Source: an uncultured Sphingomonadaceae bacterium (GTDB taxonomy: Bacteria; Pseudomonadota; Alphaproteobacteria; Sphingomonadales; Sphingomonadaceae). Taken from it: a DNA stretch of 64,000 bases. Under the pieces are notes generated by a model. The model had not been told where the DNA came from. It saw nothing but the letters and a program-made list of their open reading frames with translations, and ran no database searches. The translations under genes and the position numbers were made by a program. Every line of letters starts with the position of its first letter. Position 1 is the stretch's first letter. Location of the stretch: contig CALKJZ010000025.1 in assembly GCA_937995515.1 (NCBI GenBank), positions 1 to 64,000 on the forward strand. The letters run 5' to 3'. This document shows positions 1 to 64,000 of the stretch, one piece after another.

Positions 1-1
1 G

Positions 2-85
2 CGCGCGCTCCGCAACGGCAAGGAAAAGGGGGTGCCCATGGATGAGGGGTCCGGTCGGCGCGCGGCTCGAACGCCGTCGCGCTGA
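2..85 (+). CDS. possible 3' end of a CDS entering from the left edge (...RALRNGKEKGVPMDEGSGRRAARTPSR*)
   Basis: open frame from window start to TGA at 83-85; too short to identify. Confidence 0.25.
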   Translation, partial: RALRNGKEKGVPMDEGSGRRAARTPSR

Positions 86-165
86 GCTGTTCCCACAGGC
101 GTTTTCTCCCGATTTCACCCGACGCGGCCCGAACAGGCCATCTCTCACGTTCGAACAGGTGCATC

Positions 166-909
166 ATGATCACCCATTTCCATCTCGCCGCTGCGCGCCG
201 TCGGCACATCGCACGCGGTCCCCGGCGGGTTGCCGGCATCGCCCTCATCCTCGTGGCTGCAGGTCTCGCGGCTGGGCCCGCCCGCGCCAGCGGCCCCTAT
301 GTGGTCGATGATGCCGCCATCACCCCGCCCGGCGAGGGCCAGGTCGAAACCTGGGTTTCGCTCACCGGCCGCGGCCACCTCTTCGCCTTCCTGCCCGCCA
401 CCACGCTCCAGGCGATCCCCTTCATGGAATGGACGGTGGGGCTCGAGACCGGCCGTTTCGATGGCGCGCGCGCAACCGGCCTCACCCTCCAGGCCAAGGC
501 GCTGTTCGGCAGCGAGCCGGAAGCCGCGGGCGACATCGGCTTTTCCGCCTCCGGCGCCGTCCGCTTCGGGCTCGATGGCGAGGGCGCAACGGATGTCGCC
601 GTCAACGGCATCGCCACCTTTGCCGCCACGGATCGGCTGCTGCTGCACGGCAATCTCGGCTTCGCCCGCAACCGGACAGACCGTGTCTCGGCACTCACCT
701 GGGGCGCCCGCGCCGAGCTTGCCGTCATTCCCGAGCGGCTTGCCCTCCATGGCGAGCTGTTCGGCACGTCTAAATCCTCGGCCGGCGTCCAGCTTGGTCT
801 TCGCCCCACCATCCTCGATGGCGCGATGGATCTCGAGTTCATCGTCAGCCGCAACCTCGCTGACGAGCGGGAGAGCTGGGCGACACTGGGCCTTGCCATC
901 CGCTTCTGA
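166..909 (+). CDS. putative outer-membrane/exported beta-rich protein
   Basis: ORF with signal-peptide-like N-terminus (ALILVAAGLAAGPARA) and C-terminal aromatic residue (LGLAIRF) typical of outer membrane beta-barrels. Confidence 0.6.
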   Translation: MITHFHLAAARRRHIARGPRRVAGIALILVAAGLAAGPARASGPYVVDDAAITPPGEGQVETWVSLTGRGHLFAFLPATTLQAIPFMEWTVGLETGRFDGARATGLTLQAKALFGSEPEAAGDIGFSASGAVRFGLDGEGATDVAVNGIATFAATDRLLLHGNLGFARNRTDRVSALTWGARAELAVIPERLALHGELFGTSKSSAGVQLGLRPTILDGAMDLEFIVSRNLADERESWATLGLAIRF

Positions 910-1010
910 GCCGGCGCAAGGTCGCATCCGGAGGGGCAGGGCGGCAGGGGTTGCCCCCGTCGGGAGGATCTGGTGGGGGGCAATCCGGAAGATGCCAGAG
1001 GCAAAGCGTG

Positions 1011-1910
1011 ATGGACCCGATGATCGAAGCCGGTCTCAACCTGCTGGTGGCAGTCGCGCTCGGCGCCGCCATCGGGCTGGAACGGCAGTGGCGGCAGCGG
1101 CTTGCGGGGCTGCGAACCAACACCCTTGTCGCGTTGGGCTCGGCCAGCTTCGTGGTGTTTGCTGCGTCGTTCCCTGACGAGGTCAGCCCGACCCGCGTTG
1201 CCGCCCAGGTCGTCTCCGGCATCGGCTTTTTGGGTGCCGGCATCATCTTCCGCGAGGGGCTGAACGTCCGAGGGCTCAACACCGCGGCCACGCTCTGGTG
1301 CGCTGCCGCGGTCGGGCTTCTTGCCGGCGCGGGCGAGTTCGGTCGTGCTGCGATCGTCGCGGGGCTGGTCATCGCCGTCAACATCGCGCTTCGCCCCGTG
1401 CTGCGCTTCATCCATGCCCGTCCACAGCCCGAGCCGGAGGGAGATCGCCACTATGTTGTCACGGTGGTGAGCCGGGGCGAAGCCGAGGCCCATGTCCGGG
1501 CGCTGCTCCTGCAGGGCGTATCCGGCGCCGGGCTGCGCCTGCGCCGGCTCGACAGCCAGAATATCGAGGACAGCGACCGCATCGAGGTGGAAGCCGAGGT
1601 GCTCGGGTCCGTCCGCGCCGATGCACCGATCGAGCAGATCATCGGCCGGCTCAGCCTCGAACCGCAGGTGACGGCCGCCCGCTGGCGCCTCGACGACGCC
1701 GGCCGCGACCGAGGCCCCAGGGCGGCTTTCTGCCAGGCGGCTGGGCGTGGGCGGCTCCGGGCTGTCCCAAAGCCGGTTCCCGGGGCGATAATGCAGCTCA
1801 TTCCGACGGCCAGCCAGATCCCGACATCCCGCTTCGCCCGGTCGCCGCCGTGTCCGCTCTGGATGGCTCTTGCGTCTCGTGCCGCACACGTGCGCATTGT
1901 GGAAGGCTGA
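1011..1910 (+). CDS. MgtC/SapB family protein
   Basis: AAIGLERQWRQRLAGLRTNTLVALGSASFV...GIGFLGAGIIFREGLNVRGLNTAATLWCAAAVGLLAGAG is the MgtC signature; internal ATG at 1011 preferred. Confidence 0.85.
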   Translation: MDPMIEAGLNLLVAVALGAAIGLERQWRQRLAGLRTNTLVALGSASFVVFAASFPDEVSPTRVAAQVVSGIGFLGAGIIFREGLNVRGLNTAATLWCAAAVGLLAGAGEFGRAAIVAGLVIAVNIALRPVLRFIHARPQPEPEGDRHYVVTVVSRGEAEAHVRALLLQGVSGAGLRLRRLDSQNIEDSDRIEVEAEVLGSVRADAPIEQIIGRLSLEPQVTAARWRLDDAGRDRGPRAAFCQAAGRGRLRAVPKPVPGAIMQLIPTASQIPTSRFARSPPCPLWMALASRAAHVRIVEG

Positions 1911-2016
1911 ACGAGGCCGCAGGCCGCCGATTGCGCCAATCCCCGCCAAGCACGCCAACTTTTCAACAAGTTAGATGCCACAACAGGCGGTCTGAAACAT
2001 CTTGCTTCGGGTCTGT

Positions 2017-2107
2017 TGGCGGAGCGGGAGGGATTCGAACCCTCGAGGAGCTGTTAACCCCTACACACTTTCCAGGCGTGCGCCTTCGACCACTCGGCCA
2101 CCGCTCC
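2017..2107 (-). tRNA. tRNA-Ser(GGA)
   Basis: reverse complement ggagcggtggccgagtggtcgaaggcgcacgcCTGGAAAgtgtgtagg...ggttcgaatccctcccgctccgcca; class II with long variable arm, anticodon GGA, encoded CCA. Confidence 0.95.
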
Positions 2108-2212
2108 AACGCAGCCGCGCCACCTAGGACCGGGCCCGCCGCTTGGCAAGGGATGCGCCACCGGCTGCCCGGCCCGGTTGACAGGCCCGCCAGCCGCCGC
2201 CACCCGCGGCCC

Positions 2213-3841
2213 ATGCCAGCCACGGTTGCACAGCGGATTGTCGAGAGCCTCGCCCTCGGCGGGGTGACGCACGCCTTCGCAGTCCCCGGCGAAAGCTATC
2301 TGCCGGTGCTCGACGCCCTGTTCGGCTTCGAAGGGATCCGGCTCGTCACCTGCCGGCACGAGGCGGCTGCCGCGCACATGGCCGAGGCGGCGGCCCGCCT
2401 CTCGGGCCGCTGCGGCCTTGCGATGGTAACACGCGGGCCCGGCGCGACGCATGCGGCCATCGGGCTTCACACCGCGCAGCAGGATTCCACGCCGCTGCTG
2501 CTGCTCGTGGGGCAGGTGGGCACCGGCATGCTGGGCCGCGAGGCGTTCCAGGAAATCGATTATGGGCAGATGTTCGGGCGCGTGGCCAAGAGGGTCTTCG
2601 AGCTGACGGTGGCGGACCGCGCGCCCGAAATCACGGCCTCGGCCATCGCCTGCGCCCGGTCGGGCCGGCCGGGCCCGGTCGTCCTGGTCTGCCCCGAGGA
2701 TGTGCTGGCGCAATCCTGCGCCGCCGCACCGGTCAGGCCGGCCATCCCCATGCCGCCCGGCCTTGCCGACCCGCGGCCGGTGGCAGACCTGATCGGCCGG
2801 GCCGAGCGCCCCATCCTCTTCCTGGGTGGCCCGGGCTGGACGGAGGCCGAATGCGCTCTCGCCAGGCGGTTTGCCGAACGGCAGCACCTGCCGGTTGTCA
2901 CCAGCTGGCGGCGCAAGGACCGGTTCGACACGCGGCATCCGCTCTATGCCGGCGAACTGGGGCTGGGCGCCAACCCCATGCTGGTGGAAGCGGTGAAGGC
3001 CGCCGATCTCGTGCTCGCCATCGGCCCGCTGCTCGGCGAGAATGCAACGCAGGGCTACACGCTCTTCACGCCGGACTCCGCAGCCCGCGTGCTGGTGCAC
3101 GTGCATCCCGAGGCCGAGGCGCTCACCCGCACGTGGCAGCCGCGCCTTGCCATCCAGGCTGCACCCGGCCCCGCGCTCGAAGCGCTGTGTGCGCTTGCGC
3201 CCGGCCCGCGGCGCGATGCGTGGGTGGAGGGCCTCGCCGCGCTCCACGCGACGTGGACGGAGCCGACCGCCGTCTCTGCCGGGGCCAATCCGGCGGCCAT
3301 CGTGCAGCATGTCTGCGCCACGCTTCCCGATGATGCGATCCTGTGCAATGGCGCGGGAAACTTCGCCGCCTGGGTGCACCGCTTCCATCGGCCGCGGGTC
3401 TGCGGCACCCAGCTTGCTCCCGTGTCGGGTGCCATGGGCTATGGCCTTCCGGCCGCGATTGCCGCCTCGATCCTCTACCCCGAGCGCGAGGTGGTGGCCT
3501 TTGCCGGCGATGGCGATGCGATGATGGCCGTCGCCGAGCTTGCCACGATTGTGCACGAGGGCGCGCGGCCGGTCATCATTGTCTTCGACAACGGCCAGTA
3601 TGGAACGATCCGCATGCACCAGGCGCGCGACTTTCCGGGCCGGCCGATCGGCACCAGGCTTTCAAACCCGGATTTTGCAGCCCTTGCGCGCGCCTTCGGC
3701 CTTCACGCGGAAACGGTGCGCAGGACGGAGGCGTTCCCCTGCGCCCTCGAGCGCGCGCGGCAGCAGCGCCCGGCGCTCATCCACGTGCTGCAGGACCCGG
3801 CGGAAATCGCGCCCGGCCGGCGGCTGGAGGGGGATGCATGA
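2213..3841 (+). CDS. thiamine pyrophosphate-binding protein (acetolactate synthase-like)
   Basis: GVTHAFAVPGESYLPVLDAL, TRGPGATHAAIGLHTAQQDSTPLLLLVGQV, GDGDAMMAVAELATIV...DNGQYGTIRMHQ TPP motif. Confidence 0.9.
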   Translation: MPATVAQRIVESLALGGVTHAFAVPGESYLPVLDALFGFEGIRLVTCRHEAAAAHMAEAAARLSGRCGLAMVTRGPGATHAAIGLHTAQQDSTPLLLLVGQVGTGMLGREAFQEIDYGQMFGRVAKRVFELTVADRAPEITASAIACARSGRPGPVVLVCPEDVLAQSCAAAPVRPAIPMPPGLADPRPVADLIGRAERPILFLGGPGWTEAECALARRFAERQHLPVVTSWRRKDRFDTRHPLYAGELGLGANPMLVEAVKAADLVLAIGPLLGENATQGYTLFTPDSAARVLVHVHPEAEALTRTWQPRLAIQAAPGPALEALCALAPGPRRDAWVEGLAALHATWTEPTAVSAGANPAAIVQHVCATLPDDAILCNGAGNFAAWVHRFHRPRVCGTQLAPVSGAMGYGLPAAIAASILYPEREVVAFAGDGDAMMAVAELATIVHEGARPVIIVFDNGQYGTIRMHQARDFPGRPIGTRLSNPDFAALARAFGLHAETVRRTEAFPCALERARQQRPALIHVLQDPAEIAPGRRLEGDA

Positions 3842-5061
3842 GCCTCAGCCGCTTCGAGGCCGAGACGCTGGCGGCCATCGACGGCGCGCCGCTGCTCGAG
3901 CGCACGCTCGCCTGGGCGCAGATCAACAGCGGCTCGCGCAACCTTGCCGGCCTTGCCGCCATGGAGCGGCTGCTCGCCGAGGCCTGGCGCGGTCTTGGCG
4001 AGGTGCGCATCCACGCGCCTGCGCCCGCGACGCGGATGGCAGCCGATGGCCGGATCCTGCCAGAGGCGCTCGGCCGCACCATCGAGATCGTGGCGCGGCC
4101 GGAGGCCCCGGTGCGGGTGCTGCTGACCGGCCACTACGACACGGTGTTCGGCGAGGACCACCCGTTCCAGGAGGTCCGCTGGCTGGAGGAGGGGGTGGTA
4201 AATGGCCCCGGGGTCGCCGACATGAAGGGCGGAATCGCCGTGATGCTCGGCGCGCTGTCCGCCTTCGAAGCGAGCCCGCTTGCAGCAGGGATCGGCTGGA
4301 CGGTGCTGCTCAATGCCGATGAGGAGATCTCCTCGCCCGGCTCGGGGTCGCTGCTTGCGGCGCGGGCGCTGGAGGCGGCATGCGGGCTGACCTTTGAGCC
4401 GGCGCTCGCCGACGGCACGCTCGCAGGCGCAAGGCCTGGCTCGGGCAATTTCTCCATCCACGTGGCCGGCCGCTCGGCGCATGCCGGCCGGGAGCCCGAA
4501 AAGGGCCGCAATGCCGTGCTCGCAGCGGCCGATCTCGCGTTGCGCCTCGCCCGGATGGCCGCGCCCGATCTCCGCGTGAATGTGGCGCGCATCGAGGGCG
4601 GGGGGCCGAACAACATGGTGCCCGAGACAGCCGTCTTGCGCGTGAACATGCGCCCGGCCTCCGCCACGGCCGAGGCGCGCGCGCTCGCCGGGCTCGATGC
4701 CGCAATCGCCGAGGTGTCCTGCGCCCACGAGGTCGCAGCCCACCGCCACGGCGGTTTCGCCCGCCCGCCCAAGCCGCTCGACGGGAACCAGCTGCGGCTG
4801 TTCGAGCTGGTGCGTGCGGCCGGCGCCGATCTCGGGCTTCCGGTCGCATGGCGGCCGGCCGGCGGCGTGTGCGACGGCAACAACCTCGCCGCAACCGGCC
4901 TTGCGGTCGTCGACACGCTGGGCGTGCGCGGGGGCGCCATCCATTCGGCCGACGAGTTCCTGCTGACCGAAAGCCTGGCCGAGCGGGCGCGGCTGGCCTG
5001 CCTTGTCTTGATGCGGATTGCGCGCGACGGCTTTGCGCGCGCGGCGCCTCAGTCGTCGTAG
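3838..5061 (+). CDS. M20 family metallohydrolase
   Basis: [42 protein letters not shown] metal-site motifs; ATGA overlap with previous gene. Confidence 0.88.
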
Positions 5062-5684
5062 GCGGCCGTCGTTTTCGCCCGCACCTCGTCCTTCGAGACC
5101 CCGGGCGCGAGCTCCACAAGCCGGAACCGGCTGCCGATGCGGTCAGGCCGCTCGAAGACGGCGAGATCGGTGATGATCACGTCCACGCAATTCTGCCCCG
5201 TCAGCGGCAGGGTGCACCGGGGCACGAACTTCGGCCGGCCGGCCTTGTCCACATGCTCCATCATCACCACGATCCGCGGGGTGCCGGCGACGAGGTCCAT
5301 GGCACCCCCCATGCCCTTGACCATCTTGCCCGGCACCATCCAGTTGGCAAGGTCACCATTTTCGGCCACCTCCATCGCGCCCAGCACCGACAGGTCCATG
5401 TGCCCGCCGCGGATCATGGCGAAACTGTCGGCCGAGGAGAAATAGCTCGTGCGCGGCAGCTCCGTCACAGTCTGCTTGCCGGCGTTGATGAGGTCCGGGT
5501 CCTCCTCGCCCTCGAAGGGGAAGGGGCCCATGCCCAGCATCCCGTTTTCGGACTGCAGCGTGATGTCGAGGGCCCCGGCATGGTTGGCGACCAGCGTCGG
5601 CATGCCGATGCCGAGGTTCACATAGAAGCCGTCCTTCAGCTCGCGGGCCGCCCGCGCAGCCATCTCGTCTCGTGTCCAGGGCAT
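5049..5684 (-). CDS. 3-oxoacid CoA-transferase subunit B
   Basis: [20 protein letters not shown]...[14 protein letters not shown]...[33 protein letters not shown]. Confidence 0.93.
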
Positions 5685-5816
5685 GGGTCTACTCCTTGGG
5701 GGCGATGCACGGGGGGGCGATGCACAGGCCGCCGGGTGCCGGCGCCTCGCGTGCGGGCCCGGGCCCGCGCGTCCGGCCTCGGGCCGGGCCGGGAGAGAGG
5801 GCCCGGGCGGGGCGCA

Positions 5817-6530
5817 TCATGCGGCCGCCGCCTCCCGCCTGCGCACCGTCCGCTGCTCGATCCGCTTTTCGAACGTGCCAGCAAACAGGCGCTTGACGAA
5901 CACGCTGGGCGTGTGGATGCAGTCCGGGTCGAGCCCGCCTTCGGGCACGATCTCTTCCACCTCGGCCACCGTCACCCGGCCTGCGGTTGCCGCCATCGGA
6001 TTGAAGTTGCGCGCGGTCTTCCGGTAGACAAGGTTCCCGAAAGGGTCGGCCCTCCACGCCTTGACGATCGCAAGATCGGCGACGATGCCCCGCTCGAGGA
6101 TGTAGGTCTTGCCGTCGAACTCCCGGTGTTCCTTGCCCTCGGCCACCACCGTGCCGACCCCGGTGCGGGTGTAGAAGCCGGGGATCCCGGCGCCGCCGGC
6201 GCGCATCCGCTCGGCGAGCGTTCCCTGCGGGCAGAACTCCAGCTCAAGCTCCCCGGCCAGATACTGGCGCTCGAACTCCCGGTTCTCGCCCACATAGGAC
6301 GAGATCATCTTGGCCACCTGGCGGGATTCGAGGAGGAGGCCGAGCCCGAACCCGTCGACCCCGGCATTGTTGGAGACGATGGTAAGGCCGCGCACGCCGG
6401 AATCGCGGATGGCTGCGATGCAGTTCTCCGGGATCCCGCACAGGCCGAAGCCGCCGGCGACGATCGTCATGCCGTCAAACAGGAGGCCTTCGAGCGCGTC
6501 CGCTGCGCTGTGGAAGATCTTGTTGGCCAT
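5817..6530 (-). CDS. 3-oxoacid CoA-transferase subunit A
   Basis: [47 protein letters not shown]...[26 protein letters not shown]; start MANKIF at 6530. Confidence 0.93.
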
Positions 6531-6604
6531 TGTCGCCCTCCGGAACATGAAACCCGAATCAGCCTTCGGAAAACCCGCGCTTGACGCTCCCTTAGTCCCG
6601 GTCT

Positions 6605-7273
6605 TTGCCCAAGGCCATGCCCGATTGCCAGACCATGCCCTATCCGCAGCCGCTCTACCTTGCCCGCCATGCCGAGACATGGTTCAATCGCGTCCGCCGG
6701 ATGCAGGGCAACGAGGCGCACACGCCGCTCACCCGCGCCGGGATTGCCCAGGCCGAGGCCATGGGCAGGGCGCTGGCCCGGCATTTCGAGGCGACGGGCG
6801 AGCCGCTGCCGCAGCTGTGGTCCTCGCCGGCAGGCCGCGCGCGCCAGACGGCCGCAATCGTCGCCGAGCATCTGGGCACCGACTATTTTGCCGTGCGGAT
6901 CGACCCGCGGCTGCGCGAGATCGAGGTCGGGCGCTGGGAGGGGCGCGACTATGCCGAAATCATCGCAACCGAGGGTGAGATCATCGATGCTGAGCACCGG
7001 TTGTTCCGCATGCCGATCCCCGGCGGCGAACATTATGCCGACATCGCACGGCGGCTGGCCGCCTGGCTGGCCGATGCGGGCGAGGGGCCGGCACTCGTCA
7101 TCAGCCACGGCATGACGACGCGCGTGCTGCGCGGGATGCTGGTCGGCGGGCCGGCCTATCATGGCGTGCCGGTTGCCGCGGATGCGCCGCAGGGCTCGGT
7201 GGTCCGGATCGCCGGGGGTGCCGAGGAGCTGCTGCTGGAAGGGGAAGGCGCGCTCGGGCCGCGGGTCGCCTGA
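6605..7273 (+). CDS. histidine phosphatase family protein
   Basis: [11 protein letters not shown] (RHG motif), [41 protein letters not shown]. Confidence 0.88.
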
Positions 7274-7450
7274 GCCTGCCATTGACCGATCATCTGCCAT
7301 TTTTGCGGCGCCACTGGGAGAAATTCCGACACGTCGGCCAGCGGGCAGGGCACCCGAACCAAGACAACCCCTTGAATCCGCTCGGTCTCAATCGCTGAAA
7401 CCGGTTGGCACTATTGTTGCCAGGAGAAAACCACGGGGCGGATGGACCAT

Positions 7451-7480
7451 CCCGGCCAACACAGGCCCGGCCAACACAGG
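7451..7480. repeat. 2 x 15-bp tandem repeat (cccggccaacacagg)
   Basis: perfect tandem copies 7451-7465 and 7466-7480, just upstream of the ATG at 7492. Confidence 0.95.
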
Positions 7481-7491
7481 AAACGGAACAA

Positions 7492-8108
7492 ATGACCAAG
7501 TTCTTGCTGGCGCTTCCCCCGCTCGCGGCAGCCGCGCTCGCAAACGCCAGCCCGCTGCCGACCTACCCGACACCCGGCACGGTGAACCCCGCCGACCACA
7601 GCTTCACCGCCGCGGCCACCGGCCCGGTCGTTGCCTATTTCGGCGGCCACTCGGCCGGCTTCACCAGCGTGCTGGCCTCATCGTCAACGCGGTCGATCTC
7701 GGGGTCACCGGCCTCAGCAACGAGACGACGCCGATCGGCACCTCGTTCGATTTTGGCGGGCTGATTGTCAACGCCGGTGACAGTCTCGTGTTCTCCATTG
7801 ACGTCACCAACACCGGAGACCGCTTCTTCTCGAAGCGGTCGCTCAACCCCGACGGCATCACCCACATCTTCTCCGCCCCCTGTGCCGGCGGCCTCGTTGA
7901 CCCCGGCGGTATCATCCCGGCCGGCACCTTTATGGGCGTCGAGGATCTGCTCGGCGGTGGCGACGCCGACTATGACGACCTCAAGTACGTCTTCACCAAC
8001 CTCAGTCGCGGCGTCGTTCCCGAGCCTGCGACCTGGGCCCTCCTGATCGCAGGCTTCGGCCTCGTCGGCTGGAGCCTCCGCCGCCGCAGGGCCGCCCTGA
8101 TCGCCTGA
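7492..8108 (+). pseudogene. PEPxxWA-CTERM exported protein, interrupted by an apparent 1-bp frameshift near 7675-7680
   Basis: MTKFLLALPPLAAAALANA...GHSAGFTSVL in one frame; GLIVNAVDLGV...[31 protein letters not shown] continues in another; adding one G in gtgctgg|cctc restores VLGLIVN. Confidence 0.75.
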
Positions 8109-8143
8109 CGCACTTGCCGGCCAGGGGGCCGGGGGCAGGGGAG

Positions 8144-8175
8144 GGGCCGGGTGACCGGGGCACCCGGCCCTTTTT
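8144..8175 (+). terminator. rho-independent terminator
   Basis: GGGCCGGGTG-accgggg-CACCCGGCCC-TTTTT: perfect 10-bp stem followed by T5, between convergent genes. Confidence 0.9.
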
Positions 8176-8239
8176 CATGCCCGGTCGGGACCGGAGGGAC
8201 GCCGCGTCACCATGTGGCGCAGCCCCCCGGTCTTCAGCT

Positions 8240-8941
8240 TCAGGCGCTGGCGAGCCGACGGCGACGCGCGCTCGCGCCCACCAGCCCGAAGCCTGCGATC
8301 AGCAGCGCCCAGCTTGCCGGCTCGGGCACCGTCCCGCCGGCCGGGATCGCCGCGAGCGACCAGTTGTCGATGCCCCAGCTTTCGTCGGCGCCGCCCTGGA
8401 AGCCCGCCCCGCCGAAACGGAAGGTGACGATGAAGTCGCTGTCGGTGTGGGGGATCAGGAAATTGTGGCTGACCACGGTGTCGGGCCAGAAGGAGCCGAC
8501 GAGGTTGCTGCCGGTGGAGATGACCACGCCCGGCCCCACACCGAAGATGGAGCCAGAGCCGTTGTTGACCGTCCATTCGTAGCTGGTGCCACCGATGGTC
8601 ACGTAAAGGATGTCAGGCGCGGGAGCACCATTCAGCGAATCCCAGCTGTCCTGGAACAGCAGGTCGAACTTGAGGCGAAGCGCCGTGTGGGCGCCCAGGC
8701 CATAGGCTGCAACTTGCGTGGTGGTGTTGGTCACCTTGTGGAGAGATTTGGTGCCGAAACCGGGGACGGACCCTGAAGAAGAATCAATGAAGCCGTCTGT
8801 CGTTGCGACCGACAAGAACGAAGACGGGAAGGGTCCAATGACTTCGAAGGGATCCTCGCTGTCGAACGAGGTCGACCAGACATTCACGTCGGCGGCCGCA
8901 GCCTGGGCGGCGAGCGCGAGGGCGGCAAGGCCCGCAGCCAT
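8240..8941 (-). CDS. PEPxxWA-CTERM sorting domain-containing exported protein
   Basis: signal peptide [17 protein letters not shown] and C-terminal [29 protein letters not shown]. Confidence 0.88.
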
Positions 8942-9145
8942 GTCTTGATGATGCGCCTGTCTTCCGCGCTGACCCAGTCGGCCGGCACCCGAAACACGCA
9001 GGTTACCGCAAGGCGTGGGCAGCCCATATTCTCAGGATGTTGCGTGCAGCGCAGTCTGCCGCACGGACAATTTCCAACATCGGGTTGCACAAGGTCGCAC
9101 GCACACTGGCGTCAGGCCGGGCTCGTCGCTAGGACCATGGGGCAC

Positions 9146-10372
9146 ATGACCTTGGAGAGTCTTTCCCTTTCGCTTGCCGTCGAGCCGGTGCCCGTGCCGC
9201 GCGCCGTGCCCCCGCGCGTTGATGGCTTGCGCGACCTCGTCGGGCTGTCGCGCGCTGCGATCGCCGATGCGCTGGTGGAGGCAGGGCTTGCCGAACCAAA
9301 GCCGGCGCGCATGCGCGCCCGGCAGATCTGGGGCTGGATCTACAACCGCGGCGTAACCGACTTCGCCGCGATGACCGACCTTGGAAGGCCGTTGCGCGAG
9401 GCGCTGGCGCAGCGTTTCGTCGTCGGCCGGCCGGAGGTGGTGCAGGCGCTGGTGTCGAGCGACGGCACGCGCAAATGGCTGCTGCGCTCGGGCGGCGTGG
9501 AGTATGAGGCGGTCTTCATCCCCGATGCCGACCGCGGGACGTTGTGCGTCTCGAGCCAGGTGGGCTGCACGCTCAACTGCCGCTTCTGCCACACCGGCAC
9601 GATGAAGCTGGTCAGGAACCTGACGGCAGCCGAGATCGTCGGCCAGGTGCTGCTCGCCCGCGACGCGCTCGGCGAATGGCCCCAGTCGGCGCAGCCGACG
9701 TTCGAAGGTACTCGCCAGTCCGAGGGGCGGCTTCTCACCAACATCGTGATGATGGGGATGGGCGAGCCGCTCTACAATTTCGAGCAGGTCCGCGATGCGC
9801 TCAGGATCGTGATGGATGCCGAGGGCCTCGCGCTCTCCAGGCGGCGGATCACGCTCTCGACCTCGGGCGTGGTGCCGATGATGGCGCGCGCCGGGGAGGA
9901 GATCGGAGTCAATCTCGCCGTCTCGCTCCATGCCGTGACCAAGGCGGTGCGCGACGAGATCGTGCCCCTCAACCGCAAATGGGGCATCCCCGAGCTGCTG
10001 GAGGCCTGCCAGCGCTATCCGGGTGCCAACAATGCCCGGCGCATCACCTTCGAATATGTGATGCTCGACGGCGTGAACGACAGCGACGCCGATGCCCGCG
10101 AACTGGTGCGCCTGATCAAGGCCTACCGGCTTCCGGCGAAGGTGAACCTGATCCCGTTCAACCCCTGGCCCGGCAGCCCCTACGCCTGCTCTCCCGACGC
10201 GCGGATCCAGCGGTTTTCCGACATCGTGTTTGCCGCCGGCATTTCCGCGCCGGTCCGCACCCCGCGCGGGCGCGACATCATGGCCGCCTGCGGCCAGCTG
10301 AAGTCTGCGTCCGAGAAGCTGTCGCGCGCGGAACTGGACCGGCGGGCCGCGGAGAAGGAAGCCGCCTGGTAG
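9146..10372 (+). CDS. rlmN: 23S rRNA (adenine(2503)-C(2))-methyltransferase RlmN
   Basis: [36 protein letters not shown] radical SAM CxxxCxx[12 protein letters not shown]; start ATG 9146 (9137 also possible). Confidence 0.95.
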
Positions 10373-10432
10373 GTGCGCGCCGGCGCCCAGGCATTTGCCT
10401 CGCCCGCCCGGGCGGACTATCGCGCCCCCTCC

Positions 10433-11770
10433 ATGGTCGTCACCCGTTTCGCGCCCTCGCCCACCGGCCTTCTTCATGTCGGCAATGTGCGAACGGCACT
10501 CCTCAACTGGCTTTTTGCCCGCAAGCACGGCGGGCGCTTCCTGCTGCGGCTCGACGATACCGACACCGCGCGCTCCACCGAGGCCTTTGCCGAGGCCATC
10601 CGCGCCGATCTCGCCTGGCTTGGCATGGCGCCCGATGCGGAGGTCCGCCAGTCTGACCGGCTGGCGCGCTACGAGGCGGCGCTCGAGCGGCTCGCGGCCG
10701 CCGGGCACGCCTATCGGGCCTATGAGACCCCGGAGGAGCTGGACCTCCGGCGCAAGGTCCAGCTCGCGCGCGGCCTGCCGCCGGTCTACGACCGCGCAGC
10801 GCTCCGGCTGACCGAGGAGGACCACGCGCGCCACGCCGCCGAAGGGCGCCGGCCGCACTGGCGCTTCCGGCTTTCGCCCGACCTGCCGCACGCGTGGGAC
10901 GATCTGGTGCGCGGCCCGTCTCACATCGATCCGGCCTCGCTCTCCGATCCGGTCATCCGTCGCGCCGACGGCTCCTGGCTCTACATGCTGCCCTCCGTCG
11001 TCGACGATATCGACATGGGCATCAGCCATGTGATCCGCGGCGAGGACCATGTGACCAACACCGGCATCCAGCTGCAGATGTTCGCAGCGCTGGGCGCCCG
11101 GCCTCCGGCGTTCGGCCATGCGGCGCTGCTCGCCGGTGCCGACGGCGCCCTTTCCAAGCGGCTCGGCTCGCTGGGCGTGGCCGATCTGCGCGCGCGGGGG
11201 ATCGAGCCGCTGGCCGTCAGGGCGCTGCTGGCGCGGCTGGGCACGTCGCTGCCCGTCGAGCCGGTGACCTCGGACGCCCCGCTCATCGAGCGCTTCGAGC
11301 TCGCCCATCTCGGCCGCGCAACGGCGCGGTTCGACGAGGCCGAGCTTGCCGCGCTCAACGCGAAGATCCTGCACCAGCTGCCCCATGCAGCCGTCGCGGA
11401 CCGGCTGACGCTGAGCGAGGCCGAGTGGCTGGCTGTCAGGGCCAATGTCGCAACGATTGCCGAGGCGGAAGCCTGGAAGGCGGTGTTTGCCGGCGAGGTG
11501 GGCGGCGCCCCCGATCCGGCCGACGCCGCCTTTCTCGAACGGGCGGCGCGGATCCTCGAGGGGCTCGAGATGGGGCCCGGGACGTGGGGCGAACTCACGG
11601 CATCTCTCAGCGCCGAGACCGGCCGCAGGGGCCGCGCGCTGTTCATGCCGCTGCGCCTCGCGCTCACCGGGCGCGACCACGGGCCCGACATGGCCGTGCT
11701 GCTGCCGCTGATCGGCCGCGAACGCGCGCTCGCCCGCCTGCGCGCTCAGGCCGCAAACCGGAGCGGATAG
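10433..11770 (+). CDS. gltX: glutamate--tRNA ligase
   Basis: [44 protein letters not shown] (HIGH region), GALSKRLGS (KMSKS-like). Confidence 0.95.
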
Positions 11771-13104
11771 CTGCGGAAGAAGGGCGTGCCGCCGCCCTCG
11801 GGCGGCCCGGCCTCGGCCAGCCCTTCGCACGCGATGAGCGGGGCGAGCATGGCCGGAAGCAGGGCGCGGTTGACCGCATCGCCCCAGCAGCGGTGCAGCC
11901 CCTCGCCCCACAGGCGGTAGGCCTCCCACGGCCGGTCGGTGCGGAACCGCTCCGGCTCGGGCACGGCTGCCCCGTCGTGCATGGCCGACAGCAGCACCGC
12001 CAGCACCATCCGCCCCGCCGGCACCTCCTCGGTGCCAAGCCGGGTCGGGCGCGGTGTGCGGCGGTAGAGGAACGGCGTCATCGGGTTGAACCGCAGCGCT
12101 TCCCACAGGAAGGGGGCAAGGGCCGCCTCGTCGCCGGCCTGTGCGGCCGCCCGGGCGGCGGCCAGCTGGCCCGGCCAGCGCAGCAGCTCCTGCACCGCAA
12201 GGCAGGCGGCCTTGGAAAGGGTGGGAATGGCGCCGATGACGAGGCCGAGGAGGCTGGCGACGAGGCTGTCGGGGTCGGGCGCGGCCCCGGCGCCCTGCCC
12301 GCGGGCCATGGCGCGGCCGATGAGCGTCTCGGGGCCCGCGCCGGCCATGCTGGCGCGGATGGCCGCGCGGGTGCGCTCGGCGGCGGCAAGCGCCCCGGCC
12401 TCCACCCGCGGATCGGCGCCAAGGTCGGAGAAGAGATAGAAGAAGAGGATCGTCGAATCGGCGATCAGCTGCGCGGGCGTAGCGCTGATCCCGAACCACT
12501 CGCATGCCATCCGGGCGGGGATGCGCGCGCTGAGCGCAGGCACGAGGTCGATCCGGGCAGCACCGCCTTCCGCTTCCCGTTCCGCCCCGGCTTCGGCCCG
12601 GGCGCGGTCGACGGCGGCCAGGGCTTCTGCCCGCGCCATGGCCGTCACCCGCCCGAGATCCTGCGGGTCCACGAGCGAATCGACGGCCGCGCGCCCGCGC
12701 CGATATTCGGGCCCATCCTGCAGCCCGAGAAAGAAGTCGCATCCGCCGGTCAGCGCGCGCATGCGCGGGCCGTAGACCACTTCGAACTCCGCCTCGCGGG
12801 CTAGCACCTCGGCCACATCATCGGCGCGGGTGACGATGAGCGTGCCGTCAGCCGGGTAGCAGCGCACGAGGTTCTGCCGGAGCGTGAGCCGCGGGCGGAC
12901 AAGGCGCAGCACGGCTGCGGCATCGCGCAGCGTGCGGCTGTTGCCGATGACCGCGCGCAGGGCCGCCTCGCGCACCCCCTCGCTGGCGGCAAGGCCGCGC
13001 AGCACGCCGGCAAGGCCGGCGATGGCCGGGCCCAGCCGGTCGACTCCCGGCGGCGGCTGCCGCGCGGCGATCGGCCGGATGGGCGGGTCCTCGGGCATCG
13101 CCAT
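11746..13104 (-). CDS. cytochrome P450, atypical
   Basis: EALR (ExxR) helix [11 protein letters not shown] matches F-x2-G-x-H-x-C-x-G with W for F; I-helix GAIPT lacks the acidic residue. Confidence 0.88.
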
Positions 13105-13108
13105 CTCC

Positions 13109-14743
13109 TCAGGTCGGGTCCACCATGCCGTCGGCGATCATGCGCAGCGCCGTCATCGAGGGCTGGAAGAAATAGTCGCCGCCGCGCGTTGCAACGAACT
13201 GCGGCAGGCCCCCGGCGAGAAAGGGGGGGTTCGTGCGGTCCGCCGCGGAAACCACGAACCGGTCGCCCTTCCGATGCGCGCCGACAATCGGGCAGCTGTC
13301 GTTGCCGGCATCGAAGTCGAGCCCGTAGTTCAGCCACTGCTGCTGCACGAACTCGAACTGGCGGAACAGGTCGGCGCAATAGGCGAGGAGCACGATGCCA
13401 TGTTCGCCGGCCGGATCGTCGCGCCGGCCATAGGGCAGGCCCCGCCGCAGGATCCGGCGCCGGTCGTTCAAGACCGAGCCCATGCGCGCCCCGGGCCTTG
13501 CGCTGCGGAACCAGGGGTCGAGCATGTCGCGCGTGTTCGCGCGGCGGATGTGCGCCGTCACCGGGCAGTGCCGTCCGTCCGGGTCGCCGGCGAAGGTGAA
13601 GACGGCAAGGAAGCGCCGCTGTTCCTCCGGCTGCATCTGCGCCATGCGCCGGCGGGCCTCCTGCCAGCGCTCCCAGTCCGGGGCATGCACAAGCGGGATG
13701 CCGTCGCGCCAGCGCCCGGCCATGCGCGCCATCAGCGTCTCGCGCGCGATCGCGGGGCTTGGAAGCGACCAGAGCCGGGCGAGCTCTTCCGCGCGCGCGG
13801 CAATCCAGCTGTCCCAGGCCGCAATGTCCTGGTGCAGCTTGCGCAGCGCGAAGAAGGTGCCGTTGCGGCTGAAATCGAGCGGCAGGCCCATGGTGGCCAC
13901 CTCCTGCCCCTCGTCGGGCCAGCCGAGGATGAACTCGCCGGTCCGCAGCGGCCGCCACCGGCCCTGCCCGTCGACGGCGCCCTGGCCCTCGGCGCGCAGG
14001 CGCGTGGTCGCCTCGTCGTACTGGCCCTCGAACACGGGGTTGGAAATACCGTCGCGGAAGCCGAAGTGCTCGGTCGGCACGAAGCGGTGCGTGCCGTCCG
14101 GGGCGGTTTCCGAAAGCGCGGCCATGTCCTGCCAGCGCGGGTTTGCCCCGCGATGGCCCTCGAGGAGACGCACCCGGCCTTCGGTTGCAAGGGCGAGCGC
14201 GATCACCTCGTCGGTCAGCCGCCCGAGATCCGGGTGGGGGCCGCCATCCGCTGCCGCGGCCGCATGCAGCAGCACGAGAATGTGGACGCGGCGCGGCGCA
14301 TCGCGTGCCACGCGCCACACCGGGTCCCAGCCCTCGTGCCCGTCTGCCGGGTCTGGAAGCATCCGGTTGCGGCCGATGTCGTCGCCAAGCACCGGCGCGC
14401 GCGCGGCCATGCCGTCGATGAACGGATCGGGCATGGAGCGAAGCGTGCGGGTGGGCACGTCGAGCGCCAAAAGCCCCCAGAAGGTGAAGGCGATGTTGAG
14501 CGTCACCACCGGCCGGCGGACCTGGTGCGGAGCCGGCGCCGCGCCCGGTGGCGCCCAGGGGTTCGCGGCAGTCACCTTCGGCAGGAGCCGGGCGAGAAAC
14601 GCCCGCCCGGCCTCGGAGTCGCGCACAGTGGGGCCCACCTCGAAGAGGAGGATCCGGCCGAAGGGAAAGCCGCGCGGCGAATAGGCGTCGAGGATCCCGC
14701 CCTGCAGGTCGCCGCGCTCGAGCTGGACCGGGGCCGAGGTCAT
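13109..14743 (-). CDS. Dyp-type heme peroxidase
   Basis: GFRDGISNPVFEGQ (GxxDG), CPVTAHIRRANTRDM (proximal His region), RRILRRGLPYG, PIVGAHRKGDRFVV. Confidence 0.9.
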   Translation of the reverse strand: MTSAPVQLERGDLQGGILDAYSPRGFPFGRILLFEVGPTVRDSEAGRAFLARLLPKVTAANPWAPPGAAPAPHQVRRPVVTLNIAFTFWGLLALDVPTRTLRSMPDPFIDGMAARAPVLGDDIGRNRMLPDPADGHEGWDPVWRVARDAPRRVHILVLLHAAAAADGGPHPDLGRLTDEVIALALATEGRVRLLEGHRGANPRWQDMAALSETAPDGTHRFVPTEHFGFRDGISNPVFEGQYDEATTRLRAEGQGAVDGQGRWRPLRTGEFILGWPDEGQEVATMGLPLDFSRNGTFFALRKLHQDIAAWDSWIAARAEELARLWSLPSPAIARETLMARMAGRWRDGIPLVHAPDWERWQEARRRMAQMQPEEQRRFLAVFTFAGDPDGRHCPVTAHIRRANTRDMLDPWFRSARPGARMGSVLNDRRRILRRGLPYGRRDDPAGEHGIVLLAYCADLFRQFEFVQQQWLNYGLDFDAGNDSCPIVGAHRKGDRFVVSAADRTNPPFLAGGLPQFVATRGGDYFFQPSMTALRMIADGMVDPT

Positions 14744-15732
14744 CCGCCTTCGCCGGGCGGGCTGAGCAGCGGTGCGGCGAGCGTGCCTCCGTCGGAGCGG
14801 ATCACACCGGGCTGCTGGCTTGCCGCCGGATCGGTGTCGGCGGGCCTCGTCTCGCCGAGGAAGGCGGCAAAAGCCGCATGGAGCGCCTCCGGCGGGTCGA
14901 GCTGGTGGGCCTCGACAAAGGCGGCGAACCGCTGCTGCACGAACAGGGCCTTCAGCACCGAGGGCAGGTCGCTCTCCGGAAAGGGCGGGAAGGGCCTCGC
15001 ACCCGCACGCGACAGCTCCCCGAGACCGAGCCAGAGGACGAGCAAGGCGGCCGCAAGGCCGATCGCGAGCCACGCCAGCAGGCCGGCCACGCCGGCGAGC
15101 AGGCCCGCGGCCACCACGGCAGCCGCTGCCGCGGCCGGACGTGCCGCAAGCCGGGCAAGGCCCGGCCCGCCAAGCGGCGGCTCGCCATCATAGTAGCCGT
15201 TGAAGCTCATGGTCGTCTCGATCTGGCCGCGGGCCAGGTAGCGCGCGAAGCTGTGGCCGTCGATGACCGCCTCGAACCCCTCGCAGGCCGAAAAAATGGC
15301 GCGCATCTCCTCTCCGGCCACGGCCCAGAGGTGCTCGGCCCAGGATGCAAGCCCGCCATCGGGCGCATCCGTCCGGTCGATGTCGGCCGCAAGCAGGAGC
15401 CACGGGCGCGAGAGCACGTCATAGGGGGGCTGGGACTTGAGCGGCCGGCGCAGCACGATGTTGAGGATCGGATCAACCGGCATCCGCCCGCCCCACATCG
15501 GCTGGTCGATGACCACAAGCCGCGCAAAATGGGTCCGCCGGCAGCGCGCGAACGGGCTCATGAAACCCGCGGCGTCGGTTTCGGGATTCTGGCGGGCGGT
15601 GGGCAGGAGCGCGAGCTCCTCGCGCAGGTGGTGCGACCAGGGGCGCAGGGGCTCGCCCTCCCGGGCCCTGAGGCCGGTGCGCACCGGATAGAGGCCGGTC
15701 AGGAACAGGTGGCCGCCGTCGAGCGTCGGCAT
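14740..15732 (-). CDS. unknown protein with central hydrophobic segment, in DyP/P450 operon
   Basis: ORF start MPTLDGGHLFLTGLYPVRTG; ATGA overlaps with both neighbours; hydrophobic AAAAAVVAAGLLAGVAGLLAWLAIGLAAALLVLWLGLG. Confidence 0.8.
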   Translation of the reverse strand: MPTLDGGHLFLTGLYPVRTGLRAREGEPLRPWSHHLREELALLPTARQNPETDAAGFMSPFARCRRTHFARLVVIDQPMWGGRMPVDPILNIVLRRPLKSQPPYDVLSRPWLLLAADIDRTDAPDGGLASWAEHLWAVAGEEMRAIFSACEGFEAVIDGHSFARYLARGQIETTMSFNGYYDGEPPLGGPGLARLAARPAAAAAAVVAAGLLAGVAGLLAWLAIGLAAALLVLWLGLGELSRAGARPFPPFPESDLPSVLKALFVQQRFAAFVEAHQLDPPEALHAAFAAFLGETRPADTDPAASQQPGVIRSDGGTLAAPLLSPPGEGG

Positions 15733-16397
15733 CAGGCAGCGCCGGTGGCCCGCGCGCCCCAGCGCGCACGCACGCGCTCGATCCGGTTCCGGTCGGCCCT
15801 GCGGGTGTCGTTGGAGGCAACGGGGGCAAAGCCGGGCGTGCCGAGATCGTTGTGCACCAGCGCAAGCTCCTGCACCCAGGCCTTTCGGAAGGCCGCCGGC
15901 CCCTTCGCATGCGCCTCTGCCAGCCGCAGCACCGCACGCCGGACTCGGAGGGCCGACTTGATGTCGCGCTGGGCGGCTCCGGGAGTGGCATTGTAATAAT
16001 AATCCGTATCGATCTGGTTGGCGCGAATGTAGGCCTTGAAGGGCGAGATCGGGATCGACTTGGGATACTTGGTGGAAGCCCACCAGAAACTGTCGAGCCC
16101 TGAGGGTATTCCATCCGCAAAGGCGTCGATATACTGGTCCCACGTGCCGTTGAAGTTCGAGCAGAACAGCATGTAATCATTGGCGAGCTGCTCCGGGGGC
16201 TGGCCGAAATCCGGCCAGCTGCCGCGGCGGATGACCGCCCAGCGCGCGAAGTGGATGATGGAGAGGCCAAGCAGCCCGGCAAGGCGCTGCGGGAAGGCGC
16301 GTGCCGCGTGGAACAGGAGCACATTCACCCGGGTGCGCCATGGGCGCATCGGGGTCAACACATTCATCGCATAGGCCTTGCCGGCCACGTTCGACAT
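15732..16397 (-). CDS. unknown protein, first gene of DyP/P450 operon
   Basis: MSNVAGKAYAMNVLTPMRPWRTRVNVLLF...; stop overlaps the start of the next gene. Confidence 0.8.
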   Translation of the reverse strand: MSNVAGKAYAMNVLTPMRPWRTRVNVLLFHAARAFPQRLAGLLGLSIIHFARWAVIRRGSWPDFGQPPEQLANDYMLFCSNFNGTWDQYIDAFADGIPSGLDSFWWASTKYPKSIPISPFKAYIRANQIDTDYYYNATPGAAQRDIKSALRVRRAVLRLAEAHAKGPAAFRKAWVQELALVHNDLGTPGFAPVASNDTRRADRNRIERVRARWGARATGAA

Positions 16398-16484
16398 GGT
16401 GCTCTCCCCCTGCGCGCACAGTGGCCTCCGGATCGGCTGCGGTCAATCTCGCGCGCGGCAGGGCTTTCGGCTAACTCGGCCCGG

Positions 16485-17261
16485 ATGGTGATTGATGCTG
16501 CCCTTGCTGCGCTCCTTCCGCTCGGGCTCCTGCTCGCTGCGCTGCTCGGGCTCGCGGTGGGCAGCCTCATCGCCACGCTTGCGCTGCGCTGGCCGCGGGG
16601 GGAGACGCTTGCCGGCCGCTCCCGCTGCGACAGCTGCGGCGCGAAGCTCGCCGCACGCGATCTGGTGCCGCTTCTCTCCTTCGCGCTGCTGCGCGGCCGG
16701 TGCCGGGCCTGTGGTGCGCGGATCGACTGGCGCCAGCCGGCCATCGAGGCGGCAGCGGCCCTTCTTGCGATGATGGCCTGGGCGGCGGCACCCGGGCCCG
16801 CGGGCGTGGCGGGCGCGCTGTTCGGCTGGATGCTACTTGCGATGGCGGTGCTCGATGCCGAGCATTTCTGGCTGCCCGACCGGCTGACCCTCCCGTTTCT
16901 CGCGCTGGGGCTCGCCCTCGGCCTCGGCGACCTGCCCGAGCGCCTGCTGGGTGCGGGCCTGGGCGTCGGCCTGATGCTGCTGCTGCGCGCAGGCTTCCAG
17001 CAGCTTTTCCACCGCGAGGGGCTGGGCCTTGGCGACGTGAAGCTGATGGGCGGGCTTGGGGCATGGTTGAGCTGGAGCAGCCTGCCGCCGTTATGGCTGC
17101 TTGCCTCTCTTGTCGGTCTTGGAGCCGCCATGTTCCGTGTTGTCCATGCCCGGCGCACGGGCGGGCCGGTGGCAGCCGCACCAGAGCCCATCCCGTTCGG
17201 CGCCTGCCTTGCCGTTGCCGCCTTCCCGCTCTGGCTCCTGCAGTCGGCAGGGCGCTGGTGA
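16485..17261 (+). CDS. prepilin peptidase (A24 leader peptidase)
   Basis: GSLIATLALRWPRGE, CDSCGAKLAARDLVPLLS, CRACGARIDWRQPAIE, GLGLGDVKLMGGLGAWL. Confidence 0.92.
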   Translation: MVIDAALAALLPLGLLLAALLGLAVGSLIATLALRWPRGETLAGRSRCDSCGAKLAARDLVPLLSFALLRGRCRACGARIDWRQPAIEAAAALLAMMAWAAAPGPAGVAGALFGWMLLAMAVLDAEHFWLPDRLTLPFLALGLALGLGDLPERLLGAGLGVGLMLLLRAGFQQLFHREGLGLGDVKLMGGLGAWLSWSSLPPLWLLASLVGLGAAMFRVVHARRTGGPVAAAPEPIPFGACLAVAAFPLWLLQSAGRW

Positions 17262-17314
17262 GCAGGCGATGTGCCCGGCCGCGCCGCGCACCGCGCGGCC
17301 GCCCGATGGGCCCG

Positions 17315-17365
17315 CCCGATTCCGGCAGCCGCCCGATTCCGGCAGCCGTCCGATTCCGGCAGCCG
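17315..17365. repeat. 3 x 17-bp tandem repeat (cccgattccggcagccg)
   Basis: 17315-17331, 17332-17348, 17349-17365 (one mismatch in the third). Confidence 0.95.
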
Positions 17366-17466
17366 TTGCAACAAAAGTGCAACACTCCTCCATCAAAGGG
17401 CGCCGGTGAGCGCACCGGCCGCCAGGCCCTGCCGCAGGGGCGCGCCCTCCCGGCAGGCTTGACCGC

Positions 17467-17510
17467 GCGTGGCTTGCGATCGCGTGGCTTGCGATCGCGT
17501 GGCTTGAGAT
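17467..17510. repeat. 3 x 15-bp tandem repeat (gcgtggcttgcgatc) abutting the gspC start codon
   Basis: 17467-17481, 17482-17496, 17497-17510 (last copy diverges into the ATG); two GCGATCGC octamers. Confidence 0.93.
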
Positions 17511-18096
17511 GAGGACGATGCCCATCACCCTTTTCGGCCAGCGCCTGCATCTCGGCCACGCCATCCTCGCCCTGATGCTTGCGGCCGCGGCCGTTCTTGC
17601 AGCCCGCCTTGTCGTGCTGCTGCGCGCGCCGCTGCCGCCGCTGCCGCCGATTGTCGAGCCGGCGGTCGCCGACCGGGCGCTGCTCGCGCGCCGCGACCCA
17701 TTCTTTGCCCGGGAGGCCGCCGGCGAAGATCTGCCTGTCACTGCGCTGCCGCTGTCGCTGCACGGGGTGCGCACCGACGCTGCAACCGGCCGCGGCTCGG
17801 CCATTATCGGCCTTGCCGATGGACAGCAGGCGGTGTTTGTGGTCGGCGAGGCGGTCACCGAGGGGGTCGCCCTTGCGGCCATCGCCATCGACCATGTGGT
17901 GCTCGACCGGGGAGGAACCCGCGAGGCGCTGTGGCTTGCAGATGCAGGTGGACGGGCCGCCGGCGAGGCCTCGCCTCAGCCTCCGCCATTTCCTGCGGCT
18001 GGCCCGGACGTGGCAGCGCCGGCGCCGCCCCTGCCGGAGGCGCTCCAGCCCGGCGCCGACGTGCGGGCGGCGCCGGAGGAAGACCAGACACCATGA
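17509..18096 (+). CDS. gspC: type II secretion system protein C
   Basis: N-terminal TM and PLSLHGVRTDAATGRGSAIIGLADGQQAVFVVGEAV homology region; first of gsp operon. Confidence 0.85.
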   Translation: MRTMPITLFGQRLHLGHAILALMLAAAAVLAARLVVLLRAPLPPLPPIVEPAVADRALLARRDPFFAREAAGEDLPVTALPLSLHGVRTDAATGRGSAIIGLADGQQAVFVVGEAVTEGVALAAIAIDHVVLDRGGTREALWLADAGGRAAGEASPQPPPFPAAGPDVAAPAPPLPEALQPGADVRAAPEEDQTP

Positions 18097-20186
18097 CCGC
18101 TGCCCGGCCGCGTGCGGCCCGCCTCGCCGTCCTTTCCCGCCTCGCCCCTGCCTGTCTTGTGGGGCTTGCATCGCTCGCGCTGGCCGTGCCGCCTGCGGCT
18201 GCGCAGACGGTGGTGAACCTGCGCGATGCGGATATCCGCGCCTTCATCGACGATGTCGCGCGGGTGACAGGCGTGTCCTTCATCGTCGATCCGCGGGTCC
18301 AGGGCCGCGTCTCCGTCGTCTCCGACCGGCCGCTTTCGCGCCAGGGCTATTTCGAGCTGTTTCTCGCGACGCTGCGTGCCAATGGCTTCATCGCCGTGCC
18401 GGTGGGCTCGGGCCAGTACCGGATCCAGCCTGCCGAGGCGGGCGCGGGCCCGGCCGAACGCGGCGGCGCGCGCTTTGCCACCGCCATCATCCCGCTCACC
18501 AACATCGACGCGCAGTCGGCCATCGATTCCCTGCGCCCGCTTGCCTCGCGCAGCGCCAGCCTGGCTGCCAACCGCGCCGGCAATTCCATTGTCGTGACGG
18601 ATTTTGCCGACAACATCACCCGGATTCGCGAGGCGTTGCGGCAGATCGACCAGGATCGCGCGGCAACCCGCATCGTCCCCCTGCGCAACGCCGGGCCGAC
18701 CGAACTGTCGCGCGCGCTCACCCAGCTTCTTGCGCCGCGCCGCGGCGAGGCGGACTCGCGCGCGACCGCCGTGGTCGTGCCCGTCGAAGGCTCGAACGCG
18801 GTGATGATCCGCGGCGAGGCCGGGCAGGTGGCCCGCGCCGCCGCGCTCGCCGAGGAGCTGGACCGGCAGGCGGTCGGCGGCCTCGAGACAAGGGTCATCT
18901 ATCTCGACCATGCCGATGCCGCAGCCATCGTGCCGGTGCTGCAGACGCTTGTCGGCCAGGCGGTCACCCAGGGGCTGCCGCAGGGCCCGGGCGGCGGCGC
19001 GCCCGAACTGCGCCGGGCCGGGGCGCGCGCGCAGGAGGGCGGCCAGCCGGCCGCTCCGCCGCCGACCCCGGGGGCAGCCGACCTCGGGGTCGCGGCCGGC
19101 CAGCCGCGCCGGGCGGTGATCGCCCGCTACGAGGGCGCCAATGCGGTGGTGATTTCCGCCCCGCGCGAGCTCATGCGCGATCTCGGCGAGGTGGTCCGCC
19201 AGCTCGACCGACAGCGCCAGCAGATCCAGGTCGAGGCGATCATCGTCGAGATTTCCGATACCGCTGCGCGCCAGCTGGGCGTGCAGTTCCTCTTCTCGGG
19301 CACGAACCCCGGGTCCATCCCCTTCTTTGCCACCAATTATTCCAACGCGGTGCCCAACATCCTCGCGGTCGCCGGCGCGGTTGCCGCCCAGCGCGGCGTG
19401 ATCGAGGGGCCGCTTGCCAATGCCTTCGAGACGGCAGCCGCCAATGCCCTTCTCGGCCCCAACCGCCCGCTCGGCGGCACCGGCGGCTATGGCGGCGGCA
19501 TCGGCTCCAGCGCCGTCTTCGGCTTCGTGATCAACGCCGTGCAGAGCGATGCGGCCTCGAACATCCTCTCGACCCCGTCGGTCCTCACCCTCGACAACCA
19601 GCCGGCGCGGATCCTCGTGGGCCAGGAGATTCCGGTGACGACCGGCGAGGCGCTGGGCCAGAATCTCGAGAACAGCTTCCGCACCGTGCAGCGGCAGGAC
19701 GTGGGCATCCAGCTCGCGGTCAAGCCGCAGATCACCCAGGGCGGCAACATCCGCCTCGACATCAAGCAGACCGTCTCGTCGATCGCCAACATCGTCGACC
19801 GCGACTTCGTGCTCAACAAGCGCGAGATCGAGACCTCGGTCACGGTCGGCAACGGGGAGATTGTCGCCCTCGGCGGCCTGCTCGACGAGAACGAGCAGCG
19901 GCGGCTCGAAAAGGTGCCCGGGCTTGGCGACATCCCGGGCGTTGGCGAGCTGTTCCGCTCGCGCACCCGCCAGCGGCAGAAGACCAATCTCATGGTGTTC
20001 ATCCGGCCCAGCATCGTTGAGTCCCGCGAGCAGGCGGCCGAGCTGACGGCTGGCCGCTGGGATGGCATCCGCACCGAGCAGGAGGCGCGCGCCGGCTTTT
20101 CCGCGCTTGACGCGCTCGCCTACCAGTATCTGCGCGCCGCGCCGCCCGACCGGCCCCGCCCCTTCCCGCCGCCCGAGGCCCCCTGA
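18093..20186 (+). CDS. gspD: type II secretion system secretin GspD
   Basis: VNLRDADIRAFIDDVARVTGVSFIVDPRVQGRVSVVS (N domain), VEAIIVEISDTAARQLGVQF, STPSVLTLDNQPARILVGQEIPVTTGE. Confidence 0.96.
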   Translation: MTAARPRAARLAVLSRLAPACLVGLASLALAVPPAAAQTVVNLRDADIRAFIDDVARVTGVSFIVDPRVQGRVSVVSDRPLSRQGYFELFLATLRANGFIAVPVGSGQYRIQPAEAGAGPAERGGARFATAIIPLTNIDAQSAIDSLRPLASRSASLAANRAGNSIVVTDFADNITRIREALRQIDQDRAATRIVPLRNAGPTELSRALTQLLAPRRGEADSRATAVVVPVEGSNAVMIRGEAGQVARAAALAEELDRQAVGGLETRVIYLDHADAAAIVPVLQTLVGQAVTQGLPQGPGGGAPELRRAGARAQEGGQPAAPPPTPGAADLGVAAGQPRRAVIARYEGANAVVISAPRELMRDLGEVVRQLDRQRQQIQVEAIIVEISDTAARQLGVQFLFSGTNPGSIPFFATNYSNAVPNILAVAGAVAAQRGVIEGPLANAFETAAANALLGPNRPLGGTGGYGGGIGSSAVFGFVINAVQSDAASNILSTPSVLTLDNQPARILVGQEIPVTTGEALGQNLENSFRTVQRQDVGIQLAVKPQITQGGNIRLDIKQTVSSIANIVDRDFVLNKREIETSVTVGNGEIVALGGLLDENEQRRLEKVPGLGDIPGVGELFRSRTRQRQKTNLMVFIRPSIVESREQAAELTAGRWDGIRTEQEARAGFSALDALAYQYLRAAPPDRPRPFPPPEAP

Positions 20187-20189
20187 GCG

Positions 20190-21713
20190 ATGGAGACGCC
20201 GCCCTTTCTGCGCCGCCAGGGCGAGGCGCCAGACCCTTCCCTCGCGCGCGTGCCGCCCGCCCGGCCGCTGCCCTATGCCTTCGCCAGGCGGGCCGGCGTG
20301 CTCCTCCTGCCCGACGAGCCGGGGATCGTTGCGCTTTCGCCTTCGGCCACCGCAGCGGGCATCGTCGAGGCGCGCCGGGTGGCCGGCCGGCCGCTCAGGC
20401 CACGGCCGCTCTCGGCAGAGGCCTTCGACCGGCTGCTTTCCGAGACCTATGCGATGGACGGGCTTTCGGCGGCCGCCGATGCTGCAGCAAGCGCGCCGCT
20501 TGCGGATCTCGCAGCCGATACCGCCGACCTCCTCGACAATGACGATGCCGCACCTGTCATCCGGCTGATCAATGCGATCGTGGCCCAGGCGGTGCAGCAG
20601 GGGGCCTCCGACATCCACATGGAGCCGGGCGAGCAGGGCATGGTGGTGCGGCTGCGGCGCGACGGGGTGATGGAGGAGGCGGTGCGGCTCCAGCCGGAGC
20701 TCGCGCCGATGGTTGTCTCGCGCGTCAAGGTGATGGCGCGGCTCGACATCGCGGAGAAGCGGCTGCCGCAGGATGGCCGCATCTCGCTGCAGCTCGGCGC
20801 CCGCCAGCTCGACGTGCGCGTCTCGACCCTGCCGGCGCGCGGCGGCGAGCGGGTGGTGATGCGCATCCTCGACCAGTCAGCCGTGGCCCTGTCGCTTGCC
20901 GACCTCGGCCTCGACGAGCCGACCATGGCGCGGCTGGTCGAGGCGCTCTCCCAGCCAAACGGCATGGTGCTGGTGACAGGCCCGACGGGTGCGGGCAAGA
21001 CCACTACCCTCTACGCCGCGCTGCGGCTCCTGAACGATGGCAGGCGCAACATCCTGACTGTCGAGGACCCGGTCGAATATGCGGTCGCCGGCGTGGGCCA
21101 GACGCAGGTCGACCCGCGCGTCGGGCTCAGCTTCGCAGCCGGGCTCCGCGCCATCCTGCGGCAGGACCCGGACGTGGTGCTCGTGGGCGAGATCCGCGAC
21201 CGGGAGACGGCCGAGATCGCCGTGCAGGCGGCGCTTACCGGGCATCTCGTGCTCTCGACAGTGCACGCCAACTCGGCTGCTGGCGCGATCACCCGGCTGC
21301 GCGATTTCGGGGTCGAGCCGTTCCTGATCGCCGCCACCCTGCGCGCCGTGGTGGCGCAACGCCTCGTGCGGCTGGTGTGCGGCGCCTGCGCCGGGTCGGA
21401 AGCGCTCGCCGCGCCGCTCGCACAGCGGCTCGGCCTCGCGCCAGGCCTTCTGGTGGCTGCGGCGCACGGCTGCCCCGCCTGCCGCATGACCGGCTTTTCC
21501 GGCCGGCAGGGTCTTTTCGAGCTCATCGCCATCGATGGCGAGGTGCGGGCGCTGGTGAACGAGGGCGCATCCGAAGCGCGGATCGAGGCAGCGGGCCTCA
21601 CCCGGTCGCTCGCGGAGTCGGCCCGGGCGCTGGTGGTCCAGCGGCGGACCACGCCCACGGAAGTGGTCTCGCTGTTCCAGCGCGACGCCGGCCGGGCTTT
21701 GGCGGCCGAATGA
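20190..21713 (+). CDS. gspE: type II secretion system ATPase GspE
   Basis: GPTGAGKTTTLYAAL Walker A, ILRQDPDVVLVGEIRDRETAEIAVQAALTGHLVLSTVHANS. Confidence 0.96.
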   Translation: METPPFLRRQGEAPDPSLARVPPARPLPYAFARRAGVLLLPDEPGIVALSPSATAAGIVEARRVAGRPLRPRPLSAEAFDRLLSETYAMDGLSAAADAAASAPLADLAADTADLLDNDDAAPVIRLINAIVAQAVQQGASDIHMEPGEQGMVVRLRRDGVMEEAVRLQPELAPMVVSRVKVMARLDIAEKRLPQDGRISLQLGARQLDVRVSTLPARGGERVVMRILDQSAVALSLADLGLDEPTMARLVEALSQPNGMVLVTGPTGAGKTTTLYAALRLLNDGRRNILTVEDPVEYAVAGVGQTQVDPRVGLSFAAGLRAILRQDPDVVLVGEIRDRETAEIAVQAALTGHLVLSTVHANSAAGAITRLRDFGVEPFLIAATLRAVVAQRLVRLVCGACAGSEALAAPLAQRLGLAPGLLVAAAHGCPACRMTGFSGRQGLFELIAIDGEVRALVNEGASEARIEAAGLTRSLAESARALVVQRRTTPTEVVSLFQRDAGRALAAE

Positions 21714-21742
21714 GGGCGGCCGGATGAGGGCGGCCGGATGAG
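21701..21742. repeat. 3 x 14-bp tandem repeat (ggcggccggatgag) spanning the gspE stop
   Basis: 21701-21714, 21715-21728, 21729-21742. Confidence 0.95.
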
Positions 21743-21751
21743 GGGAAGGCC

Positions 21752-22852
21752 GTGAACGCGCCACTCCGCCTGCCGCCGCAGCGCAGGGCGCCTGCGCCGC
21801 GCCGGCCGCCGCGCCTTTCGCCTCAGCGCCGCGCGGTGATGGTGCGCCAGCTCGCCACGCTCGCTGCGGTGATGCCCATCTCCGATGCGGTGGCAACGCT
21901 TGCCCGGCAGGAGGGCGACCGCGCCGAAAAGGCCGTCCTTGCCGCCACGCACCGGGCGCTCCAGGCCGGAAGCCCGCTTGCCCGCGCGCTTCCCGCCGAG
22001 GCGTTCCCGGCGCATGTGCGCGGCACGGTGGCAGCCGGCGAACAGTCTGGCCGGCTGGCGCTGCTCCTCGCCCGGCTGGCCGACACGCTCGAGGCCGAGG
22101 TCTCGCTTCGCTCGCGGCTGCTCGCCGCGCTTGCCTATCCTGCGCTGCTGCTCGTGGTCGCAGGCGGCGTGATCGCGGCCATGCTGGTGTTCGTGGTGCC
22201 CGGCATTGCCGAACAGCTGACAGGCTCCGGCCAGCCGCTTCCCCTCATCACCCGCGCGGTGCTGGCCGCATCCGCCTTTCTCGGCGCGTGGGGGCTCCCG
22301 ATCCTTCTTCTCATGCTGCTTGCCGCCGGCCTGCTGTGGCTGCTGCTGCAGGCGCCTGCGCGGCGGGCGCGCTTCGATGCCGCCCTGCTCAGGGTGCCGG
22401 GGCTCGGCCCCTGGCTCGCCGCGGTGGAGGCCGTGCGCTGGTCGCGCCTTCTCGGCACGATGGCCGGAGCCGGGCTGCCGCTCGCCGAGGCGCTGGAGCT
22501 GACCGCACCCACGCTCGGCAACGCCGCCTGGCGGGAGGGGACGCAGGCGATCGCCCTGCGCGTGCGCTCGGGCGCCTCGCTGTCGTCGGGGCTTGGCCTG
22601 CTGCCGTGCGCACCGCCGCTCCTGCTGTCGCTGGCGCGCTCGGGGGAGGCCTCCGGCCGGCTCGCGCCGCTGCTCGAAGGCGCGGCCGTCACGCTCGACC
22701 AGCAGCTGGCGGACCGCAGCCGCGCCGTGCTCGCGCTCGCCGAGCCGCTCATCATCGTGGTGATGGGCGGGATCGTCGGCCTCATCATCGTCGCCGTGCT
22801 CCTGCCCATCCTGCAGCTCAACCAGCTTGCCGCCGGAGCCCCCCTGCCATGA
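21752..22852 (+). CDS. gspF: type II secretion system inner membrane protein GspF
   Basis: MVRQLATLAAVMPISDAVATLA... three-TM T2SSF architecture; GTG start. Confidence 0.92.
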   Translation: MNAPLRLPPQRRAPAPRRPPRLSPQRRAVMVRQLATLAAVMPISDAVATLARQEGDRAEKAVLAATHRALQAGSPLARALPAEAFPAHVRGTVAAGEQSGRLALLLARLADTLEAEVSLRSRLLAALAYPALLLVVAGGVIAAMLVFVVPGIAEQLTGSGQPLPLITRAVLAASAFLGAWGLPILLLMLLAAGLLWLLLQAPARRARFDAALLRVPGLGPWLAAVEAVRWSRLLGTMAGAGLPLAEALELTAPTLGNAAWREGTQAIALRVRSGASLSSGLGLLPCAPPLLLSLARSGEASGRLAPLLEGAAVTLDQQLADRSRAVLALAEPLIIVVMGGIVGLIIVAVLLPILQLNQLAAGAPLP

Positions 22853-23283
22853 CACCCCCCCGCACGACGATCGCCCGCCGCCCGCGCCGGCCCGAGGCCG
22901 GCTTCACCCTGGTCGAGCTGCTCGTGGTCCTCGCCATCATCGGCCTGCTCACCACGCTCGTGGTGGTGAACGTGCTGCCCGCCCAGGGCCGCGCACAGCA
23001 GCAGAAGGCGCGCGCCGACATCGCCCTGATCGAGCAGGGCCTGCAGATGTGGCGGATCGAGACGGGCCGCTATCCCACCACCGAAGAGGGGCTCGCGGTG
23101 TTGACCGCCCCCGGCACCATGGGCGCAGCGCTCGCCCGCCTGCCCGATGACCCGTGGGGCCGGCCCTATCTCTACCGCAGCCCCGGTCTCGACAACCGCC
23201 CCTATGACATCTGGAGCTATGGCGCCGATGGCGAGGAGGGCGGCGATGGCGAGGCGGCCGACATCCTGAGCTGGGAGCGCTGA
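22849..23283 (+). CDS. gspG: major pseudopilin GspG
   Basis: AGFTLVELLVVLAIIGLLTTLVVVNVLPAQGRAQQQKARADIALIEQGLQMWRIETGRYPTTEEGLAVL. Confidence 0.96.
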   Translation: MTPPRTTIARRPRRPEAGFTLVELLVVLAIIGLLTTLVVVNVLPAQGRAQQQKARADIALIEQGLQMWRIETGRYPTTEEGLAVLTAPGTMGAALARLPDDPWGRPYLYRSPGLDNRPYDIWSYGADGEEGGDGEAADILSWER

Positions 23284-23287
23284 GGCG

Positions 23288-23701
23288 ATGGGCGCGGCCA
23301 CACCATGGTGCCGGGCGCGCGGCGGCATCGGGCCCCGCGCGCGCGAGCGGGGCTTCACCCTTGTCGAGATGCTGGTGGCCATGCTGCTGCTCGCACTCGT
23401 GGGGCTGGCGCTGGTCCGGTTCCAGACCTTCCAGCTCGAGAGCGCCGCGCGGCTTTCCGTGGCATCGCTTGCCCGGATCGAGGCCGACAATCTGGCGGTT
23501 TCCCTTGCGGTCAGCCCCGCCGCGCCCGCGGAGGCGGCCTCGGGCACCAGCGTGAACGGCGGGCGGACCTTCCACTGGCGCGTGCGCGCCGAACGCCTGC
23601 CAGACCCGAGGCTCGCCCGGATGGTCCTCCTCTCGGTCGAGGTTGCGCTCGACGAGGCGGGCCCGGCGCTTGCCACCGCAAGCGTGCTGAGGCCGGCATG
23701 A
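23288..23701 (+). CDS. gspI: minor pseudopilin, probably GspI
   Basis: RGFTLVEMLVAMLLLALVGLALV prepilin motif; HWRVRAERLPDPRLARMVLLSVEV resembles T2SSI. Confidence 0.72.
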   Translation: MGAATPWCRARGGIGPRARERGFTLVEMLVAMLLLALVGLALVRFQTFQLESAARLSVASLARIEADNLAVSLAVSPAAPAEAASGTSVNGGRTFHWRVRAERLPDPRLARMVLLSVEVALDEAGPALATASVLRPA

Positions 23702-24273
23702 GGCGCGGCCCCGCAGCGGCGGGCGAGCATGGCTTCACGCTCGTCGAGATGCTGGTGGCGCTTGCCATCTTCGGGATTGTCGCGGCGGTCGGCGTCGCAC
23801 TTGCCGGCAGCGCGCTCGGCGCCGTTGCCCGCTCGGAGGCCATGCTCGGCGAGGCCTCGGCCATCGAGCGCACGCGCATCGCGCTTGCCGCCGATCTCGG
23901 CCAGGCCGCGCCCCGTGTCAGCCTCGGCTCGGGGCAGGATCCGCTGCCCGCCTTCCTGCTCGGGCCCGAGGGGTTCGTGCTTGTCCGCCGCGGGGCGCGA
24001 GGGCTCAGCCCCGCGGTGCAGAAGATCGCCTGGGGTTTCGATGGCAGCCGCCTCATGCGCCAGACCTTCACCCGCGTGGATGGCGGCGCGCCCGGCCCGG
24101 CCGAGGTGATGCTGGAGGGCGTGCGCGAGGTCCGGATCAGGGTTGCCGGCGAGGCCGGCTGGGTGGATGCCTGGCTTCCCGCCCAGCCCGAGGCGCTGCC
24201 GCGCGCGCTGGAGCTGACGCTGGTGACCGACCGCGGCGCGCCGCTGGTGCTGCGCTTCCTGGTGGCGGCATGA
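23698..24273 (+). CDS. gspJ: minor pseudopilin GspJ
   Basis: HGFTLVEMLVALAIFGIVAAVGVALAG...IERTRIALAADLGQAAPR. Confidence 0.9.
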   Translation: MRRGPAAAGEHGFTLVEMLVALAIFGIVAAVGVALAGSALGAVARSEAMLGEASAIERTRIALAADLGQAAPRVSLGSGQDPLPAFLLGPEGFVLVRRGARGLSPAVQKIAWGFDGSRLMRQTFTRVDGGAPGPAEVMLEGVREVRIRVAGEAGWVDAWLPAQPEALPRALELTLVTDRGAPLVLRFLVAA

Positions 24274-25193
24274 GCGGGCGCCGGTTGCGCATGCGGCGTG
24301 CCGAGCGCGGGGCGGCCCTCCTTGCCGTGCTCGGCCTCGTGGTGCTGCTCGGCGGGCTTGCAACCGTCGGCCTGTCGCGACTCGGCGCTGCGACCGACCT
24401 GTCCCACGCTGCGCGCGCCGGTGCCGCGGCCCGCATGGCGGCAAGCGCAGGGATTGCGGCCGCGCAGGCGCTCGCCCTGCCCAAGCGGGCCGCTGCGCGC
24501 ACCGATCCTGCCACATGGGGGCAGCCGGAGTGGCTCGATCTGGGGGGCGCCACGGCCGAGATCCGCTTTGCCGAGGCGCCCAACTGCTTCAACCTCAACA
24601 GCCTCGCCCAGCGCCGGGAGGGCCGCGCCGGCGATCCCGAGCCGATGCGCGCGGGCGGTGCAGACTTTGCCCGCCTGTTGCGTGCAGCTGGCCTCGGGCT
24701 GATCGAGGCCGAGGCGCTCGGGCGCAGGACGGCGGCGATGGTGGGCGGGCGCGGCGTGCTTCTGGCCGACCCCAGCGAATGGCTGGAGGTGCCCGGGGTG
24801 ACACCCGAGCTCTACGCGCGCGTCGCACCGCTCCTCTGCGCCCTGCCCAACCGGGATCCCATGCCGCTCAACGTGCAGCGCCTGTCGCGTCGCGACCTGC
24901 CGATCCTCGCCGGGCTCGGCTTCGACGAGGCGCGCGCGCGCGCGGCGCTTGCGGGCCAGCCCGGCGGCTTCTCGAGCGTCAGCCGGTTCTGGCAGGCCAT
25001 GGGCACGTCGGAGGGCGAGACCGAGGCGGCCGCCGCGGCAGGGGTCTCGAGCCGCTATGTCGAGGTGCACGTGATCGGGCGGGCCATGGGTGCCGAGGCG
25101 CATCGGCTTGTGCTGCTCGACTCCGCAGCCCAGCCCGCCCGGGTGGTCGCCGCAAGGTGGCTCGTGCCGCCCGCACAGGGGTCGGGCGCATGA
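24270..25193 (+). CDS. gspK: minor pseudopilin GspK
   Basis: ERGAALLAVLGLVVLLGGLATVGL; FAEAPNCFNLNSLAQR; SVSRFWQAMG. Confidence 0.92.
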   Translation: MSGRRLRMRRAERGAALLAVLGLVVLLGGLATVGLSRLGAATDLSHAARAGAAARMAASAGIAAAQALALPKRAAARTDPATWGQPEWLDLGGATAEIRFAEAPNCFNLNSLAQRREGRAGDPEPMRAGGADFARLLRAAGLGLIEAEALGRRTAAMVGGRGVLLADPSEWLEVPGVTPELYARVAPLLCALPNRDPMPLNVQRLSRRDLPILAGLGFDEARARAALAGQPGGFSSVSRFWQAMGTSEGETEAAAAAGVSSRYVEVHVIGRAMGAEAHRLVLLDSAAQPARVVAARWLVPPAQGSGA

Positions 25194-26554
25194 GCCGGGT
25201 GCTCCTCGCCCGCGGCGGAGCCTTTGCGCCCATCGCCGATTCCGGCGGGCCGCTTTTCGTCGCGCTTGCCGGCGAGGATGTCGCCGTGCACCGGCTGGTG
25301 CTCGCCGAAACCGGCGCGCGGGCGCGCCGCGACGAGCTGGCGATGAAGCTTGCCGATCTCGCCGCCGGCGATCCCTCGCTGCTGCATGTCGCCACATCGC
25401 AGCCCGACGACGATGGCGCGCTCTGGGTGGCGCTGATGGAGCCGGAGCGCATGGAGGCGGCAATCGCAGCCATTGCCGCCGAGGGGCTCGATCCGCAGGC
25501 GGTGGTGCCGGCTGCGCTCCTCCTTCCGGAACCGGAGCCGGGGGCGGTGGCAACCGCAAGCGCCGACTCGCTCGTGCTGGTGCGCAGCGGGGCGGTGGCG
25601 GCGGCGGTCGAGCCGGAGCTGGCGCCGCACCTCGCCGCCGGGCTGAGCCTGCCGGCGCCGCGCCCGCTTGCCGAGCTGCTGCGCGCCCGCCCGCCTGCGG
25701 ACGTGCCGCTCGACCTGCGGCAGGGCCGGTTTGCGCCGCCGGTGCGCTGGTGGGCCAGCCGCGGGTGGCAGGCGACAGCCGGGCTTCTTGCAATCCTGCT
25801 CCTGCTGCTCGCGCTGGCCCCGCTCGGTGTCGAGCGGCTGCGCAGCCAGCGGATCGAGGCGGCCTATGACGAGGCAACGCGCGCGATGGCAGCCCGGGCG
25901 CTCGGGAAGACCTTTCCCTCGGCCGAGGCGGCGGCAGCCGCCCTTGCGCTCGCCCGGCGCACGGCCGAGGGCAGCGGGGTGGCGTCCCGTCTCTCCGCCC
26001 TCGTCGAGGCGCTCGAGGCGCACCCCGACGTCCGCCTCGAAGCATTGGGGCTTGCCCCCGGCGCGCCCCTGGCCGTGACGCTGGACGGCCCGGCCGATGC
26101 ACAGAATGCGCTTGCGGCAAGGCTTGCGGCCGGCCCGTTCGAAGCCGTGCAGCAGGGGCGCCGGCTGACGCTCGGCGCGCCGCGGCTGCCCCCGCCCCGG
26201 CCGGGCGCCCCGGATGGCGTGCGCGCGGCCGAACAGCGGTTTCTTGCCGCGCGGGGCGATTCCGCCTTTCTTGCGCGCACGCCGAGGGCCGTGCCGGATC
26301 CGGCGCCGCTTGCGGCGCATGTCTCCGGCCGGCTGCAGGAAGCCGGCCTTGCCGAGCGGCCGGAGCTGCGCCCCGACGGGGCAGTTGCCGTCGCAATCCC
26401 GGCCGTTCGCAGCGCCGTGCTCATGCCGCTCCTTGCCGATCTCGAGGCGCGCGGCATCCGGTTTTCCGCCCTGTCCATCACCCGCAACCCGGACCGCACG
26501 CTGGCTGCCCGGTTCGTCCTGCGGGAGAATGTCGCAAGGGAGATGCCCGGATGA
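25190..26554 (+). CDS. gspL: GspL with C-terminal GspM-like periplasmic domain (apparent L-M fusion)
   Basis: single uninterrupted ORF: cytoplasmic domain, TM (ATAGLLAILLLLLALAPLG), GspL ferredoxin-like domain, then Pro-rich linker (RLPPPRPGAPDG) and a second GspM-like domain. Confidence 0.8.
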   Translation: MSRVLLARGGAFAPIADSGGPLFVALAGEDVAVHRLVLAETGARARRDELAMKLADLAAGDPSLLHVATSQPDDDGALWVALMEPERMEAAIAAIAAEGLDPQAVVPAALLLPEPEPGAVATASADSLVLVRSGAVAAAVEPELAPHLAAGLSLPAPRPLAELLRARPPADVPLDLRQGRFAPPVRWWASRGWQATAGLLAILLLLLALAPLGVERLRSQRIEAAYDEATRAMAARALGKTFPSAEAAAAALALARRTAEGSGVASRLSALVEALEAHPDVRLEALGLAPGAPLAVTLDGPADAQNALAARLAAGPFEAVQQGRRLTLGAPRLPPPRPGAPDGVRAAEQRFLAARGDSAFLARTPRAVPDPAPLAAHVSGRLQEAGLAERPELRPDGAVAVAIPAVRSAVLMPLLADLEARGIRFSALSITRNPDRTLAARFVLRENVAREMPG

Positions 26555-26913
26555 TCGCGCTTGCCATCGCCGCGCTTGCGGCCTCGGCGCTCAACCTCGG
26601 CGAGCTGCCGCCGCAGAAGCTCGAGCCCGGCCGCTGTGTCACCTTCCTCTGGGCGCGCACCAGCCCGCCGCGGCGGGTGGCCATGCTGAGCGAGGCGCCC
26701 CAGCGCCTGCGCGTCGTGCACCGGGGCCGGGTGGTCGATCTTTCGCCCGGGGCCGAGTTCATGACCTTCGGCTCCGGCGAGCTTCTCATCACGCTCACCG
26801 TCGAGCTGATGGACCGTGGCGGCGCGAGCGTCGCCGAGGGCGCGCTGCGGCTGGAAGAGCCGGGCAAGGATGTGATCGTGGTGCCCGTCGCGGGCCTTAG
26901 GGCCTGCCAGTAG
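26551..26913 (+). CDS. small exported protein, last gene of the gsp operon
   Basis: 120 aa with signal-peptide-like start MIALAIAALAASALN; ATGA overlap with gspL. Confidence 0.7.
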   Translation: MIALAIAALAASALNLGELPPQKLEPGRCVTFLWARTSPPRRVAMLSEAPQRLRVVHRGRVVDLSPGAEFMTFGSGELLITLTVELMDRGGASVAEGALRLEEPGKDVIVVPVAGLRACQ

Positions 26914-27829
26914 CGGCTGCATCGGCGGCAAGCAGCGCCCGCAGGGCGGCCACGAGCGCCAGCGGCTGGTCGGCCATCACATGGTGGCCGGCTTCGGGCA
27001 GCGGCACCAGCGGCGTGCCCGGCGGCAGGCGGCGGGCCATGTCGGCCACCAGCGCCCCGGGCATGAGGCTCGAGCGTTCGCCCCACATCAGGGCGACAGG
27101 GCATTGCGGCGCACGCAGCGGGTCGCTGCCGTCGCGCGCCTCGAAGCTCTGCCAGAGCTTCGGGTCGAAGCGCCACACCCATCCCCCCTCCACCTGCCGG
27201 AGCGAATGGCGGGCAAGGAAATCGGTGATGAAGAGGTTGGCGCAGGGCTGCACGGGCGCAAAGCGGAACCGGGCGAGGGCCTCCGTTCGCGTGGGATAGA
27301 CGCGGTGCGGCCGCGGTGCCCCGCGGCCCGCGCGCGGCCGCGGCTCGGGGCGGAAGGGCGTGTCGAGGATGATCGCCCGGCGGAGCGGCGTGCCGGCCCG
27401 GCCGGCCAGCGCCATCATCGGAAAGCCGCCGAAGCTGTGCCCCACGGCATGGAAGGACGGGCCGAGACCAGCAGCCTCGGCAACTGCCAGCGCCTCGGCG
27501 ACAAAGAGATCGATCGTGTAGCGCGCCCGGTGGTCCGACCCGCCCATGCCGCTCCACGACAAGGCGGCGACCCGGTGGGTCGGGGCCAGAAAGGGCGCGA
27601 TGAACCGCCACCAGTCGGCGTGGGCGCCATTGCCGTGCAGCAGCAGGAGTCCCGGCCGTCCGCGCTCACCCCAGGCGAGCCATTCGATGGCCGCGCCCTC
27701 CACCACCACCTCAGCCCGCTCGTGGGGGGCGGCAACGGCCGCGTCGAACCAGGCCGGCGCCGGCGGCGCGGCCCCGCCGAGGTGCGAAAGCGGCGCGGTG
27801 AGGTGGAGATCGTCGCCGGCGTCAGCCAT
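26897..27829 (-). CDS. alpha/beta hydrolase
   Basis: GLLLLHGNGAHADWWRFIAPFL, AVGHSFGGFPMMAL nucleophile elbow, EAGHHVMADQP. Confidence 0.9.
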   Translation of the reverse strand: MADAGDDLHLTAPLSHLGGAAPPAPAWFDAAVAAPHERAEVVVEGAAIEWLAWGERGRPGLLLLHGNGAHADWWRFIAPFLAPTHRVAALSWSGMGGSDHRARYTIDLFVAEALAVAEAAGLGPSFHAVGHSFGGFPMMALAGRAGTPLRRAIILDTPFRPEPRPRAGRGAPRPHRVYPTRTEALARFRFAPVQPCANLFITDFLARHSLRQVEGGWVWRFDPKLWQSFEARDGSDPLRAPQCPVALMWGERSSLMPGALVADMARRLPPGTPLVPLPEAGHHVMADQPLALVAALRALLAADAAATGRP

Positions 27830-28742
27830 AGGGCCGGTCGGGCCACCAGGGGACAAAATCGGGCATGTCGGCCGAAACCCGGTCGGCAAAGCGGGCCGGG
27901 CGCTTCTCGAGGAAGCTCATCACCCCCTCCTTTGCATCGGCCGAGCGCCCGCGCGCCCAGATGGCGCGGCTGTCGATCCTGTGTGCCTCCATCGGATGGT
28001 CGGCGCCGAGCATCCGCCAGAGCATCTGCCGGGTGAGCGCAACCGAGACGGGGGCCGCGTTGTCGGCGATCTCGCGCGCGAGCGCCGTGGCGGCCGGGAG
28101 CAGCTCGGCCGGCGGCACCACGCGGGCGACAAGCCCACCGGCGTGCGCCTCTGCGGCATCGAAGACGCGGCCCGTCATGCACCATTCGAGCGCGCGCGAG
28201 ATGCCGACGATGCGCGGCAGGAACCACGAGGAGGCTGCCTCGGGCACGATGCCGCGCCGCGCGAACACGAAGCCGAAGCGTGCGTCGCTCGAGGCGATGC
28301 GCACGTCCATCGGCAGCTGCATGGTGGCGCCCACCCCCACCGCCGGGCCGTTGACCGCTGCGATCACCGGCTTCAGGCTTTCGAAGATCCTGAGGGTCAC
28401 CCGCCCGCCTCCGTCGCGCACGGCCTCGTTTGCATAGTCCACCCGGCCATCAGGGCCGACCGGGCTGCCATGCCCTGCGCGCGAGGATTCGGCATCGCTC
28501 CGGGCGGCATAATCGAAGGTCTTCGCGCCTTCCGACAGGTCGGCGCCCGCGCAGAAGGCCCGCCCGGCGCCGGTTACGATCACCGCACGCACCCGGTCGT
28601 CGGCATCTGTTGCGTCAAAGGCTTCGATCAGCTCGTGCATCATGCGCCCGGTAAAGGCGTTCAGCCTGTCCGGCCGGCTGAGGGTGATGGTGGCGATTGC
28701 CCCGTCGATCTCGAGGCGGATGGTTGAAAAGTCGTGGCTCAT
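27822..28742 (-). CDS. enoyl-CoA hydratase/isomerase family protein
   Basis: RLNAFTGRMMHELIEAF, VIVTGAGRAFCAGADLS, KPVIAAVNGPAVGVGATM. Confidence 0.92.
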   Translation of the reverse strand: MSHDFSTIRLEIDGAIATITLSRPDRLNAFTGRMMHELIEAFDATDADDRVRAVIVTGAGRAFCAGADLSEGAKTFDYAARSDAESSRAGHGSPVGPDGRVDYANEAVRDGGGRVTLRIFESLKPVIAAVNGPAVGVGATMQLPMDVRIASSDARFGFVFARRGIVPEAASSWFLPRIVGISRALEWCMTGRVFDAAEAHAGGLVARVVPPAELLPAATALAREIADNAAPVSVALTRQMLWRMLGADHPMEAHRIDSRAIWARGRSADAKEGVMSFLEKRPARFADRVSADMPDFVPWWPDRPYG

Positions 28743-28859
28743 GCCGCACCTCCCGCCCCGTCCTGCCCCGGCGGGCCGGGCTTTGCGCCTCACACTCTTG
28801 GGAAGACCGGCCCCGGCCCGTGTGCAGCCCCGGCCTCGGCCGCCGGCCCGCGCGCAGGC

Positions 28860-29819
28860 TCAGGGCAGAAGGATGGTCGAGCCCACGGTCTTTCGCGCCT
28901 CGAGGTCGCGGTGGCAGGCAATTGCCTCGCCAAGCGGATAGCGCTGGCCGATCGTCACCCGAAGCTGGCCTCCCGTGAGCATCGCCAGCGCGCGCGCCGC
29001 GCCGGCCTCGAAGTCGGCCGGCTCGGCATAATAGTCGAACAGCGTCGGGCGGGTGGTGAACAGCGACCCCTTCTGCGCGAGGATCCCGAAGTCCACCGGC
29101 CCGATCGGGCCCGAGGCATTGCCGAAACTGATGTGGAGGCCGCGGCGGCGCAGCGAATCGATCGCCTGCGTGAAGGTGGCCTTGCCCACGCCGTCGATCA
29201 CCACGTCGACGCCCCCGCCGGAGATCTCCCGCACCCGTGCCGGCATGTCGGCATAGCCCAGCACATGGTCGGCGCCGGCCTCTGCGGCTTTTGCCTCCTT
29301 GCCCGGCGAGACGACGCCGATGACACTGGCGCCCACCGCCTTCAGCCACTGCACCAGCAGCAACCCCACGCCGCCGGCGGCAGCTGTCACCAGCACCCAC
29401 TGGCCCGGGCGGACGCGCGCACAGCGCTCGACGAGGAACTCCACGGTGCAGGCCTTGAGCCACGCGGCGGCTGCGGTTTCGTCGTCGAGCGAGTGAGGCA
29501 GCTTTACCACCGCCATCGCCGCCACGCGCCGGTGGCTGGCATAGCTTCCTGTGGTGGCCGCGAAATAGACCACCCGGTCGCCCGGCGCGAGGCCCTCAAC
29601 CCCTTCGCCCACGGCCTCGACGACGCCTGCGGCCTCCAGCCCGAGGCCGAACGGCGTAGCCAGCGGGTAGATGCCGGCGCGGTGGTAGGTGTCGATCATG
29701 TTCACCCCGATCGCCGTATGGCGGACGAGCACCTCGCCCGCGCCGGGCGGGCCTGCCTCGAACGGCTGAAGACGCATCACCTCCGGCCCGCCGGGAGCCT
29801 CCACCACGATCTTCTGCAT
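28860..29819 (-). CDS. quinone oxidoreductase (zinc-independent MDR family)
   Basis: IDTYHRAGIYPLATPFGLGLEAAGVVEAVGEGV, VLVTAAAGGVGLLLVQWLKAVGA. Confidence 0.92.
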   Translation of the reverse strand: MQKIVVEAPGGPEVMRLQPFEAGPPGAGEVLVRHTAIGVNMIDTYHRAGIYPLATPFGLGLEAAGVVEAVGEGVEGLAPGDRVVYFAATTGSYASHRRVAAMAVVKLPHSLDDETAAAAWLKACTVEFLVERCARVRPGQWVLVTAAAGGVGLLLVQWLKAVGASVIGVVSPGKEAKAAEAGADHVLGYADMPARVREISGGGVDVVIDGVGKATFTQAIDSLRRRGLHISFGNASGPIGPVDFGILAQKGSLFTTRPTLFDYYAEPADFEAGAARALAMLTGGQLRVTIGQRYPLGEAIACHRDLEARKTVGSTILLP

Positions 29820-29843
29820 CCGTGCCTTCCTCGGGATCTTGAC

Positions 29844-29857
29844 TGTTGCCGGCAACA
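29844..29857. promoter_or_regulatory. perfect 14-bp palindrome TGTTGCCGGCAACA, candidate operator
   Basis: in the divergent intergenic region between quinone oxidoreductase and GMC oxidoreductase. Confidence 0.5.
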
Positions 29858-29887
29858 ACGCCCCTTGCCCAATCGCGGCCGTCGCGC

Positions 29888-29914
29888 AAAGACGATAAAG
29901 ACGATAAAGACGAT
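29888..29914. repeat. 3 x 9-bp tandem repeat (aaagacgat)
   Basis: three perfect copies upstream of the GMC oxidoreductase. Confidence 0.93.
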
Positions 29915-29967
29915 AAGGCGAGGCGAGGCAGGGCGAAAGGCCCGCGGGAGACCCGGGGAGGCACGGC

Positions 29968-31596
29968 ATGGACGAGGTGGATTTCGTGATCGTGGGCGCG
30001 GGCTCGGCCGGCTGTGTGCTCGCCGCGCGCCTGTCGGAGGATCCGGGCACGCGCGTTGCGCTTCTCGAGGCGGGCGGCGAGACCGAGGCCACCATGGTGA
30101 CCATGCCTGCCGGCATCACCGAGCTTCTGCCGCCGGAGAAGCCCAACCCGTTCAACTGGGGTTTCTGGACAGTGCCGCAGCGCCACATGCACGGCCGCCG
30201 CCTGTTCTGGCCGCGCGGCCGCGGCCTCGGCGGATCGTCGGCCATCAACGGCATGGTCTACATCCGCGGCCACCCGACGGATTATGACCGGTGGGCGCAG
30301 ATCGGCTGCACCGGCTGGAGCTGGGACGACGTGCTGCCCTATTTCCGCAAGGCCGAACATTCCGAGCGCGGCGAGGACGCATTCCACGGTGTGGGTGGCC
30401 CGCTCAATACCCGCCAGCGCATGTTGCCGCATCCGCTCAACGAGGCGTTCCTCGAGGCGTGCCGCGAGGCCGGCCACCCGCTGACCGCGGATTTCAACGG
30501 GCCGCAGCCGGAGGGCGCGGGCATCTATGATTCGACCACGAGGGGCGGCGAGCGCTGGTCTGCCGCGCGCGCCTATCTGTCGCCCCCGGTGCGCCGCCGG
30601 CCCAATCTTGCCATCCACGCCCATGCGCTTGCGCACCGTGTCCTGCTCGATGGCGGGCGGGCGGTCGGCGTCGCCTTCCGCCAGGGCCCCGCGATCCGCA
30701 CCATCCGCGCCCGCACCACCATCCTCGCCGGCGGCGCGATCGCCTCGCCGCAGCTCCTGATGCTCTCGGGGATTGGCCCGGCCGCGCACCTGCGCGCCAT
30801 GGGCCTGCCCGTGGTGGCAGACCGGGGCGATGTCGGCGCGAACCTGCAGGACCATCTGGATGTGCTCGTGCAGTGGCGGTGCAACGCGCCGATCACGCTC
30901 AACGGCAATGCCCGGCTTGCAACCAAGCTCGCCGCCGGTGTCCAGTGGATGGCCCGCCGCGAGGGCAATGCCAGCCACGTGCCCACCGCCTGCGGCGCCT
31001 TCCTCCCGAGCCGCGAGGGCCTCGCCGCTCCCGACATCCAGATCCACTTCATGCCGGTCAAGGGGCACGCCCACGGCGTGGGCGGGGTCTCGCCCGAGCA
31101 TGGCTATTCCATGCACGTCTGCCACCTGCGGCCCGAAAGCCGCGGCACCATCCGCCTCGCCTCGCCCGACCCGGCCGCAGCTCCGGCGATCGACCCGAAC
31201 TATCTCGACTCGCCGGCAGACATGGAGGCGATGGTCAGCGGCATCGAGCTGGCCCGCGCCATCGGTCGCCAGCCTTCGCTCAACCGCTACAACGCGGGCG
31301 AGACCTGGCCTGGCGAGGGCGTGCCGGCCGAGGCGCTCCCCGACATGATCCGCGCCTGGGGGGAGACGATCTACCACCCGGTGGGCACCTGCCGCATGGG
31401 CCCGGATCCGGATTCGGTCGTCACCCCCGAGCTCCGGGTGCGCAAGGTGGAGGGGTTGATGGTGGTCGATGCCTCGGTGATGCCATTCGTCGTCTCGGGC
31501 AACACCAACGCGCCCACGATCATGATCGCGGAGAAGGCCGCCGACATGATCCGCGCGGCTCGCAAGGAGGCGCGGCCGAAGGCGAAGGCCGCGTGA
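29968..31596 (+). CDS. GMC family oxidoreductase (choline dehydrogenase-like)
   Basis: [58 protein letters not shown]. Confidence 0.94.
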
Positions 31597-32744
31597 GCGG
31601 CACGCCTTTTGCCATCCCGGTCAACGAGGAGGAATGCGCCTTCATCGCCGGGCGCGTGGCCGCGTTCCGCTTCTTCGAGGAGCCGGCGGGCCATCGCTGG
31701 GAGCATGGCGCCAACCGGGCCTACATGGAGCGGCTGCGCGACCGGTGGCTGCACGGGTTCGACTGGCCGGCGGCCGTTGCCCGCATGAACCGCCTGCCGC
31801 ACCTGCAGGTCGAGGTGGAGCCGGGCTTCTGCCTCCACTGCGTCCACCTGCGCTCCCAGCGCGCGGATGCTGTGCCGCTTCTCATCATGCACGGCTGGCC
31901 CGGCTCGATCCTCGAGTTCGACGCGCTCTACGAGCGGCTTGCCGCACCGGAAGACGCGCACGCGCCCGCCTTCCATGTTGTCGCCCCCTCGATCCCCGGC
32001 TACGCTTGGTCCGACAAGCCGGCCGCGCCGATCGGTCCACGCGCGGTCGGCAGGCTTTACGCGCGCCTCATGGCCGCACTCGGCTATGAGCGCTTTCTCG
32101 CCCAGGGCGGGGACTGGGGCTCGGTGATCGGCGGCTGGATGGGGCTCGACTGCCCCGCGCTCCTCGGCCTGCACCTGAACGGTTTCGGCCTTCGCCCGGC
32201 CGACATGCGGCCCACCACCGATGCCGAGCGCAAATGGCTCGCATGGGCCCGGGCCATCCGCATGACCGAGACGGGCTACCTCGCCCTCCAGGCCACCAAG
32301 CCGCAGTCGCTTGCCTATGCGATGATGGACAGCCCGATGGGGGTCGCGGCGTGGTTCGCGGAAAAATACTGCGGCTGGTCGGATACGGCCGCAACCGTCG
32401 TCGAGCCGCCGTTCCCGCTCGATGCGCTGCTTGCTACCATCATGATCTACCTGACGACGCGCAGCTTCGCCACGGCCACCTGGCTCTACCGCGGCATGGC
32501 GCTTGAAGGGGGGTTCACCATCCCCGAGGGGCGGCGCATCGAGGTGCCGACCGCGGTTGCCGCCTTCCCGCACGACCTTCTCGCCTTTCCGCCGCGGCCG
32601 ATGGTCGAGCGCGGCTACCGCGTGGCCCGCTGGACCGCCTTTGCGAAAGGCGGGCATTTTGCAGGCCTCGAATGCCCGGAAGAGCTGCTCGAGGACCTGC
32701 GCGGCTTTGCGGCGAGCCTTGCAGTGATGCCGGGCCCATCCTGA
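31593..32744 (+). CDS. epoxide hydrolase family protein
   Basis: [32 protein letters not shown]-terminal EHN-type domain; GTG start overlapping the previous stop. Confidence 0.9.
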
Positions 32745-32826
32745 CCGGAGGCCCTCGCGGCGTTGCGGCCCGCCTCGGCTGAGCCGGAACAGGAGCCGTG
32801 CGCCGCCGCCTCCGGCGCGGCGCTGC

Positions 32827-32914
32827 CGCGCGCGCCTGCCAGACGTGGCGCACAGGGAGGCCGGCCGGAGCAGCTGGCAGCCGCTGCCGCTCGCGCGCGC
32901 CTGCCAGACGTGGC
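32827..32914. repeat. 23-bp direct repeat (cgcgcgcgcctgccagacgtggc), 2 copies, period 65 bp
   Basis: 32827-32849 and 32892-32914 identical. Confidence 0.93.
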
Positions 32915-32955
32915 AGGGCCCGTCCGCGCAACCCGCCCCCTCCGGTGCCGGCGCG

Positions 32956-34164
32956 ATGCGCGCGATCGCGCCTTCTGCGCGACTGGCCCTTCCGGCCGGT
33001 TCCACGCTGCTCGCCTTCGGGCCGCCCCTTGTGCGGCTTGCCGATGTCCAGCCGGCCGCCTCGGCCTTCTGGCGCATGGCGCTCGCCGCGCTGCTCATGC
33101 TTGCCTTTGCCTTCTGGCCCCGGCCGTGCGCACGCCCCTCGCATGCCGGGCTGCCGCGTGCCGGGCTGTCATGGCGGCCCGGCCGGCTCGCCAGGCTGTT
33201 CTTCGCGCTCGAGCGTCTTTTCTGGCACGCCGGGATCCTGCGCACGACACCCGGAAATGCCGCCCTGTTTGCCAACACCACGGCGTCCATGCTCGCCGGC
33301 TGGGGCATGGCAAGGCTTGGCGAGCGGCCCAACCGTCGAGGCGCGCTGGCGCTTGCGCTCGGCCTTTCGGGCGCGCGCCTGCTGCTTGCCGTCTCGGCCG
33401 ACATCTCGCCGCAGAACCTCGCCGGCGATCTCCTGAGCCTTGCCGCGGCGGCCTTCTGTCTCCTCTGGCTGGTGGTAATGCGCATGCGCCACGCCGCGCA
33501 GGCGCCGGTCGTGCGTGCGCTGGCAACGCTTGCCGGCGCGATCGTCCTCCTTCCGGTCGCGCTCTGTTCCGGGGGGCCGTTCTGGCCGCAGGACTGGCGG
33601 CCGGTCGTCGCACTCGCGCTCACCCGCCAGGTGCTGGGCCACGGTCTCATCATCCTCGCCTCCGGCCGCCTGCCGGCCAGCGTGCTGGGCCTTGGGCTGC
33701 TCGTGCAGCCGGTTGCAAGCGCGGCGGCTGGCTGGGCCGGGTTCGGCGAGGCGCTGCGGCCGCTGCAGGCGCCGGGCGGCCTGATGGTGCTCGCCGGCCT
33801 TGGCCTCGTGCGACGCGGACCGGCTTGGCAAGGCCCGGCTTCGGGCCTAGCTGGGCCGGATGGATCGCCGCACCTTCGTGAAAGCGTCTGCCTTGACCAT
33901 GCTTGCTGCCAGCACTGCGCTTCCGGCCATGCCGTCCGCCCCGCCGGTTGCCCGCCGTGGGGACTGGGTGACACAGATGCACGGCCTCACCGTGCCCGAC
34001 CCCTACCGATGGCTGCGCGACCCGGCCTTCCCGAAGGTGGAGGACCGGGAGATCCTCGCCTATCTCGAGGCCGAAAACGCCTGGTTCGAACGGGAGATGG
34101 CCCCCCAGTCGATGCTGGTCGAAGCGCTGTTCGAGCAGCTCAAAGGCCAGATCCGGGAGGATGA
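32956..34164 (+). CDS. EamA/DMT family transporter; 3' end runs on into the next gene
   Basis: multiple TM segments, AFWRMALAALLML, ANTTASMLAGWGMARLGERP, LLVQPVASAAAGWAGFGEAL; residues after ~33830 are out-of-frame reading of the S9 gene. Confidence 0.75.
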   Translation: MRAIAPSARLALPAGSTLLAFGPPLVRLADVQPAASAFWRMALAALLMLAFAFWPRPCARPSHAGLPRAGLSWRPGRLARLFFALERLFWHAGILRTTPGNAALFANTTASMLAGWGMARLGERPNRRGALALALGLSGARLLLAVSADISPQNLAGDLLSLAAAAFCLLWLVVMRMRHAAQAPVVRALATLAGAIVLLPVALCSGGPFWPQDWRPVVALALTRQVLGHGLIILASGRLPASVLGLGLLVQPVASAAAGWAGFGEALRPLQAPGGLMVLAGLGLVRRGPAWQGPASGLAGPDGSPHLRESVCLDHACCQHCASGHAVRPAGCPPWGLGDTDARPHRARPLPMAARPGLPEGGGPGDPRLSRGRKRLVRTGDGPPVDAGRSAVRAAQRPDPGG

Positions 34165-36004
34165 CGAAAGCGTGCCGGTGCCCGACGGCGCCCATGAGGT
34201 CTGGTGGAAGTTCGAGCCGGGCGCACAATACCGGCAATGGTGGTGGCGCCCGCGCGGGAGACCGGATCTCGCGCGCGTGATCCTCTCGGAACCCGAGCTG
34301 GCAGAGGGCCGCAGCTATTTCCGGCTCGGCACCTTCCAGATCTCGCCCGACGGCCGGCTGCTCGCCTACAGTTTCGATGCCAGTGGCGACGAGCGCTTCG
34401 AGCTGCGCGTGCGCGACCTTGCAAGCGGCCGCGACATCCGGACCGTTGCCCCGGATTCGCTGGGACCGGTCGGCTGGCTCTGGGATTCCTCGGGTCTTGT
34501 CTGGGCGCAGACCTCCGAGCAGTGGCGGCCCGACCGGGTGCGCCTCCACCGGCTCGGCGCGCCTGCCGGCCAAGACCCGGTGCTCTACCAGGAGCCCGAG
34601 GATTTTTTCATTTCCGTCTCCACGAGCCAGGACCGTCGGTGGATTTTCGTGAACGCCGCCCAGTCCGAGACGCGCGAGGTGCACCTCATCGACGCCGCAA
34701 GGCCGGATGCGCCGCCGCGGCTGATGCGCCGCCGCGAGCGGGGCATCGAATATGCGGTCGATGCCAACCGCGGGATGTTTTTCGTCCACGCCAACGACAC
34801 GCACCCCAACTTCCGCATCGCAACCGCCCCGCTCGACAGGCCCGCCCAGTGGACGACGCTGATCGAGGGAGATGCGCAGACCTACATCACCGGCCTTGCG
34901 CCCTTCGCCTCCTATGTTGCCGTCGAGGAGCGGCTCGAAGGGCTCGACCAGGTGCGCCTTCTGTTTCCCGATGGCCGGCAGCGGCGCATCGCCTTTCCCG
35001 AGGCAAGCTATGCCGCCTCGCTTGGCGCCAATGCCGAGCCCGACGCGCCGCTCCTGCGGCTCAGCTATTCCTCGATGGTCACGCCCAATACCGACTATGA
35101 CTATGACGTCGCGGCGGACCGGCTGGTGGTGCGCAAGGTGCAGGAGATCCCCTCCGGCTACGACCCGTCGCTCTACGTGACGGAGCGGCTGATGGCCCCC
35201 GCGCGCGACGGCACGCGGGTGCCCGTCTCGGTCGTCCATCGCCGCGACTATCCAAGGGACGGCTCCGCGCCGCTCCACGTCTATGGCTATGGCAGCTATG
35301 GCTATGCCGTGCCGCCGGCGTTCGCCGCCTCGAGGCTTGCCATGCTCGACCGCGGCTTTGCCTATGCCATCGCCCATGTCCGCGGCGGCGACGATCTTGG
35401 CCGGCAATGGTATCTCGATGGCAAGCTCGCGAACAAGGCCAACACCTTCAACGATTTCGAGGATGTGACCCGGTTCCTGCACAGCCGGGGCTTCGGCCGG
35501 CCGTCGCTGACATCGGCCTCCGGCGGCTCGGCCGGCGGCTGGCTGATCGGCGCCGTCGCAACCCGGGCGCCCGATCTCTACGGGGCGATGGTGGCGCATG
35601 TGCCGTTCGTCGACGTGCTGAACACCATGCTCGACGCCTCGCTGCCGCTCACTCCGGGCGAGTTCCCGGAATGGGGCAACCCGGCCGAGGACGAGGCGGC
35701 GTTCCGGCGGCTGCTCGCGCTCAGCCCCTACGACCAGGTGCGCCGCCAGCGCTACCCGCACCTGCTGGTGACCGCCGGGCTGAACGACCCGCGCGTCACC
35801 TACTGGGAGCCGGCCAAGTGGGTGGCCCGGCTGCGCGCCGAGGCCGAGCCCGGCAGCATCCTCCTTCTGAAGACGAACATGGGCGCGGGCCACGGCGGCA
35901 AGTCGGGCCGTTTCGAGCGGCTGCGCGAGGTGGCCGAGGAAATGGCCTTCATCTTCATGGCGCTCGACCGCAACGACCGGGCGGCGCGCCGGCCTGCCGG
36001 CTGA
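33860..36004 (+). CDS. oligopeptidase B-like S9A serine peptidase
   Basis: DPYRWLRDP, GYGSYGY, ASGGSAGGWLIGA active-site Ser, LNDPRVTYWEPAKWVARLR, MGAGHGGKSGRF; Tat-like start MDRRTFVKAS. Confidence 0.93.
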   Translation: MDRRTFVKASALTMLAASTALPAMPSAPPVARRGDWVTQMHGLTVPDPYRWLRDPAFPKVEDREILAYLEAENAWFEREMAPQSMLVEALFEQLKGQIREDDESVPVPDGAHEVWWKFEPGAQYRQWWWRPRGRPDLARVILSEPELAEGRSYFRLGTFQISPDGRLLAYSFDASGDERFELRVRDLASGRDIRTVAPDSLGPVGWLWDSSGLVWAQTSEQWRPDRVRLHRLGAPAGQDPVLYQEPEDFFISVSTSQDRRWIFVNAAQSETREVHLIDAARPDAPPRLMRRRERGIEYAVDANRGMFFVHANDTHPNFRIATAPLDRPAQWTTLIEGDAQTYITGLAPFASYVAVEERLEGLDQVRLLFPDGRQRRIAFPEASYAASLGANAEPDAPLLRLSYSSMVTPNTDYDYDVAADRLVVRKVQEIPSGYDPSLYVTERLMAPARDGTRVPVSVVHRRDYPRDGSAPLHVYGYGSYGYAVPPAFAASRLAMLDRGFAYAIAHVRGGDDLGRQWYLDGKLANKANTFNDFEDVTRFLHSRGFGRPSLTSASGGSAGGWLIGAVATRAPDLYGAMVAHVPFVDVLNTMLDASLPLTPGEFPEWGNPAEDEAAFRRLLALSPYDQVRRQRYPHLLVTAGLNDPRVTYWEPAKWVARLRAEAEPGSILLLKTNMGAGHGGKSGRFERLREVAEEMAFIFMALDRNDRAARRPAG

Positions 36005-36040
36005 GGCGGTCGATTCCCCGAGCCCCGGGGATGGCGGCCG

Positions 36041-36086
36041 GGCAGCCGCGACCGGGCAAGCGCAGGTTGGCAGCCGCGACCGGGCA
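36041..36086. repeat. 18-bp direct repeat (ggcagccgcgaccgggca), 2 copies
   Basis: 36041-36058 and 36069-36086. Confidence 0.9.
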
Positions 36087-36203
36087 GGCCCCGCGCCGCA
36101 CCACCTGTGGCAGAGGCCGGGCCACCGTCCGGCCCGGACGTGGTGCATGCCTGCCGCCGGGCCGGGCGTTGCCTTTTCGTGCCTCGCGCGGCAGGGCCGG
36201 GCC

Positions 36204-36602
36204 ATGCCGCCCACCTTCGCGACCGAGATCACACCCGGGCCCGACGACATCGACATCCTCGGCCATGTGTCGAACATCGTCTATGTCCGCTGGCTGCAGG
36301 AGATCGCAACCGCCCACTGGCAGGCGGTTGCCACGCTCGAGGAACAGGCGCGCCTCATCTGGGCGGTCGTCCGCCACGAGATCGACTATCGCAGGGCCTG
36401 CCACCTCGGCGAGCGGCTCGTCGCCGAGACCTGGGCCGAAAACCCGCGCGGGCCCCGCTTCGACCGGCGCATCCGGATCTTCGGCCCGGCGGGTGACACG
36501 CGCATGGACTCCCGCACCACCTGGGTGCTGGTGGATCGCCAGCGGCTCAAGCCGCTCAGGGTGCCGGCCGATCTCATCGCGCGGTTCCTCGGGCAGGGCT
36601 GA
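36204..36602 (+). CDS. acyl-CoA thioesterase (hotdog, YbgC-like)
   Basis: DDIDILGHVSNIVYVRWLQEIATAHW; start ATG 36204. Confidence 0.85.
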   Translation: MPPTFATEITPGPDDIDILGHVSNIVYVRWLQEIATAHWQAVATLEEQARLIWAVVRHEIDYRRACHLGERLVAETWAENPRGPRFDRRIRIFGPAGDTRMDSRTTWVLVDRQRLKPLRVPADLIARFLGQG

Positions 36603-36628
36603 CCGGCGGCCGGCCCCGCGGCGTGCGC

Positions 36629-37117
36629 CTATTCGGTCTCGATGGGAAAGCCTGCGAACGGCTTGGTTGCGTGCATGGCAACCGACGAGGTCACCCGCGC
36701 GACCAGCCCGTCGGCCGCGGTCCAGCTGGCCGTCAGGTCCCGCCACTCGGCCATCGAACGCACCAGAACCTTGACCTGATAGTCCGACTCGCCGGAGATC
36801 TCGTCGGCCTCGATCACCCGCGGGTCGGCGCGGAACCAGGCCTCGACTGCTGCGAAATCCTCCGGCTGGTGCCGCGCGAGCGCCACCTGCGCGTGGATGA
36901 TGGTGGCCGGGCGCACCTTCTCGATGGCAACCTGCGCCCGATAGCCGGTGATCACGCCCGCATCTTCCAGCCGCCGCACCCGCGCAAGGCAGGCAGACGG
37001 GGAAAGGGCCACCCGTTCGGCAAGCCGCGCGTTGGTGATTCGCCCATCCGCCTGCAGGATGCGGAGGATCCGGCGGTCGATCCGGTCGAGAAGAATGGCG
37101 TCTTCGCGCGCTTTCAT
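36629..37117 (-). CDS. Lrp/AsnC family transcriptional regulator
   Basis: LDRIDRRILRILQADGRITNARLAERVALSPSACLARVRRLEDAGVITGY. Confidence 0.94.
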   Translation of the reverse strand: MKAREDAILLDRIDRRILRILQADGRITNARLAERVALSPSACLARVRRLEDAGVITGYRAQVAIEKVRPATIIHAQVALARHQPEDFAAVEAWFRADPRVIEADEISGESDYQVKVLVRSMAEWRDLTASWTAADGLVARVTSSVAMHATKPFAGFPIETE

Positions 37118-37195
37118 GGCAGGGCCCCGAATCTTCTTCTGCCCATGCCGCAGAAAATCGCAACCCCTTCGCCGGATCCTCGGGCATAGGGGCGC

Positions 37196-38236
37196 ATGGC
37201 CTTGGCATCCCCAACCGACCCCAGTGGCTGGCAGGTCCGGCCTGCGACCGCGGCCGACCTCGATGGCCTGATGGCGCTCGCCCGGCTGACCGGGGGCGGC
37301 TTCACCAACCTTCCGCAGGACGAGGGCGCGCTTGCGGCGCGGATCCGCTGGTCCGAACAGAGCCTTGCGGCCACCTGCGAGGCGCCCGGCGATGCGCTCT
37401 ACCTCATGGTGCTCGAAGAGCGCGCAACCGGCCGGATCGGGGGCACCGCCTGCCTGTTCTCCGAGGTCGGGGTGCGCTGGCCCTTCTATTCCTACAAGAT
37501 CACCACGATCGCGCTGCGCTCGCGCGAGCTCGACCGGACCTTCCGCACAAGGGTGCTGCATCTCGTCAACGATTTCGATGGCGCCTCCGAGGTGGGCGGG
37601 CTGTTCCTTCACCCCGACCTGCGCACCGGCGGGCTTGGCCGCCTGCTGGCGAAAAGCCGCTACCTGTTCATGGCCGGGCACCGGGCGCGCTTTGCCGACC
37701 GGGTGCTCGCCGAACTGCGCGGCGTGATCGATGCGCAAGGCAATGCGCCCTTCTGGGATGCGATTGCCGGTCGCTTCTTCGGCATGGGCTTCCAGGAGGC
37801 AGACCATTTCAACAGCGTCAACGGCAACCAGTTCATTGCCGACCTGATGCCCAAATATCCGGTCTATGTGGCGCTCCTTTCTGCCGCCGCGCAGGCCGCG
37901 CTTGGCCAGCCGCACCCCGCCGGGCGCGCGGCGCAGCGGATGCTGGAAGCCGAAGGGTTCCGCTTCAACGGCTATGTCGACATCTTCGACGGCGGGCCGA
38001 CCATGGACGCCGAGACCGACAGCCTGAAGACGCTCCGGGAGGCCGAGCGGGCGATCGTGCGCGGGCATCTTTCCGCCGAGGCGGCCGCCGACGTGCCGCT
38101 GCGGCTCGTCTCGGCGGGCCGGCTCGAAGGCTTCCGCGCCGTTGCGGCACCGCTCATGCTGGCCGACGACGGGGTGGCGCTCCCGGCCTCCTCGGGCATC
38201 GAGAGGGGGGAGGAGGTGCTCCATGCCGGCTTCTGA
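37196..38236 (+). CDS. astA: arginine N-succinyltransferase
   Basis: VRPATAADLDGLMALARLTGGGFTNLP, GGLFLHPDLRTGGLGRLLAKSRYLFMA, GYVDIFDGGPTMDA. Confidence 0.93.
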   Translation: MALASPTDPSGWQVRPATAADLDGLMALARLTGGGFTNLPQDEGALAARIRWSEQSLAATCEAPGDALYLMVLEERATGRIGGTACLFSEVGVRWPFYSYKITTIALRSRELDRTFRTRVLHLVNDFDGASEVGGLFLHPDLRTGGLGRLLAKSRYLFMAGHRARFADRVLAELRGVIDAQGNAPFWDAIAGRFFGMGFQEADHFNSVNGNQFIADLMPKYPVYVALLSAAAQAALGQPHPAGRAAQRMLEAEGFRFNGYVDIFDGGPTMDAETDSLKTLREAERAIVRGHLSAEAAADVPLRLVSAGRLEGFRAVAAPLMLADDGVALPASSGIERGEEVLHAGF

Positions 38237-39647
38237 GATGCTGAAAAGCCATCGCCCCCACGATGGAACGCTGCTCTGGGAAGGCGCCGTGGCCGGCGCG
38301 TCCGAGGTGGCAGCAGCGGTCGCCAGGGCTCGCGCCGCGCAGCCCGCCTGGGCTTCGGCTCCGCTCGGGGCCCGCATCGGGCTGGCGCGCCGGTTCGCGG
38401 AGAGGGTGGCAGCCCATGCGGCCCCGTTCGCGCGGCTGATCGCGGAGGAAACGGGAAAGCCCCTGTGGGAAGCCGAGACCGAGGTGGCAAGTGTTGCGGC
38501 CAAGGTGGAGATATCGGTCGCAGCCCACGCCGCACGCACCGGCACCCTCGAGCGGCCGTTCGCAGCCGACCGCCACGGGGCCATCCAGGCTGTCCGGCAC
38601 AAGCCGCACGGCGTGCTCGGCGTGCTCGGCCCCTACAACTTCCCCGCGCACCTGCCCAACGGCCACATCGTGCCGGCGCTGCTTGCGGGCAATGCCGTGG
38701 TGTTCAAGCCCTCCGAGCTGACCCCGGCGACGGGCGAATATCTTGCCCTGCTGTGGCGCGAGGCGGGCCTTGCGCCCGGCCTCCTCGAGCTGGTCCAAGG
38801 CGGCGGCGAGACGGGCCGCGCGCTCGCCGGCGCAGAGATCGACGGGCTGCTGTTCACCGGCTCGGCTGCAACCGGGGCGGCGCTCGCGCGGCAGTTCGCC
38901 GAGACCCCGCACCGGATCCTCGCGCTCGAAATGGGCGGCAACAACCCGCTCATCGTCTGGGATCTGCCCGCTGGCCGGGTCGAGGCGGCAGCCGCCATCG
39001 TGCTGCAATCGGCGTTTCTCTCGGCGGGGCAGCGCTGCACGTGCGCGCGCCGGCTGATCCTGCCCGAGGGGCCGGCCGGCGATGCGCTGCTCGAGGCGGT
39101 GGTCGCCGGGGCCGACCGCCTCATCATCGGCCCGCCCCTTGCCGAGCCGCAGCCGTTCATGGGGCCCCTCATCTCCAATCGCGCAGCCGATGGCCTGCTG
39201 GCAGGTGCGGCCGCAATCGGCGGGCGGGTGATCCGCCCCGTCCGCCGGCTGCACGAGGGGCTGCCCTTCCTTGCACCGGGACTCGTCGATGTGACGGGCC
39301 TTGCCGTGCCCGATGAGGAGCTGTTCGGCCCGCTCCTGCAGGTTGTGCGCGTGCCCGGTTTTGCCGAGGCCATGGCGGCAGCCAACGCGACCCGCTTCGG
39401 GCTTTCGGCGGCCCTTCTGGGCGGCAACCGTGCGCTCTACGAGCGCTTCTGGGCCGAGAGCCGGGCCGGGGTTGTCAACTGGAACCGGCCGACGAACGGG
39501 GCTGCCTCGAGCGCGCCCTTCGGCGGCGTCGGCGCGTCTGGCAACCATCGCCCCTCGGCGTGGTACGCAGCCGACTATTGCGCCTTTCCCGTTGCCTCGA
39601 TCGAAGCCGAGGCGCCCGCGGCCCCCGAACTGAAAGGCCTCAACTGA
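38223..39647 (+). CDS. astD: succinylglutamate-semialdehyde dehydrogenase
   Basis: GVLGPYNFPAHLPNGHIVPALLAGNAVVFKPSELTP, FTGSAATGAAL, ALEMGGNNPLIV, SAFLSAGQRCTCARRL. Confidence 0.94.
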   Translation: MPASEMLKSHRPHDGTLLWEGAVAGASEVAAAVARARAAQPAWASAPLGARIGLARRFAERVAAHAAPFARLIAEETGKPLWEAETEVASVAAKVEISVAAHAARTGTLERPFAADRHGAIQAVRHKPHGVLGVLGPYNFPAHLPNGHIVPALLAGNAVVFKPSELTPATGEYLALLWREAGLAPGLLELVQGGGETGRALAGAEIDGLLFTGSAATGAALARQFAETPHRILALEMGGNNPLIVWDLPAGRVEAAAAIVLQSAFLSAGQRCTCARRLILPEGPAGDALLEAVVAGADRLIIGPPLAEPQPFMGPLISNRAADGLLAGAAAIGGRVIRPVRRLHEGLPFLAPGLVDVTGLAVPDEELFGPLLQVVRVPGFAEAMAAANATRFGLSAALLGGNRALYERFWAESRAGVVNWNRPTNGAASSAPFGGVGASGNHRPSAWYAADYCAFPVASIEAEAPAAPELKGLN

Positions 39648-40975
39648 TGCCCGAACTCCATCTCGACGGTCTCGTGGGCCCGACGCACAATTATGCCGGG
39701 CTGAGCCTTGGCAACCTCGCTGCGACCGCCAACCAGGGCAGCGTGTCCGCGCCGCGCGCAGCCGCGCTCCAGGGGCTGGCCAAGATGCGCCTCATGCTCT
39801 CGCTCGGCGTGCCGCAGGGCATTCTCCTGCCGCACGACCGGCCAAACCTCGCCCTCCTGCGCGCGATGGGGTTCGATGGCGACGATGCCCGCGTGCTCAG
39901 GGCCGCAGCAGCCGAAGACCCGGCGCTTGCCGCCGTCGCTTGGTCGGCAAGCGCCATGTGGACCGCCAATGCTGCAACCGTCTCGCCCGCGCCCGACACG
40001 GCAGACGGGCGCACCCACCTCTCCGTTGCCAATCTTGCGACCATGGCACACCGCGCCCTGGAATGGCCGCAGACGCTTGCGCAGCTCCGCCTTCTCTTTG
40101 CCGACCGGCGCTATTTCGCAGTCCACCCGCCCGTGCCCCAAGGGTTCGGCGACGAGGGGGCGGCGAACCAGATGCGCTTTGCGCCCGCGCATGAGGCGCC
40201 GGGTGTCGAGGTGCTGGTCTATGGCGTGAATGCCGGCGGGCGGTTCCCCGCGCGGCAGCACCCGCGCGCCAGCGCGGCCCTGCTGCGGCGGCACAGCGTG
40301 GCGCGCGGGCACCTCGTGCGCCAGGCGGATGACGCCATCGAGGCCGGCGCCTTCCACAACGATGTGGTGGCCGTTGCCAACGGCCCGCTCCTGTTCGCGC
40401 ACGAACAGGCGTTCGAGGACCGCGCAGCGGTGCTTGCCCTGCTGGAGCGCGAGGTGCCCGGCTTCGTGCTGGTCGAGGCGAAGGCCTCCGAGATTCCGCT
40501 CGCAGACGCCATCCAGTCCTATCTCTTCAATGCCGCGCTCGTGTCGGTGGACGACGGCATGGCGCTCGTGCTTCCGCGCGAGGCGCGGGATACGCCCAAT
40601 GTCTGGGCCTTCCTCGAGCGGGTGGTCGACGATCCGGCAAACCCGATCCACAGCCTGCACGTCCAGGATCTGCGCGAGTCAATGCGCAACGGCGGCGGGC
40701 CGGCCTGCCTCCGGCTGCGCGTGGCGCTGGAGGATGCGGCGCTCGCTGCCGTCGACCGGCGGTTCCTGCTCGACGAGGCACGGATTGCAGCGCTCGAAGA
40801 GCTTGTCGCCCGCCGGTGGCCCGAACGGATCGCCCCGCACGACCTTGGCAACCCCGATCTGATGCACGAGGCGCGGGCGGCCCGCGCGGCGCTTCTCGAC
40901 CTGCTCGGCATTCCGGCGGCCGAGCTGCAGGCGGCCGAGTGGCAGGCGGCCGGGGCGCTTGCGGCTGCAGCCTGA
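39647..40975 (+). CDS. astB: N-succinylarginine dihydrolase
   Basis: DGLVGPTHNYAGLSLGNLAATANQGSVSAPRAAALQGLAKM, ASAMWTANAATVSP, MRNGGGPACLRLRV. Confidence 0.95.
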   Translation: MPELHLDGLVGPTHNYAGLSLGNLAATANQGSVSAPRAAALQGLAKMRLMLSLGVPQGILLPHDRPNLALLRAMGFDGDDARVLRAAAAEDPALAAVAWSASAMWTANAATVSPAPDTADGRTHLSVANLATMAHRALEWPQTLAQLRLLFADRRYFAVHPPVPQGFGDEGAANQMRFAPAHEAPGVEVLVYGVNAGGRFPARQHPRASAALLRRHSVARGHLVRQADDAIEAGAFHNDVVAVANGPLLFAHEQAFEDRAAVLALLEREVPGFVLVEAKASEIPLADAIQSYLFNAALVSVDDGMALVLPREARDTPNVWAFLERVVDDPANPIHSLHVQDLRESMRNGGGPACLRLRVALEDAALAAVDRRFLLDEARIAALEELVARRWPERIAPHDLGNPDLMHEARAARAALLDLLGIPAAELQAAEWQAAGALAAAA

Positions 40976-40999
40976 GCCGCGGGCGGGAAGAGGCCGAGG

Positions 41000-41455
41000 T
41001 CAGCCCCGGGCCGGCGGGCCGATGCGGCGCCACGCATCGGCGAGCGCATCGGCCATGTGCGCCGCCTCGCCGAGCGCGGCGTCGCTGCCGTCGGCGATGA
41101 GATCGCGCAGGACGGCATAGGTCCGGTGCAGGGTGCGCGCGACCTCGCCGCCACGCGCATCGTCAAGCGTCGTGTCGAGCCCGTCGACAAGCGCCAGCGC
41201 CTTCTCGAACGCGCGGCACCGGCCGACGGTGTCGTGGCGGGCCGTTGCCGCCCGCGCCTCGCGCAGCAGCAGCTGCAGCCGCTCGAAGAGCATCAGCACG
41301 AGCATGTGCGGGCTTGCCGCCGCAACGCGGCTTTCGAGGTCCACCCGGCGATAGCTGGAAAGGCCAGCCGGCTGTGGCGATGGCGGGGGCGGGGTCAGGG
41401 GCACCGCCTGGGCCGGCTGGCGGTGGCCCGTGCGGCCGGGGGCATAGGTGAGCAT
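41000..41455 (-). CDS. fliS: flagellar export chaperone FliS
   Basis: YRRVDLESRVAAASPHMLVLMLFERLQLLLREA. Confidence 0.85.
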   Translation of the reverse strand: MLTYAPGRTGHRQPAQAVPLTPPPPSPQPAGLSSYRRVDLESRVAAASPHMLVLMLFERLQLLLREARAATARHDTVGRCRAFEKALALVDGLDTTLDDARGGEVARTLHRTYAVLRDLIADGSDAALGEAAHMADALADAWRRIGPPARG

Positions 41456-41458
41456 GGC

Positions 41459-42898
41459 TCAGCGGTCCTTCCGGGCAAACCAGATGTCGATCTGCCGCGC
41501 GAGAAACTCGAGCGTCTGGCGGCTCTGCCCAACCTGCCGGTCGAGCGCGCCATATTGCCGGGCCAGCTGCGCCTCGAACCGTTCCATGCGCCGGTCGAGC
41601 CGCTGGCGCTCGGCGGCAATCGCCTCGGCCTCGCGCTGGAGCGCGGTGGGCTGGCCGGGCCGGCCCTGCACGGCGGTGCGCAGATCGGCTGCGATCGCCT
41701 TGAGCGGGCCGGGTGCGGTCAGGAAGCCGCCGGTGCGCCCAAGCTCGCGCAGCATGGCTTCCACCCGCCCCGGGTGCCGGTCAACCGCGTGCTGGAGGCG
41801 CGCCGTGTCCACCTGGAAGCGGCCGTTGCGGTCGAGCGTCAGGCCGATGTCGGCAAGCCGCGTGGGCAGGTCGCCATCGGCCGCCACGAGCGGGCGGGTG
41901 GTGATCTGCACCAGCGCCGCCACACTGCGCCGCGCCGCACTGTCGGAGGCGAGCGCGCCGGGCGTGCCGGGCGCCCCGGCTCCGCGGGTGAGATCCCGGC
42001 CGATGCCGAGCAGCTCGTTGAAGGCGGCGGCCAAATCGGCGACGGCGGCCGCAAGCTCGGCAGGCGACTGGCGCGCCTCGATGCGCACGGGGGCCCCGGG
42101 GGCGGCGCGCAGCAGCTGGATTGTCACCCCGGGGACGAGGTCGGCAAAGCTGTTGGCCGCCCGCCGCAGCACCACCCCGTCGAGGCGCACGCGCGCGTCC
42201 GCCGCCGCCTGGGTGCGCGAAAGCCCGCCGCCGCCCACGGTGAAGGCGAACGGCTCGAGCGCGGGATCGCTTGCCTCCACGAGAAAGCCCGCCTCGAGCC
42301 CGGTGCCGCCCGAGAGGATGAGCCGGCTTCCATCGGGATCCGAGACGATGTCGGCGCGCAGCACGACGCCGGCCGCGCCGGCGGCCTCGTTGATGGCACG
42401 GGCGATGCCGCGCAGCGTGTCGCGCCCGGGTGCGATGCTCACCACGAGATCGGCGGCAGCGCCCGGCGTGAGGCCCTCGGCCGCAGCCGATCCGTCGACC
42501 GTGCCGAAGCGGAAGGTGAGGGTGCCCGTGCCGATTGGCGCGTCGGCATCGGCCGCCGGGGCCGATGCCAGCGCCTGTGCGCCCGCAAGCGCCAGCACCT
42601 CGACGGTGCGTGCCGGCACCAGCTGCCCCGGTGCCACCGTCATGGCAAGCACCGACGGGTCCGACACGCGCGGGATCGCCCCGATGGCGCCGCTTGCAAT
42701 GCGGGAATCGAGCGCTGCGGTCAGCGCGTCGAAGGCGGCCTGGAACTGGCCAAGCGCCGAGATGCGGGCCTGGACCCGCGCCTCGCGCTGGTCGAGGAGC
42801 TGCTGGCGCGGGGCGCGCTCGGCCGCGACGAGGTCGCGCACCACGGCCGACGTGTCAAAGCCGGCGCCAAGCCCGAGCGAGGAGAAGATGCGCGTCAT
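41459..42898 (-). CDS. fliD: flagellar hook-associated protein 2 (filament cap)
   Basis: SSLGLGAGFDTSAVVRDLVAAERAPRQQLLDQREARVQARISALGQFQAAF; C-terminal FliD_C. Confidence 0.92.
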   Translation of the reverse strand: MTRIFSSLGLGAGFDTSAVVRDLVAAERAPRQQLLDQREARVQARISALGQFQAAFDALTAALDSRIASGAIGAIPRVSDPSVLAMTVAPGQLVPARTVEVLALAGAQALASAPAADADAPIGTGTLTFRFGTVDGSAAAEGLTPGAAADLVVSIAPGRDTLRGIARAINEAAGAAGVVLRADIVSDPDGSRLILSGGTGLEAGFLVEASDPALEPFAFTVGGGGLSRTQAAADARVRLDGVVLRRAANSFADLVPGVTIQLLRAAPGAPVRIEARQSPAELAAAVADLAAAFNELLGIGRDLTRGAGAPGTPGALASDSAARRSVAALVQITTRPLVAADGDLPTRLADIGLTLDRNGRFQVDTARLQHAVDRHPGRVEAMLRELGRTGGFLTAPGPLKAIAADLRTAVQGRPGQPTALQREAEAIAAERQRLDRRMERFEAQLARQYGALDRQVGQSRQTLEFLARQIDIWFARKDR

Positions 42899-43117
42899 CG
42901 GATGTGGTTCACGGCGCTGGTTGCGACGGGTTTAAGGGCGCCGGTTGCGGGCAGGTTTTGCAGGCGGGACGAGCGCTTGCAGGGCCGAAGCGCGGCTGCT
43001 AGCAGCGAGATCAGGGCGAAAGCGGGTGCCTGCGCCAGCGCGATGGCCGGATCGGTCCGGCCCATGTGCGCAGTCGCCCTGGCGCCCAGCTTGCCCGGCT
43101 GCCGTAGCGGCGCGGAT

Positions 43118-43133
43118 GGCACCCGCGGGTGCC
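43118..43133. promoter_or_regulatory. perfect 16-bp palindrome GGCACCCGCGGGTGCC in the fliD-rne intergenic region
   Basis: self reverse-complementary; ~295 bp upstream of the rne start. Confidence 0.45.
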
Positions 43134-43426
43134 CGAAGGCAGGAGCGGCCGATCACATACCGCCATGCCTGGCCGGGCGCACAAGGCACGAGAGGTTCGA
43201 CCCAGAGTGAGGGTGCAAGGCGAGAGGAAAGGGGGAGCCGGCGGGGCCTTGGGCGCGCGCCGTGCACGCCGGCCTGGCGCCGAGGGCGCCACTTTGGGCC
43301 TGGTGCCGGCAGTCGCCCGCTCCTCCCCGCTCGCCGGCCGGGCCCTCGGCTGGCGGCTTCCCCCTTCCCATGCAGCGCCGCCGGCGGCTCGTCCGAGGCC
43401 GCGGCCGGTCGCCAGGAGATCTGCCG

Positions 43427-45964
43427 ATGACAACCCGCATGCTGATCGACGCCCGCCACCCGGAGGAAACCCGGGTGGTGGTGATGAAGGGCGACCGGCT
43501 CGAGGAGTTTGACTTCGAGGCTGCCGCGCGCAAGCAGATCCGCGGCAACATCTATCTTGCCAAGGTCACACGCGTCGAGCCATCGCTGCAGGCGGCCTTC
43601 ATCGACTATGGCGGCAACCGCCACGGGTTCCTGCCCTTCTCGGAAATCCACCCCGATTATTACCAGATCCCCCGCGAGGACCGCGAGGCGCTGTTGCGCG
43701 AGGAAGGCCGGCTCGCCGAGGAGGGCGCCGATGGCAATGGCGAGGGCGCAGACGATGCGCGCGCTGGGGCCGAGGAGGAGGCCGATTCCAACGGCCACGG
43801 CGCGGCGCGGATCGAGGATCATGGCAATACCGAGGATGCCGGGGTCGAGGCGCTGCGCCGCCACCGGATGGCGCTGCGCCGGCGCTACAAGATCCAGGAG
43901 GTGATCAAGCGCCGGCAGGTGCTCCTCGTGCAGGTCGTCAAGGAAGAGCGCGGCAACAAGGGCGCAGCCCTGACCACCTATCTCTCGCTTGCCGGCCGCT
44001 ATTCCGTCCTCATGCCCAACACCGCCCACGGCGGCGGCATCAGCCGCAAGATCGCCAATGCCGCCGATCGCAAGCGACTAAAGGCGATCATGGCCGATCT
44101 TGCGCTGCCGCCCACCATGGGTGCCATCGTGCGCACTGCCGGCCTCGAGCGCACCAAGACCGAGATCCGCCGCGACTTCGACTATCTCACCCGCCTGTGG
44201 GACGAGATCCGGGAGACGACGCTCGCCTCGACCGCGCCGGCCTTGATCTATGAGGACTCCGACCTCGTCAAGCGCGCCATCCGCGACATCTACAGCCGCG
44301 AGGTGGAGGAGGTGCTGGTCGACGGCGAGGAGGCCTACCGGCAGGCGCGCGCCTACATGAAGCTCCTGATGCCGAGCCATGTGAAGCGGGTGAAGCTCTA
44401 TGCCGACCCGGTGCCGCTGTTCCATCGCGCAGGGGTTGAAGGCCAGCTCGCTGCCATGATGAACCCCACGGTGCAGCTGAAGTCTGGCGGCTACATCGTG
44501 CTCAACCCCACCGAGGCGCTGGTGGCGGTCGACGTGAACTCGGGCCGGTCGACCCGCGAATACAATATCGAGGAAACCGCGCTCAAGACCAACATCGAGG
44601 CGGCCGAGGAAGTGGCACGCCAGCTTCGCCTGCGCGACCTTGCCGGCCTCGTGGTGGTCGACTTCATCGACATGGAGTCGAACGCCAACAACCGCAAGGT
44701 GGAGCGGGCGCTGAAGGACGCGCTGAAGAGCGACCGCGCGCGGATCCAGGTGGGCCGGATCTCGCCCTTCGGCCTTCTGGAGATGAGCCGCCAGCGGCTG
44801 CGCACCGGGGTGTTCGAGGCCTCGACCATCGCGTGCCCCACCTGCGGGGGCGCAGGCTTCATCCGCACCCCGGCCTCCGCCTCGCTCGCGGCGCTGCGCC
44901 TTCTTGAGGACGAGATCGTCAAGGGCCGCTCCTCGCAGTTCCGGCTGCGCGCCGACCCGGAGGTCGCCGTCTACATGCTCAACCGCAAGAAGGCCGACGT
45001 GCTCGACGTGGAGACACGCTATGGCGTAACGGTCGAGGTGGTGCCCGACGAGACGCTCACAGGCGCGCGCTTTGCCATCGATCAGAGCGGCCCGCCGCCA
45101 CAGAACCTGCCGCAGGCCGCAGCCCTTGCGCCGCCCGCCGAGGAGGCTGGGCCGGAGGCTGCCGAGGCGGACGAGGGCGACGAGACGGACGCCGGGCCCG
45201 ACGAGGCGGACGCCGCAGCCGGCGCCCCTTCCGAGGCGCGCGACCAGGAGCGGGCGAAGAAGCGCCGCCGGCGCCGCGGCGGGCGCAACCGCAGGCGGGA
45301 CCGGGGCGAGAAGCCCGAAACCTTAGACCCCGGCACGGGCGAGGCCATGGACGACCGCATGGAGGCAGGCGCGCTTGCAGCCGCGGGGCCCGAGCCGGTG
45401 GCGCCTGACCTGCTGGCGCCTGATCGGCCCGGCGCCGACCGGGCGCCAGACCCGGTTCGCACCAGCTCTGCGGAGGTGGCCGACCAGCCCCCGGCCGGGG
45501 AGGCGCCCCCGCCTGCCGGGGCGGCAGGCGCACAGACGGCGCCCGAACGGCCAAGGCGCCGCCGGCGGGCCGCAGCGCCAGCCGAACCCGCGCCCGCTGC
45601 CGCAGCCGAACCTCCAGCTGCACCCGTAGCCGAACCCGCGCCCGCTGCCGCAGCCGAACCCGCGCCCGACCGTGTGGCAGAGCCGGGCGCCAGCGCTGCC
45701 GGGCCGGCGGCCGCAGAATCCGGAGCGGAGCCGCTCGCCGCTGCCGCAGCCGACCCTGGGGAGGCCGGCGCAAAGCCGAAGCGGCGCAGCCGCAGGCCGC
45801 TCGCAGAGACGCACGAGGCGGCTCCCGCCAACGACCCAGCCCCGCCCGCAGAGGCCCCGCAGGCCGGCGCACGACCGCAGGCGCCGGCCGCCGCCCCTGC
45901 GCCCGAACCGGCAGCCGCGCCCGCGCCCCGGCGCGGCTGGTGGCAGCGGACCTTCGGCAACTGA
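43427..45964 (+). CDS. rne: ribonuclease E/G
   Basis: KQIRGNIYLAKVTRVEPSLQAAFIDYGGNRHGFLPFSEIHPDYY, GLVVVDFIDMESNANNRKVERALKDALKSDRARIQVGRISPFGLLEMSRQRLR, CPTCGGAG Zn-link; Pro/Ala/Glu-rich C-terminus. Confidence 0.96.
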   Translation: MTTRMLIDARHPEETRVVVMKGDRLEEFDFEAAARKQIRGNIYLAKVTRVEPSLQAAFIDYGGNRHGFLPFSEIHPDYYQIPREDREALLREEGRLAEEGADGNGEGADDARAGAEEEADSNGHGAARIEDHGNTEDAGVEALRRHRMALRRRYKIQEVIKRRQVLLVQVVKEERGNKGAALTTYLSLAGRYSVLMPNTAHGGGISRKIANAADRKRLKAIMADLALPPTMGAIVRTAGLERTKTEIRRDFDYLTRLWDEIRETTLASTAPALIYEDSDLVKRAIRDIYSREVEEVLVDGEEAYRQARAYMKLLMPSHVKRVKLYADPVPLFHRAGVEGQLAAMMNPTVQLKSGGYIVLNPTEALVAVDVNSGRSTREYNIEETALKTNIEAAEEVARQLRLRDLAGLVVVDFIDMESNANNRKVERALKDALKSDRARIQVGRISPFGLLEMSRQRLRTGVFEASTIACPTCGGAGFIRTPASASLAALRLLEDEIVKGRSSQFRLRADPEVAVYMLNRKKADVLDVETRYGVTVEVVPDETLTGARFAIDQSGPPPQNLPQAAALAPPAEEAGPEAAEADEGDETDAGPDEADAAAGAPSEARDQERAKKRRRRRGGRNRRRDRGEKPETLDPGTGEAMDDRMEAGALAAAGPEPVAPDLLAPDRPGADRAPDPVRTSSAEVADQPPAGEAPPPAGAAGAQTAPERPRRRRRAAAPAEPAPAAAAEPPAAPVAEPAPAAAAEPAPDRVAEPGASAAGPAAAESGAEPLAAAAADPGEAGAKPKRRSRRPLAETHEAAPANDPAPPAEAPQAGARPQAPAAAPAPEPAAAPAPRRGWWQRTFGN
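45581..45660. repeat. 32-bp direct repeat within the rne C-terminal coding region
   Basis: gccgaacccgcgcccgctgccgcagccgaacc at 45581-45612 and 45629-45660. Confidence 0.9.
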
Positions 45965-45982
45965 CGGCAAAGGGAGGGACAG

Positions 45983-46234
45983 GTGAGCTGGATTGGTGCC
46001 ATCATCATCGGGCTGATTGCCGGCGCGCTCGCGCGCCTCATCTCCTCGGATCCGAGGAACCCGCAGGGCTGCCTTGTCACCATGGTGCTGGGGATGCTCG
46101 GCGCGGCGCTGTTTACCTGGATCGGCCAGACGCTCGACCTCTACAAGCCGGGCGAGACGGCCGGGCTCATCGGGGCGACACTGGGCGCTCTTGTCGTGCT
46201 CGGCGCGTGGCGGGCGATCTCGAAGGGGCGCTGA
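45983..46234 (+). CDS. GlsB/YeaQ/YmgE family stress response membrane protein
   Basis: MSWIGAIIIGLIAGALARLI...GCLVTMVLGMLGAALFTWIG. Confidence 0.9.
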   Translation: MSWIGAIIIGLIAGALARLISSDPRNPQGCLVTMVLGMLGAALFTWIGQTLDLYKPGETAGLIGATLGALVVLGAWRAISKGR

Positions 46235-46240
46235 GCCGGC

Positions 46241-47977
46241 TCAGCCGCGCGCGGCCTCCGCAGCGATCCAGGCGCGCATCTTCGCCTCCAGAACGTCGAG
46301 CGGGATCGCTCCGGACTCGAGCAGCCTGTCGTGAAAGGCGCGGATGTCGAAGCGGGTGCCAAGCGCCTGCTCGGCCTCGGCGCGCAAGGCGCGGATTCGC
46401 AGCTCGCCGATCTTGTAGGCGAGCGCCTGGCCCGGCCAGGCGATGTAGCGGTTGACCTCGGCCTCGATGTTGGCGCGCGCAAGCGCGGTGTTGTCGAGCA
46501 TATAGGCGACCGCCTCGGCGCGGCTCCAGCCCTTGTGGTGCAGCCCGGTGTCGACCACCAGCCGCACGGCGCGCCACATCTCGTAGGAAAGCCGGCCCAT
46601 GTCCTTGGCCGGCGTGTCGTACATGCCCATCTCGATGCCCAGCCGCTCCGAATAGAGGCCCCACCCCTCGACAAAGCCCGTGAAGAAGGCGGCGTGGCGG
46701 CGGAACGGCGGCAGGTCCAGCTCCTGCGCAAGCGCGATCTGGTGATGGTGGCCAGGGACGGCCTCGTGGATGGTCAGTGCCGGAACCTCGAACAGCGGGC
46801 GCTCGTTCAGCTTCGAGGTGTTGACGAAATAGACGCCCGGCGCACCCGCGCTTGCGGAGCCGGGCTGGTAATAGGCGGTGGTGGTGTGGGGCGCGGTCTC
46901 GGCCGGGATTTCGCGGATGGTGTAGGGAAGACGCGGCAGCCGCCCGAACAGGCGCGGCATCCACCCATCGGCAATCCGCGTCTGCAGGGCGACCTCCCGC
47001 ATCAGCTCGCCGGGCGTGCGGGCGTAATATTGCGGATCGGTGCGAAGGTGCGCGACATAGGCCTTCCGGCCCGGGAATCCGGCCGCTTTGGCGACCGCGT
47101 CCATCTCGGCGCGGATGCGGGCGACTTCGGCGAGGCCGATGGCGTGGATCTCGTCGGGCGTGAGGTCGGTCGTGGTCTCGGCACGGGCCCGCCAGGCATA
47201 ATAGGCCCGACCGCCGGGAAGCGCCGAGACGCCTACTTCCTGCCGGCACGCGGGGCGGTATTCCTGCGCGATGAAGTCTGCAAAGCGCGTGTAGGCCGGG
47301 TTTACCCCGCGGGCCACGGCGCGCTCGGCGCGCACCTCGAGCGCTGCCCATTCCGCCTGCGGGATCGTCGGCGGGCGCTTCAGGAACGGGCGCAGGAAGC
47401 GCGATGTCTCGATCGGCTCCGCCACCCGGCGCACGCTGTCCTCGAACCCGTCGAGCACCACACACGGCAGTGTCCAGCCGTCGCGGATGGTCTGGCGCGT
47501 TGTCGCGATCGCCGCCTCCATCTGCGCCGGGAAGGCTTCCAGCCGCGCGACATAGCTCCGGTAATCGGCAGCGGTGAAGAAGGGCAGCCTTTCGGGCAGG
47601 GAGGCGAAGCTGGTGTGGAAGCCCTCGCGGTTGGTAAAGAGGCGGGCGCGCGCCGGAAACCCGTTCGCCTCCACCTGCCGGGCGAGCAGGCGGGCGAGCA
47701 CCTCGGCCGACACCCGGCGCTCGGGATCAAGGGATTCGCGGTCGATCGTCTCCAGCCGGGCGAGCAGGCGCCCCGCTTCGGCGGCCTGCCGGTCCATCTC
47801 CGCAAGCGAGAGGTCGGCGAGCCTTTGGTCATGCGCCCGCTCGCCGAGGACTGTCGCCTGCACCGGATTGGACTGGAGATACCATGCCCAATGTTCTTCA
47901 AGCAGGGCATCGAACGCCTCGCCGGATGCGTGTGCCGCACCCCCCAGAAGAAGAAGGCCGATTGCCGATGCGCGCAT
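46241..47977 (-). CDS. DUF885 family putative metallopeptidase
   Basis: ALTIHEAVPGHHHQIALAQE, FVEGWGLYSERLGIEMGMYD; signal peptide. Confidence 0.92.
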   Translation of the reverse strand: MRASAIGLLLLGGAAHASGEAFDALLEEHWAWYLQSNPVQATVLGERAHDQRLADLSLAEMDRQAAEAGRLLARLETIDRESLDPERRVSAEVLARLLARQVEANGFPARARLFTNREGFHTSFASLPERLPFFTAADYRSYVARLEAFPAQMEAAIATTRQTIRDGWTLPCVVLDGFEDSVRRVAEPIETSRFLRPFLKRPPTIPQAEWAALEVRAERAVARGVNPAYTRFADFIAQEYRPACRQEVGVSALPGGRAYYAWRARAETTTDLTPDEIHAIGLAEVARIRAEMDAVAKAAGFPGRKAYVAHLRTDPQYYARTPGELMREVALQTRIADGWMPRLFGRLPRLPYTIREIPAETAPHTTTAYYQPGSASAGAPGVYFVNTSKLNERPLFEVPALTIHEAVPGHHHQIALAQELDLPPFRRHAAFFTGFVEGWGLYSERLGIEMGMYDTPAKDMGRLSYEMWRAVRLVVDTGLHHKGWSRAEAVAYMLDNTALARANIEAEVNRYIAWPGQALAYKIGELRIRALRAEAEQALGTRFDIRAFHDRLLESGAIPLDVLEAKMRAWIAAEAARG

Positions 47978-48076
47978 GCCCGTCTCCCCGCGTGGCCGTT
48001 CGGGCCCAGTGGATAGATGGGCAGGGCCCAAACGCCAAGCGGGCGAGGGCACGGCCCCCGCCCGCCGGCGCTGGCC

Positions 48077-48580
48077 TCAGCCGCGCGCGATCGCGATCTT
48101 CTTTGGCTCCTTCTCGGGCACGCGCTTCCTCGGCACATGCACCGAGAGCACGCCGTTTGCGAACTCGGCCTTCACCTGATCGGCGTCGGCCTCGAACGGC
48201 AGCTGGAAGCGGCGCAGGAACGACCCTTCCGCGCGCTCGACGATGTGCCAGGTGCGCTTGTCGTCCTTCTCCTCGCGCTCGATCTTGTGCTCGGCCTTGA
48301 GCGTCAGCACATTGTCGGCCAGCTCGAGGTTGATGTTCTCCTCGGGCACGCCGGGAAGCTCGGCCTTGAGGTCGAGCCCCGCCTCGGTTTCCGACACGTC
48401 GACGCGCGGGGAAAGGAAGGTGTTGCCCGCGAAGGCCGAAACCGACGGCACGCCGAAGCCGCGCGCGAACTCCTCGAACAGCCGGTCCATGTCGCGCCGG
48501 ATCTGCGTGAACGGGTCGGCAACCGTCTGGGTGGCCGGCAGGTTGCTGCGGCCGAAGGGAATGAGCGAACGCAGGTCCAT
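48077..48580 (-). CDS. Hsp20/alpha-crystallin family small heat shock protein
   Basis: PRVDVSETEAGLDLKAELPGVPEENINLELADNVLTLKAEHK...ANGVLSVHVPR; GGAGG before the ATG at 48580. Confidence 0.93.
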   Translation of the reverse strand: MDLRSLIPFGRSNLPATQTVADPFTQIRRDMDRLFEEFARGFGVPSVSAFAGNTFLSPRVDVSETEAGLDLKAELPGVPEENINLELADNVLTLKAEHKIEREEKDDKRTWHIVERAEGSFLRRFQLPFEADADQVKAEFANGVLSVHVPRKRVPEKEPKKIAIARG

Positions 48581-48729
48581 GGGTTCCTCCATCCTGTTCC
48601 GGGATTTACGGGTTTTGCATGGATGGCGGGCTAAGGCTGCCCGCCTCCCTGACAGGAGCTAGGTGCCCCCCTCCCGGAATCAAGAGGGTGCCGACGAGCC
48701 GGCGGCGCCCGGCCGGAAGGCCTGGGCGG

Positions 48730-51429
48730 CTAGAAGCGGACCCGCCCCGTCACCCCGAACATCCGCGGCTCGCCGGGGAAGGCCAGGAACAGCTGGTTGG
48801 CGGAGCGGGCGAGGCCAAGCTTCACGAAGCCGAGCGAGCCGCTGCCCTGCAGGGGCGCATCGGCACCAATCTGGAAGTATTTCTTGTCGAAGATGTTCTG
48901 CCCCCAGAACTCCAGCGACCAGCGCCGATCGGGCCCCTGGAGACCCAGCCGGCCGTTGACAACGAGGAACGCCTGCTGGACCTTTTCCGGGTCGAGGTCG
49001 GAGCCGGTGTTCACATTGTCCTGCAGGCGATAGTCGACATAGACGAGCGCGCGCATGCCGTTGTCGGCGATCTCCGGGTTCCAGCCGGCCGAGCCGGAGA
49101 TCACATACCGGGGCGCATTGGAGACGCCTGCCCCGGGCAGCAGCGCAAGCGTCGGCGCCAGCGGCCGGCCGCCGGTTCCAACGAGGTTGCGGCTGTAGCG
49201 CGCGTCGGAATAGGTGAGGCCGGCCGTCAGCGTCACGTCGGCGACCGGGCGGACCAGCGCTTCGATCTCGACACCCTTGGTGGTCACGCCCGGCTTCAGC
49301 CGGTCGGGCGCGCAGGCGCCCGTTGCGGCATTGCCGTCCTGGTCGGCACCGCCGAGATCATCGCGGCACGCCTGGATGTTGGTGACCTCGAAGTTCACAC
49401 CATTGAAGGTGTTGAGCTGATAGTCGGTGAAGCGCGACTGGAAGAGCGCCAGATTGACCGAGACGCCGGGCTGGGAGAATTTCACGCCCAGCTCGTAGGA
49501 GATGACCGTTTCCGCTGCGAACTGCAGGTCCTCCGGTTCGGGCCGGGCATTGCCGGGCTGGCCTGCCGGAAGCGCAAGCTGCGCCCGGCAGGCGGCCTGC
49601 TGCGCCGGCGTGCCGGCGTTGGGGTTGCACACCGGGTCGAGGGCCGAGGTGTCGAGATTGAAGCCGCCGGCCTTGTAGCCGCGCGCCCACGAGGCATAGA
49701 CCAGCCAGTCGCGCGTCGGCTTCCAGCTGAGCACGGCGGTGCCGGTGAATTCGTCCTCCTTCTTGATGGTGCCGGGGCTGCCCTTGGGGAAGCCCGGCCC
49801 TGCGGTGCCGTTGATGACGCAGGGCAAGGTCGCAAGCCCCGAGGCGGCATTGCGGAGCGCCGCGCACAGCGTGTTGGTGTTGTTGAACACGCTGTCGAGT
49901 TCCTTGCGCTCGTTGGTATAGCGCGCGCCAAGCGTCAGCGACAGCGTGTCGGGAATGATGTCGATCACATTGTGGGTGAAGAAGGCGTAGTTGCGGCTCT
50001 CCTGCTTGAAGAAGCCGCCGCCGCCGACCCCGGTGCCGCCCAGACGTGCGACGCCGAGCGCATCGGCGAGCGCATCATAGCCGGGAAAGACCGGGTTGGG
50101 GTTGAGGCAGGTGGGCGAGGCTGGATTGAGGAACTGCGGGAAGGCGCCAGCCGCCACGAGGCAGTTGGCATATTTGGCATAGAGCGGCCCGTAGCGCAGG
50201 TCGTCGGAGACCCGCAGCTTCTCGTTCGAGACATAGGCGCCGACCAGCCAGTCGAGCCGGTCGTCAAACGCGGCGCCCTGGAGGCGCACCTCCTGGGTGA
50301 AGGTGCGGAACCGGCGCTGGAGGTCGGTCCGTTTCCAGATGTCGAGATTGTTGAAGTCGGTATCCTGTCCCTGCGCGTTTTCGAAATCGCGATAGGCGGT
50401 GATCGAGGTGAGGGTTGCATTCTCGAACCGCCAGGTGAGTTCGCCCGAGAGGCCCCAGTCCGTTCCCTCGGCGCGGTAGCCGGCGTCGGGCGAGATGGCG
50501 ACCCGGTAGTCGAACGGGTTCCCGAAGGGGATGCGGGCGCCAAGCGCGGTCAGCAGCGGAACCAGCGAATTGGGCCGGAACTCGATTGCGCCGTTGGGGG
50601 CGACGATGACGTTGCGCGGCGCAAGATAGGGGGCAGCGCAGCACTGTTCGTCGCGGCTGGAATAGTCGGCGATCACCCGCAGGGTCACGTCGCTGTTCGG
50701 CTCCCAGAGCATCTGCCCCTTCACCATCCAGCGGTTGCGGTCGTTGAACTTGCGCCCCTCGACGATCACGTCCTCGATGTAGCCGTCGCGGTCGTGCCAC
50801 AGGCCATCGACCCGGAAGGCGAGCTTGCCGGGCACCGCCTCGAGGTTCACATGGCCCTCGATGCGCTTGTTGTCATAGTTGCCGAAGGTGAGCGCGACGC
50901 CGCCTCCGGTCCGATACTCCGGCCCGCGGGTGATGATGTTGATGAGGCCGGCCGAGGCATTGCGGCCAAAGAGGGTGCCCTGCGGCCCGCGCAGCACCTC
51001 GATCCGCTCGATCTCGCCGAGATCGGAAAGGCCGGTGCCGGTGCGCGAGCGATAGACGCCATCGATGAAGAGCGCCACCGAGCTTTCAAGCCCCGCGTTC
51101 TCGCCGACGGTGCCGATGCCGCGGATGCGGGCCGTGAAGTTCACTTCCGACGTGGCGCCCGAGACGAGGAGCGAGGGCGCAAGCTGGTTGAGCGCGCGGA
51201 TGTCGGTGACGCCCGAGGCCTCCAGCTGCTCGCCCGAGATGGCCGAGACAGCGATCGGCACGTCGGAGAGCGCCTGCGCGCGGCGGGTGGCGGTGACGAT
51301 GATGTCCCCGCCGAGGTCGGGCGCGGCGGCCCGCTCGGAGGCCTCCTGCGCCGATGCGGCGGTTGCGGTTGCAAGCGCACCCACGCCTGCAGCCATGCCC
51401 AGCGCGGCGCGCAGCAGATCTGCCCTCAT
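48730..51429 (-). CDS. TonB-dependent receptor
   Basis: DIIVTATRRAQALSDVPIAVSAIS TonB-box/plug, RIEVLRGPQGTLFGRNASAGLINIITRGP, C-terminal VTGRVRF. Confidence 0.95.
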   Translation of the reverse strand: MRADLLRAALGMAAGVGALATATAASAQEASERAAAPDLGGDIIVTATRRAQALSDVPIAVSAISGEQLEASGVTDIRALNQLAPSLLVSGATSEVNFTARIRGIGTVGENAGLESSVALFIDGVYRSRTGTGLSDLGEIERIEVLRGPQGTLFGRNASAGLINIITRGPEYRTGGGVALTFGNYDNKRIEGHVNLEAVPGKLAFRVDGLWHDRDGYIEDVIVEGRKFNDRNRWMVKGQMLWEPNSDVTLRVIADYSSRDEQCCAAPYLAPRNVIVAPNGAIEFRPNSLVPLLTALGARIPFGNPFDYRVAISPDAGYRAEGTDWGLSGELTWRFENATLTSITAYRDFENAQGQDTDFNNLDIWKRTDLQRRFRTFTQEVRLQGAAFDDRLDWLVGAYVSNEKLRVSDDLRYGPLYAKYANCLVAAGAFPQFLNPASPTCLNPNPVFPGYDALADALGVARLGGTGVGGGGFFKQESRNYAFFTHNVIDIIPDTLSLTLGARYTNERKELDSVFNNTNTLCAALRNAASGLATLPCVINGTAGPGFPKGSPGTIKKEDEFTGTAVLSWKPTRDWLVYASWARGYKAGGFNLDTSALDPVCNPNAGTPAQQAACRAQLALPAGQPGNARPEPEDLQFAAETVISYELGVKFSQPGVSVNLALFQSRFTDYQLNTFNGVNFEVTNIQACRDDLGGADQDGNAATGACAPDRLKPGVTTKGVEIEALVRPVADVTLTAGLTYSDARYSRNLVGTGGRPLAPTLALLPGAGVSNAPRYVISGSAGWNPEIADNGMRALVYVDYRLQDNVNTGSDLDPEKVQQAFLVVNGRLGLQGPDRRWSLEFWGQNIFDKKYFQIGADAPLQGSGSLGFVKLGLARSANQLFLAFPGEPRMFGVTGRVRF

Positions 51430-51445
51430 GCCTTCCTCCCCGGGG

Positions 51446-51510
51446 TCTTTGGCCCCATCTTCTCCGCGGGCCTTCGGCCCCATCTTCTCCGCGGGCCTTT
51501 GGCCCCATAT
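51446..51510. repeat. ~2.6 copies of a 25-bp tandem repeat (ccttcggccccatcttctccgcggg)
   Basis: 51446-51470, 51471-51495, partial copy 51496-51510; immediately upstream of a TonB receptor start. Confidence 0.92.
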
Positions 51511-51643
51511 CACCCGCGCTGGCGGGCTCTCGCGCTCCAGTCCTGCATGATGCGGGCGGCGCGCGCAATCGGCCGCTTGGCGCGCCCGCGCACAAGGGCT
51601 TCGGGCTGTGGCAAATCCGCAACTTGCAGGCGTGCGCCGTCCG

Positions 51644-54145
51644 TCAGAAGCGCAGGCGCGCCTCCACTCCGAAGCGGCGCTTGCTGCCGGGCGAGACGAA
51701 CGAGCCGCCGAACTCTGGCGCCGGGATCACCTCGGCGAGCCAGCGCTCGTCGGTCAGGTTGGTGGCAAAGGCGGTGAGCGCGAGCTCGCGCCAGCGCACG
51801 CCCGCGCGCAGGTCGACAAGGGTGAAGCTGTCGCGGCGGGAGCGGCTGAAATTGCCCGTGCCGAGCGCGGCCGGAAGCCCGGCAAGCGGCAGGATGGCGG
51901 TGAACAGGGTCGGGCCATCCTGCGCCTGCACGGTCGAGAACCAGGTGGGGCCGGTGATCCTGAGGTCGGCCCGCGCGGTCAGGGCCCAGTCGCCTCCGAT
52001 CGGCGCGTCGATGGAGGTGCCGAGGTTCACGGTATAGTCGGCCGTGTAGGGGGACTTGTTGCCCACCGTGTTGGGCCGGGCCGAGTTGCGCCGGATCTTG
52101 CTCTCGGTCAGGTTGACTGCGCCGTCCACCCGCCACCAGTCGGTCAGCCGGGCTGTCCCGGCGAGTTCCGCGCCCCACAGGTCCACCTTGTCGATGTTCG
52201 AGACCACCCGCAGCAGGCCGAAGGTGCCGACGAAGAACTCGAAGAACTGCATGTCGGTGACCTGCGTGTAATAGCCGGCGCCCGACACGGCGAACCGGCC
52301 ATCGGCCGAGGTGGCGCGGAAGCCGGCCTCAAAGGCCGAGGAGGTCTCTTTCTCGAACGTGTCGAAGATCTGGATGTTGGTGCCGAGCGGGCCGTTGAAG
52401 TTGAGATCGATGGTCGCGCGGCTGCCCTGGTTGTTGAAGCCGCCCGCCTTGAAGCCGATCCCCCAGCTGCCATAGAGGGTGAGCTGGCTGTCGGGCTTCC
52501 ACGCCAGCGAAAGCCTCGGCTGCCACTGGTCGAACGTGCGGGTCTTGGGCGCGATCGGGCCGAACAGGAGCCCCGGGTTGAGCGGCGCATTGCCCTCGAA
52601 CGGCGGGCCGTCGAAATCCACATATTGCGTGCGCGCATCGGGCGGCACGAGGTTCCTCACCCGCCGGCGCTCATTGTCGTAGCGCAGTGCGGCGTTGAGC
52701 GTCAGCCGGTCGCTCAGATCCCAGTCGATGGCGCCGAAGCCGGCAAGCACGCGCGTGTCGAACCGGTCGTGGACGAGCTGTTCGGTGGGGTTGCGCGGAT
52801 CGGTGGTGAACAGCTTGCGGATCACGCCGAAGCCACGGTCGATGCCGAGGTTGACCCCGACTTCGCGCTTGATCTCCAGCCAGTAGCCGCCCAGCTGCCA
52901 GCGCAGCGGCAGCGATGGATCCGACGCATAGCGGATCTCGGCCGAGAGGTCCGACTGGTTGCGGACCTGATATTGCGTGCCGTCGCACAGCGTCGGCGTG
53001 TAGGGGCCGAGCAGCGAGCCGTTGGGGACAAACAGGTTGGAATCCGGCACCTCGCCCAGCACCTGCGGCGGCGGCAGCTGGAAGCCGGCCTGGTTGAGCG
53101 CGGCAACCGAGGCGCGGCACGGCTGGTCGGCATTGAAGAAGCCGAAGGCGCCCGAGGTGCCGTCGGCAAGGAAATCCTGCCGGATGTCGGACCATGCGGC
53201 CCATGCGGTGAGGCTGCCGCCCCAGGCGTCGAACGTCCACTTCGCGGAAAGCTCCTCGCCGCGCTGGCGGTTCTGCGGCACGATGTTGGGCTCGAAGAGG
53301 AAGGTGTGGGCGTTCACATCCTCGTTGAACAGCGGGTTGAGGGCTGCGAAGTTGGGCAGCTGGAAGGCGGCGTTGAAGGCAATCGCTGCGGCATCGGTGC
53401 GGGTGATGCGGCCCTTGATGTCGAGCTCGCCAAGCCCGCCGGGAGCGATCACCAGCCGGCCGCCCACCGTCCACGTCTCGAGATTGTCGACGGTTGCCCC
53501 GCGGGCCTCGGCAATGGGGCCGGTATTGCGCCAGTAGCCGTCGGTCGTGCGGAACTGGCCGTTGACGAGCAGAGAGACCCCTTCGGCGATGGGGCCGGAG
53601 ACCGAGCCGAACAGCTCGTAGGTGGAATCCCCGGCCGCTGAGGCAAGGAACCGGCCCTCAAGGCGGTCGCCCGGCTTGCGGGTCGAGAGGATCACGGCGC
53701 CGGCGGCGGCGTTGCGGCCATAGAAGGCGCCCTGCGGGCCCTTGAGCACCTCGACCTGCACCAGATCGCCCTGGGCCTGGTTGAGGGCGGCCGTGTTGGT
53801 CTTCAGAATGCCATCGACGACCAGCGCAACCGATGGCTCGGCGTCGCGCGCGCCGTTGATGCCGCGGATGTTCACCTGCGTGTCGCCCACCTCGGCCGTG
53901 CCCGTCACGATCGTCACCCCTGGCGTCAGGCGCGAGATGTCCTCCGCGTTGCGCACCCCGGCGGCGGCGATGGCCTGTTCGGTGAGCACCGAGACGGAGG
54001 CCGGCACGTCCTGCAGCGTCTCTGCCGTGCGCCGGGCCGTCACGATGATCTCGTCGCCGGCCTCCTGCGCTGCGGCCGGTGCCGCAGCAAGGGCGGCTGC
54101 GCCGACAGTTGCCAGAAACATCGCTCGCGTCGTCGAACCCGTCAT
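51644..54145 (-). CDS. TonB-dependent receptor
   Basis: DEIIVTARRTAETLQDVPASVSVL, VEVLKGPQGAFYGRNAAAGAVILSTRKP, C-terminal RRFGVEARLRF. Confidence 0.95.
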   Translation of the reverse strand: MTGSTTRAMFLATVGAAALAAAPAAAQEAGDEIIVTARRTAETLQDVPASVSVLTEQAIAAAGVRNAEDISRLTPGVTIVTGTAEVGDTQVNIRGINGARDAEPSVALVVDGILKTNTAALNQAQGDLVQVEVLKGPQGAFYGRNAAAGAVILSTRKPGDRLEGRFLASAAGDSTYELFGSVSGPIAEGVSLLVNGQFRTTDGYWRNTGPIAEARGATVDNLETWTVGGRLVIAPGGLGELDIKGRITRTDAAAIAFNAAFQLPNFAALNPLFNEDVNAHTFLFEPNIVPQNRQRGEELSAKWTFDAWGGSLTAWAAWSDIRQDFLADGTSGAFGFFNADQPCRASVAALNQAGFQLPPPQVLGEVPDSNLFVPNGSLLGPYTPTLCDGTQYQVRNQSDLSAEIRYASDPSLPLRWQLGGYWLEIKREVGVNLGIDRGFGVIRKLFTTDPRNPTEQLVHDRFDTRVLAGFGAIDWDLSDRLTLNAALRYDNERRRVRNLVPPDARTQYVDFDGPPFEGNAPLNPGLLFGPIAPKTRTFDQWQPRLSLAWKPDSQLTLYGSWGIGFKAGGFNNQGSRATIDLNFNGPLGTNIQIFDTFEKETSSAFEAGFRATSADGRFAVSGAGYYTQVTDMQFFEFFVGTFGLLRVVSNIDKVDLWGAELAGTARLTDWWRVDGAVNLTESKIRRNSARPNTVGNKSPYTADYTVNLGTSIDAPIGGDWALTARADLRITGPTWFSTVQAQDGPTLFTAILPLAGLPAALGTGNFSRSRRDSFTLVDLRAGVRWRELALTAFATNLTDERWLAEVIPAPEFGGSFVSPGSKRRFGVEARLRF

Positions 54146-54211
54146 CGATCATCCCCTCGGGTGGCGGCCGGCGCGGCCTCTCCCGCCCTGCGCGGCCGAA
54201 GCGGTCGGGCC

Positions 54212-54610
54212 TCAGACCAGGACATTGGCCCCCGACATGTAGACATGGACCTCCTGGAAGCGGCCATCGCGCACCTTCCAGAAGTTGGTGTTGGAAAGGC
54301 GCGTCACGCGGCCGTCGGCTGCGGTCAGCACGGCCTCGAACGAGGCTGCGATGCGGCCATGGGCCGCGTCGACCGTGCACACGAAATCCCGGTGCACGAT
54401 CGTCTCCCAGGCGGCGAAGAAATCGGTGAACATCCGTTCCAGCCCGGCCCGCCCCTCGTGGGTGGTGAAGCTCGTCTGCACGTGGAACAGCGCGGTGTCG
54501 TGGAAGCAGGCAAGGGTGGCCGCAAGATCCTTGGCATCGACGGCGCCGAAGTAGGTGCGGGTGGCCAGCTCGATCAGGGCATCGCGGCCGAGCGAGGGGG
54601 CATATTGCAT
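54212..54610 (-). CDS. NTF2/SnoaL-like protein
   Basis: YFGAVDAKDLAATLACFHDTALFHV...FQEVHVYMSGANVLV; paralog of the adjacent gene. Confidence 0.82.
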   Translation of the reverse strand: MQYAPSLGRDALIELATRTYFGAVDAKDLAATLACFHDTALFHVQTSFTTHEGRAGLERMFTDFFAAWETIVHRDFVCTVDAAHGRIAASFEAVLTAADGRVTRLSNTNFWKVRDGRFQEVHVYMSGANVLV

Positions 54611-55041
54611 CAGGCCTCTCCCGGCTGAAGAAGATTGTCGCCGCTCATGTATACATAAACCCGGTGAAACAGCCGGTCGCGGCAGTAGAAGCGGTTGCAG
54701 TTCTCGTAGCGCAGCTGCGCGCCGCCGTTGGGCGTGATGAGCACGGTGAACTGCGAGCAGATGCTGTTCGTGGCCGGGTCGGCCACGTGCACGAAGTTGC
54801 CGTGCCAGATTTGCTCGAAATCGGCGAACAGGCGGCGGAACATGGCCTCGATTGCATCGATCCCGTCGTGCACGGTCATCGAGGTCACCTCGGTCAGCCG
54901 TGCGTCCGGGGTGAAGCAGTCGAGCACCTGGGCGAGGTTCTTGTTGTCCACCCCGTCGAAGTAGCGCTTGGTGACGATATCCACATACCAGGGATAGGGC
55001 AGCGGCTTCTGCCCCGGCCCGGCCTCGGTCCATTCGCGCAT
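54610..55041 (-). CDS. NTF2/SnoaL-like protein
   Basis: YFDGVDNKNLAQVLDCFTPDARLTEV...FHRVYVYMSGDNLLQPGEA. Confidence 0.82.
   Translation of the reverse strand: MREWTEAGPGQKPLPYPWYVDIVTKRYFDGVDNKNLAQVLDCFTPDARLTEVTSMTVHDGIDAIEAMFRRLFADFEQIWHGNFVHVADPATNSICSQFTVLITPNGGAQLRYENCNRFYCRDRLFHRVYVYMSGDNLLQPGEA
54648..54655. promoter_or_regulatory. TGTATACA palindrome (as ATGTATACAT) inside the NTF2-like gene
   Basis: same 8-mer as in the racemase/gntR intergenic region, in an AT-rich codon patch. Confidence 0.35.
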
Positions 55042-55787
55042 CAGTACCAGCCCTTTCGCACATCCTCATCCCGCGGCACCTCGGGGGCGGGATAGGCCTT
55101 CCTCGAATGGGAGAGCCCCAGCTCGAGAAGCACCTCCATCTGCTTCCAGGCGACCTTGCCCGGATTGACCAGCGGCACCGGCAGGACCGAGGCGAGATAG
55201 TCGGCAGACTGGTGCATGGTGGTGGAGCCGAGGACGATCACGTCGGCGCCATCCTCCTCGATCGCGCGCATCGCCTCGTCGCGCAGCCTGGCGAAGATCA
55301 CCTCCTCCTTTCCGGCGAGAAGCTCGGAAAGGTCGGGCCGCGTGTCGATCGAGCGCAGGCTGGCGCACCGCTTCCAGAGCGCATATTCGGTCAGCGTCTT
55401 CTCGTAGAGCGGGTACCATTGCGGCCACATGGTGAGCACGCTGAACCGCTTGCCGAGCATCATCGCGGCGTGGAACGCAGCCTGGCCGGGCCCGACGACC
55501 GGAATCGACAGCCGCGAGCGCAGCGCGGCCATGCCGCTGTCGGAGACGGTGTCGATCAGCACGCCGGCAAAGCCCTCGGCCTCCGCGGCAAGGCCGGCCT
55601 GGAACACCGTCCAGTCCATCAGCAGCATGTCGTAGGGGCTGTCGCCCAGCGCTGCACCCCAGCGGACGGCCTCGAACTCGGCGGCAAAGCCCTCGCGCAC
55701 GAACCCGGGCGGCAGCTGGGCTGCGCGGTTGGCAACGCCTGCCCCGTCCATCGGGATGGGAACGATCACCTTGACCCGTCGCGTCAC
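55041..55787 (-). CDS. Asp/Glu/hydantoin racemase family protein
   Basis: VKVIVPIPMDGAGVANRAAQLPPGF, GVLIDTVSDSGMAALRSRLSIPVVGPGQAAFHAAMMLGKRFSVLT, ADVIVLGSTTMH; GTG start at 55787. Confidence 0.82.
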   Translation of the reverse strand: MTRRVKVIVPIPMDGAGVANRAAQLPPGFVREGFAAEFEAVRWGAALGDSPYDMLLMDWTVFQAGLAAEAEGFAGVLIDTVSDSGMAALRSRLSIPVVGPGQAAFHAAMMLGKRFSVLTMWPQWYPLYEKTLTEYALWKRCASLRSIDTRPDLSELLAGKEEVIFARLRDEAMRAIEEDGADVIVLGSTTMHQSADYLASVLPVPLVNPGKVAWKQMEVLLELGLSHSRKAYPAPEVPRDEDVRKGWY

Positions 55788-55819
55788 CCCGCCCTCCTTT
55801 GCTCGGCGGCCGATCCTAA

Positions 55820-55827
55820 TGTATACA
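55820..55827. promoter_or_regulatory. candidate GntR-family operator TGTATACA
   Basis: AT-rich palindrome (aaTGTATACAaa) in the racemase/gntR divergent region. Confidence 0.5.
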
Positions 55828-56007
55828 AAACGCCGGCGTCGAGGGCGGGTGTTGCGAAGGTTAACCGGTTCGGGCATCGCTGTGGCCGCCGCGCAACAGG
55901 CACGCCGGGCTACGCGAGGGCCCGGCCGCGCAGGCGCCCCCGGGGTGCGGGAAGCGGCGCGCAAGCGGCGCGGAAGGGGGGCAGACAGGGAGCCGGACGC
56001 AGGCGAG

Positions 56008-56703
56008 ATGGCACGTGCACCAAGGGCTGCTGATGCGGCCTATGCCCGAATCCGCGCGCTGATCGCGGGCGGCGAGCTTGCGCCCGGAGCGCCGCTGCGG
56101 GAGGAGGAGCTCGCCGCGCTGTGCGGCGTCTCGCGGACCCCCGTGCGCGAGGCGCTGATGCGGCTGGAGCAGGACTATCTGGTCCGCCGGACGGATGGCC
56201 AGCGCAGCTATGTCGCCGACTGGTCGCTCGACGACATCGCCGAGATGTTCGCGCTGCGTGCCATGCTGGAGGGCCACGCGGCTGCCCGCGCCGCCACCCG
56301 GATCACGCCCGAGGGGCTCGAGGCGCTGCGCCGGCTGAATGCCCGGCTGGCCTCAGCCGTTGCCGCGGGCGATACGGAGGGCTTTCTTGCTGCCAACCGC
56401 GCGTTTCACGACACGGTGCTCGGCGCGGCGCAATCGCCCCGGCTTGCTGCCATGATCGGCGGCCTTGTCGAGCAGCCGGTCGTTCGCCGCACCGCCGTGC
56501 GCTATGGCGCGCGCGAGCTCGGCCAGTCCCACGCCGAGCACGAGGCGCTGATCGAGGCGTTCGCGCGGGGCGATGCCGGCTGGGCGGAAAGCGTGATGGC
56601 CGGGCACATCCGCCGCGCCTTTCACGCCTTTGCCGATGCAAGCCGCGCTGCCCCCGCGAGATCGCCGGACGGCTCTGCGCCCGCCCGCGCGCCTCGGTCC
56701 TAG
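56008..56703 (+). CDS. GntR family (FCD-type) transcriptional regulator
   Basis: ADAAYARIRALIAGGELAPGAPLREEELAALCGVSRTPVREALMRLEQDYLVRR; FCD-type helical C-terminal domain. Confidence 0.92.
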   Translation: MARAPRAADAAYARIRALIAGGELAPGAPLREEELAALCGVSRTPVREALMRLEQDYLVRRTDGQRSYVADWSLDDIAEMFALRAMLEGHAAARAATRITPEGLEALRRLNARLASAVAAGDTEGFLAANRAFHDTVLGAAQSPRLAAMIGGLVEQPVVRRTAVRYGARELGQSHAEHEALIEAFARGDAGWAESVMAGHIRRAFHAFADASRAAPARSPDGSAPARAPRS

Positions 56704-56724
56704 CCGCGCGCCCCGCGCGCGCCC

Positions 56725-57441
56725 TCATTGCGCGCTCTGGTCGCGCACTCCGGTCGCACCCGGCGCGTCGGCCCGGGCGAGGTCGGCCTCCAGCCGGTCG
56801 ATCAGCAGGCCCTGGAAGAAATCCCCTTCCGAGCCGGCGCGCGCGGCGGCCAGAAACCCGGCCATCTCCGCCCGGTCGAGCGGCGTGCCGCAGCCCGCAA
56901 ACCGGCCCTCGAGCGCCCAGTGGACGAAGGCGATCCTGCCGGCCTGCCGCCCGGCGAGCGCCGAGCGGCGCAAAAGATCGGCCGCGCGGCACCGGTCCTG
57001 CGGCTCGTCGTTCAGCCCGAAGAGGGTGATGTAGCCGACCACGAACAGCGCCTGCGGATAGTTGCCGGCAACCGCGGCATCGCGGAACGGGCGCGACTCC
57101 CGGCCGCGCCCGGCATAGGCGAGCACCCGGCCGAGCTGGTAGTTGAGGCGGGGGTTCGACGGATCGGCTCTCACCGCCGCCTCGCACGCGGCGATGGCAG
57201 CCGGCAGGTCGATGTCGCGCTGGGCAACGCCGGGTGCCACCCGGTCAGGATCGGACGGGTGGGCGGCGAGCCGGTCGCACGCTGTCGGATCGCCAGGGCC
57301 GGCTGCGGCCGGGGCAGCAAGGAGCGCGGCTGCGGCTGCGGCGGCGCGGGCGGCCAGCGGCCACCGGCGCCGGCCCTGCTTCGAGATCGGGCCCGGAACG
57401 GGGGATGCGTGGGGCGTGGAACGGTCTTTCGTCTCGGACAT
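56725..57441 (-). CDS. exported TPR/Sel1-like repeat protein
   Basis: signal peptide; CEAAVRADPSNPRLNYQLGRVLAYAGRGRESRPFRDAAVAGNYPQALFVVGYITLFG. Confidence 0.7.
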   Translation of the reverse strand: MSETKDRSTPHASPVPGPISKQGRRRWPLAARAAAAAAALLAAPAAAGPGDPTACDRLAAHPSDPDRVAPGVAQRDIDLPAAIAACEAAVRADPSNPRLNYQLGRVLAYAGRGRESRPFRDAAVAGNYPQALFVVGYITLFGLNDEPQDRCRAADLLRRSALAGRQAGRIAFVHWALEGRFAGCGTPLDRAEMAGFLAAARAGSEGDFFQGLLIDRLEADLARADAPGATGVRDQSAQ

Positions 57442-57496
57442 GCAACGCATGGCACTAGCCTTGGCATTCTTGCGCCACAAGCAGGAGCACAAGGCC

Positions 57497-57726
57497 ATGT
57501 GGGAGACGATCAAGGCCGGCTGGAGCGACCTCGTCGCGACGGCGCAGGCGAAGTGGGACGATCTGACCGACGACGAGCCCGAGCGGCTGGAGGCGATCGG
57601 CGAGGACCTCGAGGCGGCCGGCGAGGAGGCGAGGGCGAGGGCCGCCGAGATGCGCGCGAGGGCCGGGGCCTGGGCGGACCGCATGATCGCCCGGCTGCGG
57701 GGGAGGGTGATCCCCCCGCCGCCTGA
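57497..57726 (+). CDS. small CsbD-like protein; 3' end ambiguous
   Basis: MWETIKAGWSDLVATAQAKWDDLTDDEPERLEAIGEDLEAAGEEARARAAEM; the in-frame stop is not reached until 59053, whereas the +1 frame stops at 57726. Confidence 0.5.
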
Positions 57727-57775
57727 GGCTGAGGGCGCGCCTGCCCCTCGTGTCTTTCCTCTGGCGGTTTGGGGT

Positions 57776-58951
57776 TCAGAAGGAGGGCATGGTCCGGCGC
57801 ATGAACTCGTCGAACATCGGCACGGTAAAGCCGGTGTCGCCATGGGCGGGGGAGTAGAGCATGCCCTTGGCGATGAGCGAGGAGCGGATGGGCGCGAGCT
57901 GTGGCGGCTTGCGGCCCATGCGCTCGGCGATGTCGGCCGAACGGTGGGGGCCGGGGCCGAGTTCGGCCATGGCGCGCATGTAGCGTTTCTCCGAGGGCGT
58001 CAGCCGGTCGAACCGCACGCGGAAGAAGCTGCGATCAAGCTCGGCGCGCGCGGTCACGCCCGCATTTTCCACATCCTGCAGCGAGATGGGCGAGGCGAAG
58101 GCGAGATCCCAGGCGTGCTTGCCCCATTCCTGCAGGAAATAGGGATAGCCGCGGGTCGCGCGGATGATCGCATGGACGGCCTCGGCCTCGATCGTCTCCT
58201 CCTCCCGCTCCACGGGGATGACGATGGCGTTCCACGCAGCGCCCTCGTCGAGCGCCGAGACCTCGGCATATTCGAACAGCCGCTCGGTATAGCTCTTGGC
58301 GCGGCCGAGCTGCCCGATGAGCGGCGGCAGGCCCGCTGCGAACAGGCCGAGCGGCAGGTTGGCCTGCGAGACGGCGTGCAGCGCGGCGACGAGCGCTGCA
58401 AGCTCGTCCTCGCGCACATATTGCAGCTCGTCGATGAACAGCACCACGGCGGTGCCCCGCTCGCGCGCGGCCTCGCCGATCGCCAGCAGAAGCTCGGACA
58501 GATCGAGTGCGAGATCGCCGGAGTCGGCAAGGCCGCGGATGGGCGCGAAATCGACCCCGACCTCGATGTCGGCATATCTCACCTTGAGCTTCACGAAGCC
58601 CGCAAGCGCGGCGAGCGCCTTTCGCGCGCCGGCCTTTGCCGCCTCCGCCCGGTCGAGCTTCAGCAGCGCCGACCGCAGCGGCCCGGCGAGCAGCGCGGGA
58701 AGCGAGCGGTCCTCGGGCGCCTCGATCCGCACGGGCAGGAGCCCGCGCGCCTCGGCATCGGCGCGGATCTTGCCGAGCAGCACCGTCTTGCCGGTGCCGC
58801 GCAGCCCATAGAGGACGAAGCTCCGGGCCGGCCGGCCCATCGCCATCCGGTCGAGCGCGATACCCGCGCGCTCGATGAGCTCGTCGCGCCCGGCAAGTTC
58901 CGGCGGCTGGCTGCCGGCGCCGGGCGCAAAGGGGTTCCGCAGCGGGTCCAC
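57776..58951 (-). CDS. AAA family ATPase with C-terminal winged-helix-like region
   Basis: VLYGLRGTGKTVLLGKI Walker A, TAVVLFIDELQYV Walker B; GTG start proposed at 58951. Confidence 0.82.
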   Translation of the reverse strand: MDPLRNPFAPGAGSQPPELAGRDELIERAGIALDRMAMGRPARSFVLYGLRGTGKTVLLGKIRADAEARGLLPVRIEAPEDRSLPALLAGPLRSALLKLDRAEAAKAGARKALAALAGFVKLKVRYADIEVGVDFAPIRGLADSGDLALDLSELLLAIGEAARERGTAVVLFIDELQYVREDELAALVAALHAVSQANLPLGLFAAGLPPLIGQLGRAKSYTERLFEYAEVSALDEGAAWNAIVIPVEREEETIEAEAVHAIIRATRGYPYFLQEWGKHAWDLAFASPISLQDVENAGVTARAELDRSFFRVRFDRLTPSEKRYMRAMAELGPGPHRSADIAERMGRKPPQLAPIRSSLIAKGMLYSPAHGDTGFTVPMFDEFMRRTMPSF

Positions 58952-58998
58952 CCGGCGGCCTTTGCCGGTGGCCCGCCTCCGGGGCAAGCGGCCCCGGC

Positions 58999-60180
58999 TC
59001 AGGCCGGCCGGATGCGCAGCAGCCGCGCGTCCGGTTCGTCGGTCAGCACATAGACAAGGCCATCGGGCCCCACCCGCACGTCGCGCACGCGCGCGCCGAT
59101 GCGGATGCGCGTCTCGCCGGCGTGGCGGCCGCTCGCGTCGAGCCGGATGCGGCGCACATCCTCGCTCATCAGTCCGCCGGCCAGCAGGCTGCCATCCCAG
59201 CCGCGAAAGGCGGTGCCGCGATAGACCGCAAGCCCGGAGGCCGCAATCGACGGGGTCCACACCGAGACCGGATCGACCATTCCGGGCCGGGAGCGCTCGC
59301 TGCTGATGGGGGCATCCCAATATTCCACCGAATGGGTGACCAGCGGCCAGCCATAGTTTGCGCCCGCAGCCAGCCGGTTCAGCTCGTCGCCGCCCTTTGC
59401 GCCATGTTCGGTTGCCCAGATGGCGCCGGTCTTCGGGTCGCGCGCAAGCCCCTGGATGTTGCGGTGGCCGATCGTCCACACGCGCGGATCCCAGCCGCGG
59501 CGCGAATTGGCCGCCCCGGGGTTGTCGCGCGCGGGCTCGCCCGCGGCCGTCAGCCGCAGCACGGAGCCGAACCAGCTCTTCGGGTTCTGCGCCTGCTCGC
59601 GGATGTTGCGCCCGTCGACCAGGTTGCGCGGGTTGGGGTTGCCGCCATCGCCCACGGACATGAGCAGCGTGCCATCCGGCAGCCACGCAAGGCGCGCGCC
59701 AAAATGCTGGCCGCCGACCTTGGCGATGGGGTTGCGGGCAACCTCCCGGACCTCGGTCAGGCGGTTGCCCTCGAGCCGGGCGCGGCTGAGCGCGGTGGCA
59801 TTGGCCTCCTGCGAGCCGACCGCATGGGTGAAATAAAGCAGGCCGTTGCGCGCAAAATCGGGGTGCAGCGCCACGTCCATGAGGCCGCCCTGGCCGATGG
59901 CCGCCACCTGCGGCACGCCGGCAAGCGGGGCTCCCACCGAGCCGTCTGCGGCAATGATCCGCATGCGCCCGGGCCGTTCCGTCACCAGCATCCGGCCATC
60001 GGGGAGGAAGGCGAGCGCCCACGGGTGGGCAAGACCGCGGGCGACGGTTTCCACCCGCACCCGTTCCTCGGGCACCTCGAAGGCGACAATGGGCGGGTTG
60101 GCTGCGGCTGCAGCCGGCAGCAGCAGGGCGGCAGGCCAGAGGGCAGTCGGCAGGCGCATGGGCATCGTCCTTCGCATCAC
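58999..60180 (-). CDS. PQQ-dependent sugar dehydrogenase (soluble aldose dehydrogenase family)
   Basis: LAHPWALAFLPDGRMLVTERPGRMRII, GQGGLMDVALHPDFARNGLLYFTHA, IWATEHGAKGGDELNRLAAGANYGWP. Confidence 0.93.
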   Translation of the reverse strand: MMRRTMPMRLPTALWPAALLLPAAAAANPPIVAFEVPEERVRVETVARGLAHPWALAFLPDGRMLVTERPGRMRIIAADGSVGAPLAGVPQVAAIGQGGLMDVALHPDFARNGLLYFTHAVGSQEANATALSRARLEGNRLTEVREVARNPIAKVGGQHFGARLAWLPDGTLLMSVGDGGNPNPRNLVDGRNIREQAQNPKSWFGSVLRLTAAGEPARDNPGAANSRRGWDPRVWTIGHRNIQGLARDPKTGAIWATEHGAKGGDELNRLAAGANYGWPLVTHSVEYWDAPISSERSRPGMVDPVSVWTPSIAASGLAVYRGTAFRGWDGSLLAGGLMSEDVRRIRLDASGRHAGETRIRIGARVRDVRVGPDGLVYVLTDEPDARLLRIRPA

Positions 60181-60318
60181 GGGAGGCAGGCCTGTGGGGC
60201 AAAGGGCTATGTGGGGTCGCGTGCGCCGTGCACCAACCGGTCAAAAATCGGCGGTCTGCGACCGGGAACGTTCGCCCCGGCCCGAACCCGGGCTGGAGGC
60301 ACCATCGGGGGACCTGCC

Positions 60319-61040
60319 ATGCGGCGGGCAGGCGTGCAAGCACCACCATCGAAAACCGGCGCGGCGGGAAGGCCCCCGCTGGCGGCGGGCCGGGGGGTCG
60401 GCCTGTTTGCCGCCCGCGCGCCGCGCGTCTTCTCGAAGTCCGGACTGGTCGGAATCGCCATCCTTGGCGCGGCCTTCTTGGTCCTCAACATCGGCGGCGA
60501 TCCGCTGGCGCCCCCGGCGCCGCAGGTCGCGGCCGCCCGGCAGGCGCCGCGTTCGGGCGACAGCCTGCCCGGCCCAGTCTGCAGACGGAGACCGACCTGT
60601 TTGTCGCCCGGGTGCTGGCAACGACCGAGGACAGCTGGAGCGCGATCTTCGCCGCCGCCGATGTGATCGCGCAGGGGTTGCCACCATGTGCAGGAGGTCA
60701 CCGGCATCACCCGCCAGCTGGAGGCGCTGCAGACGCGCGCCCGCACCCGCGCCGAGGCGAACCGGGCGCTGGTGCGCCTCGAGCTGCAGGCGGACTGTTT
60801 CGCCGGCGTGTGAGCCGCGCGCAACCGCGACATCCCCGACCGCGGGGATTTCGAGGACGGGGGCGCAGGCGCAGCCGCGATCGGCGACGACACGCTGATG
60901 CAGGCGGCCGGCGCGCGGGTGGTGCCCGATGCCTTCACCCACGGCACCAGCGCCCAGCGGGTCCGCTGGCTCAACACCGGCTTTGCAGCGGGCGACCCTT
61001 CGACCTGCGATACCTTCGCCCGCGCCCATGCGGAGCTCTG
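60319..61040 (+). pseudogene. neutral zinc metallopeptidase (YpfJ-type), decayed
   Basis: pieces in changing frames: [63 protein letters not shown]...[71 protein letters not shown]; catalytic region missing, internal TGA at 60811. Confidence 0.85.
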
Positions 61041-61102
61041 CATTTCGGATCGCCCGTCTTACTGGACGGGTTTCCTTCGCCCGCGCCCATGCGGAGCTCT
61101 GC
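61013..61102. repeat. 29-bp direct repeat (ccttcgcccgcgcccatgcggagctctgc), 2 copies, period 61 bp, enclosing a hairpin
   Basis: 61013-61041 and 61074-61102; hairpin cccgtc-ttactg-gacggg at 61053-61070. Confidence 0.93.
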
Positions 61103-61117
61103 GCCGGGCCTCGCCGG

Positions 61118-62014
61118 TCAGCCCGGCTGCGGCAGCGTCTCGAGAAAGGATCGCAGGGGGCCCGGCGGTGTCTCGCGCCGCGACCAGCAGCGGATGTCGA
61201 GCGCGATCTCGACCCTTTCCTCGCCCGGCCACATCCGGACCAGCCGGCCATCGGCCAGCGCGTCTGCCGCCACGGTCTCGGGCAGCCATGCAAGCCCGAG
61301 CCCGCCAAGCGCCAGCGCGCGCAGGCTTTCGGCAAGCGCCGACACGCCGACCACGCGGAACGCAAGGCCGAGGCCGGCGAGCACCGGCTGGACCAGCTCG
61401 TGCGACACGCTGGTCGGCGTGTAGGCAAGGAGGGGCAGGAGGGCGCCGGAGTCGGCGGCAAGCCGCGCAACCTCGGGGTGGGCCACGGGCACCATCCGGT
61501 CGAGCCGGATGCGGCGGCTGTCGAACCGGTCGCGCGGGCCGGGGGTGCGGTGGTGGGCATAGGCGACCACCACATCGCCGAAGTCGCTCTCAAGCGCCTC
61601 GAAATAGGCCTCGATGCCCTGCACGCTCGGCAGGATCTCGACGCTCGCCTCGGGCCTTGCGGCAAGATAGGGGCTGACGAGCGTCGGCACGACATAGGCG
61701 GCCAGCGTGTGCAGGGTGATGATCCGCACGCGCGCGCGCTCGGCCGAGACCCGGCTGCGCAGGTCGTGCCGCGCGGTGCGCGCGATGCCCACGATCCGGC
61801 GGGCGTCCTCGAGAAACGCCTCGCCCGCCTCGGTCAGGCGCACGGGCAGGGTGCTGCGGTCGATGAGCTCGGTTCCCAGCCAGTGTTCGAGCGACTGGAT
61901 CCGCCGCGAGAAGGCCGGCTGGGTCACATGCCGCTGGCGCGCGGCACGCCCAAAGCTGCCACTGTGGGCAAGCGCCAGAAAATCCTCCACCCACTTGATG
62001 TCCAACTGTGGCAT
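61118..62014 (-). CDS. LysR family transcriptional regulator
   Basis: WVEDFLALAHSGSFGRAARQRHVTQPAFSRRIQSLEHWLGTELIDRSTLPVRLTEAGEAFL. Confidence 0.94.
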   Translation of the reverse strand: MPQLDIKWVEDFLALAHSGSFGRAARQRHVTQPAFSRRIQSLEHWLGTELIDRSTLPVRLTEAGEAFLEDARRIVGIARTARHDLRSRVSAERARVRIITLHTLAAYVVPTLVSPYLAARPEASVEILPSVQGIEAYFEALESDFGDVVVAYAHHRTPGPRDRFDSRRIRLDRMVPVAHPEVARLAADSGALLPLLAYTPTSVSHELVQPVLAGLGLAFRVVGVSALAESLRALALGGLGLAWLPETVAADALADGRLVRMWPGEERVEIALDIRCWSRRETPPGPLRSFLETLPQPG

Positions 62015-62055
62015 CCCTGCATCGGCGCCCGTTCCGGATGCCGGCCGCCGCATCT

Positions 62056-62072
62056 CATGCCGAATCGGCATG
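62056..62072. promoter_or_regulatory. candidate LysR box CATGCCGA-a-TCGGCATG (fits T-N11-A)
   Basis: perfect 8-bp arms around a 1-nt centre, in the LysR/TonB receptor divergent region. Confidence 0.7.
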
Positions 62073-62198
62073 GGTCTGTCTATTGAGCAACCACACCATT
62101 GCCGCAAAGGTTGCAATACGGGCCAGGGCGCCGGGAGACGCTGCCGTGCCGGGGCACAACCGGCCGACGCACGGAGCCCGAAGAGGAGATGGCCTTGC

Positions 62199-64000
62199 AT
62201 GACCCCTTCGCTTCCTTCTGCCGGCGCGCTTGCGGCCCTCGCCCTGTCTGCGGCGGCATCGGCCCAGCCGGCCACCCCGCCGGTGCCCGCTGCGCCCCCG
62301 GCCGGGCCGACAGCGCCGAAAGGGCACGGGGAACCCGGGGCCGGGGAGACCGGGGACGCGCTGCGGCCCGACGAGATCCTGGTCATCGGCTCCAACATCC
62401 GCGGCGCGGCCGATACGGGCGCGCTCGCCGTCTCGGTGCTGACGGCTGAGGAGCTGCAGGCCTTTTCCGCCTCGTCCACCGGCGAGCTGTTCGAGAATAT
62501 CGCCCAGGCCGGTGCGGCCGAGATCAATCCTGCATCCGATGGCCCCAATGCCGCGCGCGGCGATGTGGCAACCGTCAACCTGCGCGGCCTTGGCACCGGC
62601 AACACGCTGGTGCTCCTCAATGGCCGCCGGATCGCAGCCCACGCCGTCAACGAGGATATCGGCGCCACGCCGCGGCAGGTCACCAATGTCAACGCCTTCC
62701 CCGTCACCGGCATCGACCGGGTGGAGATCCTGCGCGATGGCGCCTCGGCGCTCTATGGCGCCGATGCCACCGCAGGCGTGGTCAACACCGTGCTCGATGC
62801 CCGCTTCCGCGGCACGCGCATCACCACCCGCACCCAGTTCCTCACCGAGACCGGCCACCAGGAATGGTCGGTCGATGCGGGCACCGGCTTCCGCTCGCAG
62901 GACCGCCGCACCCGGCTCCTCCTCTCGGGGCGCTACTTCTCGCGCAACGGCCTGTTCGCAAGCGAACTCGGCCCGCAGTTCAGCACCGTCGACAAGCGCG
63001 GTTTTCTCGGCGACAGCCCGTTTGCGACCCAGACGACGGCCTTTCGCAACACCTCCATCTCCTCGCCCTTCGGCCAGTTCCAGGCCGGGCGCGTGAACGC
63101 GGATGGCGTGTTCGTTGGCCAGCGGGCGCGGGTTGGCAACACCAACATGACCAACACCTCGGGCGTCTTCAGCATCCGGCCGTGCGGCACCGGCACCGTC
63201 ACGCAGCTGATCACCACCGTCGAGGGCTGCATCGGCCTTGGCGCCGGCAACCTCCCTGTCGGCCTCCGCTACGACTTCAACCGCAACCAGCCCAACAATG
63301 CGCTGAACCAGGGCGTGGAGATCAGCGTCAGCCCGATCCTGCGCAAGGGCCGCCAGTTCGTCTCGCGCGCCGAGCGGATCAATGCCTATGGCATCCTCGA
63401 GCACGATCTGGCCGGCGGACCGCAGGTCTTTGCCGAAGTGCTGTTCTACCGCGCGGATACCGAGAGCAACCGCGCCACGCAGCCGCTCGACAGCGGGCTT
63501 GCCTTCCTCATCGTGCCCAAGGCGAACCACTGGAACCCGTTCGGCCCGCTCGGCAGCCCGAACCGCATCCCCGGCCTCAGGCTGACCGACGTGCCGGCCG
63601 AAGGCCTCGACGTCCTCATCCAGAACTGGCGGCCCACCGAGCTCGGCCCGCGCAACATCCGCGTGGCCACCGAAACCTATCGCGTGCTGGCCGGCCTGCG
63701 CGGAACGCTCGGCAGCTGGTCGTGGGAGACGGCGCTTGCGCACAGCAGCAACAGCACCCGCGACGAGGAGGACAACCGGCTGTCCAAGACCCTCCTGCAG
63801 CGCGAGCTTTCGAAGTCGACCCCGGATGCCATCAACCCCTTCGGCGGGCCCAATGCCAACACGCAGGAGCAGCTGGACCGGGCGCGCATCAGCAGCGTGA
63901 ACCGCGGCACCACCACGCTCACCACGGGGGATTTGCGCGTGTCGTCGGCCGAGGCGATCAGGGGCTGGGCGGCGCCGATCGGCCTTGCCTTCGGGGCCGA
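62199..64000 (+). CDS. TonB-dependent receptor, truncated by window edge
   Basis: open to window end, absent from ORF track; DEILVIGSNIRGAADTGALAVSVLTAEEL, VNLRGLGTGNTLVLLNGRRIA, VEILRDGASALYGADATAGVVNTVL. Confidence 0.93.
   Translation, partial: MTPSLPSAGALAALALSAAASAQPATPPVPAAPPAGPTAPKGHGEPGAGETGDALRPDEILVIGSNIRGAADTGALAVSVLTAEELQAFSASSTGELFENIAQAGAAEINPASDGPNAARGDVATVNLRGLGTGNTLVLLNGRRIAAHAVNEDIGATPRQVTNVNAFPVTGIDRVEILRDGASALYGADATAGVVNTVLDARFRGTRITTRTQFLTETGHQEWSVDAGTGFRSQDRRTRLLLSGRYFSRNGLFASELGPQFSTVDKRGFLGDSPFATQTTAFRNTSISSPFGQFQAGRVNADGVFVGQRARVGNTNMTNTSGVFSIRPCGTGTVTQLITTVEGCIGLGAGNLPVGLRYDFNRNQPNNALNQGVEISVSPILRKGRQFVSRAERINAYGILEHDLAGGPQVFAEVLFYRADTESNRATQPLDSGLAFLIVPKANHWNPFGPLGSPNRIPGLRLTDVPAEGLDVLIQNWRPTELGPRNIRVATETYRVLAGLRGTLGSWSWETALAHSSNSTRDEEDNRLSKTLLQRELSKSTPDAINPFGGPNANTQEQLDRARISSVNRGTTTLTTGDLRVSSAEAIRGWAAPIGLAFGA

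Follow-up and report, generated by a model that had tools for sequence, protein, structure and literature searches.

A conserved gene module pairing a DyP-type peroxidase with two unnamed paralogous proteins and, frequently, a cytochrome P450 without the I-helix acid

A DyP-type heme peroxidase, a cytochrome P450, and two proteins of unnamed families (referred to as A and B) are encoded by a minus-strand operon in the window, the whole stretch of 64,000 nucleotides from an uncultured Sphingomonadaceae bacterium analyzed in this study. It is near certain that A-B-DyP(-P450) is a conserved gene module. This module is a widespread modular system in many bacteria, larger than the four-gene set first noted, in which A-B-DyP seems to form the core, while the P450 is common but optional. 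In the literature searched (mostly without subscription journals), no description was found of a DyP with a P450 or catalase-related partner in one operon or protein, which agrees with the statement in an earlier note that the gene set was not recognized as a described system.

Genes and proteins of the operon

The four genes claimed in the earlier note were present on the minus strand: gene A (15732..16397; 221 aa), gene B (14740..15732; 330 aa), the DyP gene (13109..14743; 544 aa), and the P450 gene (11746..13104; 452 aa). On direct reading, the ATGA overlap between B and DyP (14740-14743) and the 4-bp gap between DyP and P450 (13105..13108, minus strand) were as claimed, while the A/B junction was a one-base overlap reading TGATG at 15732, not ATGA; the corrected start codon of B is the ATG at this position, giving 330 aa. 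A ribosome-site-like GGAG lies inside the 4-bp gap, between the stop codon of the DyP gene and the start codon of the P450 gene (TGA-ggag-ATG). The A, B, DyP, and P450 genes are translationally coupled. The quoted motifs were also all found: GFRDG, AHIR, and RRILRRGLPYG in the DyP, and ExxR (as EALR), the ten-residue Cys loop, and GAIPT in the P450.

Protein A was strongly conserved, with 60-79% identity between members from different proteobacterial classes. For both A and B, there was no match above the cut-off in Pfam, NCBIfam, or PADLOC. When the profiles of A and B were aligned with hhalign, a probability of 99.4 (E 9e-21) was obtained over 145 columns, with values of <0.5 for the P450 and DyP controls; rows with the profile of the fused N-terminal domain, which had one aligned column, were left out. 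An earlier and shallower comparison had found the two to be co-linear (P 0.006). Judged from these profiles, A and B are paralogues, and their common pattern consists of a strand, a helix, 'HFARW-hhI', the strand 'LLFxSNFDG', a helix, and 'FKxYIRxxQhxT'. AlphaFold2 predicted a beta-alpha-beta-beta-alpha layout for B (pLDDT 80), compared with beta-alpha-beta-beta-alpha-beta in a ferredoxin-like fold, and gave a weak model for A (pLDDT 65). In a Foldseek search with both models there was no significant fold match, Dabb/EthD-type folds appearing at E 0.4-1.5, and HHalign detected no homology of A or B to the domains of the DyP itself. A ferredoxin-like alpha+beta domain is likely in both proteins according to these models, but falls short of proven since no fold match was significant. 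B carries an additional insert at about residues 193-245, predicted as a membrane hairpin, and a helical C-terminal part. Two hydrophobic helices were found in this insert in most B members and were absent from the A of the window, and the insert was missing in some distant B proteins. This hairpin lends support to the previous suggestion that the two proteins are structural or membrane partners.

The DyP matched Pfam Dyp_perox_C (PF20628, 3e-7) and NCBIfam TIGR01413 (6e-27), the latter with 94.8 bits, just below the cut-off of 100.5. The proximal His398, distal Asp231, and distal Arg433 were invariant in 77 DyP sequences, and aligned with the heme pocket of DrDyP from Deinococcus radiodurans. 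On the basis of the domain, the distal Asp in GXXDG, the proximal His, and the distal Arg, the protein can be assigned to the DyP-type peroxidase superfamily. No signal peptide or Tat signal was seen in its sequence. Assignment as the iron chelatase EfeB (deferrochelatase) was rejected, with 18 bits for TIGR01412 against a cut-off of 428 and no Tat signal. A DPT sequence was found at the C-terminus in 74 of the 77 proteins. A role as encapsulin cargo was also rejected, because no encapsulin-like family recurs beside the module in the homologous loci, and the DPT tail is the C-terminus of the DyP itself; DyP-encapsulin systems are alike in having a DyP with a partner gene, and differ in this absence. 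A role of the operon in anti-phage defence was considered and rejected.

The P450 was above the cut-off for Pfam p450 (2e-7), and its ExxR (E335xxR338) and Cys-ligand loop (Cys406) place it, by sequence, in the cytochrome P450 superfamily. The Cys ligand, ExxR, and the Gly of the heme loop were conserved in 69 of 69 P450s of this family. The lack of the acid in the I-helix (G291-x-x-P294-T295), pointed out from GAIPT in the earlier note, proved to be family-wide: none of the 69 proteins had the acid (68 had Pro at this position, and one had Ala), although it was kept by all of the other four P450s of the same genome (HDT, NET, HDT, and NDT). The threonine was retained in 66/69. Five members had a Glu two positions earlier and may thus have a displaced acid. 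Membership of the CYP152 peroxygenases was rejected (NF053744, E 0.07, 11.7 bits against a cut-off of 600), as was membership of the P450-derived glycosyltransferase activators (TIGR04515, 50 bits against 343; Cys present). The NCBIfam matches included no curated model for hydroperoxide isomerases of the CYP74, CYP5, or CYP8 type. The nearest characterized P450s by sequence were bacterial enzymes of the TxtE type (4tpn and 5d40; E about 1e-12), from which the P450 of the window differs by Pro in place of the I-helix acid, the linkage with DyP, and no redox partner.

Conservation, fusion, and exchange of the second heme protein

A search with A against 85,462 genomes gave 262 relatives, of which the best 80 loci were kept; these were from Alpha-, Beta-, and Gammaproteobacteria and one Verrucomicrobia MAG. 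Among these best 80 of 262, B adjoined A in 80/80, and A-B-DyP was intact in all 76 loci whose contig extended to DyP. A P450 of the same family came next after DyP in 54 loci (one cut by the contig end), while DyP was the last gene, without P450, in about 20 (approximately a quarter of the homologous loci), two loci being undecided. A divergent P450 or catalase-related gene after DyP was looked for in the P450-less loci, and none was found. The gene order was the same, and median gaps at the successive junctions were 0, 2, and -1 nt in 75, 71, and 49 loci, respectively. Pairwise distances of the four proteins were correlated (Mantel r 0.66-0.92, p<=0.001), which would be expected if the genes were inherited as a unit. 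Since this order with near-zero gaps recurs and the protein distances are correlated, conservation of the four-gene arrangement is far beyond chance. A GST-like fifth gene directly followed the P450 gene in 16 P450-bearing loci and in one further genome. No ferredoxin or reductase family recurred within ~8 kb of the module in the homologous loci, extending to the whole set the absence of an adjacent redox partner that had been claimed for the window. A plasmid of Granulicella carried the three-gene form A-B-DyP, which suggests that these three genes are the core, to which the P450 is often added. Fur and katG genes were observed near this Granulicella module.

When A, and then a fused relative, were searched against Pseudomonadota genomes, 26 match loci were examined; in these 26 genomes, picked by A homology, DyP was adjacent or fused in all. 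The second heme partner was the P450 in 15, a catalase-related protein in seven, both in none, and neither in four, and the probability of zero overlap is 5e-4 if the partners were independent. Furthermore, a single polypeptide of ~1,400-1,630 aa was found at nine loci, consisting of six of the 26 genomes and three annotated plasmids, with the domain order P450, domain, membrane hairpin, A-like domain, and DyP. (In the plasmid search, A alone gave one distant match, and the fused homologue was required as a query.) Pfam detected no reductase domain in the P450-DyP fusions, and public records label them simply 'cytochrome P450' or 'Dyp-type peroxidase domain-containing protein'. Cyclase/TPR or SARP-like genes were located upstream of all nine. 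The genome referred to as L134 contained a DyP-catalase fusion, and in other genomes B and A were fused to each other, or A-like domains to DyP. The P450...DyP fusions at nine loci, together with the DyP-catalase fusion, point to a physical and functional association of the components. The proposal of the earlier note that the four genes work together as a unit was borne out by the neighborhood co-occurrence check, as well as by coupling and fusion.

The catalase-related partners had the R-xxx-Y heme-ligand motif in common, and by profile were nearest to MAP-2744c (3e4w, E 1e-10) and catalases, coral allene oxide synthase (AOS) being weaker (1u5u, E 1e-4). An oleate hydratase gene was found beside catalase-type modules in two genomes (68% identical), acyl thioesterase genes in two cases, and homologous 3-hydroxyacyl-CoA dehydrogenases in Brucella anthropi, D. 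radiodurans, and Acinetobacter lwoffii, which represent three classes or phyla; other neighbors were a patatin-like lipase gene or GMC oxidases. No lipid gene recurred beside the P450-type modules, and the lipid reading of the operon in the window therefore rests on analogy.

Possible function and alternative explanations

For the function of the operon, we infer complex formation, cytoplasmic topology, peroxide chemistry, a lipid substrate, and an order of steps, as follows. The operon may encode a membrane-tethered two-heme complex handling hydroperoxides without an electron-transfer chain, a proposal that we regard as evenly balanced. A and B would probably pair, and the hairpin of B would anchor both to the cytoplasmic membrane on its inner side, where they may bring the DyP, presumably cytoplasmic, into contact with the second heme enzyme and supply a substrate derived from the membrane. 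The first oxidation would be carried out by DyP in a peroxidase- or dioxygenase-like manner, and the P450, which lacks the acid that the usual proton relay requires, may then rearrange, cleave, or use the (lipid) hydroperoxide so formed. The catalase-related heme protein would take the P450 slot in other genomes, and the GST-like protein may provide the last step in some lineages. Hydroperoxide chemistry of the module, taken as a separate claim, has roughly an even chance, and a lipid substrate, suggested by analogy, is possible with somewhat less than that.

Fatty-acid hydroperoxides are known to be transformed by two unrelated heme folds, namely, P450 (CYP74) and the catalase-related coral enzymes (PMC5617202), and the simplest reason for the exchange of P450 for a catalase-related protein is that both folds convert these compounds. 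This exchange, and the genes related to unsaturated fatty acids at some catalase-type modules, favor the peroxide-driven or oxylipin-like cascade envisaged in the earlier note; on the other hand, the P450 is far from CYP152, keeps its threonine, and is optional. Peroxide use does not follow from the loss of the acid alone, and the retained threonine is a counterweight.

The threonine of the pair, invariant in the near family, is also an argument for a different explanation, in which the P450 would act on a small molecule as a monooxygenase that needs a reductase and borrows unlinked ferredoxins, and DyP would oxidize an intermediate of the same pathway or remove H2O2 from uncoupling. Five Fer2-domain proteins are encoded, unlinked, in the genome, and the nearest characterized P450s are actinobacterial. 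Actinobacterial P450s such as TxtE use redox partners. However, the P450 appears from its sequence and neighborhood to lack both the complete acid-alcohol pair and the linked redox partners of O2/reductase-dependent monooxygenases: the acid is lost in the entire family and kept in the four other P450s of the genome, no redox gene recurs nearby, and the fusions have no reductase domain in Pfam. The catalase-related protein found in its place cannot be a monooxygenase. We consider this explanation unlikely.

The exchange could also mean peroxide disposal, because the catalase-related family is nearer to ordinary catalases and MAP-2744c than to coral AOS. DyP and its partner would then form a peroxide defence unit destroying hydroperoxides formed at the membrane, the product being irrelevant. 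Such a unit would be consistent with the catalase-related partner, the GST-like gene, the peroxidase nature of DyPs, and the presence of Fur and katG in the vicinity of the Granulicella module. Nevertheless, a P450 would be a strange substitute for a scavenger of peroxides, inactivity at pH 7.5 has been reported for the DyP of such a module (PMC10820274), and the cyclase/TPR or SARP-like genes lying upstream of each of the nine fusions fit a specific pathway better; overall, a defence unit is improbable. It is very unlikely that the P450 is a non-catalytic partner stabilizing DyP or A/B, similar to the glycosyltransferase activators of the DesVIII type, since TIGR04515, its top NCBIfam match (2e-13), scored 50 against a cut-off of 343, and Cys, ExxR, and the heme-loop Gly, unneeded by such activators, are kept in 69/69.

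Within hydroperoxide handling by a two-heme complex, a more specific and doubtful possibility is that the module is a third, independently evolved two-heme oxylipin-type synthase, in which DyP would oxygenate a membrane unsaturated lipid presented by A/B, and the acid-less P450 or catalase-related protein would make a specific product, possibly a signal.

Relationship to known heme systems

In logic, the module seems to resemble two-heme oxylipin cascades, although it is assembled from parts unrelated to theirs. The fungal linoleate dioxygenase-P450 fusions (DOX-CYP, PpoA type) and the cyclooxygenase/CYP cascade (PMC13049297) similarly have two heme centers in one polypeptide or a linked pair, the second of which is a reductase-free P450 (if our interpretation holds). 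However, their first heme domain is an animal-type peroxidase/cyclooxygenase and not DyP, the P450 comes first in the fusions of the module, and nothing in them corresponds to the A/B domains and the membrane hairpin. In the coral AOS-LOX and HPL-LOX (PMC5617202), a catalase-related heme protein occupies the slot of the second enzyme by fusion, and P450 and catalase folds interchange across lineages in the same manner; in contrast, the module contains DyP and no lipoxygenase, and its catalase-related proteins are only distantly related. No dioxygenase or lipoxygenase domain was found in the module or fusions, and the module is therefore not a member of these cascades. A lipoxygenase search of the genome itself gave no match, the family search matching in no control genome either.

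The solved DyP closest to that of the window (E about 4e-30) is DrDyP (DR_A0145; PDB 8re2 and 8re3). On plasmid 3 of D. radiodurans, a DyP gene, which we take to be DR_A0145, has an A-like gene and a gene of the catalase family as neighbors; the partner is catalase-related there and P450 here, and one A-like protein there corresponds to A plus B here. DrDyP was studied alone: the purified protein was low-spin and inactive at pH 7.5, the authors speculated that interacting proteins govern it in vivo, and their text mentions neither an operon nor a catalase (PMC10820274). The A-like proteins are obvious candidates for these interacting proteins.

The module may account for the apparent inactivity of a DyP such as DrDyP in isolation. 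The constant partner set, the natural fusions, and the exchange of partners in this DyP branch point to concrete substrates and assays for the cellular role of DyP, A and B define two unnamed and widely conserved protein families, and the fusions are candidate self-sufficient P450s for biocatalysis. If the reading as an oxylipin-type synthase is true, it would provide the first physiological substrate for a large DyP branch, and the P450/catalase swap between plants and corals would recur inside one bacterial system.

Termini and flanks of the module

Comparison of the DyP peroxidase homologues revealed that Asp-Pro-Thr formed the extreme C-terminus in 74 of 77 (window 13109-13120), a tail that may serve in docking or capping. 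Type II secretion/prepilin-peptidase-like genes (window 16488-21713) form a run that begins divergently from gene A, and its upstream position was conserved among close relatives. The proteins of two genes around 8.1 kb (window 7161-8941), one on each strand, had PEP-CTERM-type C-termini. In genome G200 (L090/L136), the match of the A homologue ran across two TAG codons; two distinct A-like ORFs, one with weaker similarity, were found at this site, their frames and boundaries being tentative.

TPR proteins upstream of the P450-DyP fusions

A gene for a TPR protein was located immediately 5' of the P450-DyP fusion in all nine fusion loci, with the TPR gene at 1958-3733 in L096, 9199-10980 in L097, 5838-7601 in L104, 5827-7515 in L105 and 5705-7336 in L106; the other four loci were L118, L119, L123, and L126. 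Homology of these proteins spanned the TPR part, and their N-terminus was nucleotidyl-cyclase (rhizobial) or SARP-like; the TPR protein is perhaps a dedicated regulator. L104 also carried a Crp/Fnr gene downstream.

Catalase-related proteins and adjacent oxidoreductases

The long catalase-related proteins of L098 (8833-10029) and L099 (4847-6118) read GNTK at the HAK motif, with Asn in place of the catalase-type His; this His was retained in the plasmid copies. Genes for GMC oxidoreductases, choline-dehydrogenase-like and cholesterol-oxidase-like, adjoined these two catalase-type modules with fused B-A (L098, 3589-5580; L099, 9581-11326), and are a possible source of H2O2.
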